Shown: piece after piece, positions 1-64,000 of the stretch
How the letters are laid out: every line of letters starts with the position of its first letter
Numbering within the stretch: the stretch's first letter is position 1
Assembly (NCBI RefSeq): GCF_000219725.1
Contig: NC_015732.1
Location: forward strand, 1,860,001 to 1,924,000
DNA from: Gracilinema caldarium DSM 7334
Lineage (GTDB): Bacteria > Spirochaetota > Spirochaetia > Treponematales > Breznakiellaceae
DNA length: 64,000 nt
Reading direction: 5' to 3'
Made by a program: the position numbers and the translations under genes
Notes under the pieces: generated by a model
The model's input: only the letters and a program-made list of their open reading frames with translations
Told to the model about the DNA's origin: nothing
Database searches by the model: none

Positions 1-255
1 CTCCGGGATCTTATGATTGATGATGGAGTCGAGGTTCTCCGCTACGCAGAACTAAATCGGTTTCCTCTCTTTCTTGCAGATAAGGAAGTTATTATTGTTC
101 CCCCCTCCTGGAAACAGCCTGAAGGCAAGGTAGCTCAGGCTGCCTTGCAGGACTTTACCTCCCGGGGAGGTAAGCTCATCATTTTTGACTACCAGGTAGA
201 ACGGGGTTCGATCATTTATGTGGAAGAGCGGGTCCGGGACCTGCTTTCCCAGTAG
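1..255 (+). CDS. C-terminal end of an unrecognised protein (5' truncated)
   Basis: The frame is open from the first base of the window, so this is the last ~84 residues of a gene that begins upstream; the first internal ATG is at 13. The visible part alternates predicted strand and helix, with a hydrophobic strand (VIIVPP), a helix, then GGKLIIFD, which resembles a Rossmann-like or amidotransferase-like alpha/beta fold. I cannot assign a family. It ends 8 bases before glmS and is probably part of the same operon, so it may have a job linked to glutamate mutase or its B12 cofactor; that is inference from position only. Confidence 0.6.
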
Positions 256-263
256 GAGGAACC

Positions 264-719
264 ATGGCACAGCAGGAAAAACGGCCCTACACCATTGTTC
301 TTGGGGTTATCGGTTTTGACTGCCATTCGGTGGGCAATAAGATACTGGATGCCTATTTTACCGAACAGGGTTTCAAGGTGATAAATCTGGGAGTCATGGT
401 AAGCCAGGACGATTTTATTTCAGCGGCCATAGAAAGCGCTGCCGATGCCATTCTCGTTTCGAGCCTCTATGGACATGGCGAAATTGACTGCGATGGACTT
501 CGGGGGCGCTGTATCGAACGGGGTATCGGCGACATCATCCTCTGGGTGGGAGGCAACCTGGTGGTGGGGAAAAAGGATTTTACTGAAGTAGAGGCAAAAT
601 TCCGTGCCATGGGTTTTGACCGGGTATTTCCCCCCGACACGGACCTGGACAAGACGGTTCAGGAACTTATTGAGGATATAGAAAAACGGCGGCAGAAAAA
701 GGCAGAGGAGAAGCACTAA
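264..719 (+). CDS. glmS: Methylaspartate (glutamate) mutase, sigma/S subunit
   Basis: This is the small B12-binding subunit of adenosylcobalamin-dependent glutamate mutase, which interconverts L-glutamate and L-threo-3-methylaspartate. The diagnostic DxHxxG cobalamin motif is present as DCHSVG, with Asp19, His21 (the lower cobalt ligand) and Gly24. A typical SLYGHG segment follows in the Rossmann-like fold. At 151 residues it is slightly longer than the clostridial protein (about 137) because of a charged C-terminal tail. The ATG at 264 has a strong AGGAGG-type ribosome site. It is the first recognisable gene of a tight operon with glmL, glmE and mal. Confidence 0.95.
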
Positions 720-720
720 G

Positions 721-2127
721 GTGGCCGAGCTTGCCCTTTCCATCGATATAGGATCTACCTGGACCAAGGGAATACTCGTAGATATCCGAGACCAGCGGGT
801 GGTTCAGCGAGAAGCCACACCAACCACGGTGGAAAATCTTGTTACGGGCTTTAACCGGGTCTATGAGGCCCTAGGGGGCCACAGGGAGAAACCCCAGGTT
901 TTTGTGTCCTCCAGTGCCAAGGGGGGGCTTACCATTGCGGCCATCGGCCTCGTTCCGGACCTGACCCTTAAGGCCGCAAAAATGGCCGCCGCATCCGCCG
1001 GCGGCAAGGTTATCGCGAGCTTTGCTTACAAGCTAACCCAGACTGATATTGATACCTTAGAGCAGCTTAAGAGCGACATTATCCTCCTAAGCGGCGGCAC
1101 CGACGGCGGAGACGAGACCTATGTGCTCCATAATGCAAGGATGCTCGCCGCATCGTCGGTAGGGTCCTTTATACTGTATGCGGGAAACCAAGCAGTGCGG
1201 GAACCGGTACTGGACATTTTACGCCGCTCCGGCAAAGAGGCCAGTGCCACCGCCAATATATTGCCGGACCTGGATTCGGTTCAGGTAGATGAAGCGCGCA
1301 AGGCTATTGGGGACATTTTTTTAAAACGGATTATCGAAGGCCGGGGACTTTCGGCGGTCCGGGATATATGCAGTGCGGACCCCAGGCCGACCCCCGCGGC
1401 GGTCTATGACCTGGTGGGGCTTTTGGAAGACAACGACGAGGGCCTTCTTGTCCTGGACATGGGGGGAGCCACCACCGACGTCTACACCGTGAGCGATCCC
1501 TATAGCGAGCAAAGCAACCGCATTTTTAGGGGTCTTCCCGAAACCAGGCTGAAACGGACCGTAGAGGGCGATTTGGGCCTTCGGGTGAGCGCCGCCTTTG
1601 TGGCCGAAACCGGATTGTCCTACATTAGGCGATCCCTGGATGAAGGGCGCCAGTCAGCCTTTAAGGCCTGGGTAGATCGGATCCGGGGTAACACGGGGCT
1701 CTTGCCATCCACAGAAGAGGAACAGCAGTTTGATGACATGCTGGCGGTCATCTGTGTGGCCGAATCGATTGCCCGTCATGGGGGCACTTTAACGCCCAGC
1801 TTTACCCCTGAGGGACTTGTCTGGATTCAGCAAGGCAAGGACCTCGGCAGGGTGCACCGCATCATTGGAAGCGGAGGCCGCCTGGCCCAGGAGTCTTCCA
1901 TCAATATAATCCGCACTGCATTGGAAGGATATTTTCCTGCAGAAAAGGATGCAAACCGGCATTCCTGGCCCCAGGTTCAGCGGCTTCTTCCCCATGTTAA
2001 TGAACTGGTCTACCAGCGGGACCGGGAGTACATCATTCCGCTGGCAGCCAATTTGGCCTTGGCCCATCCTGAGCTTGCCAAGGCCCTCGTGTTACAGAGC
2101 CTAGAAAGGGAGTATATCCATGATTGA
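721..2127 (+). CDS. glmL: Glutamate mutase accessory protein GlmL/MutL (ASKHA ATPase)
   Basis: GlmL sits between the two glutamate mutase subunit genes in methylaspartate-pathway operons. It has the actin/Hsp70-type ATPase fold and is thought to act as a reactivating or assembly factor for the B12 enzyme. The N-terminal phosphate-1 motif (SIDIGSTWTKG) and a phosphate-2 motif (LDMGGATTDV, near residue 240) are clear. The length of 468 residues is normal. Translation starts at a GTG one base after the glmS stop, so the two are likely coupled. It overlaps glmE by 8 bases. Confidence 0.93.
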   Translation: MAELALSIDIGSTWTKGILVDIRDQRVVQREATPTTVENLVTGFNRVYEALGGHREKPQVFVSSSAKGGLTIAAIGLVPDLTLKAAKMAAASAGGKVIASFAYKLTQTDIDTLEQLKSDIILLSGGTDGGDETYVLHNARMLAASSVGSFILYAGNQAVREPVLDILRRSGKEASATANILPDLDSVQVDEARKAIGDIFLKRIIEGRGLSAVRDICSADPRPTPAAVYDLVGLLEDNDEGLLVLDMGGATTDVYTVSDPYSEQSNRIFRGLPETRLKRTVEGDLGLRVSAAFVAETGLSYIRRSLDEGRQSAFKAWVDRIRGNTGLLPSTEEEQQFDDMLAVICVAESIARHGGTLTPSFTPEGLVWIQQGKDLGRVHRIIGSGGRLAQESSINIIRTALEGYFPAEKDANRHSWPQVQRLLPHVNELVYQRDREYIIPLAANLALAHPELAKALVLQSLEREYIHD

Positions 2128-3568
2128 TCGAAAGATGAGCAGGGAACAATTTGAAACTCAGCGAAAAGAGGTCCTGCAATCCTGGCCTACCGGCGCAGAG
2201 GTAGATTTTGATGCGGCTATTGCCCTTCAGCGGTCCATTCCTAAAGAAAAGAATTTTGCCCATGCCATGATTCAGGCCGAGAGGGAAGGCCGGACCTTGC
2301 TTCAGCCCCGGGCCGGCGTGGCCCTGGTGGATGAGCATATCCGTCTGCTTAAGTATCTGGAAACTGAAGGCGAAGCGGACCTGCTTCCCACCACCATCGA
2401 TGCCTATACCCGGCAGAACCGCTATACCGAGGCGGCCAAGGGTATAGAAAAATCCCAGGCCGCGGGGACGAGCCTTTTAAACGGCTTTCCCGCGGTGAAC
2501 CATGGGGTGGCTGAATGCCGGCGGGTTACCGAAGCGGTGTCAAAACCGGTGCAGGTGCGGCACGGGACTCCCGATGCGCGGCTTTTAGCGGAAATTACCC
2601 TGGCCGCCGAGTTCACCGCCTTTGAAGGGGGCGGCATCAGCTACAACATACCCTATGCAAAAAACGTGCCCCTCCGTTCATCAATCCAGTACTGGAAATA
2701 TGTGGACCGCCTGGTGGGGCTCTACGAAGAGGCGGGGGTCCGGATTAACCGGGAACCCTTCGGGCCCCTGACGGGGACTCTGGTGCCGCCCTGTGTGTCC
2801 CATGCGGTGGCCATACTGGAGGGTCTCTTGGCTCTTGAACAGGGTGTTGTTTCATTAACCCTGGGCTATGGCCAGTGCGGCAACCTGGTTCAGGATGTGG
2901 CGGCGATTATCAGCCTCAGGAACCTGGCCCAGGCCTACTTCAGCGAAGCGGGCTTCGAAAACGTAGAACTTACCACGGTGTTTCACCAGTGGATGGGGGG
3001 CTTTCCGGAAGATGAGGCTAAGGCCTTTGGGGTAATTTCCTGGGGTTCTGTGGCGGGCCGCCTGGCGGGGGCTACCAAGATTATCGTGAAATCCCCCCAC
3101 GAAGCCATGGGGATTCCCACCAAGGAAGCCAACGCCCAGGGCCTGAGGACGAGCCGCCAAATCGTAAATATGCTGAGCGATCAGGGCATGCTCGATTCCC
3201 AGGCGGTACAACGGGAAGTAGCCCTGATTTTGCGGGAAACCAGGGCCATTCTGGAAGGAGCCTTTGCCCTGAGCTCCGGCCGGGATCCGGAAGAAGCGGC
3301 GGTCCGGGCCTTTGAGGCGGGGATTATCGATGTGCCCTTTGCCCCATCAAACCAGAACCAGGGCAAGATCCTACCCATGCGGGACAACGAAGGCTTTGTA
3401 CGGATCTTTAAGGCTGGAGCCCTGCCCCTGCCCCAGGATGTACTGGACTTTCACCGGGAACGGCTGGAAGATCGGGCTAAAGCAGAGGGAAGAATCGTAA
3501 GCCTCAGGATGGTAACCGATGATATTTATGCCATTGGGAAAGGACGCTTAGTAGGGAGGCCACAATGA
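2120..3568 (+). CDS. glmE: Methylaspartate (glutamate) mutase, epsilon/E subunit
   Basis: This is the large catalytic TIM-barrel subunit of glutamate mutase. With GlmS and adenosylcobalamin it carries out the carbon-skeleton rearrangement of glutamate to 3-methylaspartate. At 482 residues it matches the clostridial enzyme almost exactly (483). Features typical of the family are visible: the RHGTPDAR stretch that helps bind glutamate, the GGGISYNIPY segment, and the conserved C-terminal FAPSNQN region. The ATG at 2120 overlaps the end of glmL by 8 bases, and the stop overlaps the mal start (ATGA), so all four genes appear translationally coupled. Confidence 0.95.
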   Translation: MIDRKMSREQFETQRKEVLQSWPTGAEVDFDAAIALQRSIPKEKNFAHAMIQAEREGRTLLQPRAGVALVDEHIRLLKYLETEGEADLLPTTIDAYTRQNRYTEAAKGIEKSQAAGTSLLNGFPAVNHGVAECRRVTEAVSKPVQVRHGTPDARLLAEITLAAEFTAFEGGGISYNIPYAKNVPLRSSIQYWKYVDRLVGLYEEAGVRINREPFGPLTGTLVPPCVSHAVAILEGLLALEQGVVSLTLGYGQCGNLVQDVAAIISLRNLAQAYFSEAGFENVELTTVFHQWMGGFPEDEAKAFGVISWGSVAGRLAGATKIIVKSPHEAMGIPTKEANAQGLRTSRQIVNMLSDQGMLDSQAVQREVALILRETRAILEGAFALSSGRDPEEAAVRAFEAGIIDVPFAPSNQNQGKILPMRDNEGFVRIFKAGALPLPQDVLDFHRERLEDRAKAEGRIVSLRMVTDDIYAIGKGRLVGRPQ

Positions 3569-4842
3569 AAATTAAAGCGGTATCTTTTAGGGAGGGGGCC
3601 AGTGCCTTCTTTTTTGATGACCAGCGGGCCATTAAGGCCGGGGCAGGTCACGATGGGTTTACCTATACGGGGAAACCCATTACGCCGGGCTTTGTACGGA
3701 TTCGCCAGCCCGGCAAGGTAATCTGTGTTACCCTGGAGGTCGAAAACGGCCGCTTTGCCTATGGGGATTGTGCGGCGGTTCAATATTCGGGGGCTGGAGG
3801 CCGGGATCCTCTGCTTGACCCGGAAAAGTATATCCCCTTCCTGGAAAAGCAGGTAAAGCCGGTGCTGGAGGGAATGGAACTGGATTCCTTCCGCCGTTGT
3901 GCCCAGCTTATCGATGACCTGCGCATTCCGGACCCCCTCTCTGAACAGCCACATCAGCCTAAAATACTTCATACAGCCCTGCGCTACGGAATCACCCAGG
4001 CATTGCTCTATGCCCGGGCCGAAGCGGCGGGCAAAATTCCCGCAGAAATTATCGCCGAAGAATGGAACCTGCCCCTCATCGCCAAGCCGGTGCCTGTGTT
4101 CGGACAGACCGGGGACGACCGCTATTCCAATGCGGACAAGATGATCCTAAAGGGGGTAGACGCCCTGCCCCACGGACTCATCAATAATGTTGATGAAAAG
4201 CTGGGCCGCCAGGGGGAAAAACTTCGGGAATACCTGCGCTGGCTTTCCCGGCGTATTCAGGACTTACGGATGACCGAAGAATACAGGCCAGCCCTTCATG
4301 TGGATGTCTACGGCACCATCGGACAGATTTTTAACAATGATCCGGTCCGGGTAGCTGACTATGTGGCATCTCTGGAAAAGGATGCCAGCCCCTTTGCCCT
4401 GTACATCGAAGGGCCGGTAGACCTGGAACACCGGGAACGGCAGATTGAAGGACTCGCCGCAATTACCAGACAGCTAGAAAAGCTGGGTTCGGGGGTAAAA
4501 ATCGTGGCCGACGAATGGTGCAATACCCTGCAGGACATAAAGGACTTTGCGGATGCCAAAAGCTGTCACATGATCCAGATTAAAACCCCGGATTTGGGGG
4601 GCCTCCAGGATATTGTAGATGCGGTGCTCTATTGCAAAAAGACCGGCGTAGAGGCCTACCAGGGAGGAACCTGCAACGAAACGGACCTCTCGGCCCGGGC
4701 CTGTGTTCACCTGGCCATGGCAAGCCGCCCCGAACGGATGCTCGCGAAGCCCGGCATGGGTTTTGATGAAGGTTTTTGTATCGTGACCAATGAAATGGCC
4801 CGAATCTGTTCCACCTTTGAGTTAAGGAGCCATCATGCCTAA
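3565..4842 (+). CDS. mal: Methylaspartate ammonia-lyase
   Basis: The enzyme removes ammonia from L-threo-3-methylaspartate to give mesaconate, the second step of the methylaspartate route of glutamate fermentation. It belongs to the enolase superfamily. All residues expected from the Clostridium tetanomorphum enzyme are present at a constant offset of +9: Gln181, His203, the Mg ligands Asp247, Glu282 and Asp316, and the catalytic Lys340 in IQIKTPDLG. The length is 425 residues (about 413 in Clostridium). It overlaps glmE by 4 bases and the next gene by 8. Later pathway genes (mesaconate hydratase, citramalate lyase) are not in the window. Confidence 0.95.
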   Translation: MKIKAVSFREGASAFFFDDQRAIKAGAGHDGFTYTGKPITPGFVRIRQPGKVICVTLEVENGRFAYGDCAAVQYSGAGGRDPLLDPEKYIPFLEKQVKPVLEGMELDSFRRCAQLIDDLRIPDPLSEQPHQPKILHTALRYGITQALLYARAEAAGKIPAEIIAEEWNLPLIAKPVPVFGQTGDDRYSNADKMILKGVDALPHGLINNVDEKLGRQGEKLREYLRWLSRRIQDLRMTEEYRPALHVDVYGTIGQIFNNDPVRVADYVASLEKDASPFALYIEGPVDLEHRERQIEGLAAITRQLEKLGSGVKIVADEWCNTLQDIKDFADAKSCHMIQIKTPDLGGLQDIVDAVLYCKKTGVEAYQGGTCNETDLSARACVHLAMASRPERMLAKPGMGFDEGFCIVTNEMARICSTFELRSHHA

Positions 4843-6232
4843 TCAAGAATTACGGGTCCTGTCCCCCACCGCAATCCTGGGCTACGGTTTCCCTGAAGAA
4901 TCCTTTAAGCGGGCCCTGGACCGGAAGCCCCATGTCATCGCCGTCGATGCGGGGTCCAGCGACCCGGGACCCTACTACCTGGGCAGCGGCAAGGCCTTTA
5001 CGAACCGGGCCTTTGTAAAACGGGACCTGCGCTACATGCTCACAGCGGGAAGAAAACTGAATATTCCCGTCATTGTGGGCACCGCCGGAGGAAGCGGAGC
5101 AGAGCCGCACCTGCAATGGTGTTATGACATCATTATGGAAATTGCCAGGGAAGAAGGGCTTTCCTTTAAAATGGCGGTCATCCCCAGCGATGTTTCTAAA
5201 GAAGTGGTCCGTAAGGCAATCCGTGCAGGCACCATAGAAAGCCTGTCCTTTGTGCCGCCCCTCATCGAAGAAGCCCTGGATGCCACCACTCACCTGGTAG
5301 CCCAGCTTGGCCCCGAGCCGCTCGTAGAAGCCCTGCGGCAGGGAGCTGATGTGGTCCTGGCAGGCCGCTGTTATGATCCGGCCAATTTTGCAGCCCTTCC
5401 CCTGCTTCTGGGCTACGATGAAGGCCTGGCCATTCACATGGGTAAAATTCTTGAGTGCGGGGCCATTGCGGCAAGTCCCGGCTCCGGGGCCGATTGCGCC
5501 TTTGCCACCCTGACCGACCATTCCTTTATACTGGAAGCCCCGAACCCGAAGCGGCAATTTACCATTGCCTCTGCGGCGGCCCATACCCTCTATGAAAAAA
5601 GTAACCCCTACGAATTACCCGGTCCGGGCGGAATATTAGACCTGCGGCACTGCAGTTTTACCGACATCGGCAACGGCCGGGTCGAAGTACAGGGAAGCCG
5701 CCATATCAGGACTGAGCCCTATAAGGTTAAACTGGAAGGAGCCCGGCCGGTGGGCTACCGAAGCATCAGCATCGCCGGAGTCAGGGATCCCATCATGATC
5801 GCCTCTATCGACCAGATTTTGGAACAGGTCAGCGCTCAGGTGCGGAGCATGGGTTCGGAAAACCGAGGCCAAGTCTTTTTCCATGTCTACGGCCGGGATG
5901 GGGTTATGGGAAGCGGAGAAATCAGGCTGAAAACCCAATGGCAGAGCCAAAAACCCTACGAACTGGGTATTGTTATAGAATCGGTGGCCCCAACCCAGGA
6001 AGAAGCGGATACCCTTACCAGCGTAACCCGTTCGACCCTTTTGCATTACGGCTACGAAGGCCGTATTTCTACCGCCGGTAACCTGGCCTTTCCCTTCTCG
6101 CCCTCGGATATCAGCATGGGAACGGTCTATGAGTTTTCGGTGTACCACCTCATGCCCATCGAAGACCCGGTACAGTTCCCCGGAAGCGAGGGCAGAAAAA
6201 TGCTCACCGTAGATAAAGGAAGGATCCTATGA
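4835..6232 (+). CDS. AtuA-family (DUF1446) protein in the methylaspartate operon
   Basis: The N-terminal half matches the acyclic terpene utilisation AtuA/DUF1446 family: an N-terminal GYGFPEESF segment, a DAGSSDPGPYYLGSG loop, GTAGGSG, and a LAGRCYDPA motif around residue 180. The biochemical role of this family is not settled. It has 465 residues and no signal peptide or membrane segment, so it should be cytoplasmic. It overlaps mal by 8 bases and the DUF4387 gene by 4 (ATGA), so production is probably matched to both. From context it should act on a product of the methylaspartate pathway, perhaps mesaconate or a derivative; that is inference. Terpene use is unlikely here since no other atu genes are present. 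Confidence 0.85.
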   Translation: MPNQELRVLSPTAILGYGFPEESFKRALDRKPHVIAVDAGSSDPGPYYLGSGKAFTNRAFVKRDLRYMLTAGRKLNIPVIVGTAGGSGAEPHLQWCYDIIMEIAREEGLSFKMAVIPSDVSKEVVRKAIRAGTIESLSFVPPLIEEALDATTHLVAQLGPEPLVEALRQGADVVLAGRCYDPANFAALPLLLGYDEGLAIHMGKILECGAIAASPGSGADCAFATLTDHSFILEAPNPKRQFTIASAAAHTLYEKSNPYELPGPGGILDLRHCSFTDIGNGRVEVQGSRHIRTEPYKVKLEGARPVGYRSISIAGVRDPIMIASIDQILEQVSAQVRSMGSENRGQVFFHVYGRDGVMGSGEIRLKTQWQSQKPYELGIVIESVAPTQEEADTLTSVTRSTLLHYGYEGRISTAGNLAFPFSPSDISMGTVYEFSVYHLMPIEDPVQFPGSEGRKMLTVDKGRIL

Positions 6233-6549
6233 AAGTAGCCCTCATTGATGTGGCACGGGTTATTCGTTCTAAAAATTCCGGCCCCTTTGAACTCACCTTG
6301 GATATCATGTTCAAAGAAAAGGAAATGTACGAACTTTTCAAAGCCCGGAACTTGATAAACCCTGAGCTAATTGCTACCCTCTACGGAGTTACACCAGAAG
6401 AGGTCCTGTCGGTGGTCTATTTTGAGCCTGCCCAGGCAATAAAGGCTACCCTTAAGCGGCTCATCCCGTCGGGGGCCCCCGGAGACCGGGATATTTATGG
6501 CGCCCAACAGCACGGACCCCTTCTGGATCTGGAGTGGGAGCTTACATGA
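6229..6549 (+). CDS. DUF4387 family protein, partner of the AtuA-like protein
   Basis: This small cytoplasmic protein (106 residues) has the family's hallmark segments: IRSKNSGPFELTLDI near the N-terminus, a central PAQAIKATL-type helix, and a C-terminal DIYGAQQHGPLLDL. DUF4387 proteins are commonly encoded beside, or fused to, AtuA-family proteins, so the two are likely subunits of one enzyme of unknown reaction. The ATG overlaps the preceding stop by 4 bases, and its own TGA overlaps the next start by 4. Family assignment is firm; function is not known. Confidence 0.88.
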   Translation: MKVALIDVARVIRSKNSGPFELTLDIMFKEKEMYELFKARNLINPELIATLYGVTPEEVLSVVYFEPAQAIKATLKRLIPSGAPGDRDIYGAQQHGPLLDLEWELT

Positions 6550-7442
6550 AGAAAAGAGAACACATTGCGGATCGTTCAGTGCTTTTCAGCGTGTTCAAAC
6601 TATTGCAATACAAAAAGATACGGAAAGCAGGGCTCTTCTGTGCAGGAACGGCCCTGCGGGATTTCTTCGGCCTGCAGTATAAGCAAAAAATTATACCCAA
6701 AAAAGCTCCGGTGTATTGGGTCGATCATCCCCTCGATGAACGCATTCCTTTTGTACCGGAACAGGTCGATATTTACCTTGATTTTGTCTACTTCTGGATC
6801 CGTTCTGCAGCTTTTCTTATGGAAAGGTTTGGGGAAGCAGCAGAGACAGAGGTAGCCCGTTTTGTGGAAGATATGGGACGCCTCTATAGCTTTGCCGCAG
6901 AGGTTTATCGACGGGGCTTTTCTACGACGAGGCGCCCACGGTACTTTAAAAAATTACGTTTCGTCATAATCCACACCTTTGACCCCCACCTCATGTGCAT
7001 TCCGAGCCTCCACGTGATGGTGGTCTGCAGAGCCTACACCCGATTCAAGGCTATTGTAGAAAAACTAGGCGCCACAAAGTCATTAGCCCCTTATATTGAT
7101 GAATTGAAATGTGGGGCTCAGGCAATTACGGAGTCTATTTTATATGTGAAACAACATAGTGTTAACTGTATTCCCGCAGCTTTTTATGCGCTCTCTGCTC
7201 TGGATTCAGCCCTGTTTCCTCCAGAAGAGATGGAGCAGTTCAGTCAAGACCTCTTTGCCGATTCACTCCATCTCGATACTGAATCGCGAGAAGCCATCAT
7301 AGACCATATCCGGAAACTTTACTATGAATTTATAGAACAAAAAAAAACAGCTGCGGATTGGTCTGATGTGCTCGTATCATTTCTTGAAACCAAACCAATC
7401 TGTATTCCAGGAACAAAAAATCTTGCCCAAACGGTGATATAA
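6546..7442 (+). CDS. Unrecognised 298-residue protein with PAP2/IPC-synthase-like motifs
   Basis: I do not recognise the family. I chose the ATG at 6546 because GGGAG sits five bases upstream and it overlaps the DUF4387 stop as ATGA; an in-frame GTG at 6534 is less likely. Two stretches recall the lipid-phosphatase/inositol-phosphotransferase superfamily: CIPSLHV near residue 150 and KQHSVNCIPAAF near residue 200, resembling the PSLHV and KQHxxxD active-site motifs. The second has Asn where Asp is expected, and the protein has only weakly hydrophobic helices rather than the usual six membrane spans. It could instead be a metal-dependent soluble protein. It heads a run of coupled genes ending in a uridine kinase-like gene. 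Confidence 0.8.
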   Translation: MKKREHIADRSVLFSVFKLLQYKKIRKAGLFCAGTALRDFFGLQYKQKIIPKKAPVYWVDHPLDERIPFVPEQVDIYLDFVYFWIRSAAFLMERFGEAAETEVARFVEDMGRLYSFAAEVYRRGFSTTRRPRYFKKLRFVIIHTFDPHLMCIPSLHVMVVCRAYTRFKAIVEKLGATKSLAPYIDELKCGAQAITESILYVKQHSVNCIPAAFYALSALDSALFPPEEMEQFSQDLFADSLHLDTESREAIIDHIRKLYYEFIEQKKTAADWSDVLVSFLETKPICIPGTKNLAQTVI

Positions 7443-7459
7443 GGATATGCTAGCACCAT

Positions 7460-8323
7460 ATGAGCCTTATTGTTGATCTTTACGCTTTGCTTGAACAGCA
7501 GAAACCCCGTCCTGAGCATTGGGCTTTGGTAGATGCTTTTGATGCTGTTACTAACGGAATGGACAATCCTGAAGCTTTGGAACGGATCCGTTCTTTAGAC
7601 AGCATTGAATTAAACAGCTGGAAATGGCTTATTTATGCAATCAAAGCCCTTTATGAAGGCAATGCCAGCATGGTTGAGCAAGCCATACACCATATATCAG
7701 AGGGAACACCACCAGCACTGCTTAAACCTCTCTTTACTACCTGGCTCTCTAAACGACTCCAAAGACAGAATCTGTATCTTGATAAACCGGAACTGGCAGA
7801 TTTATTTACCCAATTAAGTCTCCCCCAACACCCTCTTGTCAATAGGGCCGAGCAAGCAGAAGAAGCCCTCAAACAGAGCTTTCTACCTCTCTTTGAGCAA
7901 TATTTTATTAAAATTCTTCGTGAACTGTACCAGATAGACACTGAAACAGGCCCAGGCCTTGCTGTCCGTTATGGTATACATACCCTTTGCTTGCTTTATG
8001 AAGGGGGATACCAGTTGGAGAATGTACTTCCACTTCTGGTACAAGCCCTTGGTGAAGCCGATGGATGTGCCTGCCTTGCCCTGGCATTCATCAAATTACA
8101 AACTATTAATCAGAACCTGCAGGAACGTACCCTACAGGCCCTCGATGCATGTCTGGCAGCTCCAGACGGTAGATTCCTTAACGCAGATATGAAATGTACC
8201 CTTAGTATCATAAAAACGTTTTTTAATACTTCGGGTATAGTCGATATAATTCAGATAAAACTCCAAAACGTAAGAGATCCGGTACAGATGGAATTATTTA
8301 ATGAGGAGTTATTATGGAATTAA
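7460..8323 (+). CDS. Unrecognised helical protein (287 residues)
   Basis: No family is recognisable. The sequence is almost wholly predicted helix with a repeating pattern of leucine-rich helices, Trp-rich near residues 45-60 (LNSWKWLIYA), so it may be an alpha-solenoid scaffold. There is no signal peptide or membrane segment. It follows the previous gene by 17 bases and overlaps the 72-residue gene by 10 bases. A motif at its N-terminal third (WKWLIYAIKALYEG) resembles the end of that downstream small protein (PWINAIKTLYAKG), which suggests the two share a short domain. The ribosome site (AAGGA) is rather far from the ATG. Confidence 0.75.
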   Translation: MSLIVDLYALLEQQKPRPEHWALVDAFDAVTNGMDNPEALERIRSLDSIELNSWKWLIYAIKALYEGNASMVEQAIHHISEGTPPALLKPLFTTWLSKRLQRQNLYLDKPELADLFTQLSLPQHPLVNRAEQAEEALKQSFLPLFEQYFIKILRELYQIDTETGPGLAVRYGIHTLCLLYEGGYQLENVLPLLVQALGEADGCACLALAFIKLQTINQNLQERTLQALDACLAAPDGRFLNADMKCTLSIIKTFFNTSGIVDIIQIKLQNVRDPVQMELFNEELLWN

Positions 8324-8532
8324 TCGAAATTTTAGAAAAGGCACACGAGAAAGGCGCCTCTTCTGAAAGTCTTGTTAAACTTACTAAGGTCTTTCAAGAG
8401 CTCGCAATTCCTTCAGAATTAGCTCAAGAGCTCCCACCATCATTACAATTTATAGGTCCCCGCCCATGGATAAATGCCATAAAGACATTATATGCGAAAG
8501 GTAGCGAAAAGGGAGGAATAGGGCATGAATGA
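8314..8532 (+). CDS. Small unrecognised protein (72 residues)
   Basis: This short gene has a good ribosome site (GAGGAG five bases before the ATG) and overlaps both neighbours, by 10 bases upstream and 8 downstream, which supports real translation. The protein is two or three helices with a C-terminal PWINAIKTLYAKG segment like one in the preceding 287-residue protein. The repeated FQELAIPSELAQELP stretch suggests a small helical adaptor. No function can be assigned. It is likely co-translated with the uridine kinase-like gene. Confidence 0.7.
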   Translation: MELIEILEKAHEKGASSESLVKLTKVFQELAIPSELAQELPPSLQFIGPRPWINAIKTLYAKGSEKGGIGHE

Positions 8533-10183
8533 GATTGAAGTACACTTTCCTAATGGGAAAAGCATAAGAACCATATATGGGACAAAGGTCGAAGGACTAC
8601 TTGAACATTTTGATGTATTAGATTGCCCCATTGTTGCAGTAAAGGCAAATAATGAGTTATTAGCGCTTTCAAGCAGGCTCGAAGTGAATGCAGTTTTGGA
8701 ACCGGTTACGCTTTCATCTTCAGAGGGTACCTCTATGTATCGCCGCTCCCTCTCATTTTTATTAGCTGTAGCTACAAAGGCGCTGTTTCCTAACCGCACC
8801 CTTCAGGTGGGGCATTCTCTGGGTCATGGCTATTTTTATAGTTTTGCAGATGAAAAAAAACCTACAGCGGAAGAACTGACAGCCCTCTATGAAAACATGA
8901 AAAGTCTGGTGGATAAAAATATTCCAATCCGTTTTTTCTATCTATCCTATGCCGATGCCCTAGATCACTTTACAAAAAACAATCAAACCGATACAGCCCT
9001 TCTTTTGGAACAACAAAGTAAGAGCATGATACCAGTGAACGAGTGTAACGGGTTCATTGATGTATGCATCGCTCCATTAGTACCAAGAACTGGTCTCTTA
9101 ACAACCTTTGAATTGTTGGCCTACGAAAATGGTTTCCTGCTCCGTTTTCCACCTTCTGGATGCTTTACAAAATTGGATACCTTTGAAGACAGTCCCAGAA
9201 TATTTGCGGTATATAGGGAATATAAAAAATGGGGTCGTATCGTGGGAGTCCACTCGGTGGGAAACCTAAATGCCCTGGTTTCTAGCAGAAAAATCCGCGA
9301 GTTCATCCAAATTGCTGAGGCCTTCCAGCAGAAAAAACTTGCAGAAATTGCGGACTCCATTTATGAAAAACGGGAATCGGTTAAGGTTATTCTTATAGCC
9401 GGCCCTTCTAGCTCAGGAAAAACAACAACCGCCAAACGGCTCGTCATTCAGCTACGGGTTCTAGGCTTAGATCCCATTCCGGTGAGTTTGGATGATTATT
9501 ATGTAAACCATGACAGGACACCCCTTGACGAAGAAGGGAAGCCCGATTATGAATGTTTGGAAGCCCTGGATGTAGAATATCTTAATGAACAACTTGTTGA
9601 TCTCCTTAAAGGTAAGGAAGTTGAAATTCCAAGTTACGACTTTAAAACCGGAATGCGCCGTGAGTCAGGGGGCAAAAAAATCCAGCTTGGCCGTCGCAGT
9701 GTACTCATCCTAGAGGGTATTCATGGACTTAATGATAAACTTACGAGCCACATAGACCGGGAACGAAAATTCAAACTCTATGTTTCAGCTCTGACCCAGC
9801 TCAACCTGGATGACCACAACCGTATACCAACAAGCGATAATCGTCTTATTCGCCGTATGGTTCGGGATTACCAGTTCAGAGGGAATTCAGCAGCAGGGAC
9901 CATCCGGATGTGGCCCAGTGTCCAACGGGGTGAAAAAAAACATATATTTCCCTTCCAAGACACAGCTGATATAGCCTTTAATTCAGCCCTGGACTATGAG
10001 CTTGCGGTGCTCAAGGTCTATGCGGAGCCACTTCTGAAATCGGTAAAACCTACAATGCCTGAGTACTCTGAGGCGGTGCGACTCCTTGCATTTTTGGAAA
10101 ATTTTGCCTCCATTCCGCCCCAGCTCGTACCAAGCCAGAGCATCCTGCGCGAATTTATAGGTGACAGTGAGTTTAAATATTAG
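8525..10183 (+). CDS. udk: TGS-domain uridine kinase / phosphoribulokinase-family protein
   Basis: The N-terminal ~60 residues look like a ubiquitin-fold TGS domain and the next ~150 like the second additional domain of threonyl-tRNA synthetases. The C-terminal part is a P-loop kinase of the uridine kinase/phosphoribulokinase family, with Walker A GPSSSGKT at residues 293-300 and SLDDYYVNHDRTP shortly after. This 552-residue architecture is typical of the nucleoside kinases found in Thermotoga, spirochaetes and clostridia. The likely reaction is ATP-dependent phosphorylation of uridine (pyrimidine salvage), but other nucleosides are possible. The start overlaps the preceding small gene by 8 bases behind GGGAGG. 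Its stop faces fliJ across a 100-base convergent gap. Confidence 0.88.
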   Translation: MNEIEVHFPNGKSIRTIYGTKVEGLLEHFDVLDCPIVAVKANNELLALSSRLEVNAVLEPVTLSSSEGTSMYRRSLSFLLAVATKALFPNRTLQVGHSLGHGYFYSFADEKKPTAEELTALYENMKSLVDKNIPIRFFYLSYADALDHFTKNNQTDTALLLEQQSKSMIPVNECNGFIDVCIAPLVPRTGLLTTFELLAYENGFLLRFPPSGCFTKLDTFEDSPRIFAVYREYKKWGRIVGVHSVGNLNALVSSRKIREFIQIAEAFQQKKLAEIADSIYEKRESVKVILIAGPSSSGKTTTAKRLVIQLRVLGLDPIPVSLDDYYVNHDRTPLDEEGKPDYECLEALDVEYLNEQLVDLLKGKEVEIPSYDFKTGMRRESGGKKIQLGRRSVLILEGIHGLNDKLTSHIDRERKFKLYVSALTQLNLDDHNRIPTSDNRLIRRMVRDYQFRGNSAAGTIRMWPSVQRGEKKHIFPFQDTADIAFNSALDYELAVLKVYAEPLLKSVKPTMPEYSEAVRLLAFLENFASIPPQLVPSQSILREFIGDSEFKY

Positions 10184-10222
10184 GTAATGCGGAAGTAGCG
10201 CTCCCTTTCATTTTGCTATGAA

Positions 10223-10322
10223 CCGTCTACAGTGTTTTTGCGGGCTCTGCTGCCAGGCGGCAGCCTCGCCCCGTTACGTTTGTTTAGTCTCCGTCTACCG
10301 TGTTTTTGCGGGCTCTGCTGCC
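10223..10322. repeat. Imperfect direct repeat duplicating the 3' end of fliJ
   Basis: A 32-base unit occurs at 10223-10254 and again at 10291-10322 with one mismatch (31/32). The second copy encodes the last residues of FliJ (GSRARKNTVDG). The first lies beyond the fliJ stop and, read on the minus strand, would encode the same residues followed by Ser and a stop. The period is 68 bases, not a multiple of three. Next to the outer copy is a perfect 6-bp hairpin (GCTGCC at 10249-10254, GGCAGC at 10259-10264) with no T-run. The best explanation is a partial tandem duplication of the end of fliJ. Confidence 0.85.
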
Positions 10323-10733
10323 GCTGGAAATATCGTCGACAATTTTTATTTCTTCTAAGGACAATTCATATTTATATTCTTTTTGTCGTTTTTCCTTTAA
10401 TTTATCGAGAACCTTGCGATCTCGGGATGCGTCGAGATAGGCTTGCCGCTTTTCGGCAACCACAAGCTCCGCCCTGGCCGCAGCCTCAAGAAGGCTTTCC
10501 TTTGTTTTATCGAGCCTGAGAATATAAAGATCTGTAGCTTGAATTTGGGCTACCGTGCGGCCAGGGCGGAAGCGTTCAGCGGCAGCTTCGGCCCGCTCCT
10601 CTGCAAGTTGTTCTAATCGATTTTGAATACTTTGTAATTCCCCCATAGCTTTTGCAAGGGCTAATTCTGCTTCCCCTTCGTAATAAAGCCTCAGTTCTAG
10701 GAGTTTATCCAGATGAAAGCGGAACCGTTTCAT
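10284..10733 (-). CDS. fliJ: Flagellar export chaperone-like protein FliJ
   Basis: FliJ is the cytoplasmic coiled-coil stalk of the flagellar type III export ATPase and also escorts empty chaperones. The 149-residue protein has the typical N-terminus (MKRFRFHLDKLLELR) and is almost entirely charged helix with a coiled-coil pattern. Assignment rests on this plus position: it is the last gene of the flgB-fliJ run and overlaps fliI by 4 bases (ATGA). The final ~11 residues are duplicated just downstream as a DNA repeat. Confidence 0.9.
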   Translation of the reverse strand: MKRFRFHLDKLLELRLYYEGEAELALAKAMGELQSIQNRLEQLAEERAEAAAERFRPGRTVAQIQATDLYILRLDKTKESLLEAAARAELVVAEKRQAYLDASRDRKVLDKLKEKRQKEYKYELSLEEIKIVDDISSGSRARKNTVDGD

Positions 10734-12085
10734 ACATATTGACCCAGTTCATCATCAGGTATTTGCATATTTGCCAGGTTTCCCAGAGTCTGTAAAGTTT
10801 CCTGAATACTATTTTTTTCTTCAACTGCTTGAATAAGGAAATTGTCAATCGCTGATTTTTTAGCAATTGCTTCATCAATAGCAGGGTTACTTCCCGGTTT
10901 ATAGGCCCCCACATCGATAAGATCCTCTGCTTCTGCATACACAGCCATGAGCCGCCTGATATAACCGCCAGCCTTTTTTGTTACAGGGCCAGCAACCACC
11001 GGCGCAAGACGGGATACACTGGAAAGTATATCTATGGCAGGATAATGGTACCGTTCAGCAAGTCTTCTCGACAGCACCATATGTCCATCCAGGATACCGC
11101 GGACCGTATCAGCGATAGGTTCATCCATATCATCACCATCTACGAGGATCGTATAAAAACCTGTAATGGTACCTTTGTCACTGGTACCACAGCGTTCGAG
11201 CAGTTTGGGCATAGAGTCGAATACACTGGGAGGATATCCCCGGGTTGCTGGAGGTTCACCAATAGCGAGCCCAATTTCGCGTTGAGCCCTTGCAAAGCGG
11301 GTCACAGAATCAAAAAGGAGCATTACATCTAAGCCTTGGTCCCGAAAATATTCAGCCACTGCGGTGGCAACATAGGCTCCCCGAAGACGGGACAGGGGCG
11401 GAGCACTGGATGGTGAAACCACAATCACCGATCGAGCCAGGCCTTCCGGCCCCAGGTCATTGGCAATAAAATCATTTACTTCCCGGCCCCGTTCACCAAT
11501 TAGGGCAACCACATTCACATCGGCGCTGGTGTTCCGGGCAATCATACCTAATAAGGTTGATTTACCTACCCCGGAACCGGCAAAGATTCCCATACGCTGG
11601 CCCTTCCCGATGGGAAGTAAACCATCAATAGCCCTCACTCCCGTTACAATTCGTTCAGTAATACGTTTCCGCTGTAAAGGGTTTGGAGGGTCAGCCTGGG
11701 CTGGATAATACTGGGGGGCTTCGATATCGCCCTTCCCATCGGTCGGTTTCCCGAGTGCATCCAGAACCCGGCCAAGGAGCTTAGTACTGACCGGGATAGA
11801 AAGAAGTTCCCCAGTCGAAACAACACGGTTTCCCACTTCGATTCCAGTGGTTTCATCATAGGCCATAAGCTGCACCGTTTCACCCCGAAGACCGACCACC
11901 TCTGCCCGGATAACACCACGGCCTTTAGGAGCATAAATACGACACACCTCGCCAATAATAGCCTGGGGACCTCGGCTTTCGATCAAAAGACCTTGCACTT
12001 TAGTAATATGACCAACACATTTTATTGGATCAATTTGCTCTGTAGCGTTGATATATTTGGTAAGAATGGAATCGAGTACTGCCAT
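10730..12085 (-). CDS. fliI: Flagellum-specific export ATPase FliI
   Basis: FliI is the hexameric ATPase at the base of the flagellar export gate; it energises substrate unfolding and entry. At 451 residues it is the normal length. The Walker A motif is visible as GIFAGSGVGKST around residue 165, followed by ALIGERGREV and the DSVTRFARAQREIGLAIGEPP-type segment shared with F1 beta subunits. It lies between fliH and fliJ and overlaps fliJ by 4 bases. The ATG at 12085 has AGGAG upstream. Confidence 0.97.
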   Translation of the reverse strand: MAVLDSILTKYINATEQIDPIKCVGHITKVQGLLIESRGPQAIIGEVCRIYAPKGRGVIRAEVVGLRGETVQLMAYDETTGIEVGNRVVSTGELLSIPVSTKLLGRVLDALGKPTDGKGDIEAPQYYPAQADPPNPLQRKRITERIVTGVRAIDGLLPIGKGQRMGIFAGSGVGKSTLLGMIARNTSADVNVVALIGERGREVNDFIANDLGPEGLARSVIVVSPSSAPPLSRLRGAYVATAVAEYFRDQGLDVMLLFDSVTRFARAQREIGLAIGEPPATRGYPPSVFDSMPKLLERCGTSDKGTITGFYTILVDGDDMDEPIADTVRGILDGHMVLSRRLAERYHYPAIDILSSVSRLAPVVAGPVTKKAGGYIRRLMAVYAEAEDLIDVGAYKPGSNPAIDEAIAKKSAIDNFLIQAVEEKNSIQETLQTLGNLANMQIPDDELGQYV

Positions 12086-12096
12086 TCGGTACTCTC

Positions 12097-13047
12097 CTAC
12101 CGTTCATCGAGGGGAGCCGTACGAGCTTTAGCACGAATAGGTGAAATTTCCAGAATCTTTTGTTCCAGTTCAGCGAGCTGACTCGATATTCGGGCATCGA
12201 TCTCACCAAAGTCGGTTTCAATAATACAGCCACCCCGATCCACCGAGGAATCCTCTACAACCTGGATATTCTTAACCCCTTCGATAAGCTGAATAAAGTC
12301 CTTAATGTGTTCTGTGGTCAGTTTAAGGTCGTCCACATTAACCCGGATAATGATGTCCCCTCGCCCCTTCACCTTCCGCAGGGCCTGAACCACATTGGAA
12401 ACCACCACATTCCGCTGGTTTTCAGAAATAACCTTAATAACTTTTCTGGTGATAAGCAGCACCAGGTCCACAATCTGCTGTTCCGTCTCTGCAAGGATTT
12501 CTGCCCGTTTTTCCTGGGCCCGCTCAAGAATTTGATGAGCCCGCTCAACCAGCCGCTGAACTTCAGCCCGGCCTTCTGCATAGCCCGCTTCCCGGCCCGC
12601 AGCAAAGCCCGCAGATTCTGCCTCTTTTCGTTCCTTTTCAAAGGCCTGTTGAGCAGCCTGTTCAATTTCCTGGGCTTTACGTTTTGCTTCAGCAATAATA
12701 CGCTCAGCCTCATCTTCTGCCTGCCGGCGGATCTGCTGGGCCTGGTCAGTTTTCCGTTTTACTTCCTGAAAAGCGGCATTTTCCGCTTCTTTGATGATCG
12801 ACTCTGCCTCTGCCTTGGCAGCGTTGATCATCGCTTCCCGTTCCTGTTCCCACTGGGCCTTAAAGGCTTCGGCTTCTCTTCTGAGGTCATCGGCGGTGGG
12901 TCCCTGGTAAGCTTCATAGTCCTCCAGTTCCTGTATTTCTTCTTCTTTTTTTTGCTGAAGAGAACTGTTCATGCCGAGGGGCACATCGAGAACTACCGGC
13001 TTATCACTTACCAGGACCTCTCCAGGTCTAAATACCGCCTTTGCCAT
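12097..13047 (-). CDS. fliH: Flagellar assembly protein FliH
   Basis: FliH binds and restrains the FliI ATPase and anchors it to the C-ring. The 316-residue protein has a variable acidic N-terminus, then a long Ala/Glu/Lys-rich coiled coil (about residues 55-160), and a globular C-terminal domain (about 170-300) homologous to the V/F-type ATPase E/delta subunits. That order is typical of FliH. It starts 3 bases after fliG and ends 11 bases before fliI. Confidence 0.92.
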   Translation of the reverse strand: MAKAVFRPGEVLVSDKPVVLDVPLGMNSSLQQKKEEEIQELEDYEAYQGPTADDLRREAEAFKAQWEQEREAMINAAKAEAESIIKEAENAAFQEVKRKTDQAQQIRRQAEDEAERIIAEAKRKAQEIEQAAQQAFEKERKEAESAGFAAGREAGYAEGRAEVQRLVERAHQILERAQEKRAEILAETEQQIVDLVLLITRKVIKVISENQRNVVVSNVVQALRKVKGRGDIIIRVNVDDLKLTTEHIKDFIQLIEGVKNIQVVEDSSVDRGGCIIETDFGEIDARISSQLAELEQKILEISPIRAKARTAPLDER

Positions 13048-13050
13048 AGA

Positions 13051-14121
13051 TTACACCACCAATTCGTCTTCGCCGGACCGGGCCACAACAATTTCACCGG
13101 TATCTTCCAGGTGCCTGATAATTGATACAATCTTCTGCTGGGCTTCTTCCACATCCTTAAGCCGGATGGGCCCCATGTATTCCATATCTTCCTTGAGCAT
13201 CCCCGCTGCCCGTTTCGACATATTCCTGAATATCTTATCCTGAACTTCCGTATCGACCGACTTAAGGGCCTTCGCCAATTCCTGAGAATCCACTTCACGG
13301 AGTACCTTCTGAATAGCCCGGTCATCCAGCATAACAATATCTTCAAAGACGAACATGCGCTTCTTAATTTCTTCAGCCAATTCGGGATCTTCATCCTCCA
13401 GGGCTTCGATTATCTGCTTTTCACTGGACCGGTCTACCAGGTTAAGAATTTCTACAATACTCTCAACACCGCCCGCAGCGGTATAATCTTCGCTCGACAG
13501 GGTAGAAAGCTTCTTTTCAAGCACCCGTTCAACTTCCCGCAGTACTTCAGGGCTCGTTCGGTCCATCGTAGCAATACGACGGGCGACATCACTCTGTACC
13601 TCATGGGGCAGACTCTGTAAAATTATGGATGCCTTGTTCGGTTCAAGGTATGCAAGAATCAGTGCTATGGTCTGTGGATGTTCCTGCTGGATAAAGTTCA
13701 ACAGGTGGGCTGGATCGGTGCGCCGGATAAAATCGAAGGGCCGGACCTGCAGACTGCTCGTGAGCCGGTTGATAATATCGATAGCCTTCTGACTTCCCAA
13801 AGACTTTTCCAAGAGTTCCCGGGCATAATCAATACCACCGGTAGTGATAAACTCGCTGGCCATCATGAGTTCCTGGAACTCCATCAGGATGGCATCCTTC
13901 TGTTCCGGTTCTATAGTTTCGAGGCGAGCTATTTCAAAGGTAAGGGTTTCTATTTCATCTTCCCGCAGATGCTTAAATATTTCCGCGGAAATTTCAGAAC
14001 CTATGGTAACGAGGAATATGGCCGCTTTTTGCCGGCCCGTCAGTTCCTTATTGGCCTTACTCTTCTTGCCACCACCGGCAGCCGCAGGTGCAGCGGCAGG
14101 CTGAGTCGTTGTCTTTGCCAT
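13051..14121 (-). CDS. fliG: Flagellar motor switch protein FliG
   Basis: FliG links the MS-ring to the C-ring and carries the torque-generating charged helix. The 356-residue protein has the armadillo-type middle domain with the EHPQTIALIL motif (about residue 140) and a C-terminal domain with alternating charged residues (VFEDIVMLDDRAIQKVLREV). An N-terminal Ala/Pro/Lys-rich tail of about 25 residues precedes the conserved GRQKAAIFL start. Spirochaetes usually carry two fliG genes; the one in the fliF operon corresponds to the motor-type FliG2. It starts 3 bases after fliF. Confidence 0.96.
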   Translation of the reverse strand: MAKTTTQPAAAPAAAGGGKKSKANKELTGRQKAAIFLVTIGSEISAEIFKHLREDEIETLTFEIARLETIEPEQKDAILMEFQELMMASEFITTGGIDYARELLEKSLGSQKAIDIINRLTSSLQVRPFDFIRRTDPAHLLNFIQQEHPQTIALILAYLEPNKASIILQSLPHEVQSDVARRIATMDRTSPEVLREVERVLEKKLSTLSSEDYTAAGGVESIVEILNLVDRSSEKQIIEALEDEDPELAEEIKKRMFVFEDIVMLDDRAIQKVLREVDSQELAKALKSVDTEVQDKIFRNMSKRAAGMLKEDMEYMGPIRLKDVEEAQQKIVSIIRHLEDTGEIVVARSGEDELVV

Positions 14122-14124
14122 TCC

Positions 14125-15831
14125 CTATTCCTCCAACAACCAGGTTCGGATCAGCTGGGCCACATCTTCAGGATGTTCCTTAGCCATATTGATGGCATTT
14201 TCCTGAAGTTCAAGCCGCTTCCGCTCTTCCACCGACATGGAAACTTCCACCCCTTCCTCTTCGGCCTGCCGCAGGGCACTTTCCCGCATCATCTGATGCT
14301 GGCGGGACAGCTCTTCTTCCCGCAGGCGTCGGCGCCGTTCCAGTTCCCTGGACACAATTCTGAAGATCAGGAAGGATACTAAGAGAACGGTGATTCCTAC
14401 CAGTAATAGTAACATGGTAACCTGGAATTGGCGTTGCCGCAAGAAGGCTGCATCCTCTTCTGCAAACTGTTTAGTTCGATCAAACTGGATATTCTGAACC
14501 GTTACCGAATCCCCCCGGCTCCTGTTAAACCCAATGGCATCTTGAACTAAGGCCTGAGCTTTTTTCAGCTCCTCATCCGGAATAGGAATGTATTCCCGTT
14601 CTATCGAATTATCCTTATTGATAACCGGTTCACCCTTGTCATTATATTTAATTTTCCAGCGGCCATCGATATTCACGGAAACGGTTACCCGGTTAATGGT
14701 GGGACTCCGTTCTTCCTGTATCTGACGCCGGTTTATTTCTTCATTCTGGGTCAGGGTCTGCTGTTCCACCCTGCCGTACAGGTTCGACATATCCTTAAAG
14801 GCTGGGGGGGTCTGTCCTTCCACACCGGCGGGACCCTCGGGATTAAAACCCGTTCCTTCCCATTTGGTAGAACTCGTACTCTGAGACCTGGTAATGGATT
14901 TGACGACCTCTGAGTCATCATAGGGTGTATCCGGATTATCGGGCTTAATCGTAATGGGGAAAAATTCTTCTGTCTGGATTGCCTTTTTTGACATATCCAT
15001 TTCTATTTTGATGTTCAAATCCCTGACACGATCTGGGGTATAAATTTGTTGTAAGGCTTTGAGAACACTGGCCCGATACTGGACTTCCAGAGACTGAATT
15101 AGCCGTTGTTCCCGCTTAGAAAGCTCCAGTCTATCCAGATCCTGCATACCCGCAAAATCGTTCAGAACCAGTCCATTCTGATCGGTTATGACAATATTCT
15201 CGTCCTTAAGCCCTTCTACTGCAAATTTCAAGATTTTCTGAATACCCTCAATTTTCTTGCGGTTCGTAGTGATGTCACTTCCAGGCCGAGGGGTTATAAT
15301 GACACTTGCAGTTACCGGATTCTGATCAGCCTGAAAAAGCTGGCGTTCGGGCATAACAATGGTTACATTGGCATCATCCACATCATCCAGGGCTTTTACA
15401 TGTTCCGTTACCATCTGGGTAATTGCACGGCGAAGATTCACATTCCGTTCAAAATCGGTAATGGTCCACCGGTCCCGGTCAAAGAGAGCCCAAGGGTCGG
15501 TTCCGCTGGGGATTAGGTCTTCCCGAATCAATATGGATCTGAGCCGCCGGGCGGTCTTTTCGTCACTGACCATAATGACACCGGTGGAAGATACGGTGGT
15601 TTTGACACCCTCTTCGTTAATCCGGGTAATAATCCGGTCTCGGGCATTTTCATCTTTTATTGGAGCATCGATGATCGGCACCATGGTGGGTGTTGCGGAA
15701 ACCCGCACCATCACAACTACTGCAACCAAAGCAGCAACCACAATACCAATGAGGATTATTTTTTGGACCAGGGTCCACTTTCCCCACAGAGTCTTGATCT
15801 GTTCAATAAACTTTTGCAGCCATTCGTTCAT
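14125..15831 (-). CDS. fliF: Flagellar MS-ring protein FliF
   Basis: FliF forms the membrane-embedded MS-ring that nucleates flagellar assembly. The 568-residue protein has an N-terminal membrane span (about residues 24-43), two ring-building YscJ-like domains with the VMPERQLF segment, a poorly conserved periplasmic loop, a second membrane span (about 473-495), and a charged cytoplasmic C-terminus that binds FliG. Length and order are normal. It lies between fliE and fliG in the usual order. Confidence 0.97.
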   Translation of the reverse strand: MNEWLQKFIEQIKTLWGKWTLVQKIILIGIVVAALVAVVVMVRVSATPTMVPIIDAPIKDENARDRIITRINEEGVKTTVSSTGVIMVSDEKTARRLRSILIREDLIPSGTDPWALFDRDRWTITDFERNVNLRRAITQMVTEHVKALDDVDDANVTIVMPERQLFQADQNPVTASVIITPRPGSDITTNRKKIEGIQKILKFAVEGLKDENIVITDQNGLVLNDFAGMQDLDRLELSKREQRLIQSLEVQYRASVLKALQQIYTPDRVRDLNIKIEMDMSKKAIQTEEFFPITIKPDNPDTPYDDSEVVKSITRSQSTSSTKWEGTGFNPEGPAGVEGQTPPAFKDMSNLYGRVEQQTLTQNEEINRRQIQEERSPTINRVTVSVNIDGRWKIKYNDKGEPVINKDNSIEREYIPIPDEELKKAQALVQDAIGFNRSRGDSVTVQNIQFDRTKQFAEEDAAFLRQRQFQVTMLLLLVGITVLLVSFLIFRIVSRELERRRRLREEELSRQHQMMRESALRQAEEEGVEVSMSVEERKRLELQENAINMAKEHPEDVAQLIRTWLLEE

Positions 15832-15860
15832 GTTCCCCTCCCCAGAAGAACCTTACGCTC

Positions 15861-16238
15861 TTACCTTGTATTGATTATCTCTTTCCATCCTTTCACGATC
15901 CGGTCTAGCACGGTGCGAGTTATATTGAGGGAAAGATTAGCCTTTGCCATTGCAATGGTAACGTCGTGGGGATCCACTGAATCAGGATCAGTTACCATAG
16001 TTTCCATAAGTTCTGTTGAAAGATTCTGGTCCGCATTCACCGAATCGAGGGCCTTGAGCATGGCATCCTCGAAGGATCCGCTTTTAAGTACCGCTTCGGC
16101 CCCTACCTTATTGCCCAGTTCTGCCAGGGCGGTCCCGCTGGCCTGGTATTGTCCCGTGGCGGGAACCAGGTGTCGGGGGTTAGTAACCGCCATCGGTATT
16201 TTATCGCCACTCACCAGTTCAGGCTTATATATGGTCAT
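15861..16238 (-). CDS. fliE: Flagellar hook-basal body protein FliE
   Basis: FliE joins the MS-ring to the proximal rod. The C-terminal half carries the family pattern: SFEDAMLKALDSVN, then DPHDVTIAMAKANLSLNITR, ending in a helix. The 125-residue length includes a somewhat long N-terminal extension. It starts 3 bases after the flgC stop and precedes fliF by 29 bases. Confidence 0.94.
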   Translation of the reverse strand: MTIYKPELVSGDKIPMAVTNPRHLVPATGQYQASGTALAELGNKVGAEAVLKSGSFEDAMLKALDSVNADQNLSTELMETMVTDPDSVDPHDVTIAMAKANLSLNITRTVLDRIVKGWKEIINTR

Positions 16239-16241
16239 CTA

Positions 16242-16700
16242 TTACCTCCCCCCGATTTCCAGGGCCTTCATAAACATGGCCTTGGAACCGTTTACAATTG
16301 CTGCATTGGCCTCATAGGCCCGGGATGCAGCGATAAGGTCTACCATTTCGGTAACGATATTCACATTGGGCATTTCCACGTAACCTGCCCGGGGGCCGGT
16401 CTTAATTGCATCTGGATGGGTTGGGTCGTAGACAAGCCGGGGCTTGCTGTCATCCTTTTCTACAGTAACAACCCGGACACCCTTGCCTACTCCGCCGTCC
16501 ATCATATCCGGCAGGAAGGGAGAACGCCAGTAGGGTTGTTCGGTCCGTGGTCGGAGGATAACCCGGCTCCTGCGGAAAGGCCCCCCTTCAGTGGTGCGAG
16601 TAGTCGAAGCATTGGCAATATTGTCTGCAATCACATCGGAACGAAGCCGTTCCGCGGTCATGCCGCTGGCTGCAATATTAATAGAACTGAATAATCCCAT
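16242..16700 (-). CDS. flgC: Flagellar proximal rod protein FlgC
   Basis: FlgC is one of the periplasmic rod proteins exported by the flagellar machinery. The N-terminal rod signature is clear (FSSINIAASGMTAER, with DVIADNIANAST), and the C-terminal helix has the expected AYEANAAIV segment. At 152 residues it is the normal length. It lies 26 bases after flgB and 3 bases before fliE. Confidence 0.96.
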   Translation of the reverse strand: MGLFSSINIAASGMTAERLRSDVIADNIANASTTRTTEGGPFRRSRVILRPRTEQPYWRSPFLPDMMDGGVGKGVRVVTVEKDDSKPRLVYDPTHPDAIKTGPRAGYVEMPNVNIVTEMVDLIAASRAYEANAAIVNGSKAMFMKALEIGGR

Positions 16701-16726
16701 AGCAAACTCCTACCTATCCTTCTATC

Positions 16727-17146
16727 CTACCGAAGCACCAGATTGATCTGTCCAAACTCAAAGGTTTGAGCCTGGGCCATCAGGGTGTACATAAGCTGAT
16801 TCTGAACCGAAAGCATCATTTCCTCTTCCGGATCCACATTGTTGCCGTTATTTTTTGCGGTGGTAACATAATCTAAAACCCGGCGGGGCTGAACTTCCCG
16901 GTAATCCCGTTCACGCCAGTTGGGAATATGCTTCGGATTGGTGAGCGTCAGCTCCAGGACGGGCTTATTTTTTGCTGAATCCAGGGCCCGTTTCAGTTCA
17001 CTTTCAAAATTCACCACTGAACGCTTAAAATTGGGGACATCCGCATTGGCGATATTGTTGGCAATCACATCCCTGCGCACCAGGCTTGCATCCATAGCCC
17101 GATGCAGGATGTCGACGGTTTTGGTAAAATCATTCGAAATGTCCAT
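16727..17146 (-). CDS. flgB: Flagellar proximal rod protein FlgB
   Basis: FlgB is a rod protein next to FliE/FlgC. The 139-residue product has the conserved rod start (LHRAMDASLVRRDVIANNIANADVPNFKR) and C-terminal LVMYTLMAQ-type helix. The frame stays open upstream into hslU, but the ATG at 17146 fits: it follows GAGGGGG by six bases and gives the family length. It is the first flagellar gene of the run, 49 bases beyond hslU, and a sigma-28-like site lies in that gap. Confidence 0.95.
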   Translation of the reverse strand: MDISNDFTKTVDILHRAMDASLVRRDVIANNIANADVPNFKRSVVNFESELKRALDSAKNKPVLELTLTNPKHIPNWRERDYREVQPRRVLDYVTTAKNNGNNVDPEEEMMLSVQNQLMYTLMAQAQTFEFGQINLVLR

Positions 17147-17170
17147 CCAATACCCCCTCTTCTTTGTAAT

Positions 17171-17198
17171 ACATCGGCAAAAAAGAGCCTCCCCTTTA
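17171..17198 (-). promoter_or_regulatory. Possible sigma-28 (FliA)-type promoter before flgB
   Basis: On the minus strand TAAA (17198-17195, overlapping the hslU stop) is followed by 16 bases and GCCGATGT (17178-17171). The sigma-28 consensus is TAAA, about 15 bases, GCCGATAA, so both halves match well with one extra base in the spacer. The predicted start would be near 17163, about 17 bases before the flgB ATG and upstream of its GAGGGGG ribosome site. It would let the flagellar genes be expressed separately from the upstream division genes. Confidence 0.45.
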
Positions 17199-18674
17199 TA
17201 AGATATACCGGCCCAGATCCTGGTCCACCACCAAATCCTTGAGTTTTTCGTCCACATAGGCTTCGGTAATCGGTACCCTGGCGGGGGCAATATCGGGGGC
17301 TTCAAAAGAAACCTCTTCCAGAAGGGCTTCCATAATGGTATGAAGCCGCCGGGCACCGATATTTTCCAGCCGGGAATTCACCTCCGCCGCCAGGGTTGCC
17401 AGACGTTCAATAGCACCGGGGGTAAACTCAATAGTCACACCCTCAACGGCCAGGAGGTCCGTATACTGTTTTATAAGGGCATTTTTTGGTTCCGTAAGAA
17501 TCCGCAAGAAATCATCCTTGCCCAGGGATTCCAGCTCCACCCGGAGGGGGAAGCGGCCCTGCAGCTCGGGGATCAGGTCCGAGGGTTTGCTCACATTAAA
17601 GGCCCCGGCTCCAATAAAGAGGATGTGGCTCGTGTCCACAGGTCCCCACTTGGTATTTACCGTAGAACCTTCTACAATCGGCAAAATATCCCGCTGGACC
17701 CCTTCGCGGGAAACATCGGGACCACTGGTTTGGCCCCCCTTGGCGGCAATCTTATCAATTTCATCTATGAAAACAATTCCAGTCTCTTCTACCCGACGCC
17801 GGGCTTCTTCGGTCACCCGATCCCGGTCAATCAATTTTTCTGCTTCTTCTGCAATAAGAATTTCCCGGGCCCGTTTAACTGTTACGACCTTTTTTTTCTT
17901 ACTGCCGCCAAAGATGCCCATAATGCCGGAGATACTGCTTTCAAGATCCTCCATACCGGGACCGCCTAAAATTTCCATGGCGGGAACCTGGGGTGTCTGC
18001 TGAACCAGGATCTCTACGGTCCGGTCCTCGAGCTTTCCTTCCCGAAGCATGATACGGAATTTTTCACGGCTCTGATTTTCTGTACCGGTGTTGGCAGAGC
18101 TTTCAGTTCCGGCACTTCCTGTTTGAGCCGAAGCGGCGGGGTTCTCTGTATCGGAACCGAGAAATCCCGTTGCAGAAGCAGGCTTAAAGGCGGAGCCAAA
18201 AAGGTTGCCAAAGGGATTGGGGGTCTCCTTGGCGGTTTTATTAGAGCCAGGAAGGAGCAGATCTAAAAGAATTTCCTCTGCCCGTCGTTCTGCTTCTGCC
18301 TTCACCTGTTCCTGCATTTCCAGTTTTACCATCTGAACCCCGGCGGCCATGAGGTCCCGGATCATGGACTCTACATCCCGGCCAACATAGCCCACCTCGG
18401 TATACTTGGTTGCTTCCACCTTAATAAAAGGAGCCCCTGCAAGTTTTGCGAGGCGGCGTGCAATTTCGGTTTTTCCCACACCGGTCGGCCCGATCATCAA
18501 TATATTTTTTGGTGCAATATCTTCCCGGACTTCGGGGGGCAGTTTCAGACGTCGAATTCTATTACGCAGGGCCACCGCTACGGCCCGTTTGGCCTTTTTT
18601 TGACCAATAATGTATTTGTCCAGCTCCGCTACAATTTCGCGGGGGGTTAGTTTATCAAAGCTCATATCATTCAT
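17196..18674 (-). CDS. hslU: ATP-dependent protease ATPase subunit HslU (ClpY)
   Basis: HslU is the AAA+ unfoldase that feeds substrates to the HslV peptidase. Visible are the N-terminal LTPREIVAELDKYIIGQ start, Walker A GPTGVGKTE near residue 65, the pore loop GYVGRDVES, Walker B VFIDEIDK, and the C-terminal YIL tail that inserts into HslV. The I-domain is unusual: about 60 residues rich in Ser/Thr/Ala/Gly replace a linker of about 25 in E. coli, bringing the protein to 492 residues. I placed the start at the ATG just after the hslV stop (GAGGA about 12 bases upstream); an ATG at 18665 is an alternative. Confidence 0.95.
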   Translation of the reverse strand: MNDMSFDKLTPREIVAELDKYIIGQKKAKRAVAVALRNRIRRLKLPPEVREDIAPKNILMIGPTGVGKTEIARRLAKLAGAPFIKVEATKYTEVGYVGRDVESMIRDLMAAGVQMVKLEMQEQVKAEAERRAEEILLDLLLPGSNKTAKETPNPFGNLFGSAFKPASATGFLGSDTENPAASAQTGSAGTESSANTGTENQSREKFRIMLREGKLEDRTVEILVQQTPQVPAMEILGGPGMEDLESSISGIMGIFGGSKKKKVVTVKRAREILIAEEAEKLIDRDRVTEEARRRVEETGIVFIDEIDKIAAKGGQTSGPDVSREGVQRDILPIVEGSTVNTKWGPVDTSHILFIGAGAFNVSKPSDLIPELQGRFPLRVELESLGKDDFLRILTEPKNALIKQYTDLLAVEGVTIEFTPGAIERLATLAAEVNSRLENIGARRLHTIMEALLEEVSFEAPDIAPARVPITEAYVDEKLKDLVVDQDLGRYIL

Positions 18675-18676
18675 GG

Positions 18677-19210
18677 TTAGTTCAATTCCTCTATGGTGAT
18701 CTGATCGTTGGTATAGATACAAATGGAACCGGCAATCTTAAGACTCTTCTCTGCAATCTCCCGGGCACTCATGGTACTCCCATCCAGATAGGCCAGGGCG
18801 GCCGCATAGGCATAGGGACCGCCGGACCCAATGGCCAGGGCCGGCTCAGAGGGTTCAATTACATCCCCGGTGCCGGAAATCAGCAGGGTCTTGGTTTTGT
18901 CGGCTACAATGAGCATGGCCTCCAGGCGCCGTAATGCCCGGTCCATCCGCCAATCCTTGGCGAGCTCCACCGCCGCCCGCTGAAGGTCGCCACTATATTC
19001 CTTTAGTTTTACTTCGAACCGCTCAAAAAGAGTAAAAGCGTCGGCGGTTGCTCCCGCAAAGCCGCAGAGGACCTTACCGTCATACATGCGGCGCACCTTG
19101 CGGGCGTTGTTTTTCATGACCGTATTTCCTGCGGTTACCTGACCGTCTCCAGCCATGGCTACCTTGCCGTCCCGGCGAACCGCAATTACTGTGGTGCTTC
19201 TAATTTTCAT
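18677..19210 (-). CDS. hslV: ATP-dependent protease peptidase subunit HslV (ClpQ)
   Basis: HslV is the proteasome-like threonine peptidase of the HslUV complex. The catalytic N-terminal Thr is exposed after processing of a short MKIRS leader, in [17 protein letters not shown] and [13 protein letters not shown] are typical, and 177 residues is the usual length. The start overlaps the upstream recombinase gene by 4 bases, and hslU begins 2 bases after its stop. Confidence 0.97.
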
Positions 19211-20115
19211 CGTATCGATCCTTTCCGCATCCCGTGGGGATGGGCTTTTTTGTATATCCGTTTCAGGCCTTCCATATCCACATGGGTATACCGCTGGGTA
19301 GTGGATAGACTTGCATGGCCCAACAGTTCCTGAACCATCCGCACATCACAACCCGCATTGACCAGGTGGGTGGCGAAACTGTGCCGCAAGGAATGGGGGT
19401 GAATAGGCTTATCCAACCCTGAACGTTCCGCATATTTACTGATAATCCATCTGATGCCGGGCACCGAGAGGGGGCCCCCATTCCTGTTAATAAAGAGATT
19501 ATCCGTTGCCTTATCCTGGTGGATCCGGCTTGCCCGGCTGGTAAGATACAGGGCCAAGGCTTCCCGTCCTTCATCGGAAAAGAAAACCTGCCGTTCCTTG
19601 TCACCCTTTCCCAACACCCAGGCACTGGAAAAATCCCCTTCTAAATCCTGAACCTTCAGGTTTGCCACTTCAGAAATCCGAAGCCCCGCAGAATACATGA
19701 CCATAATTAAGGCCTTGTCCCGCTCGGGCCAGAGAATTCCCGCCCTATCAGGAAGTTCCGCAAAGTGGGCCATCTCCCCTTCCCAAAGAAAGGTAGGCAA
19801 TTGTTTTGGCGATTTTAAGTTTTTTAAATCCGCCGTAGGATCATCAGAACGAAACTTAAAACGGTACAGGTACCGGAAAAAGCCCCGAACTGAAGAGAGG
19901 GCCCGGTTAATGGAAACCGCCGCAGCTCCTTCGGCAGAAAGGTCGGCAATAAAGCTCTGCACTTCGTAGGGACTGGCTCCATCTGGAGGAATATGGTGAT
20001 TAGCACAGTATTGGGCAAAACGCTGGAGATCTCGGCTGTATGCATCCAGCGTCCGCGGTGAAACACCCCGGACGGTGCGAAGGTAATCCAGGTATGATTC
20101 AATCTTCTCCGTCAT
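19207..20115 (-). CDS. xerC: Tyrosine recombinase XerC-like (CodV-type)
   Basis: This site-specific recombinase should resolve chromosome dimers at dif together with a partner. The C-terminal catalytic domain has the Arg in [31 protein letters not shown] and the nucleophilic Tyr in RYTHVD. The N-terminal SAM-like domain starts with [17 protein letters not shown] chose the ATG at 20115 (302 residues) because GGAG lies five bases upstream; longer in-frame starts run back into topA. Placement next to hslVU is the same as Bacillus codV. A second Xer protein is encoded 4 kb upstream in the same run. Confidence 0.92.
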
Positions 20116-22237
20116 GTTCGCTCCCTGCTTCATCCTCTGCACTGTGCAGGTAATCACAGTCCGGATTGATGCACGCCTTGTGGGTTCCATTTTGTTTGTC
20201 ATATTTTTCTACCAGGAACCATCCACATTTAGGACAATTTATAGATAGGGGTTTGTAGTGGGTAATAAAGTCGCATTCCGGATATCGGGTACAACCATAA
20301 AATTCCTTGCCGCGACCCTTGTTTTTCCGGGCAACAATATCTCCGGTACAGCCCGGCCGGGGACATTTGGCAAGGGGAATGGACTTGGTATTTTTACACT
20401 CCGGGAAACCTGAACAGGCCAGAAAATAACCGAAACGGCCCAGTTTTTTAACCATAGGTTTGCCGCAGAGCTCACAGGTAAATTCGGTCTTTTCATCCAG
20501 AGACCCCTTATAGGATTCCAGGGTCTGCTGAACCTCCTGAACCCGCTTACTAAAGGGATCATAAAATTCCCGGATCATCTGGGGCCAGCTGACCTTGTTT
20601 TCTTCGACCTGATCCAGCTTGCTTTCCATGGTGGCGGTAAAGCCCACATCGACCACATTGGGAAAATATTCTACCAGCATGTCGCTGATCATCCGGCCCA
20701 GCATCGTAGGCACCAGCTGTTTATTGGAACGGCTCACATAATACCGTTCCAGGAGAACCGAAATAATCGGAGCATAGGTTGATGGACGGCCAATGCCCTT
20801 TTCTTCCAGGGTTTTTACTATCGTTGCATCGGTGTAGCGGCTGGGGCCCTGGGTAAAATGCTGCTCCGGGTAAAATTTAACAATTTCCAGCTGTTCGCCG
20901 ATACTTACCTCCGGCAAGGAGGTATCCTTTTCTTCCTTACTGGTCAGAACTTTAATGACCCGGTAGAATCCCTTTTCTATCAATTTGGAACCGGAAATCC
21001 TGAAAATTCCATCACCGCAGGCTATATCCAGACTAATGGTTTTTGAACGGGCAGGATTCATCTGACTGGAAACAAAACGTTCCCAAATGATGGTATAGAG
21101 CTTCAGCTGGTCCCTGGTTAAATATTCTTTCACCGCATCGGGGGTATAGGTCACATAGGTTGGCCGGATGGCTTCATGGGCATCCTGGGCTTTTTTTTCA
21201 ACCGAATAGGAAATTGCCTCCTGGGGGAGATCCTTGGGATAATGCTCAGCAATCCAGTTACGAACATCGGTTAATGCCGCCTGGGAAATACGAACCGAGT
21301 CGGTACGCATATAGGTGATTAAACCAACCCGGCTTGAGCCAATATTTACCCCTTCGTATAACTGCTGGGCAATCTGCATGGTTTTCTTGCTGGTAAAGCC
21401 CAGCCGATTGGCCGCTGCCTGCTGCAATTTTGAAGTGGTAAATGGTGGTTTTGGCCGGATTGTTTTTTCACTCTCTTTCCGGTCTACCACTTCAGCCTTT
21501 GTCTGTTTAAGTTGTTCGATAAGTTCCTGTACAGCCTTTTCATTGGGAAGCACCGGTTTTTCACCCTTCCAGGATACCAATTGAGCAGTAAATGCTGACT
21601 TTCCCTTTTTAAAATCCGCATCGAGGGTCCAGTATTCTTCGGGAATAAAGGATTCTACTTCCCGTTCCCGGTCACAAATGAGACGCAGGGCTACCGACTG
21701 GACCCGGCCTGCAGAAAGTCCATTTTTCACCTTTTTCCAGAGGAGGGGCGAAAGATTGTAGCCTACCAGGCGGTCTAAAACCCGCCGGGCTTTTTGAGCA
21801 TTGACGAGGGCTTCGTTAATATCCGCAGGCTTGTTTACCGCTTCCTTAATTGCAAGGGGAGTAATTTCATTAAAAACAATACGCTTTATGGGAGTAGATT
21901 CAGCTTTTTCTTGAATTGCATTCTGCAGATGATAGGCAATTGCCTCTCCTTCCCGGTCATTATCACTGGCGAGGAGGACCATTTCTGCCTTCTTTGCATC
22001 CCCCTGGAGTTCTTTGAGCAGTTTGGCCCTGCCCCGAACGGTGATATATTCGGGCTCAAAGTCATGATCCACATCAATGGCCAGCCGGGATTTTGGAAGG
22101 TCAATCAGGTGGCCCATGGAAGCCTTGACCATGTATTCTGTTCCCAAATACTTTTCTATGGTTTTAGCCTTCGCTGGAGATTCAACAATAACCAGGGTCT
22201 TCTTTTTATCTTGCTTTTTCTTTGTTCCTGCTGCCAT
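20099..22237 (-). CDS. topA: DNA topoisomerase I
   Basis: This type IA topoisomerase relaxes negative supercoils. The N-terminal Toprim domain begins LVIVESPAKAKTIEKYLG, the acidic DNDREGEAIA motif follows, and the catalytic Tyr lies in LITYMRTDS near residue 307. Three C-terminal C4 zinc ribbons are present, starting at CELCGKP, CPRPGCTGD and CPKCGWF. Length is 712 residues. It starts 3 bases after dprA and overlaps xerC by 17 bases. Confidence 0.97.
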   Translation of the reverse strand: MAAGTKKKQDKKKTLVIVESPAKAKTIEKYLGTEYMVKASMGHLIDLPKSRLAIDVDHDFEPEYITVRGRAKLLKELQGDAKKAEMVLLASDNDREGEAIAYHLQNAIQEKAESTPIKRIVFNEITPLAIKEAVNKPADINEALVNAQKARRVLDRLVGYNLSPLLWKKVKNGLSAGRVQSVALRLICDREREVESFIPEEYWTLDADFKKGKSAFTAQLVSWKGEKPVLPNEKAVQELIEQLKQTKAEVVDRKESEKTIRPKPPFTTSKLQQAAANRLGFTSKKTMQIAQQLYEGVNIGSSRVGLITYMRTDSVRISQAALTDVRNWIAEHYPKDLPQEAISYSVEKKAQDAHEAIRPTYVTYTPDAVKEYLTRDQLKLYTIIWERFVSSQMNPARSKTISLDIACGDGIFRISGSKLIEKGFYRVIKVLTSKEEKDTSLPEVSIGEQLEIVKFYPEQHFTQGPSRYTDATIVKTLEEKGIGRPSTYAPIISVLLERYYVSRSNKQLVPTMLGRMISDMLVEYFPNVVDVGFTATMESKLDQVEENKVSWPQMIREFYDPFSKRVQEVQQTLESYKGSLDEKTEFTCELCGKPMVKKLGRFGYFLACSGFPECKNTKSIPLAKCPRPGCTGDIVARKNKGRGKEFYGCTRYPECDFITHYKPLSINCPKCGWFLVEKYDKQNGTHKACINPDCDYLHSAEDEAGSEHDGED

Positions 22238-22240
22238 TAT

Positions 22241-23140
22241 TCACTCCTCAACTGCAGATACATTCATCATTTGAGACCACGCTGAAAAAAGCCGCTGTAC
22301 CGTATCAATATAAGGGGCCCCTTGTTCAGTTAGGTTCCTGCCACCCCCACCACGGGGACTAGTACGACACACGGAGCCAACCAAAACATCCCTGCCCTGA
22401 TCCAGAGCATACTGGGCAGTGATAAGCGAACCTGAATGTTCAGGTGCTTCTACCACAATAGTTGCTCTTCCCAATGCAGCAATGATGCGGTTTCGAGCCG
22501 GAAAATGCCACTTATAGGGAGGAATGCCGGGAGCATATTCGCTCAATAAGCATCCGCCTGTTTCTAATATTCTGAGTGCTAAAGGCCGATTAGAAACAGG
22601 ATACACCGAATCGAGGCCATTACCTAAAACAGCCACGGTCTTACCCCCTCCCTCCACATTACCTCGATGCGCCATACTATCAATCCCCCGGGCTAACCCA
22701 GAGACAACAGGAATGCCCGCATTTCCCAGTTCATAGCCGAAACGATAGGCCTGGGTCCGGCCTGCACCGGTGGGATTTCTGGTACCGACAACGGCAACCA
22801 TAAACTGCTCGGGATCAGGAAGCACCCCACGGTAATACAAAAGCAACGGAGGATCGGTCAATTCCCGGAGCAGAGGCGGATAGCCAGGACAGCCATAGGA
22901 AACTGCAAAAATAGATCGTCTACGGGCCATTTCAAGCTGGTTCTTCGCCTGTTCCAATTCCTGTTCTGGATTCCACCGGGTTATTTGAACCGGCCTTCCA
23001 ATAAAGTCCTCTATCTGATGAATAGATAAAGAAATAAATCCTCCAATAGTCCCAAGACGATTAAACAGATCTAACTGTTCCTTTTTTTGGAGGAAACTCA
23101 GATTTGCTATGCCCTGGGCTAGAAGGAGACTATCATTCAT
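22241..23140 (-). CDS. dprA: DNA processing protein DprA/Smf
   Basis: DprA binds single-stranded DNA and loads RecA during natural transformation; it is also widespread in bacteria not known to be competent. The Rossmann core is clear: VVGTRNPTGAG, SGLARGIDSMAHRG, GNGLDSVYP, FPARNRIIAALG and the VVEAPEHSGSLITAQYAL segment. At 299 residues it has the usual N-terminal part but lacks a long C-terminal winged-helix. It overlaps the TPR gene by 8 bases. Confidence 0.95.
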   Translation of the reverse strand: MNDSLLLAQGIANLSFLQKKEQLDLFNRLGTIGGFISLSIHQIEDFIGRPVQITRWNPEQELEQAKNQLEMARRRSIFAVSYGCPGYPPLLRELTDPPLLLYYRGVLPDPEQFMVAVVGTRNPTGAGRTQAYRFGYELGNAGIPVVSGLARGIDSMAHRGNVEGGGKTVAVLGNGLDSVYPVSNRPLALRILETGGCLLSEYAPGIPPYKWHFPARNRIIAALGRATIVVEAPEHSGSLITAQYALDQGRDVLVGSVCRTSPRGGGGRNLTEQGAPYIDTVQRLFSAWSQMMNVSAVEE

Positions 23141-23855
23141 ATAATTGTTCCAAAATTATTTTTTTGTTGTTCTCTGCTTCGGACTTTTTCGAGGTATCCC
23201 TAGTGATAGCTATAATGCGGTCATAAAGGGACAAAGCCTCTTTTAAGTCACCGGTCATGTAATAGGCTCGAGCTAGAATGAACATGGCATCCACATCCCG
23301 GGTCTGTAGTTCTAGATACCGTTTTAAATGGGGAATGGCAGCTTCAGGACGATTTAATTCAAAGACATAAAGAACCCCAATAGCGTACCGAGGACGAGCA
23401 TAGTTGGTATCTAATTCAATAGCCCGTAAATGAGCGGCTTCTGCTTGGGAAAAATAGCTTTCCTTTTCTTTACCATAGGTAGATTTCGCTAAGATTGATG
23501 ACGAAAGTCCAAACAGATAATGCAACGTTGCATCCTCAGGTTGGAGACGAATCGCTTCTTTAAGTGTTTCAAGAGCCTCACCATATAGTTTTCTGTCCAT
23601 GAGCCGGACAGAGAGGATCTTCCAGTAGATGCCAATTTGAGCAACATCCCGGGCATACATCTCGATTCGGTCCCCATAGACAGTTATTGCTTTTTTTAAT
23701 CCCTCTATAGTTTCAGGTGGTGCGCCTCCGTTTCCCATCTCAGCAATACGCACTGCAAGGGCACCCCAGCTTGCATTTCTTCTGATTATATAGCCCCCAA
23801 CAGCAACAGTAACAATAACAACTAATATAAGAACCACAATCCATGACTTTTTCAT
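23133..23855 (-). CDS. Membrane-anchored TPR protein
   Basis: An N-terminal membrane segment (about residues 5-24, WIVVLILVVIVTVAVGGYII) is followed by charged RRN, so the anchor most likely leaves the helical body outside the cytoplasm. The rest is tetratricopeptide-like: YGEALETLKEAIRLQPEDATLHYLFG, AEAAHLRAIELDTNYARPRYAIG, and similar units. TPR repeats bind other proteins; the partner is not evident. It overlaps the upstream xer gene by 4 bases and dprA by 8, so it is co-translated with them. Confidence 0.88.
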   Translation of the reverse strand: MKKSWIVVLILVVIVTVAVGGYIIRRNASWGALAVRIAEMGNGGAPPETIEGLKKAITVYGDRIEMYARDVAQIGIYWKILSVRLMDRKLYGEALETLKEAIRLQPEDATLHYLFGLSSSILAKSTYGKEKESYFSQAEAAHLRAIELDTNYARPRYAIGVLYVFELNRPEAAIPHLKRYLELQTRDVDAMFILARAYYMTGDLKEALSLYDRIIAITRDTSKKSEAENNKKIILEQLYE

Positions 23856-24754
23856 TCTGTATACCCCCGAAGCCTCGGAACAAAACGACGATGCTGTTCC
23901 CGAAGCACCGTGTTATCCACATGAGTATAAATCTGGGTAGTTGTTAAATCTGCATGCCCTAAAAGTTCCTGTACAGAACGCAAATCCGCCCCCCCAGCCA
24001 GCAATTCTGTAGCAAAACTATGTCGTAACACGTGCACTTTAGAACTGATGCCAAGAACTGACGCGAATTGGGCATAGTTTTTCCAGATACCTTTCCGTGA
24101 TAACCGCTTACCTCTACGGCTTAGAAAAAGGGCTCGGCTTTTAATGTGGCGGGCTAAAGCCGGACGAGCTTCAGTCATATAACGCTTCAGCCAGGAATCC
24201 GCCTCAGGCCCAAAAGGAATAAGCCGCTCCTTATTTCCCTTCCCCACTACTCTGATAAGAGATTCAGAAAAATAGACATCCTGTACGTCAAGGTGTACGG
24301 CTTCAGAAATCCTAAGTCCACAGGAATATACGAGCTCAAACAAAGCTCTATCGCGTATGCCCTGTGGTGTATCCAGAGAAATACTTGAGAGCAGGGTCTC
24401 GATGGTCTCTCGTGAAAGAACCTTGGGAATCCGTTGAGGCTTCCGGGGAGATTCGAGTAATAAAGCAGGATTATCCTGTCTTAGACCTTGATCAAGGAGA
24501 AAACGGAAAAATGAACGTAAAGCTGAAATGGCCTTAGCTACTGATCGAGAATCCAAAGCCTGAACATCACGGCGAAATTCAAGATAACGCTGTAGGATTT
24601 GTACATCCAATGTGAGAATATTTTGTTCTTCTTGAATCGCCCATTCAAGAAGACGACTAATCTCTGCCTCATAGGTTTCAGCCGTAAGGGGGGCCCTGTG
24701 TTCAATTGCGAGTAACCGTGAATGATAGGCAGATAGGATATGTTCCAGTTCCAT
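23852..24754 (-). CDS. xerD: Tyrosine recombinase XerD-like
   Basis: This is a second Xer-family recombinase of 300 residues. Catalytic residues are visible in SCGLRISEAV, HVLRHSFATEL, LLGHADLTTTQ and IYTHVD. The N-terminal domain has the usual SAM-like fold. It starts 17 bases after ftsZ. The protein is clearly distinct from the one at 19207-20115, so the pair may be the XerC and XerD partners; which is which cannot be decided from sequence alone here. Confidence 0.9.
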   Translation of the reverse strand: MELEHILSAYHSRLLAIEHRAPLTAETYEAEISRLLEWAIQEEQNILTLDVQILQRYLEFRRDVQALDSRSVAKAISALRSFFRFLLDQGLRQDNPALLLESPRKPQRIPKVLSRETIETLLSSISLDTPQGIRDRALFELVYSCGLRISEAVHLDVQDVYFSESLIRVVGKGNKERLIPFGPEADSWLKRYMTEARPALARHIKSRALFLSRRGKRLSRKGIWKNYAQFASVLGISSKVHVLRHSFATELLAGGADLRSVQELLGHADLTTTQIYTHVDNTVLREQHRRFVPRLRGYTE

Positions 24755-24771
24755 GAATCAGGAGGTCCTTT

Positions 24772-25965
24772 TTATTTATCCACTGTAGTCTTATCAGGCC
24801 CTAATAGTTCCTGAGTAAATTTCCGCCCCCTAATAACTGTCGGAATTTCTAAATCATCATCACCGATATTTCTATGACTTAAAAATTCGGTACTTTTCTT
24901 TGCTGTCATTGTTTGCCATTCATCAAAACGAATAAAATCACTATCAATATTATGTTTTTTTTCAGAAACAGTTGTAGGATGAACAGTCTCTCTAGTTGAA
25001 GTATTAAACCCTGTTGCAATGACTGTTACCTGAACCTTATCTTGAAAAGATGGTTCTTCAGCCATCCCAGAAATAATAATGGCATTTTCATCCGCATTAG
25101 CAGTTATAATGTGTATAATTTCTTTATATTCTTCTAGGGAAAGATCAGGACCACCAGTTACATTAACTAAAATCCGCTGAGATCCTTCTATCCGAGAATC
25201 TTCAAGAAGGGGATTATTAATTGCATTAGTAGCAGCATCTACCGCTTTATTTTCACCGGTTCCAACACCAATTCCCATTAAGGCATCACCTTGACCTTCC
25301 ATTGTGGTCCGAACATCTGCAAAATCAATATTTATTGTTCCTGGAATGGTTATAAGATCAGAAATTCCTTGAACCCCCTGGCGTAATACATCGTCGGCTA
25401 TAAGAAAAGCTGTTTTTATCGACGTCTTTTTATCAACAATTTTAAGAAGATGCTGATTAGGAATTACAATAAGGGTATCTACGGCTTCACGCATTTTGGC
25501 AATCCCCTCTTCAGCAAGACGCATTTTATATTTTCCCTCGAATTCAAAAGGTTTGGTAACAACACCTACTGTGAGGGCTCCTAAGTCCTTTGCAATTGAT
25601 GCAATAACGGGAGCTGCACCAGTACCGGTTCCACCACCCATCCCGGCAGTGATAAAAACCATATCAGCACCTTTAAGGGCATTAGCGATCATATCACGAT
25701 CTTCCAATGCGGCTTTTTCTCCAATTTCTGGTTTTCCTCCAGCTCCAAGACCACTGGTTAATTTGGAACCAATCGGTAATTTAACCGGAGCATTGGAAAG
25801 TTCTAGAACCTGTAAGTCCGTATTAGCTGCAATAAACTGAACATTTTTAAGCCCGCACTCAATCATTCGGTTCACCGCGTTAGATCCACCCCCACCAGCA
25901 CCGATCACTTTTATAATCGTAGGATTCGGGCCGCTTGTTCGTTCTTCCAGCACCTCAATATTCAT
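24772..25965 (-). CDS. ftsZ: Cell division protein FtsZ
   Basis: FtsZ is the tubulin-like GTPase of the division ring. The G-box is visible as [11 protein letters not shown], with [13 protein letters not shown] at the N-terminus and the T7 loop region near NIDFADVRT. The extreme C-terminus has the conserved peptide [11 protein letters not shown] for binding FtsA/ZapA-type partners. I chose the ATG at 25965 because GGGGGGG sits four bases upstream; a TTG at 25977 is in frame but less likely. A 54-base gap separates it from ftsA and contains a small hairpin. Confidence 0.97.
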
Positions 25966-26019
25966 ATTCCCCCCCAAACCGCTTGTATTTTCTCCGGTCC
26001 TTCCCGGATATTCTATAGT

Positions 26020-27261
26020 TTAGAAAAACTCCTTTTTAAGCCATTCTGCTAGCTTAGAAACTAAGGATCCCTGAGAACGATCTCGGTTCCGCGTTTCTCC
26101 TCGTTCTGAATGAGACATGACTTCTCGGTCTGCTCCTTCCAGCACTAAACCAACAGCCGTTGCATAGGTAGGATTCCGATATTCTTCTACAAGACCACCA
26201 ACAGAAAGAGGCACCCCAACACGAACCGGTACATTAAAAATATGAGCAGCAAGTTCAGCAACACCAACTAACTGGGATCCGCCACCAGTAAGAACAATCC
26301 CTCCTGCTAAGGGTCGTATAAGATTGAGTTTATCGATTTTTTCTTTCGCCAAATGGAATATTTCTTCAATCCTTGGTTGGATTATCCGCAATATCTGTAT
26401 CCTTGGGATAGATACCGGTGGTCTGCCACCAACCCCTGGAACAAGAACATCCTCTTCACTATCGAGAAGCGCTTCCCAACAACAACCAGCCTGAATCTTT
26501 ATTTTTTCAGCTGATTCAAAGGATATATTTTTTAAGATCGAAATATCACTGGTAACCTGGGAACCACCAACGGGGATGGTAGCCGTATAGTATGGGGCTC
26601 CTTCAGAGTACACCAGAATATCCGTAGTTCCCCCGCCAAGATCGATGAGCACAACCCCCAATTCTTTTTCTTCCGGGGTTAAAACAGCCCTGCCTGCGGC
26701 GAGAGATTGGAGTATTAAATCCTGGACCCGAAAGCCAGCCCGGTTTACACATTTCACCAGGTTCTGTGCTGAGGTTACGGAACCGGTAATGATATGGACT
26801 TCCGCTTCCAGACGGACCCCAATCATATCCAGGGGATTTCGTATTCCCTTCTGGTCATCCACAATATAGGTCTGAGGAATGACATGGAGCACCTGTCGGT
26901 CCATGGGAATAACTACTGCCCGTGCAGCCTCAATCACCCGGTCAATATCAGCCTGAGCAATTTCACGGGTTTCCCTGTTTTTGCCGGTCACTGCGACAAC
27001 CCCGCGGGAATTGATACCTTCTATGTGGCTGCCCCCAATACCGGTATAACAGGCATGGACCTCCCTACCGCTCATCATTTCTGCCGATTCAATGGCCGCG
27101 GCTACCGACCGCAGGGTGGCTTCTATGTTGACGACCACACCCTTACGCAGTCCTGTGGACGGACTGGTTCCGATACCGGTTATCTCGAGAGTACCATATT
27201 CATTTCGTTCGCCGATTATGGCGCATACCTTGGTCGTCCCAATATCGAGTCCGACTACCAA
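26020..27261 (-). CDS. ftsA: Cell division protein FtsA
   Basis: FtsA is the actin-like protein that tethers FtsZ to the membrane. The ATPase motifs are clear (VGLDIGTTKVCAIIGE, then LIDLGGGTTDI near residue 210, and TGGGSQLVGV). The C-terminus ends in an amphipathic helix, LAEWLKKEFF, the membrane-targeting sequence. The start is uncertain: a TTG at 27261, seven bases after the ftsQ stop, gives the family length of 413; in-frame ATGs at 27330 and 27360 would add an N-terminal extension inside ftsQ. Confidence 0.93.
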   Translation of the reverse strand: MVVGLDIGTTKVCAIIGERNEYGTLEITGIGTSPSTGLRKGVVVNIEATLRSVAAAIESAEMMSGREVHACYTGIGGSHIEGINSRGVVAVTGKNRETREIAQADIDRVIEAARAVVIPMDRQVLHVIPQTYIVDDQKGIRNPLDMIGVRLEAEVHIITGSVTSAQNLVKCVNRAGFRVQDLILQSLAAGRAVLTPEEKELGVVLIDLGGGTTDILVYSEGAPYYTATIPVGGSQVTSDISILKNISFESAEKIKIQAGCCWEALLDSEEDVLVPGVGGRPPVSIPRIQILRIIQPRIEEIFHLAKEKIDKLNLIRPLAGGIVLTGGGSQLVGVAELAAHIFNVPVRVGVPLSVGGLVEEYRNPTYATAVGLVLEGADREVMSHSERGETRNRDRSQGSLVSKLAEWLKKEFF

Positions 27262-27268
27262 ACCTTCG

Positions 27269-28090
27269 CTAGCCAGAGGATGCCTCCTTGGTCCGATACG
27301 AAATGGTACCGGTCCGGAAATCAATTTCATCCGTTTGAATGCCCCTGGATGCAAGGACATCCAGAACCAGCATCATATACCGAAGCACGTCTTCATTCAA
27401 CTCTGAACCAAGCCTCACCCTTCCCATATAGTTTGATGGATAGACAATCAGTTCATAACCGCCATAGGCTTTTTGCTGCAAACGAACTTCAGAAATAGTC
27501 TGCAGTAGGGCAGGATTGGTTTTTTCTACCATTTCCAACGAAGCAAAAAAGTTTTTAAGATGTACCGGCAATTTCATGCCCGGCACAACCTGGTCGAACA
27601 CCAGGCCTGATATAAGGGGTAATGCCCCATGATGAGCCCCACCAATCTTAAAGACTACACCCTCTCTATCAATATAAATGGGAACCAGCTTGTCTGAGAC
27701 CTTTGCGAGAGAAATTGCAACTGCTGTCCGCTCTTTAAGAACTATATCTACCGAATTGGGAAAATGCTTGGTAATGGCAACTGATTCCACCAAAGGAATT
27801 GAAGACAGGGACTGAGAAACCTTATCTGAATTCAACGTGATATAACTCATCGATTCATCAATACCGGCAATACGTAATAAGGCATCCCGTGAATATCCCT
27901 GAATTGTGGTAATACGAACCTCATTCAGGGGTAAACATGGTACTATACAGAATTGATAGATCAATTCCATACCCAGAAGCAATGCAAAAATCAAGGTAAC
28001 CCGTTTTAAAACTACCTCTTTTTGGGATTGGGAACGAGTTTCAGATTCTAGGGTCACATAGTCATCCAGAAACAAAAAACCATCAGACAT
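27269..28090 (-). CDS. ftsQ: Cell division protein FtsQ/DivIB
   Basis: FtsQ is a bitopic membrane protein of the divisome. The 273-residue product has a cytoplasmic N-terminus, a membrane span (about residues 31-52, RVTLIFALLLGMELIYQF), and a POTRA domain with LNEVRITTIQGYSRDAL followed by the FtsQ domain. The ATG at 28090 has GGAGG six bases upstream; an ATG at 28096 is too close to that site. It overlaps the ftsW stop by 8 bases. Confidence 0.92.
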   Translation of the reverse strand: MSDGFLFLDDYVTLESETRSQSQKEVVLKRVTLIFALLLGMELIYQFCIVPCLPLNEVRITTIQGYSRDALLRIAGIDESMSYITLNSDKVSQSLSSIPLVESVAITKHFPNSVDIVLKERTAVAISLAKVSDKLVPIYIDREGVVFKIGGAHHGALPLISGLVFDQVVPGMKLPVHLKNFFASLEMVEKTNPALLQTISEVRLQQKAYGGYELIVYPSNYMGRVRLGSELNEDVLRYMMLVLDVLASRGIQTDEIDFRTGTISYRTKEASSG

Positions 28091-29228
28091 GGACATCCTC
28101 CATTTGCTCAATTCTGCGAGAACCATTTACTAAAAAACCCGTTGCGGCCAGCATCATAGCCAAAGAAGAACCACCAGCAGAAAAGAATGGTAATGGAACT
28201 CCTGTAGCGGGGACTACACCTGCTACAACTGCCACATTTAGTATCATTTGAGACACCAGCATGGTGGTAATCCCAAATAAGAGCAATCGTACAAAAATAG
28301 TATTACCCTGTGATGCAATCCGGAAACTGCGAATCATAAAAAAGATAATAATTATGAAGAATAGGGAAACTCCAACAAAACCAACCTCTTCGGCAAAGGA
28401 AGAAAAAATAAAATCCGATTGAATTTCCGGGACACTCGCTATTTTACGCTGACCTTGCCCAATTCCCTTACCCCAAAACCCTCCAGACATAATAGTAAGC
28501 ACAGAGGCACGAACTTGATATCCTGCCCCTAAGGGATCCCATTCGGGCTGCATAAAATTGATGAGCCGGCTTAAACGATGTTCTTTCGATAAAATCATAA
28601 GAGCCAAGAACGGCGCCGACATGACTGCAAGGCCAATAAAATAACGGAAACGGACCCCTGCCAGGAAAAAAAGCACCATAGCATTGATAAATAAAAACGA
28701 AGCGGTTGAAAAATTATTCTGTAAGTAGATAACTACAAAGAACAATAACACCATGATGGTAAGTGGAATGGTTGTCCCCTTAAGTTCATACAGCCTATCC
28801 CTTTTTTTATCAAACATATGGGCTAAATATAGTGGCATAATTATTTTTGCAAGTTCCGAAGGCTGAAAAGAGAAATAACCTAGATTAATCCAGCGATTCG
28901 CCCCATTTTTTGTAATTCCTATACCTGGAATAAGGGGTAATATACAGAGAAACAGGGTGCCTAGTACTAATGGCATAATATATCTTCGAATAACTTCTAA
29001 ATTTATTCTGGATGTAATCATAAACAACACAAAACCAGGAATCACAAACAAAAGCTGGCGACGAATAAAGTAGCTGCTATCATTAAACAACCTCTGTGCA
29101 TAGGCATAGCTTGCAGAATAGAGTGTTACAAGCCCTATGCCAAGAATGAGGAAGATAATACTCACCAACCATGGATCGGACTGTTTTTTAGTTCCAGCCC
29201 ATTCCATTCCCAGATTATTATTGTTCAT
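28083..29228 (-). CDS. ftsW: Lipid II polymerase FtsW (SEDS family)
   Basis: FtsW polymerises septal peptidoglycan. The 381-residue protein has about ten membrane spans and the SEDS signatures GANRWINLGYFSFQPSELAK, NFSTASFLF and the C-terminal GVVPATGVPLPFFSAGGSS. The ATG at 29228 overlaps the mraY stop by 4 bases. Its usual partner PBP3/FtsI is not encoded anywhere in this cluster. Confidence 0.95.
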   Translation of the reverse strand: MNNNNLGMEWAGTKKQSDPWLVSIIFLILGIGLVTLYSASYAYAQRLFNDSSYFIRRQLLFVIPGFVLFMITSRINLEVIRRYIMPLVLGTLFLCILPLIPGIGITKNGANRWINLGYFSFQPSELAKIIMPLYLAHMFDKKRDRLYELKGTTIPLTIMVLLFFVVIYLQNNFSTASFLFINAMVLFFLAGVRFRYFIGLAVMSAPFLALMILSKEHRLSRLINFMQPEWDPLGAGYQVRASVLTIMSGGFWGKGIGQGQRKIASVPEIQSDFIFSSFAEEVGFVGVSLFFIIIIFFMIRSFRIASQGNTIFVRLLLFGITTMLVSQMILNVAVVAGVVPATGVPLPFFSAGGSSLAMMLAATGFLVNGSRRIEQMEDVHV

Positions 29229-30304
29229 TGTATTTTTAATGTTGAAATGGCGATGAGAGCAAAGAGCCCTCCCAAGATCCAAAACCGGATGACAACTTTT
29301 GTTTCTGCCCATCCAGACAATTCAAAATGATGATGCAAGGGTGCCATCTTAAAAATACGCTTTTTACGAAGTTTATACGAAACAACCTGTAAAACTACAG
29401 AAACAGCCTCAAGAAGAAACACTCCACCTACGATGAGAAGAAGAATTTCCTTTTTTATAATAAGCGATAGGACAGCCATAACGCCACCTAAGGAGAGACT
29501 TCCCACATCACCCATAAAAACTTCGGCAGGATGTGCATTAAACCAAAGGAACCCCACACTGGCTCCCACAAGGGCAAGGCAGAAAATGGTTAATTCACCA
29601 GCCCCCTGGATATAGGGAATTCCCAAATAAGCCGCATAGTCTGCACGGCCGCTTAAATAGGTTAATACTGAGAGGGCAATAAATACGAGTATTACAAGAC
29701 CAATAGCCAGACCATCAAGACCATCAGTCAGGTTTACCGCATTTGATTCCCAAACCAGAAGCAGTACGGCAAAGGGAATCCACACCCACCCCAGATTAAC
29801 TATAGGGTTTTTAAAAAAGGGAAGATACAACTGGGTAATATGTTCATCCTCTGTATAATAGAGGGTTAATACAATAGCAAAGGCTACTCCAAACTGCCCC
29901 ACTAATTTAGCCCAAGCAGGTAATCCCTTGGAGTTTTTCTGGGTCACCTTAAGATAATCATCGATAAAGCCTACGGCACCAAAACCAACAAAGCCAGTAA
30001 GGGTAAGCCATACATAAAAATTGTGCAGATCCTGCCAAAGCAGCACTGCAACAATAACCGAAAGAATAATGAGTACCCCACCCATAGTTGGGGTCCCACC
30101 TTTCTTTAAGTGCGATTGGGGACCATCATCCCGAATAGCCTGCCCAACCTTTAAGGTTCTCAAGGCTTCAATAATGCGAGGCCCAAAGAGGAACGATATA
30201 AACAAAGCTGTTAACGCACCATAGGCTGCCCTGAAAGTAAGATACCGGAAAACATTCAGAGGGGTAAAGTATTTTACTAAGGGATATAAAAATTCTAAAA
30301 ACAC
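29225..30304 (-). CDS. mraY: Phospho-N-acetylmuramoyl-pentapeptide transferase MraY
   Basis: MraY makes lipid I by moving phospho-MurNAc-pentapeptide to undecaprenyl phosphate. The 359-residue membrane protein shows the family motifs: KKGGTPTMGG, FIDDYLKV, NAVNLTDGLDGLA and the catalytic Asp segment MGDVGSLSLGG, ending with HHHFE. It starts with GTG one base after the murF stop, behind AAGGAG. Normal length and topology. Confidence 0.97.
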   Translation of the reverse strand: MFLEFLYPLVKYFTPLNVFRYLTFRAAYGALTALFISFLFGPRIIEALRTLKVGQAIRDDGPQSHLKKGGTPTMGGVLIILSVIVAVLLWQDLHNFYVWLTLTGFVGFGAVGFIDDYLKVTQKNSKGLPAWAKLVGQFGVAFAIVLTLYYTEDEHITQLYLPFFKNPIVNLGWVWIPFAVLLLVWESNAVNLTDGLDGLAIGLVILVFIALSVLTYLSGRADYAAYLGIPYIQGAGELTIFCLALVGASVGFLWFNAHPAEVFMGDVGSLSLGGVMAVLSLIIKKEILLLIVGGVFLLEAVSVVLQVVSYKLRKKRIFKMAPLHHHFELSGWAETKVVIRFWILGGLFALIAISTLKIQ

Positions 30305-30305
30305 C

Positions 30306-31712
30306 CTAAACTCCTTGATTACTCACAATATCGGTCAATCGTTCCAGGGCAACTCCCCGGGACCCCTTTAATAGAACCAGGTCCCCCTGGACCAATGATC
30401 CTGCAAGCTCACCTTTTAACATTTCCATATCGGTTGTATGCCAAACCTGTTTTGTTCCAGACCTGGCGATGATATCCTTCATACATGCGGTTTCTGCTCC
30501 AAAGAGATACACAGCATCTGCCTTTGACTGGGCTAATATCCTTGCAACACGCTCATGTTCTTGTTCCGCAGCGGTTCCCAATTCCAGCATCGATCCAATT
30601 ACATAAATTCTACGACCGGACCATTCTATAGCATCACAAAATTCAATAGCCGCGATGGCAGACTCCGGATTGGCATTATAACAATCCCGGATAAGCGTAA
30701 TTGGCCCTTTGAGTATCTCCCCCCGACCAAAGAGAGGTTTCACTGAAGACAATCCTCTTAGGATAGCAGTTTCACTGACTCCAGCTTCCTGTGCAAGAGC
30801 TGCTGCAGCAAGGGAATTGAGAATATTGTGTTGTCCAGGAAGAGCAATGGCAACAGGCTTTCTATTCCAAATAAACTCGATCCCGTCGAGTCCTTTAGTT
30901 CGCCCCCCGCCAAAAGAACCGGTTGAACGGGGTCCATAACATTTTACCTGTCCATTGACTGCACGCTGTAAATAATTAGCATAGGCATCATATTCGGGGA
31001 TGAGGCCAATCTGTTTTCCATTAAATTGAGAAAAGATTGCTTTTTTCTCTTCAGCGATCGCATCCTTTGAACCGAGAATACCGATATGGGCAGTTCCGAT
31101 ATTGGTGATTAACGCAATATCAGGATTCAGCACTGCTGCCAATTCGCTGATCTCCCCACGGCGGTTCATCCCCATTTCAAAAACACCAATCTCATGTTCC
31201 GGCCTTACCGAAAACACCGATAAAGGCAAGCCTGTTTCAGAATTAAGATTGCCTTCATTCATAACAACCTGTTTTTCCTGTCCTAAGATTGCAGCGGTTA
31301 ATTCTTTTACCGTCGTTTTTCCAGAAGAACCTGTAATACCAATTTTTAACAAAGCAGGGAATTGATCCAGATAAGCCTTTGCAGCTTTTTGTAAAGCTCG
31401 TAAAGTATCGGGTACAACAACAACCGCCCCATCCTGCTGTTGTGCAGATGCTCTCGCTATATCTTTATATGTTCCAAGCCTATCTTCCTGCATCAGCACA
31501 ATCGAAGCTCCAGCATTAAAAGCGCTTGAAATATAATGATGCCCATCCTGAACTGATCCGGGTAAAGCTACAAAAAGACTAGCCTTGGTTACTTTACGCG
31601 AGTCGATCGCAACAGAGACAAAACCGGCCTTTGCGGAAGCACCTGTATATAACAATGTGCCCTGTACAGCCTTAAGCAAGGCATCCAGGGTCATCAACAC
31701 AGAATCACCCAT
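30306..31712 (-). CDS. murF: UDP-N-acetylmuramoyl-tripeptide-D-alanyl-D-alanine ligase MurF
   Basis: MurF adds D-Ala-D-Ala to the muramyl tripeptide. The ATP-binding loop GITGSSGKTTVKE (near residue 130) is clear, with NEGNLNSETGLPLS and NPDIALITNIGTAHIG downstream, and a C-terminal Mur ligase domain (IYVIGSMLELG). I chose the ATG at 31712 (468 residues) because AAGGA lies about nine bases upstream; it overlaps ftsL by 8 bases. Confidence 0.95.
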   Translation of the reverse strand: MGDSVLMTLDALLKAVQGTLLYTGASAKAGFVSVAIDSRKVTKASLFVALPGSVQDGHHYISSAFNAGASIVLMQEDRLGTYKDIARASAQQQDGAVVVVPDTLRALQKAAKAYLDQFPALLKIGITGSSGKTTVKELTAAILGQEKQVVMNEGNLNSETGLPLSVFSVRPEHEIGVFEMGMNRRGEISELAAVLNPDIALITNIGTAHIGILGSKDAIAEEKKAIFSQFNGKQIGLIPEYDAYANYLQRAVNGQVKCYGPRSTGSFGGGRTKGLDGIEFIWNRKPVAIALPGQHNILNSLAAAALAQEAGVSETAILRGLSSVKPLFGRGEILKGPITLIRDCYNANPESAIAAIEFCDAIEWSGRRIYVIGSMLELGTAAEQEHERVARILAQSKADAVYLFGAETACMKDIIARSGTKQVWHTTDMEMLKGELAGSLVQGDLVLLKGSRGVALERLTDIVSNQGV

Positions 31713-31995
31713 CCTGGTTAGTCCTTTTTCCAATATGAATCTGCATTATTTCAGAAGGATTCTTTTTTTGTAATTGCAGTTCATCCCGTGCAATTTTAGA
31801 AATACGTTCTGTACTTGAAAGAACGGCAATTCCCGCGATGAGCCGTTTATTTTGTTCAAATTGATTTTGTTGAGCCTTTTCCAAGCGACGAACTTCTTCA
31901 GAAAGTTGATAATAACGCACAGACTGCCAGGCATTCAGGGCAAAAAAGAGCGGAATGGTGATAACCCAGATATACAACAACAGTCGTTTCAACAT
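31705..31995 (-). CDS. ftsL: Cell division protein FtsL-like
   Basis: The protein has 96 residues: one membrane span near the N-terminus (YIWVITIPLFFALNAW) and a following coiled coil with the leucine-repeat pattern (LSEEVRRLEKAQQNQFEQ). That is the architecture of FtsL, a divisome protein that works with FtsQ and FtsB. It sits in the standard place between rsmH and murF. Sequence conservation in this family is low, so the name rests on topology and position. The A of its ATG is shared with the rsmH stop (TAATG). Confidence 0.85.
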   Translation of the reverse strand: MLKRLLLYIWVITIPLFFALNAWQSVRYYQLSEEVRRLEKAQQNQFEQNKRLIAGIAVLSSTERISKIARDELQLQKKNPSEIMQIHIGKRTNQDG

Positions 31996-32957
31996 TACAG
32001 GTTTTCCTCCAGTACCTTTTCCACCACCCGCAATTTAGCACTTCGGCTGGGGGGATTAGCTTTAATTTCCTCTAAGCTCGGAGCAACCGGCTTCTTGGTA
32101 ATGAGAGTAACAGTTCTCTGTCCCTTACATGTACATATCGGCGCTTCTGGCGGACAGGTGCAGTCCTTGTTTTTCTCTCTAAAGAAATTTTTTACAATTC
32201 GGTCTTCCAATGAATGAAAGGTTATAACACCAAGACGTCCACCATTTTCCAGAACATGCAGGGCTGCGTCAAGCAAGGACTCTAAGCGGCTTAATTCGCC
32301 ATTTACTGCAATTCTCAGTGCTTGGAATGTTCTCGTAGCGGGGTGTATTGCCCCATATCGATAGGAAACGGGCACAGCGCCTTCTATAATTGAAGCAAGC
32401 ATATCAGCCGTCTCAATTCGGCTTTTTGCCCGTGCCTCTACAATGGCATGGGCAATCCTGCGCGAATAGCGTTCCTCCCCATTCTGATATATAAGGTCAG
32501 CGAGTTCCCGTTCAGATAACTGCATTACGAGGTCTGCTGCACTGGGTCCAAAGGATGGATCAAGGCGCATATCCAAAGCTTCACTTTTTCGGAAGCTGAA
32601 ACCACGCCCACTTTTTTCATAGTGAAAAAGACTGATACCCAGATCAATTAGAATACTATCGGGACGTTTAATTTCAGAGGGATATTCAGCAAAGAAACTA
32701 TGGGACCATCCTGAATAAAAATGAATTCGTTCACCAAATTCAGCAAGTCTCTTCCGCGCAACTTCCTGAATACCAGGATCCGCATCCACACCGATGATAT
32801 AAAGGCTGGGGAAACGACTTAAAAAGGCGTAGCTGTGACCGCCTTCACCAAGAGTAGCATCAATCATAAGAGCATTTTCACTTCGGGGCGCTAGATAATG
32901 AAGTGTTTCTTCAAGAAGAACCGGAGTATGAACATAGTGTGCTGTTTCTGACATCAT
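31995..32957 (-). CDS. rsmH: 16S rRNA (cytosine-1402-N4) methyltransferase RsmH (MraW)
   Basis: RsmH methylates the decoding centre of 16S rRNA using S-adenosylmethionine. The N-terminal HTPVLLEETLHYL and the SAM-binding DATLGEGGH are present, together with IDLGIS, HPATRTFQALRI and FHSLEDRIVK. A typical CTC/CTCKG cysteine pair lies near the C-terminus. Length 320. The first of two adjacent ATGs has AAAGGAG seven bases upstream. Confidence 0.97.
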   Translation of the reverse strand: MMSETAHYVHTPVLLEETLHYLAPRSENALMIDATLGEGGHSYAFLSRFPSLYIIGVDADPGIQEVARKRLAEFGERIHFYSGWSHSFFAEYPSEIKRPDSILIDLGISLFHYEKSGRGFSFRKSEALDMRLDPSFGPSAADLVMQLSERELADLIYQNGEERYSRRIAHAIVEARAKSRIETADMLASIIEGAVPVSYRYGAIHPATRTFQALRIAVNGELSRLESLLDAALHVLENGGRLGVITFHSLEDRIVKNFFREKNKDCTCPPEAPICTCKGQRTVTLITKKPVAPSLEEIKANPPSRSAKLRVVEKVLEENL

Positions 32958-32969
32958 GCCCCTACTCCT

Positions 32970-33413
32970 TTATAAAAACACTGAGCTAAGTTCTTCCGCA
33001 GCAGAACGGAATTCAGCCTCATTTTCATCCCAGTACTGCTTATACTGATCCGCATCCCAAATTTCTATGTATTTATCAATTCCTAAAATGACACATTCAC
33101 GATTTAGTCCAGCAAATTCACGCAAACTTTGTGGAATAGCAATACGTCCAGCCTTATCAATCTCTATCTCCTGGGCAGGAGCAATAATTCTTCGCTGCAC
33201 CATACGCGAACGAGCTTGAAAGGGAGAAGTGGTTTCCATCAGTTTTCGAGAAAGGAGCTTCCATTGCTCAGGTGCAAAAAGCCACAGACACTTATCCACC
33301 CCCTGCGTCATTACCAGAATATTTCCTGACAGTTCTGACCGCAAACGAGATGGTAAGCTAAGGCGTCCCTTTTCATCCAAGGTGTTTTTAAACTCACCGG
33401 TTAACAATTCCAT
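32970..33413 (-). CDS. mraZ: Transcriptional regulator MraZ
   Basis: MraZ is a small AbrB-fold DNA-binding protein that regulates the dcw cluster it begins. It has two tandem SpoVT/AbrB-type motifs: FKNTLDEKGRLSLPSR at the N-terminus and EIDKAGRIAIPQSLREFAG near residue 85. At 147 residues it is the normal length. Just upstream are two perfect tandem MraZ boxes overlapping the predicted transcript start, which fits autoregulation. Confidence 0.97.
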   Translation of the reverse strand: MELLTGEFKNTLDEKGRLSLPSRLRSELSGNILVMTQGVDKCLWLFAPEQWKLLSRKLMETTSPFQARSRMVQRRIIAPAQEIEIDKAGRIAIPQSLREFAGLNRECVILGIDKYIEIWDADQYKQYWDENEAEFRSAAEELSSVFL

Positions 33414-33430
33414 TCCACTTTTTCCTATTT

Positions 33431-33450
33431 TTTCCCACTATTTCCCACTA
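33431..33450 (-). promoter_or_regulatory. MraZ operator: tandem 10-bp boxes
   Basis: Reading the minus strand, TAGTGGGAAA occurs twice in immediate tandem (33450-33441 and 33440-33431). A degenerate third copy, AAATAGGAAA, follows at 33430-33421 and overlaps the mraZ ribosome site. This is the known MraZ box pattern (TGGGA repeated every 10 bases). The boxes lie at the predicted transcript start, suited to repression. Confidence 0.85.
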
Positions 33451-33456
33451 AGATAC

Positions 33457-33485
33457 ATTATTGACACATAAATTTCCTCCGTCAA
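33457..33485 (-). promoter_or_regulatory. Sigma-70-type promoter of the mraZ/dcw operon
   Basis: On the minus strand TTGACG (33485-33480) is separated by exactly 17 bases from AATAAT (33462-33457); each hexamer matches the consensus at five of six positions. The predicted start at about 33450 falls at the edge of the first MraZ box. This promoter probably drives at least the mraZ-ftsZ section. Confidence 0.7.
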
Positions 33486-33565
33486 TACAAAGGAGAAAAG
33501 AAAAGATTATAAATAGTAATTTTTTATTTATTTTTACTACACCCCTGTTTAGTAGCCAGTGATTC

Positions 33566-33594
33566 TTGCAAATCCATAAAAAGACAGGTATGTT
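33566..33594 (+). promoter_or_regulatory. Possible promoter of the 33601-34570 cassette (leaderless start)
   Basis: TTGCAA (33566-33571), a 17-base spacer and TATGTT (33589-33594) form a plausible sigma-70 promoter. Its start would fall within a base or so of the ATG at 33601. No ribosome site is visible before that ATG, so the first gene may be read from a leaderless transcript. Support is limited because the -10 element matches at four of six positions. Confidence 0.35.
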
Positions 33595-33600
33595 TTTATT

Positions 33601-33846
33601 ATGTATAGTGAAGAGTACTTTATCGTGTATCCCGAGGGAGATATACAACAGGCTCCCGGAAGACTGTCTATTAATCAGTTAGTGGATATCAATGGATATC
33701 CTGTATCGTTACCTTTACAAACTAATAAACAGCTTGTGTATCGAATTACTCAAATAACCAGAAAAGAACAACGGAGAGGTTGTGAAATTTACCATTATCT
33801 CGAGCAATTAACCGCAGACGAGCTTTCAGAATATGTCAGATTTTAG
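33601..33846 (+). CDS. Unrecognised small protein (81 residues), divergent from mraZ
   Basis: The protein has no recognisable family. It is mixed alpha/beta, with NGYPVSLPLQTNKQLVYRI in the middle and a C-terminal YHYLEQLTADELSEYVRF. It overlaps the following gene by 14 bases, which suggests the two are translated together. There is no Shine-Dalgarno-like sequence before the ATG. The region is A+T-rich relative to the flanking operons. It might be a partner of the nuclease-like protein downstream. Confidence 0.65.
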   Translation: MYSEEYFIVYPEGDIQQAPGRLSINQLVDINGYPVSLPLQTNKQLVYRITQITRKEQRRGCEIYHYLEQLTADELSEYVRF

Positions 33847-34570
33847 CCGGGAAAGCACCCTTCACAATCAATTAAAGGAGCTGTACGCTGGCACCGAAGG
33901 ACAGGTAGAAGTACCAATAGAGACTTTTATATGTGATTGCAGAACTAAACATGGTGAACTGATTGAAGTTCAAACCAACAGTTTTGGACCGCTTCGGTAT
34001 AAACTACAAATCATTGCCAAAAACTACTGTATAAAAATTATTCATCCTATCGTTCGAAACCGAATTATCGAAACCTATTCGGCAGATAGGGTCCTTTTAC
34101 GAAAACGGCTAAGTCCTAAAAAAGGGAGCATATGGGATCTGTTTAAGGCCCTTATTTTTGCTCCCGAGTTGATTATACATAAAAATATTATCTTAGAGTT
34201 AGTTGCCCTTGATATCACTGATACTCGCATAGAAGATGGAAAAGGTTCCTGGAGACGAAAGGGGATTAGCCTGAAAGACAAGGCCCTCCTTTCTTTACAT
34301 GACACCCGTACACTTTTATATCCTGTGGATTATCAGAGTTTTCTTCCATCTTGTATTGGGGAAACCTTTACCATCCGGGATTTTTATAACGGTATCAAAG
34401 ATTGGCAAATATCCCATCCCCCTCTTTCTTCAAGTCTATTTTCTGAGCCAATACTAGAGCCACTCAGTTATTCTACAGCCCAAAAAGCGATTTATGTACT
34501 ACATCGGATTGGGCTCCTGAAACGAACAGGCAAGAAGGGTAATTTTTATCTCTATCGAAAAAACTATTAA
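33833..34570 (+). CDS. PD-(D/E)xK nuclease-like protein with C-terminal winged helix
   Basis: This 245-residue protein has a stretch near residues 30-70 that fits a PD-(D/E)xK nuclease fold: ICDCRTKHGELIEVQT, then FGPLRYKL and a hydrophobic IKIIHPI strand. Asp, then ExQ in place of ExK, would supply the metal site. The C-terminal 40 residues (STAQKAIYVLHRIGLLKR, then a beta hairpin) look like a winged helix. I recall similar D-to-EIQT-to-RxKL proteins of unknown role in other phyla, but no function is known. It overlaps the preceding small gene by 14 bases and ends at a strong terminator. Not part of a recognisable restriction or toxin system. Confidence 0.7.
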   Translation: MSDFSRESTLHNQLKELYAGTEGQVEVPIETFICDCRTKHGELIEVQTNSFGPLRYKLQIIAKNYCIKIIHPIVRNRIIETYSADRVLLRKRLSPKKGSIWDLFKALIFAPELIIHKNIILELVALDITDTRIEDGKGSWRRKGISLKDKALLSLHDTRTLLYPVDYQSFLPSCIGETFTIRDFYNGIKDWQISHPPLSSSLFSEPILEPLSYSTAQKAIYVLHRIGLLKRTGKKGNFYLYRKNY

Positions 34571-34572
34571 AA

Positions 34573-34605
34573 AGACCGCCCTCTATAAGGGCGGTCTATT
34601 ATTTA
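34573..34605. terminator. Bidirectional intrinsic terminator
   Basis: A perfect 10-bp stem (AGACCGCCCT at 34573-34582, AGGGCGGTCT at 34588-34597) with a CTATA loop lies three bases after the plus-strand gene stop. On plus it is followed by ATTATTT; on minus it is followed by TTTTAATAGTTTT. It should end both the plus-strand cassette and the minus-strand flaA transcripts. Confidence 0.85.
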
Positions 34606-34645
34606 AGTGAACAAAATGCTATAAATAGTAGGAAAAATCAGCTTC

Positions 34646-35365
34646 TTACCAGCTATCGACCATATCATCAGGATCCCGATTTTCTTCAGCAAAGAGATCC
34701 GTTACAGCTCGCAGATCATCTAGATACAGATAATAGCTACCATAAGATTCCATAGGATCGCATTCAACCTTAAAACCGGTTACTTTAATCCCCATCTGGG
34801 AATTATAATGGTAATCCCGCTGAATAATTCCATTTCTGCCATCTGGCGCCTGAGGTGGAATAGCTACAGTTAACTTTTTCCATCCCTGAAAATTGAGTTT
34901 TCCTAAATAAAGCTCATATTCTCTGCCAAAGAAATCCTGAATCATAATTTTCAGAGTATGATTATAATTTCGACCTACGACCCAAACAGAAATGGTTTTC
35001 GTAATACCTTCTATTGGAATTGGCCGCAATGGTAAAAGGATGAAGGTGTTATATCCCCTCCGAAGGAAATCGATCCGCGTACCAAGCACATATTTATCAG
35101 GAATATTAAGATCCTTCTCTTCAGGGATTGGCTGTTTGCCCGCAGGAGAGCCTTCAAAAAGGCGGGTTGTGGTAAAACCTTCATCTGAAGACATCTTAGA
35201 AATCCAGAATCCTGCCTGTTCGAATTTATCTACAGATACTTCTTTCAGCTTCTGCTGAGCTGATTCGACACCAACCTTCTCAGGGTTAGGGGCGCCAACC
35301 TCGGTCTGGGCAAATAAAATTGAAGCAATGGTTACAAGGATGACGGCTAATATACTTCGCTTCAT
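34646..35365 (-). CDS. flaA: Flagellar filament outer-layer (sheath) protein, FlaA family
   Basis: FlaA proteins coat the spirochaete periplasmic flagellar filament. This 239-residue product has a Sec signal peptide (residues about 1-19, ending SILFAQ), then the family's repeated strands: RIDFLRRGYNTFILLPLRPIPIEG and KTISVWVVGRNYNHTLKI, and LYLGKLNFQGWKKL. The C-terminus carries DDMVDSW. ATG at 35365 follows AGGAG. It lies 10 bases after a second flaA-type gene and resembles the TP0663/TP0664 pair of T. pallidum. Which numbered paralogue it is cannot be settled from sequence alone. Confidence 0.9.
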   Translation of the reverse strand: MKRSILAVILVTIASILFAQTEVGAPNPEKVGVESAQQKLKEVSVDKFEQAGFWISKMSSDEGFTTTRLFEGSPAGKQPIPEEKDLNIPDKYVLGTRIDFLRRGYNTFILLPLRPIPIEGITKTISVWVVGRNYNHTLKIMIQDFFGREYELYLGKLNFQGWKKLTVAIPPQAPDGRNGIIQRDYHYNSQMGIKVTGFKVECDPMESYGSYYLYLDDLRAVTDLFAEENRDPDDMVDSW

Positions 35366-35375
35366 GACGGTCTCC

Positions 35376-36128
35376 TTAATTTTTTGCATTTGAACCAGAG
35401 GTCCACAATTCCTGGACCCGTGCGGGATCGGCTAGCTCATCGCCGTCAAAGAGAGTTTCAAAGGTATCGGTTAATACCTTAATTTGATTAATATACACTT
35501 GGAAATCATCCACCCGTTCTACAGGACGAGTCCAAATACGGAATTTCACCAAGGTTAAGCCCTGCCGTTTAGGAAGGGTTCGTTTTTCCTGGGGAATATT
35601 GGAAGGAATATTGATACGAAGATTCTTCCAACCTTCAAAATTCAAATCCCCCATATTTATAATATGTACTACACCTTTATAATCCCGAATGTAAGCTTCC
35701 AGGTAAAAATTAAAGTTTGCACCCCAGACCCACATATCAAGTAATTGTACACGGCCAGGAATCGGGATCTCTGCAGGATTTTCATCCTTATCATCCTTTG
35801 CAACAGGATATATATCGATCCAGTTATACCCTTTTCGGTCAAAACGGCCCCAGACGCCAAGGCTTTTTATATCCTTGCCTTCCCGATTATAGCCATGAAT
35901 TGCAGCAGGCCATGTATTGATGTACGCAAGTTTCGGAAAGGTCTCCTTATCCGTTTTAGTTGCAAATTTGCTTGCTGTTACCTTCCAGATATACCCGGAA
36001 GATCCGTCAAAATTCTCTAATATACGTGATTCAAGATTTACAGCCTTTTCTTCTGCAGCATAGACAGATAGAACTGTCAAACATACCGAGAGAGCTAGGC
36101 ATACAGCTTTGAAACCGCCGTGTTTCAT
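35376..36128 (-). CDS. flaA: Flagellar filament outer-layer protein, FlaA family (second copy)
   Basis: This is a paralogue of the next gene: 250 residues with a cleavable signal peptide (about 1-24, ending VYA). The same framework is present (GVWGRFDRKGYNWIDIYPV, LLDMWVWGANFNFYLEAYIRD, MGDLNFEGWKNLRINIP). FlaA proteins are exported by Sec, unlike the flagellin core. It is the first gene of the pair and is expressed from a perfect sigma-70 consensus. The two proteins differ enough to be separate subunits of the sheath. Confidence 0.9.
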   Translation of the reverse strand: MKHGGFKAVCLALSVCLTVLSVYAAEEKAVNLESRILENFDGSSGYIWKVTASKFATKTDKETFPKLAYINTWPAAIHGYNREGKDIKSLGVWGRFDRKGYNWIDIYPVAKDDKDENPAEIPIPGRVQLLDMWVWGANFNFYLEAYIRDYKGVVHIINMGDLNFEGWKNLRINIPSNIPQEKRTLPKRQGLTLVKFRIWTRPVERVDDFQVYINQIKVLTDTFETLFDGDELADPARVQELWTSGSNAKN

Positions 36129-36173
36129 CCCTTACTCCTTTTGCCGATCATCGTTGAAAGGTGATTGTATAAG

Positions 36174-36202
36174 ATTATATTTCCTTGCACTACCTTTGTC
36201 AA
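36174..36202 (-). promoter_or_regulatory. Perfect sigma-70 consensus promoter for the flaA pair
   Basis: On the minus strand TTGACA (36202-36197), exactly 17 bases, then TATAAT (36179-36174): a full 12/12 match. The predicted start is near 36167, about 40 bases before the flaA ATG at 36128, and a ribosome site (AGGAG) is present in that leader. It implies strong expression under the housekeeping sigma factor rather than sigma-28. Confidence 0.9.
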
Positions 36203-36249
36203 ACCTTAACTGTAAATAATGTATCATTTTCTTTTATCGTCCTTTTTTC

Positions 36250-37050
36250 TTAATTAACAGCACTTTTTATCATATAAAGCACTGAAAGTAGCTTCTTTTT
36301 TATATTTTTATTATAAAAAGTAACTATTTCTTTAATATGTGGCCATAGGGTATCATCAAAAACTGCAATTACCGATGGCGGAAGAAGACCCTTATGAATA
36401 CCTGAAAATAAAATAAGCGGCACTGTATTATTTTGTAAAGAAAGCTCCTCTGGGAAAAGTATAACTGAAGAATAGTTTGTCAAATTTTTAGTTATATTCG
36501 TTATAAGGGATAATCCTTGTAAAAAACCAATTTCTCTTAGGCTCTCATTACAAGTCTCTACAAAACCTTCGACAGTTATATCATTAATCGTGGATGGAAT
36601 AAACAGGGCCGGTGGTTTTCCAGTTTTCATAGCCAAAGGTCCAGCTATTTTTGCAGCTCGTTTTGCATCAATCTGATAATTTATTGAAAAATCTTTACCC
36701 CATATCACAATCACCATTTTGGGATTCTTACGTTTTAACTCTGCTGCAACCGATTCATACCGAACTGGAGCTATGATGAAACTATTTGACACGATTTTTT
36801 TTTCTAAAAAGTTCAAACACTGGGTTTTATCAGCAACCTGTGGTACATAAATGATTTGAACAGGTCTATATAAACGGATGCTAGCCTTAATGGTTTGCCA
36901 TAGAGCTCGATTTTTGCCATATAACAGCATTTCAAGTTCATCGCTAAGAATAAAAACTTTAGTTCTGCTACAAAAAAGACAACCTACTGCAAAAAAAATG
37001 AGGCTTACTATTAGAATGATATATCCTTTATATGTATTACCCCTTATCAT
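36250..37050 (-). CDS. Predicted lipoprotein of unknown function
   Basis: The ATG at 37050 has AGGAG five bases upstream, and the frame upstream is non-coding in character. The N-terminus (MIRGNTYKGYIILIVSLIFFAVGC) is a lipoprotein signal with Cys24 as the likely lipidated residue. The body has about 266 residues in total with a repeating alpha/beta pattern and could be a periplasmic-binding-protein-like fold (VIVIWGKDFSINYQI, PPALFIPSTINDITVEGF). No family is recognisable. It lies upstream of flaA but outside its transcript and divergent from the aldolase gene. Confidence 0.75.
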   Translation of the reverse strand: MIRGNTYKGYIILIVSLIFFAVGCLFCSRTKVFILSDELEMLLYGKNRALWQTIKASIRLYRPVQIIYVPQVADKTQCLNFLEKKIVSNSFIIAPVRYESVAAELKRKNPKMVIVIWGKDFSINYQIDAKRAAKIAGPLAMKTGKPPALFIPSTINDITVEGFVETCNESLREIGFLQGLSLITNITKNLTNYSSVILFPEELSLQNNTVPLILFSGIHKGLLPPSVIAVFDDTLWPHIKEIVTFYNKNIKKKLLSVLYMIKSAVN

Positions 37051-37108
37051 AAAAGCTCCTATAAAACTATACCATAAAAACTTGTTATAAAGGAAGGTTA
37101 TACCATCC

Positions 37109-37137
37109 TTGACCAAGGGCTCTGGGTAGCATAAAAT
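37109..37137 (+). promoter_or_regulatory. Sigma-70-type promoter of the aldolase gene
   Basis: TTGACC (37109-37114), a 17-base spacer, and TAAAAT (37132-37137) match the consensus at five of six positions each. The predicted start is near 37144, 27 bases before the ATG at 37171, and leaves the AAGGAG ribosome site in the leader. Confidence 0.8.
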
Positions 37138-37170
37138 TACAGTCATTCTATTTGTATAAGGAGAGTTTCC

Positions 37171-38169
37171 ATGACCAGCTATAAAGAACTCGGTCTCGTA
37201 AACACCGTCGAGCTGTTTAAAAAGGCAGTGAGCGGCGGATATGCTATTCCAGCATACAATTTTAATAATATGGAACAGCTCCAGGCAATCATTCAGGCCT
37301 GCGTAGAAACCAAATCACCTGTCATTCTCCAGGTATCTTCCGGTGCACGGAAATATGCAAACCAGACCCTACTCCGCCATATGGCCCGAGGAGCCGTCGA
37401 ATATGCTCATGAATTGGGATATGATATCCCCATAGTTTTGCATCTAGATCATGGTGACAGTTTTGAACTTTGTAAGGATTGTATTGAATCGGGTTTCTCA
37501 TCGGTCATGATCGATGGGTCTCACCTACCCTATGATGAAAATGTGGCGCTAACCAAGAAGGTCTGTGAGTTTGCCCATTCACGGAAAGACTATGTTTCCG
37601 TAGAGGGCGAGCTTGGTGTTTTGGCAGGCGTAGAAGATGATGTATCTGCAGAACACAGTCACTATACACAGCCAGAAGAGGTTGAAGATTTTGTACGGAA
37701 AACTGGGGTTGATTCTCTGGCTATTTCCATTGGAACCAGCCATGGCCGCACTAAATTCAAACCCGAACAGTGCACCCGTGATGCCAATGGAATCCTCATT
37801 CCCCCACCCCTTCGTTTCGATATCCTTGAAGAAATTGAAAAGCGGATCCCTGGCTTCCCAATTGTGCTCCATGGATCTTCATCGGTTCCGATTGAATATG
37901 TAAAGTTGATAGAAAAGTATGGTGGAAGCATGAAGGATTCGGTGGGTATCCCCGAGGAACAGCTACGCCGAGCTGCCAAGAGCGCTGTCTGTAAAATCAA
38001 CATCGATTCCGATGGCCGGCTTGCGATGACCGCCATGATCCGCAAAGTATTCGCAGAAAAACCTGATGAGTTTGACCCCCGCAAGTACCTAGGCCCCGCC
38101 CGGGATGAGCTTAAGAAGCTCTATATGCATAAGAACATCAACGTATTAGGTTCTGCAGGAAAAGCTTAA
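37171..38169 (+). CDS. fba: Class II fructose-bisphosphate aldolase
   Basis: This zinc-dependent aldolase splits fructose 1,6-bisphosphate in glycolysis. The metal-binding LHLDHGDSFELCKDCI and MIDGSHLPYDENV are present near residues 90-120, followed by GELGVLAGVED and the C-terminal LHGSSSVP. Length is 332 residues. Preceded by its own promoter. The downstream stretch 38170-38269 holds nested inverted repeats before a convergent gene. Confidence 0.97.
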   Translation: MTSYKELGLVNTVELFKKAVSGGYAIPAYNFNNMEQLQAIIQACVETKSPVILQVSSGARKYANQTLLRHMARGAVEYAHELGYDIPIVLHLDHGDSFELCKDCIESGFSSVMIDGSHLPYDENVALTKKVCEFAHSRKDYVSVEGELGVLAGVEDDVSAEHSHYTQPEEVEDFVRKTGVDSLAISIGTSHGRTKFKPEQCTRDANGILIPPPLRFDILEEIEKRIPGFPIVLHGSSSVPIEYVKLIEKYGGSMKDSVGIPEEQLRRAAKSAVCKINIDSDGRLAMTAMIRKVFAEKPDEFDPRKYLGPARDELKKLYMHKNINVLGSAGKA

Positions 38170-38184
38170 GCACTTACCAGCTTA

Positions 38185-38274
38185 CCAGGACACTACTTGC
38201 ATCACTTACAGCGTGACAGGTGATGTCCTGGATACCAAGTTCCTGAACAGAGAAGTGTAATGCTTTGTTTCAGG
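38185..38274. other. Two imperfect hairpins between convergent genes
   Basis: CCAGGACA (38185-38192) pairs with TGTCCTGG (38224-38231), and an inner CATCAC/GTGATG pair makes a longer interrupted stem with a bulge. A second imperfect hairpin pairs CCTGAACA (38242-38249) with TGTTTCAGG (38266-38274) and overlaps the stop codon of the minus-strand gene. Neither has a T-run on either strand, so they are not clean intrinsic terminators. They could protect transcript ends or be a short repeat element. Confidence 0.5.
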
Positions 38275-38932
38275 GGCTGTCATTATGATTTCCTAATGAG
38301 TGATCAAGGCCTCTTTGTTGTACAAATCTCCAATAGTTCGTGACAAGGTACCACACCCCAGGTAGAAAGCTTACAATAGCTGCCAGTACTGCGACTAGAT
38401 AAAGCTTTAAAAACCATGCCCAGTAGGCTGTAGTTGCAAAAAGAGGCAATACATATGCCATTGCATAGAAGAAAAATGAGAAAAAACCAATTTCTTCTTC
38501 TGCCTTTTCAAGAAGCCATGGAATACCAATGCTAAGAGCTCCCCATAGTCCTGGAGTAAGCACCAAAAGGATCCCATCTTTATAAATATTCCATTGAATA
38601 CTTTTTACAAGAGCCATAGGAATAAGCCATATGAGAATGAACTGGTTTATTTCAATATAAATTTGATGTTTGTAGCGAATCTGGAGTAGATATCTGAAGC
38701 ATAGCGGAATAAGTACCGGAAGAGCTATTACATCAATAAATCCATGGATCCATTGGATAATTCCAAAAGAGCCTTCAGGAACCAGCTGTGGAAAGAAAAA
38801 TGCTAGTATTCCCATAACAGTTCCACCAAAGATGGCAAGGATCATACCTTTCTTTTCCCTATCCTTTGGCTGTTGAAGGGCTTCTACAAAGAGATATAAC
38901 GCAGGAATCCATAACATGCTGAAAAGTATCAT
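38270..38932 (-). CDS. Predicted integral membrane protein
   Basis: The 220-residue protein has six or seven hydrophobic spans (ILFSMLWIPALYLFVEAL, GMILAIFGGTVMGILAFFF, VIALPVLIPLCFRYLL, FILIWLIPMALV and others). No family or active site is recognisable. The ribosome site is weak, so the exact start is uncertain (an ATG at 38917 is also possible). Convergent with fba and divergent from infC. Function unknown. Confidence 0.7.
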   Translation of the reverse strand: MILFSMLWIPALYLFVEALQQPKDREKKGMILAIFGGTVMGILAFFFPQLVPEGSFGIIQWIHGFIDVIALPVLIPLCFRYLLQIRYKHQIYIEINQFILIWLIPMALVKSIQWNIYKDGILLVLTPGLWGALSIGIPWLLEKAEEEIGFFSFFFYAMAYVLPLFATTAYWAWFLKLYLVAVLAAIVSFLPGVWYLVTNYWRFVQQRGLDHSLGNHNDSP

Positions 38933-39060
38933 AACTGTAGCCTATCATGGGTATAATAGTGAAAGCAATAGGACTGGACATAGTAGCTGCTTATTTGATA
39001 TAGTTTTGAGAAAGTCGTACGCACATGCCCCGTTGTGCTCACGGCTTATGAGGAGGTCAG

Positions 39061-39579
39061 TTGGCAGATAAGGATTTGCGGATCAATGAACAGATCCGGG
39101 TACGTGAGGTTCGGCTCATCAGTGACGATGGGGAACAGCAGGGTATTGTTCCTACATTAGAAGCGCTCCGGATGGCCAAAGAACAGGGTTTAGATCTGGT
39201 AGAGGTAGCACCAAACGCTAATCCACCGGTTTGTAAAATTCTGAACTATGGCAAGTTCAAATTCGAAAATGAAAAAAAGGTTCGGGATTCTAAAAAGAAG
39301 CAAAAGCTTCTTAAAATAAAAGAAATCCGGATGCAGCCCAAGATCGATGATCACGATCTGGATTTCAAGTCGAAACACATTCGCGAATTCCTAGCTGAAG
39401 GCAATAAGGTCAAAGTTACCGTTCGATTTCGTGGACGGGAACTTGCCCATACTGAACTCGGACTTGACGTCCTTAAGGACGTATTACAACGGATAGAAGG
39501 GGAATATGTCATGGATAAACCACCCTCAATGGAAGGTCGTTTTATGTCCATGGTTTTAAGCCCTAAATCCAAGAAATAA
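39061..39579 (+). CDS. infC: Translation initiation factor IF-3
   Basis: IF-3 binds the 30S subunit and checks the start codon. The 172-residue protein has the N-terminal domain ([16 protein letters not shown]), a lysine-rich linker ([14 protein letters not shown]), and the C-terminal domain ([15 protein letters not shown]). It begins with TTG at 39061 behind AGGAGG, six bases away; no ATG fits. A non-AUG start is typical of infC because IF-3 discriminates against it, giving feedback control. The 128-base leader has no strong promoter I can vouch for; TATAAT at 38952-38957 is a candidate -10. It heads infC-rpmI-rplT. Confidence 0.97.
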
Positions 39580-39596
39580 TTTAGAGGGATGGCGCC

Positions 39597-39797
39597 ATGC
39601 CGAAGATGAAAACCAAGAAAAGCGCAGCCAAGCGCTATTCGTTTACCGGATCTGGTAAGGTTAAATACAAGAAACAGAACCTTCGCCACATCCTGACTAA
39701 GAAAACGAGCAAGCGGAAGCGGAATCTCCGCCATGCCGGTATTTTGTCCAGTGACAATGTTCCGGTGATCAAGAAGAAGTTATTACCTTACGGTTAA
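39597..39797 (+). CDS. rpmI: 50S ribosomal protein L35
   Basis: L35 is a small basic protein of the large subunit. The 66 residues match the family ([29 protein letters not shown]). It stands 17 bases after infC, in the usual infC-rpmI-rplT order. Confidence 0.98.
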
Positions 39798-39815
39798 GGA
39801 AGGAGTGGTTCCCCC

Positions 39816-40175
39816 ATGTCAAGAGCAGTAGACGGTACCAGAAGAAAGGACCATCGTAAAAAAATTCTCAAGTTGGCGAAAGGCTATTGGGGCCGCCGCC
39901 ACTCAAACTATAAGGTTGCAAAGGATGCGGTTACCAAAGGCCTTTTTTATGCCTATCGTGATCGCCGGGACCGGAAAGGTGATTTCCGTCGGCTCTGGAT
40001 CATCCGTATAAATGCAGCCTGCCGCGAAGAAGGCCTTTCCTATTCCCGCCTGATCGATGGTTTAACCAAGGCCGGTGTTGCCATTGATCGGAAAGCTCTC
40101 GCTAACCTGGCAATCCAGGACAAGGTTGCTTTCAAGGCTGTCATTGAAAAAGCAAAGGCATCCCTAGGAGCATAA
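39816..40175 (+). CDS. rplT: 50S ribosomal protein L20
   Basis: L20 is needed for early large-subunit assembly and often represses its own operon. The 119-residue sequence is typical: [38 protein letters not shown], and LADLIDGL-type C-terminal region ([12 protein letters not shown]). It starts 18 bases after rpmI behind AAGGAG. Confidence 0.98.
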
Positions 40176-40178
40176 GGT

Positions 40179-40709
40179 ATGATAACCCTCGAGCAAGTGA
40201 AACTGCTGGAAACCAAAGTTTCAAAAGCTATAGACACCATTCAGCATCTAACTGAAGAAAACAGGCTGTTGCGGGAGAAACTGGAAGGGTACCAGAACAG
40301 GATCAATGAGCTCGAGGTGTTCATCCAACGATTTAAAGATGATCAAAACAAAATTGAAGCTGGCATTATTTCCGCGTTAGATAGGCTTAATAAATTCGAA
40401 GATATACTCGAATTGGAATTACAGGTAAAGCAAAACAACGATTCCTCAAAAAATCCTTCCGTATCGCCTGTAGTTGGATCAGCAGTTTCAAATCAACCCA
40501 GCAGCAACAGTTCATCACCTGAACATATTACGGTTCAGAATACAGCTCTAGATCCAAATTCTGATGAAGCAATATTAGCCATCCTGGAACAGGAAGAAAA
40601 AGCTCGTCAGAACACCGCGGCTCCACATTCGATTTCTGGAAACTACAATTCAACTGCAGGAATCGTAACCAATCAAACAGCCTCAGGGGCTGAGCTGGAT
40701 ATTTTTTAA
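40179..40709 (+). CDS. Coiled-coil cell division protein, ZapB-like
   Basis: The first ~75 residues form a coiled coil (LEQVKLLETKVSKAIDTIQHL, LLREKLEGYQNRINELE) of the type seen in ZapB. The rest is Ser/Pro/Asn/Gln-rich and probably unstructured. It follows rplT by 3 bases with AGGAG upstream, and precedes zapA by 10 bases, so the two likely work together at the Z-ring. Family assignment by architecture and position only; the 176-residue length is longer than E. coli ZapB (81). Confidence 0.7.
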   Translation: MITLEQVKLLETKVSKAIDTIQHLTEENRLLREKLEGYQNRINELEVFIQRFKDDQNKIEAGIISALDRLNKFEDILELELQVKQNNDSSKNPSVSPVVGSAVSNQPSSNSSSPEHITVQNTALDPNSDEAILAILEQEEKARQNTAAPHSISGNYNSTAGIVTNQTASGAELDIF

Positions 40710-40719
40710 GAGGAGCACT

Positions 40720-41040
40720 ATGCCGAAGGAGGGATTACGGATCGATATCCTCGGCACGTCCTTCACCATAAGGGCTGATGAGGATCCGCTCTATCTCAAT
40801 GCCCTCCTCTCTAAATTTCAGACCGTTGTGGATTCAGTTCAAAGAAATACGGGCCTTACGGATCCCCTCAAATCTGCTATTGTCGCTGGTATTATGCTCT
40901 GCGATGAGCTTGAAAAACAGCAACGTAAAATGAATAGTACTTCATTACAGGGAAAGCAGGAGTCTAAAGAAGTAGAACAGCTTCTTCTAGATCTTATCAC
41001 CCGAATAGACTCTAGTTTACAACAAAAACATGAACAATAA
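40720..41040 (+). CDS. zapA: Cell division protein ZapA
   Basis: ZapA cross-links FtsZ protofilaments. The 106-residue protein has the usual N-terminal beta-hairpin (RIDILGTSFTIRADEDPLYLNAL) and a long C-terminal helix (DELEKQQRKM and beyond). It overlaps manA by 11 bases. FtsZ itself is encoded 15 kb away. Confidence 0.9.
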   Translation: MPKEGLRIDILGTSFTIRADEDPLYLNALLSKFQTVVDSVQRNTGLTDPLKSAIVAGIMLCDELEKQQRKMNSTSLQGKQESKEVEQLLLDLITRIDSSLQQKHEQ

Positions 41041-42262
41041 AAAGAAGCCAAACTTTTATCTACTCAAAAACCCGATACAGCGGTATGCCTGGGGATCAAA
41101 ACATTGGATTCAGGATCTTCTTGATTTATCAGAACAGGACCGGCAAGGTCCTATGGCAGAACTCTGGATGGGGGCCCATTCACGATCCCCATCTATTGCT
41201 TTTACAGATGAAACTGAGCAACCCCTCGACAAGCTCATACAGGAACATCCTGTACATTTTCTTGGTGATACAATAGCCCATGATTTTTCATCTCTACCCT
41301 ATCTTTTTAAGATTCTAGCAGCAGCTTCTCCCCTTTCCATTCAAGCCCACCCTGATAAACAACAAGCAGAGCAGGGTTTTGCACGGGAAGCTAAGGCCGG
41401 AATCCCGCTCTCTGCAGAAAATCGAAATTATAAAGATTCAAATCATAAACCTGAAATTATCTGTGCTATAAGCCCCTTCACTGCCATGTGTGGTTTTCGT
41501 ACACAGGCTGAAATTGCAGAATTGCTTTCCTTATTAGATGTGACAGAACTAGAACAGAGTCTTGTGGCTATTCAGCAAATAGATAGAAAAGAAGCCTATC
41601 GGGATTTTTTACTCAGTCTTTTTTTACTACCTCAGCAAACTCGAGAGCGTATTACCAAACACATCCAGGCTAAATTACCCAAACTCGAACAAAAACATCC
41701 TCGTTATGCAAAGGAGTGGGAACTTATTAACCTATTCTGTACTCTCTATCCTGGTGACAGTGCTATCATCTCACCATTATATCTAAATGTTCTTTCTCTG
41801 AATCCTGGGGAGGCGATCTTTTTACCTGCGGGGGTTTTACATGCTTATATTCATGGGTTTGGGGTAGAGCTTATGGCAAACTCTGATAATGTATTGCGGG
41901 GAGGCCTTACCCCAAAGCATATTGATATAAAAGAACTCTTAAACATCATACGATTTGAATCTTTTAAACCTGCGGTTCTTTCAGCTCAGAAAACCCAACA
42001 GGGTTATCATATATATCCCAGCCAGGTACGAGAATTTTCATTATTTCACGTTGCTGTGACTATGGATAAAGCACAACAACTCATGCCAGGGACACCAATT
42101 ATCCTTATTGTCCTAGATGGGTGTGTCAGTATCGGGACCGAACAAGAAAAGAAGACACTACAAAAAGGGATGAGTGTGTTTTTACCGGCAGAACGTGAGC
42201 AGCTCATTCTTGAAGGCTCTGCACATATTTTTGGAGCCACAACTGGTGAAGGGACAAGGTAA
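41030..42262 (+). CDS. manA: Mannose-6-phosphate isomerase, class I
   Basis: This zinc enzyme interconverts mannose 6-phosphate and fructose 6-phosphate. The metal ligands are in SIQAHPDK (Gln and His), NHKPEI (Glu), and the later LHAYIHG (His). The catalytic Arg region ANSDNVLRGGLTPK is present near residue 290. At 410 residues it has the long class I form. The start overlaps zapA by 11 bases. Confidence 0.96.
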   Translation: MNNKKKPNFYLLKNPIQRYAWGSKHWIQDLLDLSEQDRQGPMAELWMGAHSRSPSIAFTDETEQPLDKLIQEHPVHFLGDTIAHDFSSLPYLFKILAAASPLSIQAHPDKQQAEQGFAREAKAGIPLSAENRNYKDSNHKPEIICAISPFTAMCGFRTQAEIAELLSLLDVTELEQSLVAIQQIDRKEAYRDFLLSLFLLPQQTRERITKHIQAKLPKLEQKHPRYAKEWELINLFCTLYPGDSAIISPLYLNVLSLNPGEAIFLPAGVLHAYIHGFGVELMANSDNVLRGGLTPKHIDIKELLNIIRFESFKPAVLSAQKTQQGYHIYPSQVREFSLFHVAVTMDKAQQLMPGTPIILIVLDGCVSIGTEQEKKTLQKGMSVFLPAEREQLILEGSAHIFGATTGEGTR

Positions 42263-42271
42263 AACGACTAT

Positions 42272-42754
42272 ATGAAAATTCTTGTCGATGCTGATTCTTG
42301 CCCAAAATCAACAAGAGAGACTATTATTCGAGCTTTGAAACGGACAGGAATTCAAGGAATATTTACAGCTAACCGTCCTATTCCCGGGATTCCCTCTGAT
42401 GGAATCTGTAAAATGGAGTTGTGTAAAACCTACCATGGGGCCGCAGATGACCGTATTGTAGAGCTCGCAGAGCCGGGAGATCTTGTTATCACACGAGATA
42501 TTCCTCTTGCGAGCAGGCTCGTAGAAGCCCATATTTCGGTTCTCGATGATAGAGGGCGGCTTTACACTAAGGAAAACATTAGAGAACGGCTCTCACTACG
42601 GGATTTTATGGTAGGTCTTGCTGAACAGGGTTTAGGTCCTGAACGAATTGCCAATTATGGGAAAAAAGAATTAAAGGCCTTTGCCGATGGATTTGATCGG
42701 GAGCTTCAACGGCTTATTCGGCAGGCTCAGGATACATATCCCGGATCTGTTTAA
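42272..42754 (+). CDS. YaiI/YqxD family (DUF188) protein
   Basis: The family has a PIN-like nuclease fold but no settled function. The signatures are visible: ILVDADSCPKSTRETI, GAADDRIVELA, DLVITRDIPLASRL, and DDRGRLYT. 160 residues is normal. Its 3' end overlaps the convergent HD-GYP gene by 41 bases, so the two transcripts are antisense there. Confidence 0.93.
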   Translation: MKILVDADSCPKSTRETIIRALKRTGIQGIFTANRPIPGIPSDGICKMELCKTYHGAADDRIVELAEPGDLVITRDIPLASRLVEAHISVLDDRGRLYTKENIRERLSLRDFMVGLAEQGLGPERIANYGKKELKAFADGFDRELQRLIRQAQDTYPGSV

Positions 42755-43943
42755 TATTAGGTAGAATTTCAAAAAACATTGCTACAAGTTCTGGATCAAA
42801 TTTAATCCCCGACTGCTTACGGATCTCATTATAAACCGCCTGTTCTTCCCACGCTTCTTTATATACCCGTCGGGAAGAAAGGGCATCGAATACGTCAGCT
42901 ATGGCTACAATGCGTCCACCCAAGGGTATTTCAGTACCTTTTCGTCCTAATGGTTTGCCTTCACTATCAGTTTTAATTGGTTTAAGGGTAAAAGGATCGA
43001 TCCAGCCGGGATAACCAGATCCATCCCAGTTTTCATGATGAGTCAAAGCAATTTCTGAGGCGATTACATCCAAGGGAGATTGGATATCATCAAAAAGGCG
43101 GGCTCCAAAATAGGTATGACCTTGCATGATGGCATATTCTTCAGGTGTAAACTTTGCAGGTTTCTTCAAGATAATATCCGATATTGCAACCTTTCCTACG
43201 TCATGGAGCATGGCAGCAATTTTTAACGTGTCCCGGAATTTATCACGTTCAAGTTCAGGAATTTTATGATGATAAGCCCAGCGATCATAGAGTTCTACCG
43301 CATAGCCTGCAACCCGGTTAACATGAGCACCGGTTTCTTTAGGGTCTCGAAGTTCAGACATTTTAATCATTCTCAGTATCATAGCCCGGGTCATATAGGC
43401 CCGTTGCAAAGCTACAGTAGCATTGACCGCAAAATGAGATATCAGTAATTCATCTTCCTGAGAAAATGGAATAATCGATCCCGATTCATCCTTAGCATTG
43501 ATAACCTGAATCACCCCAAGCAGTTTATTTTCTGCTGTTTTGAGAGGTACCGTTAGCATACTGGTTGTTTTATAACCGGAAATTTTGTCGTATTGGGTGT
43601 TATACGAAAACGGAGAATCTGTGGGAATATTATACACATCCTTTACATTCAGGATTTCTTTGGTTTGCGCACAATAACCAGACAAAGTTTTATCATTTAT
43701 CGGAATAGTAAAGACAGAGTAAATAAGCTTTTGCCCTGGCGGTAGAGCCTTTTGAAGAGTATCATTCTGAGAATACTTTATAGCAAGTTTGTCCCCATCC
43801 TTTACATAAATAGATCCTGCATCTGCATGGACAACCCGGCGGGCTTCGAGGAGAATCCGCTCAAGAAGCAGGTCCAGATCCTGGATCTGGTTCAGTTCTG
43901 AATCGAGCCGTATAATAGATTCGAGGTTTGTCCGCCCTTTCAT
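42714..43943 (-). CDS. GAF-HD-GYP protein (probable c-di-GMP phosphodiesterase)
   Basis: An N-terminal GAF domain (about residues 10-180) is followed by an HD-GYP domain with HDVGK, HTYFGARLF, HHENWDGSGYP and VFDALSSRRVYK, all consistent with an active cyclic-di-GMP phosphodiesterase. The metal-binding residues are intact. It has no membrane segment, so the GAF domain presumably senses a cytoplasmic signal. I chose the ATG at 43943 (409 residues); a GTG at 43985 would overlap the parvulin gene and lacks a ribosome site. It may regulate motility, given the flagellar setting, but nothing in the sequence shows the target. Confidence 0.92.
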   Translation of the reverse strand: MKGRTNLESIIRLDSELNQIQDLDLLLERILLEARRVVHADAGSIYVKDGDKLAIKYSQNDTLQKALPPGQKLIYSVFTIPINDKTLSGYCAQTKEILNVKDVYNIPTDSPFSYNTQYDKISGYKTTSMLTVPLKTAENKLLGVIQVINAKDESGSIIPFSQEDELLISHFAVNATVALQRAYMTRAMILRMIKMSELRDPKETGAHVNRVAGYAVELYDRWAYHHKIPELERDKFRDTLKIAAMLHDVGKVAISDIILKKPAKFTPEEYAIMQGHTYFGARLFDDIQSPLDVIASEIALTHHENWDGSGYPGWIDPFTLKPIKTDSEGKPLGRKGTEIPLGGRIVAIADVFDALSSRRVYKEAWEEQAVYNEIRKQSGIKFDPELVAMFFEILPNIKQIRDMYPEPAE

Positions 43944-43963
43944 CCGAATAAAATCCTTTATTA

Positions 43964-44242
43964 TTACTCTTTCCGTCCGGTACACTTAATTATATGATAT
44001 CCGAACTGGGTTTGCACGATATCACTGACAGAACCTGGAGAAAGGCGTTTTACTGCGTTTTCAAAGGGGGCAACCATTTTTCCCGGACCAAACCATCCCA
44101 AATCCCCACCGGATGATTTTGATGGACAGGTTGAATATTCTCGGGCTAGAGACTCGAAGGATGCTCCCTGGCGGATTCTTTTAAGCAGTTCCAAAGCCTG
44201 ATTCCGGTCCTTTACAAGGATATGACTTGCTCTCCATTCCAT
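43964..44242 (-). CDS. ppiC: Parvulin-type peptidyl-prolyl isomerase
   Basis: A single-domain parvulin of 92 residues with the rotamase signatures ASHILVKDRNQALELL, SKSSGGDLGWF and TQFGYHIIK. It has no signal peptide, so it should act in the cytoplasm. A strong AAGGAGG ribosome site precedes the ATG. It lies directly upstream of the HD-GYP gene in the same direction. Confidence 0.94.
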   Translation of the reverse strand: MEWRASHILVKDRNQALELLKRIRQGASFESLAREYSTCPSKSSGGDLGWFGPGKMVAPFENAVKRLSPGSVSDIVQTQFGYHIIKCTGRKE

Positions 44243-44320
44243 GTTGTTCCTCCTTGCTGTATCTGCTACTATTGTGGCATGATATAGTCCCTCAGTGCAA
44301 GGGTATTGGAGGTAGATTGG

Positions 44321-44809
44321 ATGGGAATACGTAAGTTTTTTGGTAATCTTTTCATCATATTTGGGATTCTTAATATAGCCAATTTTTGGGCACCTCGTCC
44401 CATTCCCACAGTAGGGCCTTCGGCATTTATCATTGGGCTTTTACTTATTGGAACCGGTATTTTTTTACGATTAGAACGGGACAGTTCAGGAAATATACAG
44501 TGGGATCGTTTTTTGGCTCTTTTTCAAGGATCAAAGACTCAGAACAACAGCAGCAGGATGCGGGAAGATAAGCAAAATATTTCTGATACTAAATTGTCGG
44601 ATCCCCTCATTGCGGTGAGGGTTCTGAGGCTGGCTGAACAAAAACAGGGGATCCTGAGCATTTCCCAGACTGCCATGGAACTCAATATTCCCCTTGGAGA
44701 TGCAGAAGCGGGTCTCGATGAATGTGTTGCCCGGGGAACCGCAACAATTGAAGTGGACCCTAACACTGGTCTTGCCTATTATCGGTTCCCCGAATTTTTA
44801 CCCAGATAA
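44321..44809 (+). CDS. Membrane protein with C-terminal winged-helix-like domain
   Basis: Two hydrophobic spans (FFGNLFIIFGILNIANF and VGPSAFIIGLLLIGTGIFL) occupy about residues 6-50. A flexible linker leads to a C-terminal domain resembling a small winged helix (LRLAEQKQGILSISQTAMEL, then GLDECVARGTATIEVD). A membrane-bound DNA- or protein-binding factor is one reading. GGAGG eight bases upstream supports the ATG at 44321. I do not recognise the family. Convergent with lpdA with only two bases between the stop codons. Confidence 0.75.
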   Translation: MGIRKFFGNLFIIFGILNIANFWAPRPIPTVGPSAFIIGLLLIGTGIFLRLERDSSGNIQWDRFLALFQGSKTQNNSSRMREDKQNISDTKLSDPLIAVRVLRLAEQKQGILSISQTAMELNIPLGDAEAGLDECVARGTATIEVDPNTGLAYYRFPEFLPR

Positions 44810-44811
44810 AA

Positions 44812-46266
44812 CTACAGATGTATCGCCCGATCCAGGGCTGAAAGGGCACCCTCCTTCACTCCCTCCGCCAGGGTAGGATGGGCATGAATCATCGCTGCCA
44901 CTTCTTCCGCTGTGAGCTCATTTTGGCTTGCCAGAAGCAGTTCATGGATTAAGTCGGTAGCTCCGCTGCCAAGAACCGAAGCCCCAAGGATTTCTCCGGT
45001 AGCCGGATCGGTTAACAGTTTTACAAAGCCCTCAGGGTGCCCCGTTGCCACAGCTTTGCCGATCGCACGGAAGGGAAAGGTTGAACTTTTATAATGCAGA
45101 CCCTGTTTCTGAAGTTCTGCTTCCTTAAAACCGAAGGATGCATTCTGGGGTTCACAGTATACAGCCTGGGGTACAAAATGCTTGTCAATCCTGGAGAGAT
45201 GGGGATTGGGTCCTTTTCCCAGTACATAGGCTACCCGTTCTGCCACCACTTCCGCCTGGGCTGAGGCTACATGGGCTAGCTGGGCTTCCCCGGCCACAAT
45301 ATCACCCACCGCATAAAGCCCCTGGGCATCGGTTTCATAATAATCGTGAACCTGTATATATCCCCGGTCGAGTTGTATCCCCAGTTTATCTAGACCAAGG
45401 TTTTCTGTATTTGGACTTCTTCCGGTGGAAACGAGGAGCCGGTCTCCTTCAAGGATGGCCCGATCTTTTTCTTGCTGCTGCGGAGATCCCTCTATCTGAG
45501 CTGGTTCTATGATTAAACGTAAACCGCCCGAATCTGTTTTTTCCAGCCTGACCGCTTTCATGCCCGTATAAAAACGGACACCCCGTTTTTCAAAGACCGC
45601 CTTTACCGCTGAAGATACATCAGCATCCTCCATGGGAAGGATACGATCAAGCATTTCTACCATCGTAACCTCCACACCAAAGCTGTTCATGATATAGGCA
45701 AATTCCATCCCAATAGCTCCAGCCCCAAGAATGATGAGCCGTTGAGGCAGGTCTTTCATCATAAGGGCTCCGGTCGATGAAATCACTTTCGTTTCATCAA
45801 ACTCAAAACCTGGAATGAGGCGGGGACGGGAACCGGTGGCAATAACAATTGCATAGGCAGACACCTTTTTATATTCTTTACCCTCCCCATCGGTTATGGA
45901 AAGGGTGTTTTTATCTATAAAGGATGCGGTACCCGAAATGATATCGACCTTATTCTTTTTAAGAAGGAAATCTACCCCCTTAGAAAGCTTTTCCGCGGCG
46001 GTACGACTAAAGGCCTGAACTTTGCTATAGTCAAAACCGGTCGTATCATAGGTAACACCGACCTTGGCAAGTTCCTCTAAAACCGAATAGCGGGTCGCCT
46101 GTTCAATGAGTGCTTTGGAAGGGATACAACCAATATTAAGACATACCCCGCCGAGCTTATCCCGTTCTACCACGGCAGTTTTTAAACCCAGTTGGCTTGC
46201 CCGAATAGCCCCTACATAGCCAGCGGGGCCAGCCCCAATAAACAAGATGTCATAATCAAATTGCAT
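44812..46266 (-). CDS. lpdA: Dihydrolipoyl dehydrogenase (E3) of pyruvate dehydrogenase
   Basis: E3 reoxidises the dihydrolipoyl groups of E2 and reduces NAD+. The FAD-binding GAGPAGYVGAIRASQLG, the redox-active disulfide GGVCLNIGCIPSK (Cys pair), and the C-terminal His-Glu motif (MIHAHPTLAE) are all present. 484 residues. It is the last gene of the PDH operon and lies 27 bases after the E2 gene. Confidence 0.97.
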   Translation of the reverse strand: MQFDYDILFIGAGPAGYVGAIRASQLGLKTAVVERDKLGGVCLNIGCIPSKALIEQATRYSVLEELAKVGVTYDTTGFDYSKVQAFSRTAAEKLSKGVDFLLKKNKVDIISGTASFIDKNTLSITDGEGKEYKKVSAYAIVIATGSRPRLIPGFEFDETKVISSTGALMMKDLPQRLIILGAGAIGMEFAYIMNSFGVEVTMVEMLDRILPMEDADVSSAVKAVFEKRGVRFYTGMKAVRLEKTDSGGLRLIIEPAQIEGSPQQQEKDRAILEGDRLLVSTGRSPNTENLGLDKLGIQLDRGYIQVHDYYETDAQGLYAVGDIVAGEAQLAHVASAQAEVVAERVAYVLGKGPNPHLSRIDKHFVPQAVYCEPQNASFGFKEAELQKQGLHYKSSTFPFRAIGKAVATGHPEGFVKLLTDPATGEILGASVLGSGATDLIHELLLASQNELTAEEVAAMIHAHPTLAEGVKEGALSALDRAIHL

Positions 46267-46293
46267 ACCTACTCCTCATTTCTGCTCTTCATC

Positions 46294-47634
46294 TTAAAAC
46301 AAGGCTTTTGCCGGATCTTCCCAGATTGCAGCGAGATCTTTCATAAAGGCTGCTGCGACAGCCCCATCTATAGTCCTATGATCACTTGAGAGGGTTGCCC
46401 GCATCATGGGTCGAATTACCATACTGTCCTGCCCCTGGGAATCGGTATGTACCACCACTTCCTTTTTAATAGCCCCTAAGGCGAGTATCGCCGAACCGGG
46501 GGGATTGATAATAGCAGTAAATTCCTCTACACCCCAAGCACCCAGATTGGAAATGGTGAAGGTAGCCCCTTCATAATCTTCAGGTTTAAGGCTGCCTTCC
46601 TTAGCTCGGGCAATGAGATCCCGCAATTCCCGTTCTATTTCTTCGATACCCTTATGGGCACAATCCCGAACCACCGGAGCAACAAGGCCATCTTCCAGCG
46701 CTACCGCAAGAGCCATATCGACCTGTGCATGGATCTGGATCCGATCCCCCAGCCAGCTGCTGTTAACCTGAGGATGTTTAGCAAGTGCCATGGCAGTGAG
46801 TTTCATGAAGATCGCGTTCAATGAGATCGTAAAACCATCCTTGCGCGCCTGGTTATAGGAAGTCCTCAGATTGATGAGATGCTCCATATCGATGGCCATA
46901 CGCAAGTAAAAATGGGGCGCATCCCGCATAGATTCCCCCAGCCTGCGGGCAATGGTTTGCCTGAGCCGGGAAACGGGTAAGGTTCTAGCTTCCGCAGTTT
47001 GCGCTCCATAGGATGCACGATTTTGAGTATGAGAGTCGGCTCCAAACAAAGCATCAGATCGGGAAGCAGGACTTTCTAAATATCGAATAATATCCCGCTT
47101 TACAATACGGCCACCGGGACCAGATCCAGTCAGGGACCGCAAATCAATGCCTGCCTGTTGGGCAAGTTTTCGTGCTAAGGGGGATGATGGGGCTACTCCG
47201 CCTGGCAGGAATGGGGCGGCTGCCTGAGGTTGTGCTGCCTGAGGTTTTGCTGCCTGAGGTTGTGCTGCCTGAGGTTGTGCTGCCTGAGGCGCTTTTGGCA
47301 CTTGCGGCCCCGGAAGCGGTGATGCGGGATTTCCATCTGCTGCCGGAGCGGTGCTCTGCGAAGCGGCCTGGTTCAGGATAGCTGAAATATCCTCGCCCTG
47401 AGTTCCAATCACCGCAATGAGATCCCCAACTTTTACAGAACTCCCTGCGGGGGCTACAATTTTAAGCAGCGTACCCTGGGAACCAGCTTCATAGTCCATA
47501 ACCGCCTTATCGGTTTCGACTTCGCAGAGCACCGCTCCGCGTTTCACTTCATCCCCTTCTTTAATCTTCCAGGTCGCAATGGTTCCTTCGGTCATGGTAG
47601 GTGAAAGGGCTAACATAGGAACAGGTACTGCCAT
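46294..47634 (-). CDS. pdhC: Pyruvate dehydrogenase E2 (dihydrolipoamide acetyltransferase)
   Basis: E2 forms the core of the complex and transfers acetyl groups to CoA. The lipoyl domain has the expected lysine in ETDKAVMDYEAG (about residue 45). An Ala/Pro/Gln-rich linker of tandem AAQPQ units follows (see the repeat at 47221-47290), then the peripheral-subunit-binding domain (ARKLAQQAGIDLRSLTG) and a catalytic domain ending in the His motif SSDHRTIDGA. A single lipoyl domain and 446 residues are typical. Confidence 0.96.
   Translation of the reverse strand: MAVPVPMLALSPTMTEGTIATWKIKEGDEVKRGAVLCEVETDKAVMDYEAGSQGTLLKIVAPAGSSVKVGDLIAVIGTQGEDISAILNQAASQSTAPAADGNPASPLPGPQVPKAPQAAQPQAAQPQAAKPQAAQPQAAAPFLPGGVAPSSPLARKLAQQAGIDLRSLTGSGPGGRIVKRDIIRYLESPASRSDALFGADSHTQNRASYGAQTAEARTLPVSRLRQTIARRLGESMRDAPHFYLRMAIDMEHLINLRTSYNQARKDGFTISLNAIFMKLTAMALAKHPQVNSSWLGDRIQIHAQVDMALAVALEDGLVAPVVRDCAHKGIEEIERELRDLIARAKEGSLKPEDYEGATFTISNLGAWGVEEFTAIINPPGSAILALGAIKKEVVVHTDSQGQDSMVIRPMMRATLSSDHRTIDGAVAAAFMKDLAAIWEDPAKALF
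47221..47290 (-). repeat. 15-bp tandem repeat in the E2 linker
   Basis: Four consecutive 15-base units (47221-47235, 47236-47250, 47251-47265, 47266-47280), one with a single base change, followed by a partial unit. Each encodes Ala-Ala-Gln-Pro-Gln or a close variant in the flexible linker of E2. Copy number could vary among strains, as in other VNTRs. Confidence 0.9.
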
Positions 47635-47637
47635 ACA

Positions 47638-48618
47638 TTACTCCAGATAGAGGACGCGTTTTACCGCGCTCTTAATTTTTTGAACACCCGGTTGCACTTC
47701 CAGTTCTAACTGATGGTTATAAGGCATGGGCACATCATGGGAGGAAACCAGTTCTACTGGTGCATCTAATATATCGAAGCGATCTCGGGAAATGGTATAA
47801 GCGATGTAACTGCCTACACTGGCCACTGGCCAGGCTTCATCCACCACTACAGCCCGGTTTGTCTTTTCTATTGAATGATAGACTGTTTCCATATCAAGGG
47901 GTCTGAGGCTTCGCATATCGATAATCTCAGCGGAAATGCCCTCTTTTTCCAGTTCTAAAGCGGCATCCAGACAGTAGCGCACAGGCTTAGAAAAGCTGAT
48001 AAGGCTCACATCGGTACCGGTTCGAAGGATATTAGCTTTGCCAATGGGGATGAGGTACTCTTCATCGGGAACTTCACCACTAGTACCATAGAGCATCTCT
48101 GCTTCGAGAACCACCACAGGGTCATCATCCCGAATGGCACTCTTCAGCAGTCCATAGGCATCGGCGGGGAATGCAGGGGCAACTACCTTGAGCCCCGGTA
48201 TATGAGCCCAGTAGCTTGCGAAGGACTGGGAGTGCTGGGCTGCCAGATATTCTGCAGGGCCGTTGGGCCCCCGGAATACAATAGGCATCTTAAACCGGCC
48301 ACCGGACATATATCTCATTTTTGCTGCGTTATTGACCACCTGATCAAGGGCTAAGAGGGCAAAGTTATGGGTCATCCATTCTATAACGGGCCGTAATCCT
48401 ACCTGGGCAGCACCTACACCAATGCCAGTAAAACCCAGTTCAGTTATGGGGGTATCGATTACCCGTTTTGGTCCATATTTGGCAAGCAAGCCCTTAGAAA
48501 CCTTGTAAGCCCCATCATATTCAGCAACCTCTTCCCCCATCAGAAATACCGAGGGATCCCGGACCATTTCTTCATCCAATGCCCGATTTAAGGCTTCGCG
48601 ATAGGTTATTATAGCCAT
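47638..48618 (-). CDS. pdhB: Pyruvate dehydrogenase E1 beta subunit
   Basis: E1 beta pairs with E1 alpha in the decarboxylation of pyruvate. Typical features are ITYREALNRALDEEM at the N-terminus, DTPITELGFTGIGVGAA, PIVFRGPNGPAE and a C-terminal transketolase domain (AVVVDEAWPVASVG). At 326 residues the length is normal. It overlaps the E1 alpha stop by 10 bases and is followed 3 bases later by E2. Confidence 0.96.
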   Translation of the reverse strand: MAIITYREALNRALDEEMVRDPSVFLMGEEVAEYDGAYKVSKGLLAKYGPKRVIDTPITELGFTGIGVGAAQVGLRPVIEWMTHNFALLALDQVVNNAAKMRYMSGGRFKMPIVFRGPNGPAEYLAAQHSQSFASYWAHIPGLKVVAPAFPADAYGLLKSAIRDDDPVVVLEAEMLYGTSGEVPDEEYLIPIGKANILRTGTDVSLISFSKPVRYCLDAALELEKEGISAEIIDMRSLRPLDMETVYHSIEKTNRAVVVDEAWPVASVGSYIAYTISRDRFDILDAPVELVSSHDVPMPYNHQLELEVQPGVQKIKSAVKRVLYLE

Positions 48619-49616
48619 GAACTTCCTCCCTGCCGAAGCTGTTCCAGAGGATAGGAATCGGCATACACATCCTCAAAAAGGGTTGGTAATGCGGGTTCAG
48701 GACTGGATTCGGCAAAGGCGACCGCCTCAGCAACCAACCCTTCTATTTCGTTTTCCAAAGCTTCCACATCGGACTCTTTAATAACTTTATCCGCTAATAG
48801 ACGGTCCTGATAAATCAGGATCGGATCATGTTTCCGGTATGATTCAACTTCTTCCTTGGTGCGGTATTTCTGGGGATCACTCATAGAGTGGCCCTTATAA
48901 CGGTAGGTACGTATATCGAGCAGAACCGGTAAGCCCTGCCGGGCCGACTCAACAGCCTCTGAAAAGGCGGTGAAAACCTCAAGGACATCCATTCCATCAA
49001 CCTTACGGCCCTGGATCCCATAACTGGCACCCATTACCGAAAATTCTTCGACAGAAGACACTCGTTTAAAACTAGTGCCCATACCAAACTGATTATTCTC
49101 ACAGGCATAAATAACCGGCAGATTCCAGATTTTTGCCATATTGAGACTTTCATGAAAGGCACCCTGATGAATGGCCCCATCTCCAAAAAACACCGCGGTA
49201 ACACCGCCTGTTTCCTGGTATTTCTGGGCAAAGGCTACACCGGTAGCTATGGGAATCTGGGCTCCCACAATGCCATTACCACCCAGAAAATGTTTCTGCT
49301 CATCAAACAGATGCATGGATCCCCCCTTTCCTCGGGAAGAACCGGTAATTTTACCAAAAAGTTCTGCCATAACCGCTTTGGGATCCATACCACAGGCAAG
49401 GGCAAAGCCATGATCTCGATAACCGGTCAGAATATAATCCTTGGATAAATCCAAGGAGGCAACTGTTCCAACGGCGACCGCTTCTTGACCATTATATAAA
49501 TGGCAGAAGCCACCGATCTTACGAAGCCCGTACATTTTGCCAGCCTCTTCTTCGAAACGGCGAATAAACATCATATCAAAGAGGATTTTTTTCTTTTGTT
49601 CCTTTGAAAGTTCCAT
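48609..49616 (-). CDS. pdhA: Pyruvate dehydrogenase E1 alpha subunit
   Basis: E1 alpha carries thiamine diphosphate. The ThDP motif GDGAIHQGAFHESLNMAKIW ends in NN (CENNQFG), and the conserved GFCHLYNGQEAVAVG and RYKGHSMSDP are visible. 335 residues. GGGAGG lies about ten bases before the ATG. Two bases after the PPOX-like gene stop. The set E1 alpha, E1 beta, E2, E3 is complete. Confidence 0.96.
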   Translation of the reverse strand: MELSKEQKKKILFDMMFIRRFEEEAGKMYGLRKIGGFCHLYNGQEAVAVGTVASLDLSKDYILTGYRDHGFALACGMDPKAVMAELFGKITGSSRGKGGSMHLFDEQKHFLGGNGIVGAQIPIATGVAFAQKYQETGGVTAVFFGDGAIHQGAFHESLNMAKIWNLPVIYACENNQFGMGTSFKRVSSVEEFSVMGASYGIQGRKVDGMDVLEVFTAFSEAVESARQGLPVLLDIRTYRYKGHSMSDPQKYRTKEEVESYRKHDPILIYQDRLLADKVIKESDVEALENEIEGLVAEAVAFAESSPEPALPTLFEDVYADSYPLEQLRQGGSSWL

Positions 49617-49618
49617 TA

Positions 49619-50059
49619 TTATTTTACCTCCCGGTAAAACCGTTCATTTTTCATCGGATAGAAACAGGAGACCGCTTCTATTTCAGTCTCTATGACCACC
49701 ACATTCCTTGAATCTTCATTAACTTTCCAGAAAATCTGTAAATGAGGACCTATGGCTTCCATTACTTCCGACTTTAATTCCGGGTCACCGACAAGTACAG
49801 CCCGACCTTTTACGGATATTACTTCATTCAGAACTGTACTCTGAAAGGTCCATTCTACCTGACTGTGGTTTCGAATCTGTTCAGCCTTTCGGGAATTTGG
49901 TGCGGTGATTGCGTAGATAAAATTGGGCCTATCTTTAATCATAGTCGGTGTCATCCAGCGGTTGTGAGGATAGCCTTCGGCATCTACAGTGGTTAAGAGC
50001 CCTACCTTTGATGCTGAGATGAGCCGCTCTATTTTACCGATAAATTCTGCAGATTCCAT
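49619..50059 (-). CDS. Pyridoxamine 5'-phosphate oxidase-like (FMN-binding split barrel) protein
   Basis: The protein resembles general stress protein 26-type FMN-binding beta barrels: SKVGLLTTVDAEGYPHNRWM, then FIYAITAPNSRKAEQIRNH and the C-terminal YREVK. Such proteins may bind flavin or F420 and their substrate is unknown. 146 residues from the ATG at 50059, which has AGGAGG five bases upstream; a GTG at 50092, also behind a good ribosome site, would add 11 residues. It precedes pdhA by 2 bases and so is the first gene of the PDH operon. Confidence 0.88.
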   Translation of the reverse strand: MESAEFIGKIERLISASKVGLLTTVDAEGYPHNRWMTPTMIKDRPNFIYAITAPNSRKAEQIRNHSQVEWTFQSTVLNEVISVKGRAVLVGDPELKSEVMEAIGPHLQIFWKVNEDSRNVVVIETEIEAVSCFYPMKNERFYREVK

Positions 50060-50157
50060 AACGTCCTCCTGGTAATGTCTGTATTGGACCACTCAGTCCT
50101 CCTTTAAGCCTAAGAAATGAGCTAGTAAATTGCAAATGAATCATAGAGGTTATTTAT

Positions 50158-50187
50158 ATATTACTAATATTATAATATTTAAGTCAA
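50158..50187 (-). promoter_or_regulatory. Possible promoter of the PPOX-PDH operon
   Basis: On the minus strand TTGACT (50187-50182) is followed by 18 bases and TAATAT (50163-50158), in a very A+T-rich stretch. The -10 match is weak and several nearby positions would do. A leader of about 100 bases would result, with a GGACTGAGTGGTCC palindrome (50086-50099) close to the GTG start. Confidence 0.35.
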
Positions 50188-50221
50188 AATTTTTTGAAGA
50201 ATGGATTGAACGCAGGAGACA

Positions 50222-50250
50222 ATAAAAACCGGCTGGTTCGATTTGCCAGC
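50222..50250 (-). terminator. Second intrinsic terminator after pstB
   Basis: On the minus strand a short stem (GCTGG/CCAGC, 50250-50232) is followed by CGGTTTTTATT. It lies downstream of the stronger terminator at 50255-50299. A 5-bp stem is weak, so this is a backup terminator at best. Confidence 0.5.
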
Positions 50251-50254
50251 TTCG

Positions 50255-50299
50255 ATATAAAAGAAGCTCCCCGGGAAAAGGAGAAAAACCCGGGGAGCT
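50255..50299 (-). terminator. Intrinsic terminator after pstB
   Basis: A perfect 11-bp G+C-rich stem (AGCTCCCCGGG at 50265-50275, CCCGGGGAGCT at 50289-50299) with a 13-base loop is followed on the minus strand by TTCTTTTATAT. It is positioned to end the pst operon before the PDH operon promoter. Confidence 0.8.
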
Positions 50300-50453
50300 A
50301 AAAAGGAAAGGAGGAATGAGATGAGGAACTGGCTACTGCCGAGCACCTGTAACTATAACAATACAGGTACGTGAAGGTAACAAAATATTCCAGTAATCCT
50401 GCTTTAGTTGATAGGAATATTTTTCAGAACTCCTGTCATTGGAATAGTATAGG
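50300..50453. other. Structured intergenic stretch with a possible 17-codon plus-strand ORF
   Basis: Between the pstB stop and the terminator there is an AAGGAGG with an ATG at 50321 on plus, giving a 17-codon ORF ending at 50374. It overlaps a hairpin (ACCTGTA 50345-50351, TACAGGT 50362-50368). A long-range TATTCCA/TGGAATA pairing is also visible (from about 50386). The ORF runs against every neighbouring gene and has no visible promoter. The whole gene-free stretch from 50060 to 50453 otherwise holds only the two terminators and the PDH promoter region. I see no known RNA family. Confidence 0.3.
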
Positions 50454-51299
50454 TTAACCTAATCGGCCGGATATATAATCCTCCGTACGCTTATCCTTTG
50501 GATTGATGAAGATTTCCTTGGTCTCCCCGTATTCCACAAGCCGGCCCTTATGATCTTCCCCTGCCATAAAAAAGGCAGTCATATCAGAAGCCCGGGCTGC
50601 CTGCTGCATATTATGGGTTACCAGAACAATGGTGTATTGCTCCTTCAGACTGAAAAGCAGGTCCTCTATCTTTAAGGTAGCCGTTGGATCCAACGCAGAG
50701 GCCGGTTCATCCAGCAAAAGAATTTCCGGCTCAATAGCCAATGCCCGGGCAATACAGAGCCGCTGCTGCTGACCACCGGAAAGGGCGGTCCCGGGAGCAT
50801 TGAGCTTATCCTTTACTTCATCCCAAAGTGCTGCGGATCGAAGAGATCGCTCAACCACTTCATCGTAATAAGACTTCTTCTGTTTTGGGAGGTTGAGCCT
50901 GAGTCCTGCGATGACATTTTCATACACCGTCTTTGTTGGAAATGGATTTGGTTTCTGGAACACCATACCAATCCGCCGTCGTATCCGTACAGGGTCTGCA
51001 TCGGGGGCATAAATATTTTCCCCATCAACAAGAACCTCACCCGTAGCATAGGCTCCCTTTATAACTTCATGCATCCGGTTAATACAACGGATCATGGTAG
51101 ATTTACCACATCCGGAGGGTCCGATAATGGCGGTAACGAGTCCTGGATATATATCAAGATTGATGTCTTCTATAGCATGCTGTTTACCATAATAGGCGTT
51201 TAAATTGCGTATTTGAATTTTTGGTTGGCTATTTTCAGCCACAGTTTCAGTTTCCCTATGGGGACGAACAATATCAGCCATGGATTTAATGAGACTCAT
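50454..51299 (-). CDS. pstB: Phosphate ABC transporter, ATP-binding protein PstB
   Basis: PstB powers high-affinity phosphate uptake. Walker [10 protein letters not shown], the QKPNPFP Q-loop, the signature LSGGQQQRL and Walker [13 protein letters not shown] are all present. From the ATG at 51299 the protein has 281 residues; about 25 extra N-terminal residues ([11 protein letters not shown] and following) precede the usual LNAYYG start. It overlaps pstA by 14 bases. No phoU gene follows. Confidence 0.97.
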
Positions 51300-52155
51300 G
51301 ATTCCACCTTCGTGTAAAGTATTTAACCGCACCACTAATAATGCCTACTAATGCAATGAGTAAGAGGGTTGCCCCCCAGGCTTTCTTATGCCAGTCATCA
51401 TAGGGTGAAATAGCATAACTATAGATTTGCAGGGGCATAGCTGCCATGGGTCTGCGTAGATCAAAATTAAAAAATGTATTACCAAGGGACGTAAGGAGCA
51501 ATGGAGCGGTCTCTCCTGCAGCTCGGGCTACCGCCAGCATGATACTGGTAAGCAGTCCTGGTAATACCGTTGGTATCACAATAAAAAGTACTACCTTCCA
51601 TCGGGGAGTACCTAGTGCAAGCGCTGCTTCTCGAAGGGTGTCCGGAACCAATTTTAAAATTTCTTCTACACTTCGAGCAATAATCGGGATCATGATGACT
51701 GCGAGCGCCAAAGAACCTGCTAAGCCTGAATATCCTGTAATCGATCTTACTACTAAAGCCCAGATAAAGATACCAACTACTATCGAAGGAAGTTCTGCAA
51801 GCAGTTCTACTGCAAAACGAACTGCAGTAGCGAATTTAGTTTGCCCATATTCCACAATAAAAATCGCTGTTGCCACCCCTACTGGGATTGCAATAAGAGC
51901 TGCTACTGCAAGCATAATCAGGGTACCTACTATGGCTGGTGCAATACCACCCCCTTCTTCACCATAGGGTTTTGGAATCTGCGTGAAAAAATCCAGGTTA
52001 AGAGCCCCTATACCATTCATAAATATATGAGAAATGATAATAAAGAGTATTGATACAGAAAGTACGGTAGCAATAATCACTAATCCATAAAAGAAGGCGG
52101 CGCTAAGCTTTCTGGTTCTCATCCGGGCAAGTTCAACATCATGCATGACGGGCAT
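51286..52155 (-). CDS. pstA: Phosphate ABC transporter permease PstA
   Basis: PstA is one of the two inner-membrane permeases of the Pst transporter. The 289-residue protein has six predicted spans and the EAA-like loop ([24 protein letters not shown]). The N-terminal start could be the ATG at 52155 or 52146; both are near one AAGGAGG site. It overlaps pstC by 17 bases and pstB by 14. Confidence 0.95.
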
Positions 52156-53164
52156 CGCCTCCTTTTAAAATATAATTGGTTAAAAAGTGAGCTAATATAT
52201 TAAAGGCCGATGCAACTAAAAGGAGCAAAAGCCCTAACTCGACGATTGCACTAAAATAAATTGAGGAGTCGGCTTCGGTAAACTGATTAGCTATTGCACT
52301 GGCTATGGTATAACCCGGCGTTAATAACGAGGGACTTATTTTAGTGGTACTGTTTCCTATAACCATGGTTACTGCCATGGTTTCACCGATTGCCCGCGCA
52401 AGCCCTAACATGGCACCGCCAACAATACCCCCCCGAGCATAGGGAAGGACCGCACCGGTTAACACTTCCCATTTGGTTGCACCCAGGGCCAGCATACCCT
52501 CTTTTTGGAGTCGGGGCACATTTTTTAATATTTCCCGGGATACAGAAAGAATAGTGGGAAGGATCATGATTGCAAGAATCACACTGCCCGTGAGCAAATC
52601 CTGACCAATAGGAGGACCTTCCACGAGCATATTCAGCATAGGAATAGGCTCTAGGAGGGTTTGCAGAAAGGGTTCTACAGTACTTCGCATAAAGGGAACA
52701 AGTACAAAGAGCCCCCAGATGCCATAGGCCACACTGGGTATGGCTACCAAAAGTTCTATGATAAAGCTGACGATTTTTCCAAGCCAAAGGGGAGCATATT
52801 CAACAATAAAAAGGGCCGATCCTAATGCCAAGGGGGTGGCAAGAATGAGGGCTCCCACCGACGTAACAACGGTGCCAAATATAAAGGGAAGAGCTCCAAA
52901 ACTGATGGGATTCAATTCAGTTTCTACCGGATTCCAGTCTGAACCGGAAAAAAAACTAAACCCAAAACGTTCAATCGATTCCAGGGAGTCATAAAAAAGG
53001 AGTAATACAAAGGCAGAAAGAAGAACTATAACAAAGGCAGAGGCGCTTCCGATAATCACCGAAAAGACCCGGTCGCCCGGGTCTCTTATAACGGATAAGC
53101 GCCCCGGATCCGCTGCTTTACCAAGTTTGAGCTTCTCTCTCAAGACCATCCAGGGCTTTTTCAT
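52139..53164 (-). CDS. pstC: Phosphate ABC transporter permease PstC
   Basis: PstC is the second Pst permease. It has about six spans and a cytoplasmic loop with LQKEGMLALGATKWEVLTGAVLP, which contacts PstB. FGFSFFSGSDWNP is characteristic of the family near residue 75. 341 residues. It starts 13 bases after pstS. Confidence 0.96.
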   Translation of the reverse strand: MKKPWMVLREKLKLGKAADPGRLSVIRDPGDRVFSVIIGSASAFVIVLLSAFVLLLFYDSLESIERFGFSFFSGSDWNPVETELNPISFGALPFIFGTVVTSVGALILATPLALGSALFIVEYAPLWLGKIVSFIIELLVAIPSVAYGIWGLFVLVPFMRSTVEPFLQTLLEPIPMLNMLVEGPPIGQDLLTGSVILAIMILPTILSVSREILKNVPRLQKEGMLALGATKWEVLTGAVLPYARGGIVGGAMLGLARAIGETMAVTMVIGNSTTKISPSLLTPGYTIASAIANQFTEADSSIYFSAIVELGLLLLLVASAFNILAHFLTNYILKGGDARHA

Positions 53165-53177
53165 TACGCTTTAATCC

Positions 53178-54278
53178 TTATTTGGAAATGCTTTCAGGCA
53201 GCGCCTGTTTACCATTAACCTGTATTTTCTTAATCAGCACTTCAGATTTCTTGATTGCATCTACAGGGAGGGGTGCATAGTCCAGGGCTTCGCAGTACTG
53301 TTGTCCATCATGGGTAGCCCACCAGAGCATCCGGGTCAGAGCAAGGGCTTTTGAAGGGTCAGTCTGATTGGTGTAGGCAAGCAGCCAGGTAAAACCAACA
53401 ATAGGGAAGGCTTCGGTGTTATCACTATTTACCAGCTTAACCCGCATATCTTCAGGAAGGGTCACTCCCTGAGCGGCGAGCGAAGCGGTCTTCATATTGG
53501 GGGTTATAAACTTACCGGCCTTATTTTTTACCTGACCAACCGCAAGCTTGTTCTGGTTAGCATAAGCCAGTTCCACATAACCGATTGAATAAGGAGTCTG
53601 CTTTACGACACCAGCCACACCTTCGTTTCCCTTTCCACCGAGACCCACAGGCCATTGAACAGAGTTACCGGCACCAACCTTTTTTGCCCAGCTTTCGCTT
53701 ACCGCAGCCAGATAACTCGTCCAAATATTGGTAGTACCGGAACCATCGGAACGGCGGGCTACTACGATATATTTGTTGACGTTCTTCAGAACCGGATTGT
53801 CGGCTACAAGTTTGTCATCATTCCATTTTACAATTTCACCGAGGTAAATTCCTGCCAGTGTTTCAGGGGTAAACTTAAGACTGTCCTTAACTTTTGCAAG
53901 CTCAGGAATATTGTAGGTAGGGACAACGGCACCCATAGCAGCGGGAATATGTACAATTTCTCCGCCCTTGGCTGCGGCAAGCTGTTCATCGGTCATGGGT
54001 CCATCGGTAGCACCGAAATCAACGGTCATATCGCTGATACTCTTGATACCACCACCAGAACCAATTGACTGGTAGTTTACCTGTACTCCGGTAAGCTTGT
54101 TGTATTCGCTGAACCATTTGCTGTACAGGACTGCGGGGAAAGTAGCCCCTGCACCGGTAAGATTCTTTGCTTCACCTGCCTGAGCTCCCTTTATTAAGCC
54201 GCTTCCGGGTATAGCCTGAGCAAAGAGGGTGGTACCAAGCACCAGGGCACTCACCATAGTCATTGCCAGTTTCTTCAT
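53178..54278 (-). CDS. pstS: Phosphate-binding protein PstS
   Basis: PstS captures phosphate in the periplasm and delivers it to PstCAB. The signal peptide (about residues 1-22, ending FAQA) is followed by LTGAGATFPAVLYSKWF, GSGGGIKSI, VDFGATDGPM and RSDGSGTTNIW, all phosphate-contacting or family motifs. 366 residues. No lipobox Cys is present, so it is a soluble periplasmic form. AGGAGG precedes the ATG by five bases. The upstream region has a Pho-box-like array. Confidence 0.97.
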   Translation of the reverse strand: MKKLAMTMVSALVLGTTLFAQAIPGSGLIKGAQAGEAKNLTGAGATFPAVLYSKWFSEYNKLTGVQVNYQSIGSGGGIKSISDMTVDFGATDGPMTDEQLAAAKGGEIVHIPAAMGAVVPTYNIPELAKVKDSLKFTPETLAGIYLGEIVKWNDDKLVADNPVLKNVNKYIVVARRSDGSGTTNIWTSYLAAVSESWAKKVGAGNSVQWPVGLGGKGNEGVAGVVKQTPYSIGYVELAYANQNKLAVGQVKNKAGKFITPNMKTASLAAQGVTLPEDMRVKLVNSDNTEAFPIVGFTWLLAYTNQTDPSKALALTRMLWWATHDGQQYCEALDYAPLPVDAIKKSEVLIKKIQVNGKQALPESISK

Positions 54279-54314
54279 ATCGACCTCCTAGTCAATCATA
54301 AGATGGCTGTAATC

Positions 54315-54353
54315 TATAAGGGCGATATGAAAAGACTATAAAGATATTGTTAA
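54315..54353 (-). promoter_or_regulatory. Pho-box-like array upstream of pstS
   Basis: On the minus strand four hexamers follow at exact 11-base steps: TTAACA (54353-54348), TTTATA (54342-54337), TTCATA (54331-54326) and CTTATA (54320-54315). Gram-positive PhoP binds TT(A/T/C)ACA-like repeats spaced the same way. TTAATC at 54364-54359 could be a fifth, overlapping the end of the upstream gene. The array ends about 37 bases before the pstS ATG. A TATGAT lies at 54300-54295 but its transcript would start at the ribosome site, so the core promoter is uncertain. Confidence 0.5.
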
Positions 54354-54360
54354 AATATGA

Positions 54361-54633
54361 TTAAAACTCTTTATTTTTTTTTAGTTCCGCTTCCCATTCG
54401 GCAATAAAGTGTTCGTAGGCTGCAATGGTGGCATATAAAATGGTATCCTGCAGTTCGCCACGGCCAATCCAATCCATACCATCGAGGTGATATAAATGTT
54501 GCAGCATTTGTTTGAGATCTTCGAGGGTAAGATTGGGATCATACTGCCGGCGCCGTTCAAGTCCCCGGACTTCCTGCTCAAAGGTTTCTTCATACTTGAT
54601 ATCCCGCCATTCTGCGGCACCGATCATACTCAT
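54361..54633 (-). CDS. Unrecognised small acidic protein (90 residues)
   Basis: No family is recognisable. It is helical, with acidic and basic residues interleaved (WRDIKYEETFEQEVRGLERRRQYDP and AEWEAELKKNKEF) and no signal peptide. The Trp/Asp-rich DGMDWIGRGELQDT lies in the middle. It overlaps the upstream exported-protein gene by 4 bases, so they are co-translated. The start could be the ATG at 54633 or 54627. Its stop touches the Pho-box-like array. Confidence 0.7.
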   Translation of the reverse strand: MSMIGAAEWRDIKYEETFEQEVRGLERRRQYDPNLTLEDLKQMLQHLYHLDGMDWIGRGELQDTILYATIAAYEHFIAEWEAELKKNKEF

Positions 54634-55727
54634 CTCCTTGAAAAGGTTCTTGTAATTATGGATTCAGATCCCGGTACAAGCCGGCCAAACTGTTCGAACC
54701 AGGCCTGAACCCTGCAGAAAATCCATCTGCCTTGTGAATCAAAGGAATACTGGTAGCGGTATTCAAAAAGGCCCTCTTCATTGCGGCCATACTGCCGGAC
54801 CAAGCGGCCCAGTTCATCATACTGAAAATTCCGATCATAATCAGACCCATCAGGCTCATCAGAAATAATTCCAGATCTGATAACCCGGACGAGGCGGTTT
54901 TTCCCATCATAAAAAAAAGAAGTCTGAACTTTCTCATCCGACATAACAGCAATATGGTTGTAGGCATTATATTCCCATCGCAACAGAGAGATCGACGAAC
55001 CATCACTGGCAATGTTTTCCAACTGGACAGGCCTGCTATCCGACCAGGTGTACTGATAGAGTGTCTTAAGTTCACCGGTTTCAGAATACCAGCTTTCATC
55101 AACTGCAGAGCCCCAGTAACGTAACACCCCAAAATAGCGCTCCCCTTCCCGTTCATATTGAAACCGAAGGGGCCGATCATCTTCATATTCTAAGACCGAA
55201 ATACGAGTTTTTTCATCGCGTAATTCCATATTGATGGGCAGCGTTGCAGCATTTCGCCTAATAACAACAGTGGTGTATACCCCAGCCCAGGGTATTGGCA
55301 CGAGGGCAAGTTTTCCTGAGGCATCAAAGGCCAACTCAAAGCGGTTATTTTCATAGGCTACCGCAACGGATAGATTCTTTTCTTCTGGAATTGCAAGCAA
55401 GTCCGGTGGTAACAGGGCCGGTTCGAACAGAAAAAAACCTGTGCGCTCCTCTTGGCCTACATTCCACCCTTGTACCTTATTCCATAGGTATAAAAAAGGG
55501 ATGGGCTGTGCTTCAGCGGTTACTGCCGCCGCAGGGGTTGCTGCAGCCACAGGGCTTGCTGCCGCAGGGGTTGCTGCAGGTGTTGCTGCAGCACGTTTCT
55601 TTTCGTTTTGGGCTGCACCGGAAATATTAGGCTGCTTCGGTGGGATAGAAACGTTTTGGGCGGGTAACAAGCCCACCGCCCAGATAATAAAGGTGAAGAT
55701 TACTACAGAGCGTTTCATGGCATTCAT
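54630..55727 (-). CDS. Exported protein with an Ala/Pro-rich tract and YD-like repeats
   Basis: A signal peptide (about residues 4-24, VVIFTFIIWAVGLLPAQ) precedes a tract of Ala, Pro and Thr (about residues 45-75, see the repeat at 55528-55579). The rest is beta-rich, with aromatic/charged blocks such as YRFQYEREG-type segments, WEYNAYNHIAVM, FFYDGKNRLVRV and FQYDELGRLVRQYG, which resemble YD (RHS-like) repeats. It should be periplasmic or surface-exposed. It ends in RTFSRR. No function is known. Coupled to the 90-residue gene by a 4-base overlap. Confidence 0.7.
   Translation of the reverse strand: MNAMKRSVVIFTFIIWAVGLLPAQNVSIPPKQPNISGAAQNEKKRAAATPAATPAAASPVAAATPAAAVTAEAQPIPFLYLWNKVQGWNVGQEERTGFFLFEPALLPPDLLAIPEEKNLSVAVAYENNRFELAFDASGKLALVPIPWAGVYTTVVIRRNAATLPINMELRDEKTRISVLEYEDDRPLRFQYEREGERYFGVLRYWGSAVDESWYSETGELKTLYQYTWSDSRPVQLENIASDGSSISLLRWEYNAYNHIAVMSDEKVQTSFFYDGKNRLVRVIRSGIISDEPDGSDYDRNFQYDELGRLVRQYGRNEEGLFEYRYQYSFDSQGRWIFCRVQAWFEQFGRLVPGSESIITRTFSRR
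55528..55579 (-). repeat. Duplicated 19-base block in the Ala/Pro tract
   Basis: An identical 19-base block (beginning GCCGCAGGGG on plus) occurs at 55528-55546 and 55561-55579, 33 bases apart, within a tract of related GCAGGGGTTGCTGC-like units. It encodes part of an Ala/Thr/Pro-rich linker, and the length could vary among strains. Confidence 0.8.
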
Positions 55728-55772
55728 TGTACACTTTTGCTCTTAAACGGGCTAGAACCTTCGGGCTACACA

Positions 55773-57263
55773 TTACTGTATTGCCATATACCAGAAGGAA
55801 GTTAAAAAAGTAGCCACCAAGATGGACAAAAAATTGACCATATCATTGTTCATCCAGGTAAAACCCTTAATGAGTTTGTTTTTCATGTCGCCCGTATAGG
55901 GCCGTTCAACGAGCTCTCCTGTTTCGGCGCAGCGATATTGGGCTTGTATGGTGGCCCCAAGGAATGAATCGAAAAGAGCACCCATAAAGCCACCAATGAG
56001 CACCGGTACCAAAGCTTTATGAGCCTGGAAGGGTGCAATCACAAACACCAGTATGGCAATGATCAGGGAACCCAAGAGGGATGCGGCAAAACCAAATGGG
56101 CTTACACCGCCGGAAAAGCCCGGCTCCAGGGGTTTAAAATTAATGATAGACCGGGGTTTCCCGCGATTCAGAACTCCCAATTCACTGGCCCAGGTATCAG
56201 CGGTGGCGGCAGCAAAGGATACGAGCAGTGCAATCAGAAAAAGTTGGCTTCCCGTAAAAGCATACAGAACAGAGCTCAGCATCCCTACTCCTCCATTGGC
56301 AAAAACCTGGATCGCATCCCGCCGGTCTCCCTTTTCATGGATCCTCTGTAGGCCAAGCCGTTCCTTTTGTTCTTTCCTGATACGGCTTGCCATGGTGGAA
56401 GATATAAAAAAGGCAGCTAAAACCAAGAGACCTCCCAAACCCGCACCCATATAAATAACCGTCCCCAGTCCAAGTCCTGCAAGAGCCCCTTCTGCCGTTA
56501 CTGCATGTTTATACCAGGCGGCATAAGCAGCTGCGGCGAGACAGGAAAAGGCAAAAATAAATGATGTATTCAGGGTGAGGGGTGAAATATAATAAAAATA
56601 AAGAGCTGTCCCAAGAGGTACTGTCAGGTTATCGAGTCCAAAGGGTGAGAATACTTCCAGGTAGGCCGCTACAAGACCGGTCCCGATACTACGAAGGAGC
56701 ACATTCCAAAGGGTAATCTCTGGATTAAAAGCACGGGTCATTAAAAAAACGACCAGACTGGATACGGTAAACATCGCAATGGTTCCGGCCATTGATTTTC
56801 GCCACCCAAATACATTGCCAGAAGGACTAGGTACTCCTTCCCCTACTATGGCAGCTAAGCCATCTCCCCAGCCAAGGACTAGAATAGCCGTACCGGCAGT
56901 CCACTTCGGCATGAAGTCATACCAGGATGCAAGTACCAACAGCAACAAAGACAGAGGAAAATAAACCGTCCCGTAATTATGCCGGGACGCTTCGATATTC
57001 ATTCCCTTAAATGCATTAGTCTGAATACTGATCCAGTTTAAAATGATAAAGACCGCTGGTCCAATGCTTGCGATGATTGGATTTTCTATCCAGAACATGG
57101 CAAAGAGCCACCAGTGAGAAACACCGATATGAACCAGTTTACGGCTTGTTTTCGGAGACATAGAGCCCCGCCCGGATAGTAAATTTGCCAAAGCTATGAA
57201 TATAAAGACATATACAAATGAATAAATGAGGCCTAAAAGATCTTTAAGTGGAATATTACTCAT
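55773..57263 (-). CDS. Fused phytol/dolichol-kinase-like and DUF92 (VTE6-like) membrane protein
   Basis: The N-terminal half (about residues 1-225) resembles CTP-dependent phytol/dolichol kinases (VTE5 type): RKLVHIGVSHWW, YGTVYFPLSLLLL and the nucleotide-binding LGWGDGLAAIVGE, then WRKSMAGTIAMF. The C-terminal half (about 245-496) is the DUF92/TMEM19 family (VTE6, phytyl-phosphate kinase): ATADTWASELGVL and PGFSGGVSPFG. So one polypeptide may carry out both phosphorylations from isoprenoid alcohol to diphosphate. It has about twelve to fourteen spans. I start it at the ATG 57263 behind TAGGAA; an in-frame ATG at 57302 lacks a ribosome site. It lies 93 bases after crtB. Confidence 0.82.
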   Translation of the reverse strand: MSNIPLKDLLGLIYSFVYVFIFIALANLLSGRGSMSPKTSRKLVHIGVSHWWLFAMFWIENPIIASIGPAVFIILNWISIQTNAFKGMNIEASRHNYGTVYFPLSLLLLVLASWYDFMPKWTAGTAILVLGWGDGLAAIVGEGVPSPSGNVFGWRKSMAGTIAMFTVSSLVVFLMTRAFNPEITLWNVLLRSIGTGLVAAYLEVFSPFGLDNLTVPLGTALYFYYISPLTLNTSFIFAFSCLAAAAYAAWYKHAVTAEGALAGLGLGTVIYMGAGLGGLLVLAAFFISSTMASRIRKEQKERLGLQRIHEKGDRRDAIQVFANGGVGMLSSVLYAFTGSQLFLIALLVSFAAATADTWASELGVLNRGKPRSIINFKPLEPGFSGGVSPFGFAASLLGSLIIAILVFVIAPFQAHKALVPVLIGGFMGALFDSFLGATIQAQYRCAETGELVERPYTGDMKNKLIKGFTWMNNDMVNFLSILVATFLTSFWYMAIQ

Positions 57264-57315
57264 AATAATTCCTAATATCACCATATCAAGTAGTAAAGGC
57301 AAGGCCTAGCTGCAC

Positions 57316-57335
57316 CAGGATTCAAAACAATCCTG
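57316..57335 (-). other. Hairpin between crtB and the fused kinase gene
   Basis: A 7-bp perfect stem (CAGGATT 57316-57322, AATCCTG 57329-57335) with a 6-base loop lies in the 93-base gap. No T-run follows on the minus strand, so it could reduce read-through or stabilise a processed end rather than terminate. Confidence 0.4.
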
Positions 57336-57356
57336 AATTCTAATATATTCCGTTCT

Positions 57357-58280
57357 TCATACCCGTATACCCGCAAAAAGATTTGTAAAGAACTGAAGCA
57401 GTATCCTGCCCTTGCCAGGTTTTACCTTGCGTTGAAACACCACCAGCGGGTTCTGTTCTATGGTTTTTGCAGTCCACCAGTACATGTCTGCAGCGGTTTT
57501 AATGGGAAGGCGATACCGGTAGGGGATAGAGCGGTACCCCGCAACAGCACCGATTTGCCATTGCCGGTATCTGTTCAGGTGGCCTACCAGCCATGCAGAA
57601 AACCTTTCGGGGTGATTGAATGCCCACTGGGGATCGACAATATCTTCGACTTCACCTTCCAGCGGTAAATAACGGCGGCCTAATGCGCGGTCCTCAGCCA
57701 CATCCCGGATAAAATTGATGTACTGCATCGCCCGGCCAAGCAGTTGTGCCGCTTCATAGGCCCTGTCGGGCAAGTCCATACAGCGGCTCATGAATAGCCC
57801 AATCACCTCCGCAGAACCATACATATACGAAAGACATTCTTCCAGGCTGTCATAACGGTTCTTGATGAGGTCCGCTTCCATGGCATCTAAAAAAGCCACT
57901 GTCCAGGCAGGATCGAATCCCAGTTCACGGCCCAACTCCGCATAGGCCTCGATGACGGCCTGATCTTCAGGGGCCGGCAGTCCTGTTTCAATGCCAGCTA
58001 CGGACAGTCCTGTTTCATGTTGGTGAAGATGAATACCCAGAGCTTTCTCAGCATAAGTGCGAAACCGGTAAAACCCTTCCCGATCCTGGGGCTGGGCATC
58101 GACAAAGTCATCAGCCCGGCGGACAAAGGCATAGAGGGTGAACACCCGCTCCCGGACCTGTTTTGGGAAAAAAATGCTTGAGTTAAAATAGGTTTTACTG
58201 CCCTTCTGAAAGGTAGCGCGCTGAAATGCAGCCAGTTCATCGGGGCTGATCGACCCCTTGGACACTGTGGATGCTTCCAC
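57357..58280 (-). CDS. crtB: Phytoene/squalene synthase family (CrtB-like)
   Basis: The enzyme joins two prenyl diphosphates head to head. The two aspartate-rich Mg2+ sites are visible: RRADDFVD (about residue 50) and INFIRDVAEDRALGRRYLP (about residue 195). The 307-residue length and ARMQYINF-type central region fit phytoene or dehydrosqualene synthase; which substrate (C20 or C15) cannot be told. It starts with GTG directly after the crtI stop, behind GGGAAGG. The next gene is the fused kinase that could make its substrate. Confidence 0.92.
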   Translation of the reverse strand: MEASTVSKGSISPDELAAFQRATFQKGSKTYFNSSIFFPKQVRERVFTLYAFVRRADDFVDAQPQDREGFYRFRTYAEKALGIHLHQHETGLSVAGIETGLPAPEDQAVIEAYAELGRELGFDPAWTVAFLDAMEADLIKNRYDSLEECLSYMYGSAEVIGLFMSRCMDLPDRAYEAAQLLGRAMQYINFIRDVAEDRALGRRYLPLEGEVEDIVDPQWAFNHPERFSAWLVGHLNRYRQWQIGAVAGYRSIPYRYRLPIKTAADMYWWTAKTIEQNPLVVFQRKVKPGKGRILLQFFTNLFAGIRV

Positions 58281-59774
58281 CTAAGCCTTCCCATTGAGAT
58301 AACTGGTCACTATAGGGGCTACCACCTGGGATGCAATAAAGGTCATGGGCACCCCCACACCAGGATGGGTATACTGGCCCGCAAAGAAAAGTCCCCGTAC
58401 TTTTTTGCTCCTCATGGAAGGCCTGAACACTGCGGTCTGCCACAGGGTATGGGCCATACCCAAAGCGGTACCCTTAAAGGCATGATATGATTCAGCAAAG
58501 TCCCGCTGAGAGAAGATCCGCTCCACCTGTATGTAGGGCTTTATGGTAATTCCAAGCCGCTGTTCCACATGGGCTAGGGCCTTCTCATAATAGGCCTGAC
58601 GAACATCGTCCGAATCATCCAAGCCCGGTGCAACCGGTACCAGCAGGAACAGGTTTTCCTTATCTGGTGGTGCAGCTCTACGATCGGTTTTAGAGGCCGC
58701 GGAGAGATAGAAACAGGGGTTATCCGGCCAATGGGGTCTTTTAAAGATACTGTCAAAATGAGCATCCCAATCACGGGAAAAATACAGGTTGTGATGAGCC
58801 AGTTCCGGGATTTCCCGGTTAAGCCCCAGGTAGGCAATAAACATACTGGGCGCGAGAACTGCCTTATCCCAATACGGGCGGCTATGGTTGGCATGTTCAG
58901 GATTCAGCAGGTCCCGGTCGGCATGGGCATAGTCGCCGCACATAACCGCCGCATCGGCGGTGTACTCCCGCAGTTGCCCATGTTGTTGGGCCCGGACGGT
59001 GGAAAGCCTGCCCTGTTTTTCATCAATATGCTGGACCTCGGTTCCGTATTCTATGCGGACCCCCAGTTCCTCGCAGAGTTTTACCAGGCCCTCTACGATG
59101 GCGTACATGCCGCCTTCGGGGAAATAGACCCCATCGGACAGGTCTAAATAGGACATCAGGGAATATAAGGCCGGGGCATTCGAAGGGCTTGCACCAAGAA
59201 ATACCATGGCATATTCCAGGATTTGGCGGGCTCGAACATCGGTAAAGAAGCGCCGCACATAGGGGTCCAGAGATTGGAATACATTAAGTCGTAGGCCCTC
59301 GGTCATAAGCCGCCAGTTAAGAAACTGGAAAATATGCCGGTACTCCCGATATAAAAAGTCCTCCATGGCTGTATTGTATTTGTAGCGGGAATTGGCCACA
59401 TAGGCTTCCAGCTTCTTGCCAGCGCCGGATTCGAAGCCTTCGAAGACCTTTTTTGTTGCTTCGAAATCGCTGGTAATGGTAACCGGATCCTGACCTTCGA
59501 AAAATACCTTATAGTGGGTTTTTAGTTTATTCAGCCTATAGTAGTGCTCCCGCTCTTTTCCAAAGAGGCGAAAGTAGCTATCGAAAACTTCAGGCATCAG
59601 GTACCAGGATGGACCCATATCAAAGGCAAAGCCATCCTTTTCCCACAGCCTTGCCCGGCCTCCGGGGGAATCGCATTTTTCCAGAATAGTAACCTGTAAG
59701 CCTTCTTTTGCAAGCAAAGCCGCAGTGCTCAGGCCGGCAAAGCCGGCCCCAATGACGAGAACCTGTTTTTTCAT
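58281..59774 (-). CDS. crtI: Phytoene desaturase family (CrtI/CrtN-like)
   Basis: This FAD-dependent enzyme introduces double bases into phytoene or diapophytoene. The N-terminal dinucleotide-binding motif VIGAGFAGLSTAALLAKEG is clear, followed by PGGRARLWEKDGFAFDMGP. The C-terminal signature (GLFFAGQYTHPGVGVPM) is also typical. Length 497. It adjoins crtB with no gap. Whether the product is C30 or C40 is undecided. Confidence 0.93.
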   Translation of the reverse strand: MKKQVLVIGAGFAGLSTAALLAKEGLQVTILEKCDSPGGRARLWEKDGFAFDMGPSWYLMPEVFDSYFRLFGKEREHYYRLNKLKTHYKVFFEGQDPVTITSDFEATKKVFEGFESGAGKKLEAYVANSRYKYNTAMEDFLYREYRHIFQFLNWRLMTEGLRLNVFQSLDPYVRRFFTDVRARQILEYAMVFLGASPSNAPALYSLMSYLDLSDGVYFPEGGMYAIVEGLVKLCEELGVRIEYGTEVQHIDEKQGRLSTVRAQQHGQLREYTADAAVMCGDYAHADRDLLNPEHANHSRPYWDKAVLAPSMFIAYLGLNREIPELAHHNLYFSRDWDAHFDSIFKRPHWPDNPCFYLSAASKTDRRAAPPDKENLFLLVPVAPGLDDSDDVRQAYYEKALAHVEQRLGITIKPYIQVERIFSQRDFAESYHAFKGTALGMAHTLWQTAVFRPSMRSKKVRGLFFAGQYTHPGVGVPMTFIASQVVAPIVTSYLNGKA

Positions 59775-59792
59775 GCTCGTGATCCTTTCTTT

Positions 59793-60236
59793 TCAGTAGA
59801 GAATCCGTTTTAAAACCACCGGGTCGAGGCGGAAGGGGCTTCCCTGTCCCTGGCAGAAGTGGTGAACCCGTAACAGGTGCAGAGAAAGGTCCGAATAAAT
59901 AACAGAATCGGTTCCCCGCTGAACGGAAACGGCGTTTTTATGATAGAGACCGTCTCCATAGGGACAGGGAAGCCGGCCCCGGGCTTCATCGCTTTTTACA
60001 AGGTAACGGTCCTCTACGGTGATGGGCTCCCCAAGACCTTCGGCGCCCTTTCGCGCCAGGATTTCCAGCCTATCCGCCACCTGGTCAAAGTCGAGCCCCA
60101 GGGCCTTAAAAAGCTCTTCATCGGCTTCTATGATATCCGTGAGGGGCCGGGTGTCCTGACCCAAAAAACCCGTACTGGTGAGGACGCCGGCCTTCATTTT
60201 TTCATAGGCGGTCCGTTCATCAAAATTCATCTTCAT
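59793..60236 (-). CDS. Unrecognised protein between nqrF and crtI
   Basis: This 147-residue protein has no family I recognise. The N-terminal half is helical and acidic (IIEADEELFKALGLDFDQVADRLEILARKG). The C-terminal half contains LPCPYGDGLYHKNAVSV and a His-rich LHLLRVHHFCQGQG with Cys near, so metal or cofactor binding is possible but unproved. No signal or membrane segment. It starts 12 bases after nqrF behind GGGAG and ends 18 bases before crtI, suggesting one transcript. Confidence 0.75.
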   Translation of the reverse strand: MKMNFDERTAYEKMKAGVLTSTGFLGQDTRPLTDIIEADEELFKALGLDFDQVADRLEILARKGAEGLGEPITVEDRYLVKSDEARGRLPCPYGDGLYHKNAVSVQRGTDSVIYSDLSLHLLRVHHFCQGQGSPFRLDPVVLKRILY

Positions 60237-60248
60237 GGCCTGTCTCCC

Positions 60249-61382
60249 TTATGCGAACTTATCAAAATAGATCTTGTCCTGACCAATTCCGTTGGCGGTC
60301 ATGACTTTGATACAGGCATCGATCATGCCAGGGCTTCCGCAGAGGTAGCCCTCCATGGGTTTATCCTTACTGATCTGCTCCTTAAAATAGGAATCCAAAA
60401 CATTGGTAATTAACCCCACCGGACCGGTCCATTCATCCTCAGGCTTGGGCTCTGAAAGAGCCGGCACAAAATGGAAGTTCGGGAACCGCTTTGCCAGGTC
60501 TGCCATTTCATCAAGATAGAACATATCCCGTTTGGACCGGGCTCCAAAGAAGTACCAGATGTCCCGATTGGTCCACTGGCCGGTCTGGGCCATGTGGTTG
60601 AGCATGGACTTAAAGGGGGCCATCCCGGAACCACCGGCCACGAATACCATAACCGCATCGGTATCCCGGACAGCGAACTCGCCGAAGGGGCCCACGACCT
60701 CTACAGGGTCCCCCTCTTTAAGGTGCTGGTGCACCCAGGTGGTGGCAATGCCGCCGGGCACGAGGCGGATAAGAAACTCAATGTGTTCCTTATCCTGGGG
60801 GGTAGAGGACATGGAATAGGCTCGCTGGATACTCTCCTTAAGCTCCCCATAGGGGGGAACGACCAGCTGGGCATATTGGCCTGGGGTAAAGGAAATCCCC
60901 CCCGCGGCGATGGCATCATCGGAAAGCCGTAAATACACTTCTTTAATATCGTAGGTAAGGTTCCGAATCCGTTCTACCCTGGTCTTGAATTTCCGTACAT
61001 TAAAGAGGCTCTCCGGCAGTTCTATGGCCAGATTCTGTTTTACCTTAATCTGGCAGGAAAGCCGAACATTTTTCGCCACCTCCTCAGGATTCATATAGGG
61101 AAGCTCCGTCGGCAGATGGGGGCCCACATCGGACAGCACTCTGACTTTGCAGGCACCGCAGGAACCGCGGCCGCCGCAGGCAGAGGGGACAAAGATATTC
61201 TGAAAGGCTAAAGTGCCCAGCAGGGGACTTCCGCCCTTTACGGTGAGCACCTTCTTACCGCCGTTTATGTCAATGGTAACTTCGCCATAGTCGTTCACAA
61301 TCCGGTCAGTGACGGAAATAATCAGGGCAAGGATTGATGCAATGAGGGCAACCACCAGGGGCCCAAGGAGCAAGGGACTCAT
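60249..61382 (-). CDS. nqrF: Na+-translocating NADH:quinone reductase subunit F
   Basis: NqrF is the electron input of the sodium pump. An N-terminal membrane helix (about residues 4-25) is followed by a 2Fe-2S domain with Cys69, Cys75, Cys78 and Cys110, the same spacing as in Vibrio NqrF (70, 76, 79, 111). The FAD domain has RAYSMSS and the NADH domain VFVAGGSGMAPFKS and YLCGSPGM. The 377 residues are close to normal. This subunit distinguishes Nqr from the related Rnf complex. It starts 9 bases after nqrE. Confidence 0.96.
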   Translation of the reverse strand: MSPLLLGPLVVALIASILALIISVTDRIVNDYGEVTIDINGGKKVLTVKGGSPLLGTLAFQNIFVPSACGGRGSCGACKVRVLSDVGPHLPTELPYMNPEEVAKNVRLSCQIKVKQNLAIELPESLFNVRKFKTRVERIRNLTYDIKEVYLRLSDDAIAAGGISFTPGQYAQLVVPPYGELKESIQRAYSMSSTPQDKEHIEFLIRLVPGGIATTWVHQHLKEGDPVEVVGPFGEFAVRDTDAVMVFVAGGSGMAPFKSMLNHMAQTGQWTNRDIWYFFGARSKRDMFYLDEMADLAKRFPNFHFVPALSEPKPEDEWTGPVGLITNVLDSYFKEQISKDKPMEGYLCGSPGMIDACIKVMTANGIGQDKIYFDKFA

Positions 61383-61391
61383 CTGTACCTC

Positions 61392-61985
61392 CTACTGGAC
61401 GCTGAGCATACCGGAAAAGCCGATGAAGGCCATGGCCATAAAACCGATGGTGATGATGGTAATCCCGGGACCCTTAAGTCCCGCGGGGACTGGGGCTACA
61501 TCAATCTTTTTTCGGATTGATGAAAGGAGCATGATGGCCAGCCACCACCCCGCGCCGGAACCGAAGCCAAAGCTGAGGGTCTGCCAGAAATTGTAATTCC
61601 GGATCTGCATAAAGAGGATTGCTCCCAGGATGGCACAGTTTACCGTAATGAGGGGGAGGAAAATACCGAGGGCCATATACAGGGCCGGAGATAGGCGGTC
61701 TATAACCATTTCCAGAATCTGGACTATGGCGGCGATAACGATAATAAAGATGATGAACGAGAGGTACTCGAGCCCCAGGGGCTCAATAACAAGCTTAAGC
61801 ACCGCCCAGGACACCACCATGGTGATGGTCATGACCACGGTAACCGCAAGACCTAAACCAAAGGAGCTTTTCTGGTCCTTGGAAATAGAGATGAAGGAGC
61901 ACATCCCGAGGAAGTTAGCCAGAAGGATGTTGCTCGTGAATATGGATGCAAAAAGCAGGGTGATGGGATGAACCACAGGACTCAT
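61392..61985 (-). CDS. nqrE: Na+-translocating NADH:quinone reductase subunit E
   Basis: NqrE is a six-span membrane subunit that, with NqrD, holds an intramembrane iron-sulfur site. The conserved cysteines are visible in NFLGMCSFI (near residue 29) and VNCAILGAIL (near residue 114). 197 residues. It overlaps nqrD by 4 bases and precedes nqrF by 9. Confidence 0.96.
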   Translation of the reverse strand: MSPVVHPITLLFASIFTSNILLANFLGMCSFISISKDQKSSFGLGLAVTVVMTITMVVSWAVLKLVIEPLGLEYLSFIIFIIVIAAIVQILEMVIDRLSPALYMALGIFLPLITVNCAILGAILFMQIRNYNFWQTLSFGFGSGAGWWLAIMLLSSIRKKIDVAPVPAGLKGPGITIITIGFMAMAFIGFSGMLSVQ

Positions 61986-62641
61986 TTTGCGCCTCCTTGT
62001 GATGCTTTTGCAGCGATCTTCATGTTTTCCTGCATGGTCTTAGCGCCCCAGATGACCAGGGCAACCAGGAAGAAGGCACTGGGGGCCATAATCATGATGG
62101 TCCAGGGAGTAAAGGCTTCGCCCATAAGGCTTGTCAGGACCGGAATACCGAAAAGACTGCCGAATCCCAGGATTTCCCGCACCACCGCAATGAGCATGAG
62201 GACCGCCATATAACCAAAACCGCTGGTTAAGCCATCCCAGAAAGACAGGAGGGGCGGATTGGAACGGGCAAAACCTTCGGCCCGGCCCATGATGATACAG
62301 TTGGTGATGATGAGTCCTACATAGGGGCCCAGGGACCGGGAAATATCAGGCAGGTAGGCCCTGAGTACAATATCAATAATGATAACATAGAAGGATATGA
62401 CCAGCACCTGGACAATCATTCGGACCTTATTGGGGATAAGCTTATTCATCGCAGAAATGCTCATACTGGAAAATGCGGTGGTCAGGCTCACCCCAATGGT
62501 CATAATTGCCGTATTGGTCAGGTTATTGGTTACCGCCAGGGTCGAACAGATACCCAAAACCTGAATAAAGATGGGATTATTCCACCAGAGGTTCTGTACC
62601 AGAATTTCAGCAGCGGGGCTACGTTTTTTCGCTGGGCTCAT
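61982..62641 (-). CDS. nqrD: Na+-translocating NADH:quinone reductase subunit D
   Basis: NqrD pairs with NqrE. Conserved cysteines are in LGICSTLAVT and ITNCIIMGRAEG. Length 219. It has the usual six hydrophobic spans and a charged N-terminus. It overlaps both neighbours by 4 bases. Confidence 0.96.
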   Translation of the reverse strand: MSPAKKRSPAAEILVQNLWWNNPIFIQVLGICSTLAVTNNLTNTAIMTIGVSLTTAFSSMSISAMNKLIPNKVRMIVQVLVISFYVIIIDIVLRAYLPDISRSLGPYVGLIITNCIIMGRAEGFARSNPPLLSFWDGLTSGFGYMAVLMLIAVVREILGFGSLFGIPVLTSLMGEAFTPWTIMIMAPSAFFLVALVIWGAKTMQENMKIAAKASQGGAK

Positions 62642-63255
62642 TGGAGGCCTCCCTTATCACGGAGTGTTTTAAACATGCGTAGTTCCTTGTTTACAATATC
62701 CTCTATAGCCTGGCTCGTACGGGATGCACCGGTTACCGCATCTACCTGGCTGTTATCAGGGTCTGGATCTCCCTTCCCGCTTCCCTGGCGGACCGCAATG
62801 CCCTCGGGACCAATTTTTTCACCCCTGAACTGGGTTTGGAACCACGCTTCATCGATGCGGCCCCCAAGGCCTGGGGTTTCATTATGAGCAAGGATCCGGA
62901 AACCCTCTATCCGCTCGACCTGCTGGTCCACCGCCAGAATCGCCTGGATGGTACCCCAGAGGCCAGGACCGGCAACCTTGGTGGCATATCTGGGCTGACC
63001 ATCTACGGTAGCCTTGTATATAAGGCCTGCATCGGTCTTAAGGGTCGAAACCTGAGCATCATAGAGGGAGTCCACTTCGCCTGGGGCGGAGTACCCTATC
63101 CCCAGGGCAGACAAAATGGCGGACCGTTCGGCAAAGCGCCGATTGGCCGCAACCCTGTCTTTGGTAAGCTCATTGGCTAAAGCAAGGAAAAACACAAACA
63201 CCATACAGATGATGAAGGTAAAAAGTACTGTATAGAGCATGCTGTCCCGTTTCAT
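62638..63255 (-). CDS. nqrC: Na+-translocating NADH:quinone reductase subunit C
   Basis: NqrC carries covalently bound FMN on a periplasmic domain. It has an N-terminal anchor (about residues 7-27) and, near residue 180, the flavinylation motif DAVTGASRTS, where Ser rather than the usual Thr occupies the linkage position. ApbE-type flavin transferases can act on such sites, but no apbE is in this window. At 205 residues it is shorter than the Vibrio protein (about 257). Overlaps nqrB and nqrD by 4 bases each. Confidence 0.93.
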   Translation of the reverse strand: MKRDSMLYTVLFTFIICMVFVFFLALANELTKDRVAANRRFAERSAILSALGIGYSAPGEVDSLYDAQVSTLKTDAGLIYKATVDGQPRYATKVAGPGLWGTIQAILAVDQQVERIEGFRILAHNETPGLGGRIDEAWFQTQFRGEKIGPEGIAVRQGSGKGDPDPDNSQVDAVTGASRTSQAIEDIVNKELRMFKTLRDKGGLQ

Positions 63256-64000
63256 TGTGCACCCCCTGTGGTTTTCTGCGCACCAGCCGACGCTGATGGT
63301 GCAGACTTCTCTGCTGCGGGAACCTGAGGGGCAGTAGCCGCTTTCGGCTTTTTGCCTGTTACCAGGTCATCGAACATGGAGGCTGCCGTATTAGCCAGAA
63401 GGACGGCAAAACTGGTACCCTCGGGGAACAGGGCGAAACTTCTGATGAGCACCACTGAAACACCGATGACCGTTCCATAGAGCCACTGGGCCAGAGGCTT
63501 CTTAGGCGCCGTGACCGGATCGGTAGCCATAAAGACCGCCACATAAAGGAAACTCCCCACTAAAAGGGATTCCATGGGAAGCACCCGGGAAACCCCCGCT
63601 AAAAGGAGGGCACCGTTCAGAAGAACCGCCGAACCGATCGTAGAGGCTATAAGCCGCCAGCTTGCGGTTTTGGTGGCAATAAGGTAAATAGCCGCCAGAA
63701 GAATCAGGATAACCGAACTTTCTCCCATGGAACCCATACGGAATCCTGTTATGGCATTAAGCACCGAAAGGGGCTCACCCTGACGGAGCTGGGCCAGCGG
63801 CGTGGCTGCCGTCATGCCATCTACCGGATAGCCCCACAGACCTGCGGAAGCGCCAAAAGCGCCGGGCTCAACAAAACCAGCCTGCAGAATCGTGGCAAAG
63901 GAAATATATACAAAAAGCCGCCCGGCAATGGCCACATTAAAGATATTTCGGCCAAAACCGCCGTACACCTCTTTGGCCATGAAAACGGCGAAGACAATGC
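63252..64000 (-). CDS. nqrB: Na+-translocating NADH:quinone reductase subunit B (C-terminal part, cut by window edge)
   Basis: The frame stays open beyond 64000, so the N-terminal part of NqrB is missing (about 250 residues are visible). It is a membrane protein with FMN bound to the motif VDGMTAATPL (matching the S/T-x-A-T pattern) and several spans. NqrB forms part of the sodium path and of quinone reduction. The C-terminus is Ala/Pro/Lys-rich, ending in GAQKTTGGAQ. It overlaps nqrC by 4 bases. Confidence 0.93.
   Translation of the reverse strand, partial: IVFAVFMAKEVYGGFGRNIFNVAIAGRLFVYISFATILQAGFVEPGAFGASAGLWGYPVDGMTAATPLAQLRQGEPLSVLNAITGFRMGSMGESSVILILLAAIYLIATKTASWRLIASTIGSAVLLNGALLLAGVSRVLPMESLLVGSFLYVAVFMATDPVTAPKKPLAQWLYGTVIGVSVVLIRSFALFPEGTSFAVLLANTAASMFDDLVTGKKPKAATAPQVPAAEKSAPSASAGAQKTTGGAQ

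Follow-up and report, generated by a model that had tools for sequence, protein, structure and literature searches.

A VTE5-like/DUF92 fusion gene beside crtB and crtI in a spirochaete, a putative prenol-salvage enzyme recurrently linked to carotenoid genes

Results

The crtI-crtB-fusion locus

The DNA analysed, here called the window, is a stretch of 64,000 nucleotides from Gracilinema caldarium DSM 7334, the genome of which is a single contig of 3,239,340 bases. Spirochaeta (Treponema) caldaria H1T is an obligate anaerobe from a hot-spring cyanobacterial mat (PMC3739177). In the window crtI, crtB and a gene encoding a two-domain protein are contiguous on the same strand with the fusion gene last in the run, and only weak terminator-like patterns were found between them. 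The features are listed below in window coordinates, A2 and A3 being the alignments of the two halves.

58281..59774, (-): crtI, phytoene desaturase / 3,4-desaturase (CrtID); NF058655, 658.9 bits, cut-off 640
57357..58280, (-): crtB, phytoene synthase family; PF00494, E=8.4e-43
57264..57356, (-): crtB-fusion spacer, 93 bases, probable 3' scar of a deleted cruF; alignment to relatives
57270..57273, (-): AGGA, probable ribosome-binding site of the fusion gene, six bases 5' of the ATG
55773..57263, (-): fusion gene, 496 aa; proposed bifunctional prenol kinase / prenyl-phosphate kinase
56580..57263, (-): N-terminal VTE5/SEC59 (COG0170)-like half, residues 1-228; A2
56841..56867, (-): motif GDGLAAIVG, residues 133-141, invariant Asp134 and Gly141; A2
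56616..56657, (-): motif E203...DNLTVP, residues 203-216, invariant Glu203, Asp211, Asn212 and Pro216; A2
55812..56540, (-): C-terminal DUF92 / COG1836 (VTE6-like) domain, residues 242-484; PF01940, A3
56175..56198, (-): DUF92 motif DTWASELG, residues 356-363, invariant Asp356 and Gly363; A3
56091..56120, (-): DUF92 motif GFSGGVSPFG, residues 382-391; A3
55833..55847, (-): DUF92 motif NDMVN, residues 473-477, invariant Asn473, Val476 and Asn477; A3

An earlier note, made from the letters of this DNA, had described one protein joining both domains 93 bases from crtB, and both statements hold. The frame opens with the ATG at 57263, continues without interruption as far as the stop at 55773 and carries both motif sets, the VTE5-like domain being N-terminal and the DUF92 domain C-terminal, and the gap to crtB spans 57264-57356. 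Fused, stop-free orthologues in the same genus are 73-76% identical to the protein (two genomes for 73-74%), and since these relatives share the same fused frame the fusion is not an artefact. The 24-base leader of the fusion gene, ATATTAGGAATTATTATGAGTAAT, is unchanged in locus L032. A Kyte-Doolittle scan gave 11 hydrophobic segments, and the product is a real integral membrane protein.

A cruF-like gene (PF04240) lies between crtB and the fusion gene in relatives, and a search of the whole window genome returned no PF04240 match. The 93-base spacer aligns in register with the 3' end of cruF plus the fusion leader of these relatives; when the leader was excluded, a score as high was reached by 2 and 9 of 2000 shuffles against two relatives. 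The alignments are suggestive of a deletion scar in an operon that has probably lost cruF. Because the relatives keep cruF at this place, the carotenoid of the window strain may be acyclic and unhydroxylated. Positions 59793-60236, between the rnf genes and crtI, encode a 147-aa protein with 86-87% identity in relatives, for which a search of Pfam and NCBIfam gave no match.

The two halves of the protein

The C-terminal half matched PF01940 with E=3.9e-70 and 236.5 bits (cut-off 27.5) over positions 3-250 of the 251 in the profile, and carries the quoted motifs ATADTWASELGVL and PGFSGGVSPFG. All 18 invariant columns of A3 (26 sequences, the window among them) are kept. TIGR00297 scored 124.6 bits on this half, under the cut-off of 205.85. 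PF01940 equals COG1836 (PMC5898192), and it was by way of this COG that VTE6 came to be recognised (PMC9782597).

The N-terminal half, with the quoted motif LGWGDGLAAIVGE, matched no family when the window sequence was searched alone against Pfam. Along its length it can be aligned with 22 homologues from spirochaetes (A2, 23 sequences) with 13 invariant residues, and one of the 23 homologues, L042 in genome G287, matches PF01148 (E=1.3e-5, 25.6 bits, cut-off 24). The features looked for as signs of VTE5/SEC59, a GDGxAAxxG-like loop bearing a conserved Asp and, further on, an equally conserved Asp-Asn, were found in the spirochaete homologues of A2. A VTE5-like assignment is suggested by this homologue and motif evidence, less firmly than the earlier note had put it. 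The window protein retains every family-invariant residue in both halves.

PF01148 includes CDP-diacylglycerol synthases, and dolichol kinase is among the SEC59 relatives. These memberships (compare PMC5898192) give some ground for assigning the protein to another lipid: the N-terminal half would phosphorylate a long-chain polyprenol or diacylglycerol, DUF92 would be a CTP-dependent transferase, and prenyl diphosphate would not be formed. The window genome also encodes, at a second locus, another, distant VTE5-like protein (L101:6887-7480, 197 aa), which points to several roles of the superfamily there. We nevertheless regard such a function as improbable, since the pairing and repeated fusion of VTE5-type and VTE6-type domains agree with two phosphorylations in succession, and the carotenoid linkage described below suits a short-chain prenyl diphosphate. 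The L101 protein itself gave weak, short matches across many related genomes.

To our knowledge no activity is known for any close relative of the fusion protein. Neither the whole protein nor the N-half profile retrieved a relative in sequence searches of the PDB, and the AlphaFold model, made from a three-sequence alignment, had a mean pLDDT of 48, too low for the model to be of use. A common origin of the two halves was considered and dropped, the hhalign probability of 30% between the N-half and C-half profiles being too weak to claim it. A scan of viral contigs gave no match, and the sole plasmid match by tblastn was a DUF92 fragment in Thermomicrobium without crt genes nearby.

Fused and split forms in Spirochaetia

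The query was matched in 151 of 385 Spirochaetia genomes, with both halves in most, and the VTE5-like and DUF92 domains are mostly encoded by two adjacent genes. These split pairs have the same domains in the same order as the window fusion, to which they are about 24-49% identical outside its family, but they are two genes, and many lie in genomes without crtB and in another context (DUF2207, groEL). The latter arrangement is that of family f12, in which a DUF2207 gene and groEL flank the pair (DUF2207/VTE5-like/DUF92 order in L044, L045, L046, L048, L050, L051, L053 and others), and in which genomes with the pair are mostly without crtB. Fusions in one frame were present in families f1, f2, f3, f4, f8, f16, f51 and f79.

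In the N-half tree the window genome (G000) clusters with G372, G262, G349, G324 and G367 (97/97), while the fused G287 pairs with the split G361, and at least three changes between fused and split states are needed. A single origin of the fusion is disfavoured, as one fused clade is rejected by this tree (p-AU 0.033); the C-half tree is compatible with a single fused clade (p 0.141). Two or three fusions, or a fusion plus a fission, would be the likely though unproved history.

In G262, of a sister genus, a frameshift in the linker (L037:809-836) splits the fusion into two frames; it is possibly a real fission, or possibly an assembly error since this genome is a draft. In G031 the VTE5-like half survives as a remnant of 80 codons immediately 3' of crtB (L031:1465-1665), a decaying copy of the crtB-adjacent arrangement. 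These two cases, the first with its reservation, and the probable loss of cruF from the window operon itself are what could be expected if the fusion were a membrane protein that is in decay, or has no catalytic role, and has been retained together with crtB. That is very hard to believe for the window protein, the frame of which is full-length with all invariant residues intact, and the same-genus orthologues of which are stop-free at the identities given above.

Association with carotenoid genes

Within the order of the window organism the pair or fusion occurred in 13 of 394 genomes, and a PF00494 protein (the crtB family) in 13 of 294, one of them under the cut-off. Ten of the 13 genomes with the pair also have crtB, and the pair is found in about 3 of 281 crtB-less genomes. 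Fisher's test gave p of about 7e-14 when genomes were counted and 5e-8 when genera were, values that serve as a guide only, since the test treats the smaller sample as one set, the identity of both samples is unproved and the genomes are related. Of the three genomes with the pair and no listed PF00494 protein, two, G349 and G334, have a crtI above the family cut-off, and the third, G367, has no crtI above it. The same-genus genome G379 is without the pair, without PF00494 and without an above-cut-off crtI. Inversely, G063, G416 and G031 are crtB genomes of the order without an intact pair.

The earlier note had proposed a search for similar fusions beside crt genes, and these were found in G372, G381 and G287 and, frameshifted, in G262. 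The gene order is crtI-crtB-cruF-fusion in G372 and G381; G262 shares it apart from an inserted GH18 gene, and both the window and G287 have crtI-crtB-fusion. G337 has crtI-crtB-cruF-VTE5 reaching the contig end, and G361 has crtI-crtB-VTE5-DUF92 as four separate genes. In two families outside the order, represented by G664 (L138) and G643 (L139), crtB-cruF is convergent with a split VTE5-DUF92 pair. The crtI tree has two lineages, one containing the window and the other G287, G031 and G361; the pair is linked to each of them. The pair tracks carotenoid genes within the order; its adjacency to crtB takes at least three forms and involves two crtI/crtB lineages, and we regard the link as real.

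Elsewhere in the class, G130, G200, G221 and G252 have both the pair and crtB, unlinked. In the phylum sample 9 of 21 DUF92 genomes had PF00494, a weak association (p=0.017), and the weakness is explained by family f12, which mostly carries the pair without crtB. The basic role of the module is therefore independent of carotenoids; judged from this distribution, the core role of the pair is broader and the enzyme is not carotenoid-specific by origin.

The same distribution raises the question whether the pair performs general prenol salvage for all sinks (undecaprenyl phosphate, a menaquinone-like product and carotenoids), the adjacency to crtB being mainly operon history. The wide occurrence of the pair in Spirochaetia, mostly without crtB in f12, agrees with this, as does a MenA-like UbiA protein in the window genome. 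We hold it to be rather unlikely as an account of the fusion, because few genomes of the order other than those with carotenoid genes have the pair, and because the adjacency recurs in several gene orders and involves both crtI lineages. A supply of quinone in particular, as the earlier note had suggested beside carotenoids, is not specifically supported; the one MenA-like UbiA protein is encoded far from the fusion locus.

Discussion

Relation to known systems

The domains and the fusion of COG0170 with COG1836 are already known; what is new is the recurrent carotenoid linkage and the bacterial fused form. In Methanosarcina a SEC59-like N-terminal domain joined to COG1836 was proposed in 2015 to be an isoprenoid-pathway kinase (PMC5898192). 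The protein in question, Mbar_A3310 of Methanosarcina barkeri, carries both domains on a single chain in the order seen here (PMC5898192), but it is archaeal, and it is likened to the window fusion by description. The conserved context reported for the COG1836 group is uppS, not crt genes (PMC5898192), and in the open-licence literature no paper was found that links DUF92 to carotenoid gene clusters. In plants and cyanobacteria the same domain families form a two-step route, VTE5 being the phytol kinase and VTE6 the phytyl-phosphate kinase; there they are separate proteins which take phytol from chlorophyll to tocopherol and phylloquinone (PMC9782597, PMC10849223). The window organism, unlike these hosts, is a non-photosynthetic anaerobe with crtB and crtI beside the fusion gene.

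Proposed function

The reading we favour, with somewhat more confidence than doubt, is that the fusion would be a single-chain, CTP-using salvage enzyme converting prenols to prenyl diphosphates and recruited to feed carotenogenesis. The N-terminal half would phosphorylate a free isoprenoid alcohol with CTP to the monophosphate, and the DUF92 half would add the second phosphate to give the prenyl diphosphate, which would enter the pool drawn on by the neighbouring CrtB and CrtI, CrtB using GGPP if this is formed. The kinase chemistry, the CTP donor, the substrate and the order of the steps are inferred by analogy with VTE5/VTE6 and SEC59. In favour of the reading as a whole, the C-terminal half is PF01940, an N-half homologue matches PF01148, the invariant residues are intact and the pair co-occurs with crtB. 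Geranylgeraniol would be the most likely alcohol and farnesol a possible one, although the identity of the substrate (farnesol, geranylgeraniol or another) is a guess, as is channelling of the monophosphate in the fusion. Candidate sources of the alcohol are endogenous hydrolysis of GGPP or FPP, or alcohols released in the cyanobacterial mat. The kinase pair may be an old and general spirochaete module for prenol salvage, recruited several times to carotenoid loci and fused several times.

Of the earlier proposal that prenols are recycled for carotenoids, the carotenoid side gained support, as the crt linkage recurs in other families and in a second crtI/crtB lineage, but the pair is common without crtB. 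A stricter version, in which the bifunctional fusion converts free geranylgeraniol, or farnesol, into its diphosphate specifically for carotenoids in anaerobic spirochaetes, the alcohol possibly coming from phototrophic mats, is conceivable and put forward tentatively.

This stricter version would amount to a prenol-to-carotenoid salvage route in non-photosynthetic bacteria. A fused enzyme beside pigment genes would provide one gene for the entire route from alcohol to diphosphate, and a cultivable non-photosynthetic host would offer a colour read-out for it. It would also explain many of the DUF92 pairs of spirochaetes that now have no assigned function.

The metabolic setting of the genome

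IspH is present in the window genome, and the MEP pathway is therefore probably in use. There are two polyprenyl synthase genes, neither above a GGPP-synthase cut-off. With IspH and two polyprenyl synthases present carotenoids need no salvage, and prenol salvage would add to isoprenoid synthesis, not replace it; salvage as the sole isoprenoid source is ruled out by the same genes.

At another place in the window, positions 4835-6232 encode a protein of the AtuA family (acyclic terpene utilisation, PF07287), near a MutL-family gene at 721-2127. These AtuA/MutL-family genes are probably a cluster of the glutamate mutase type and not one for terpene use.
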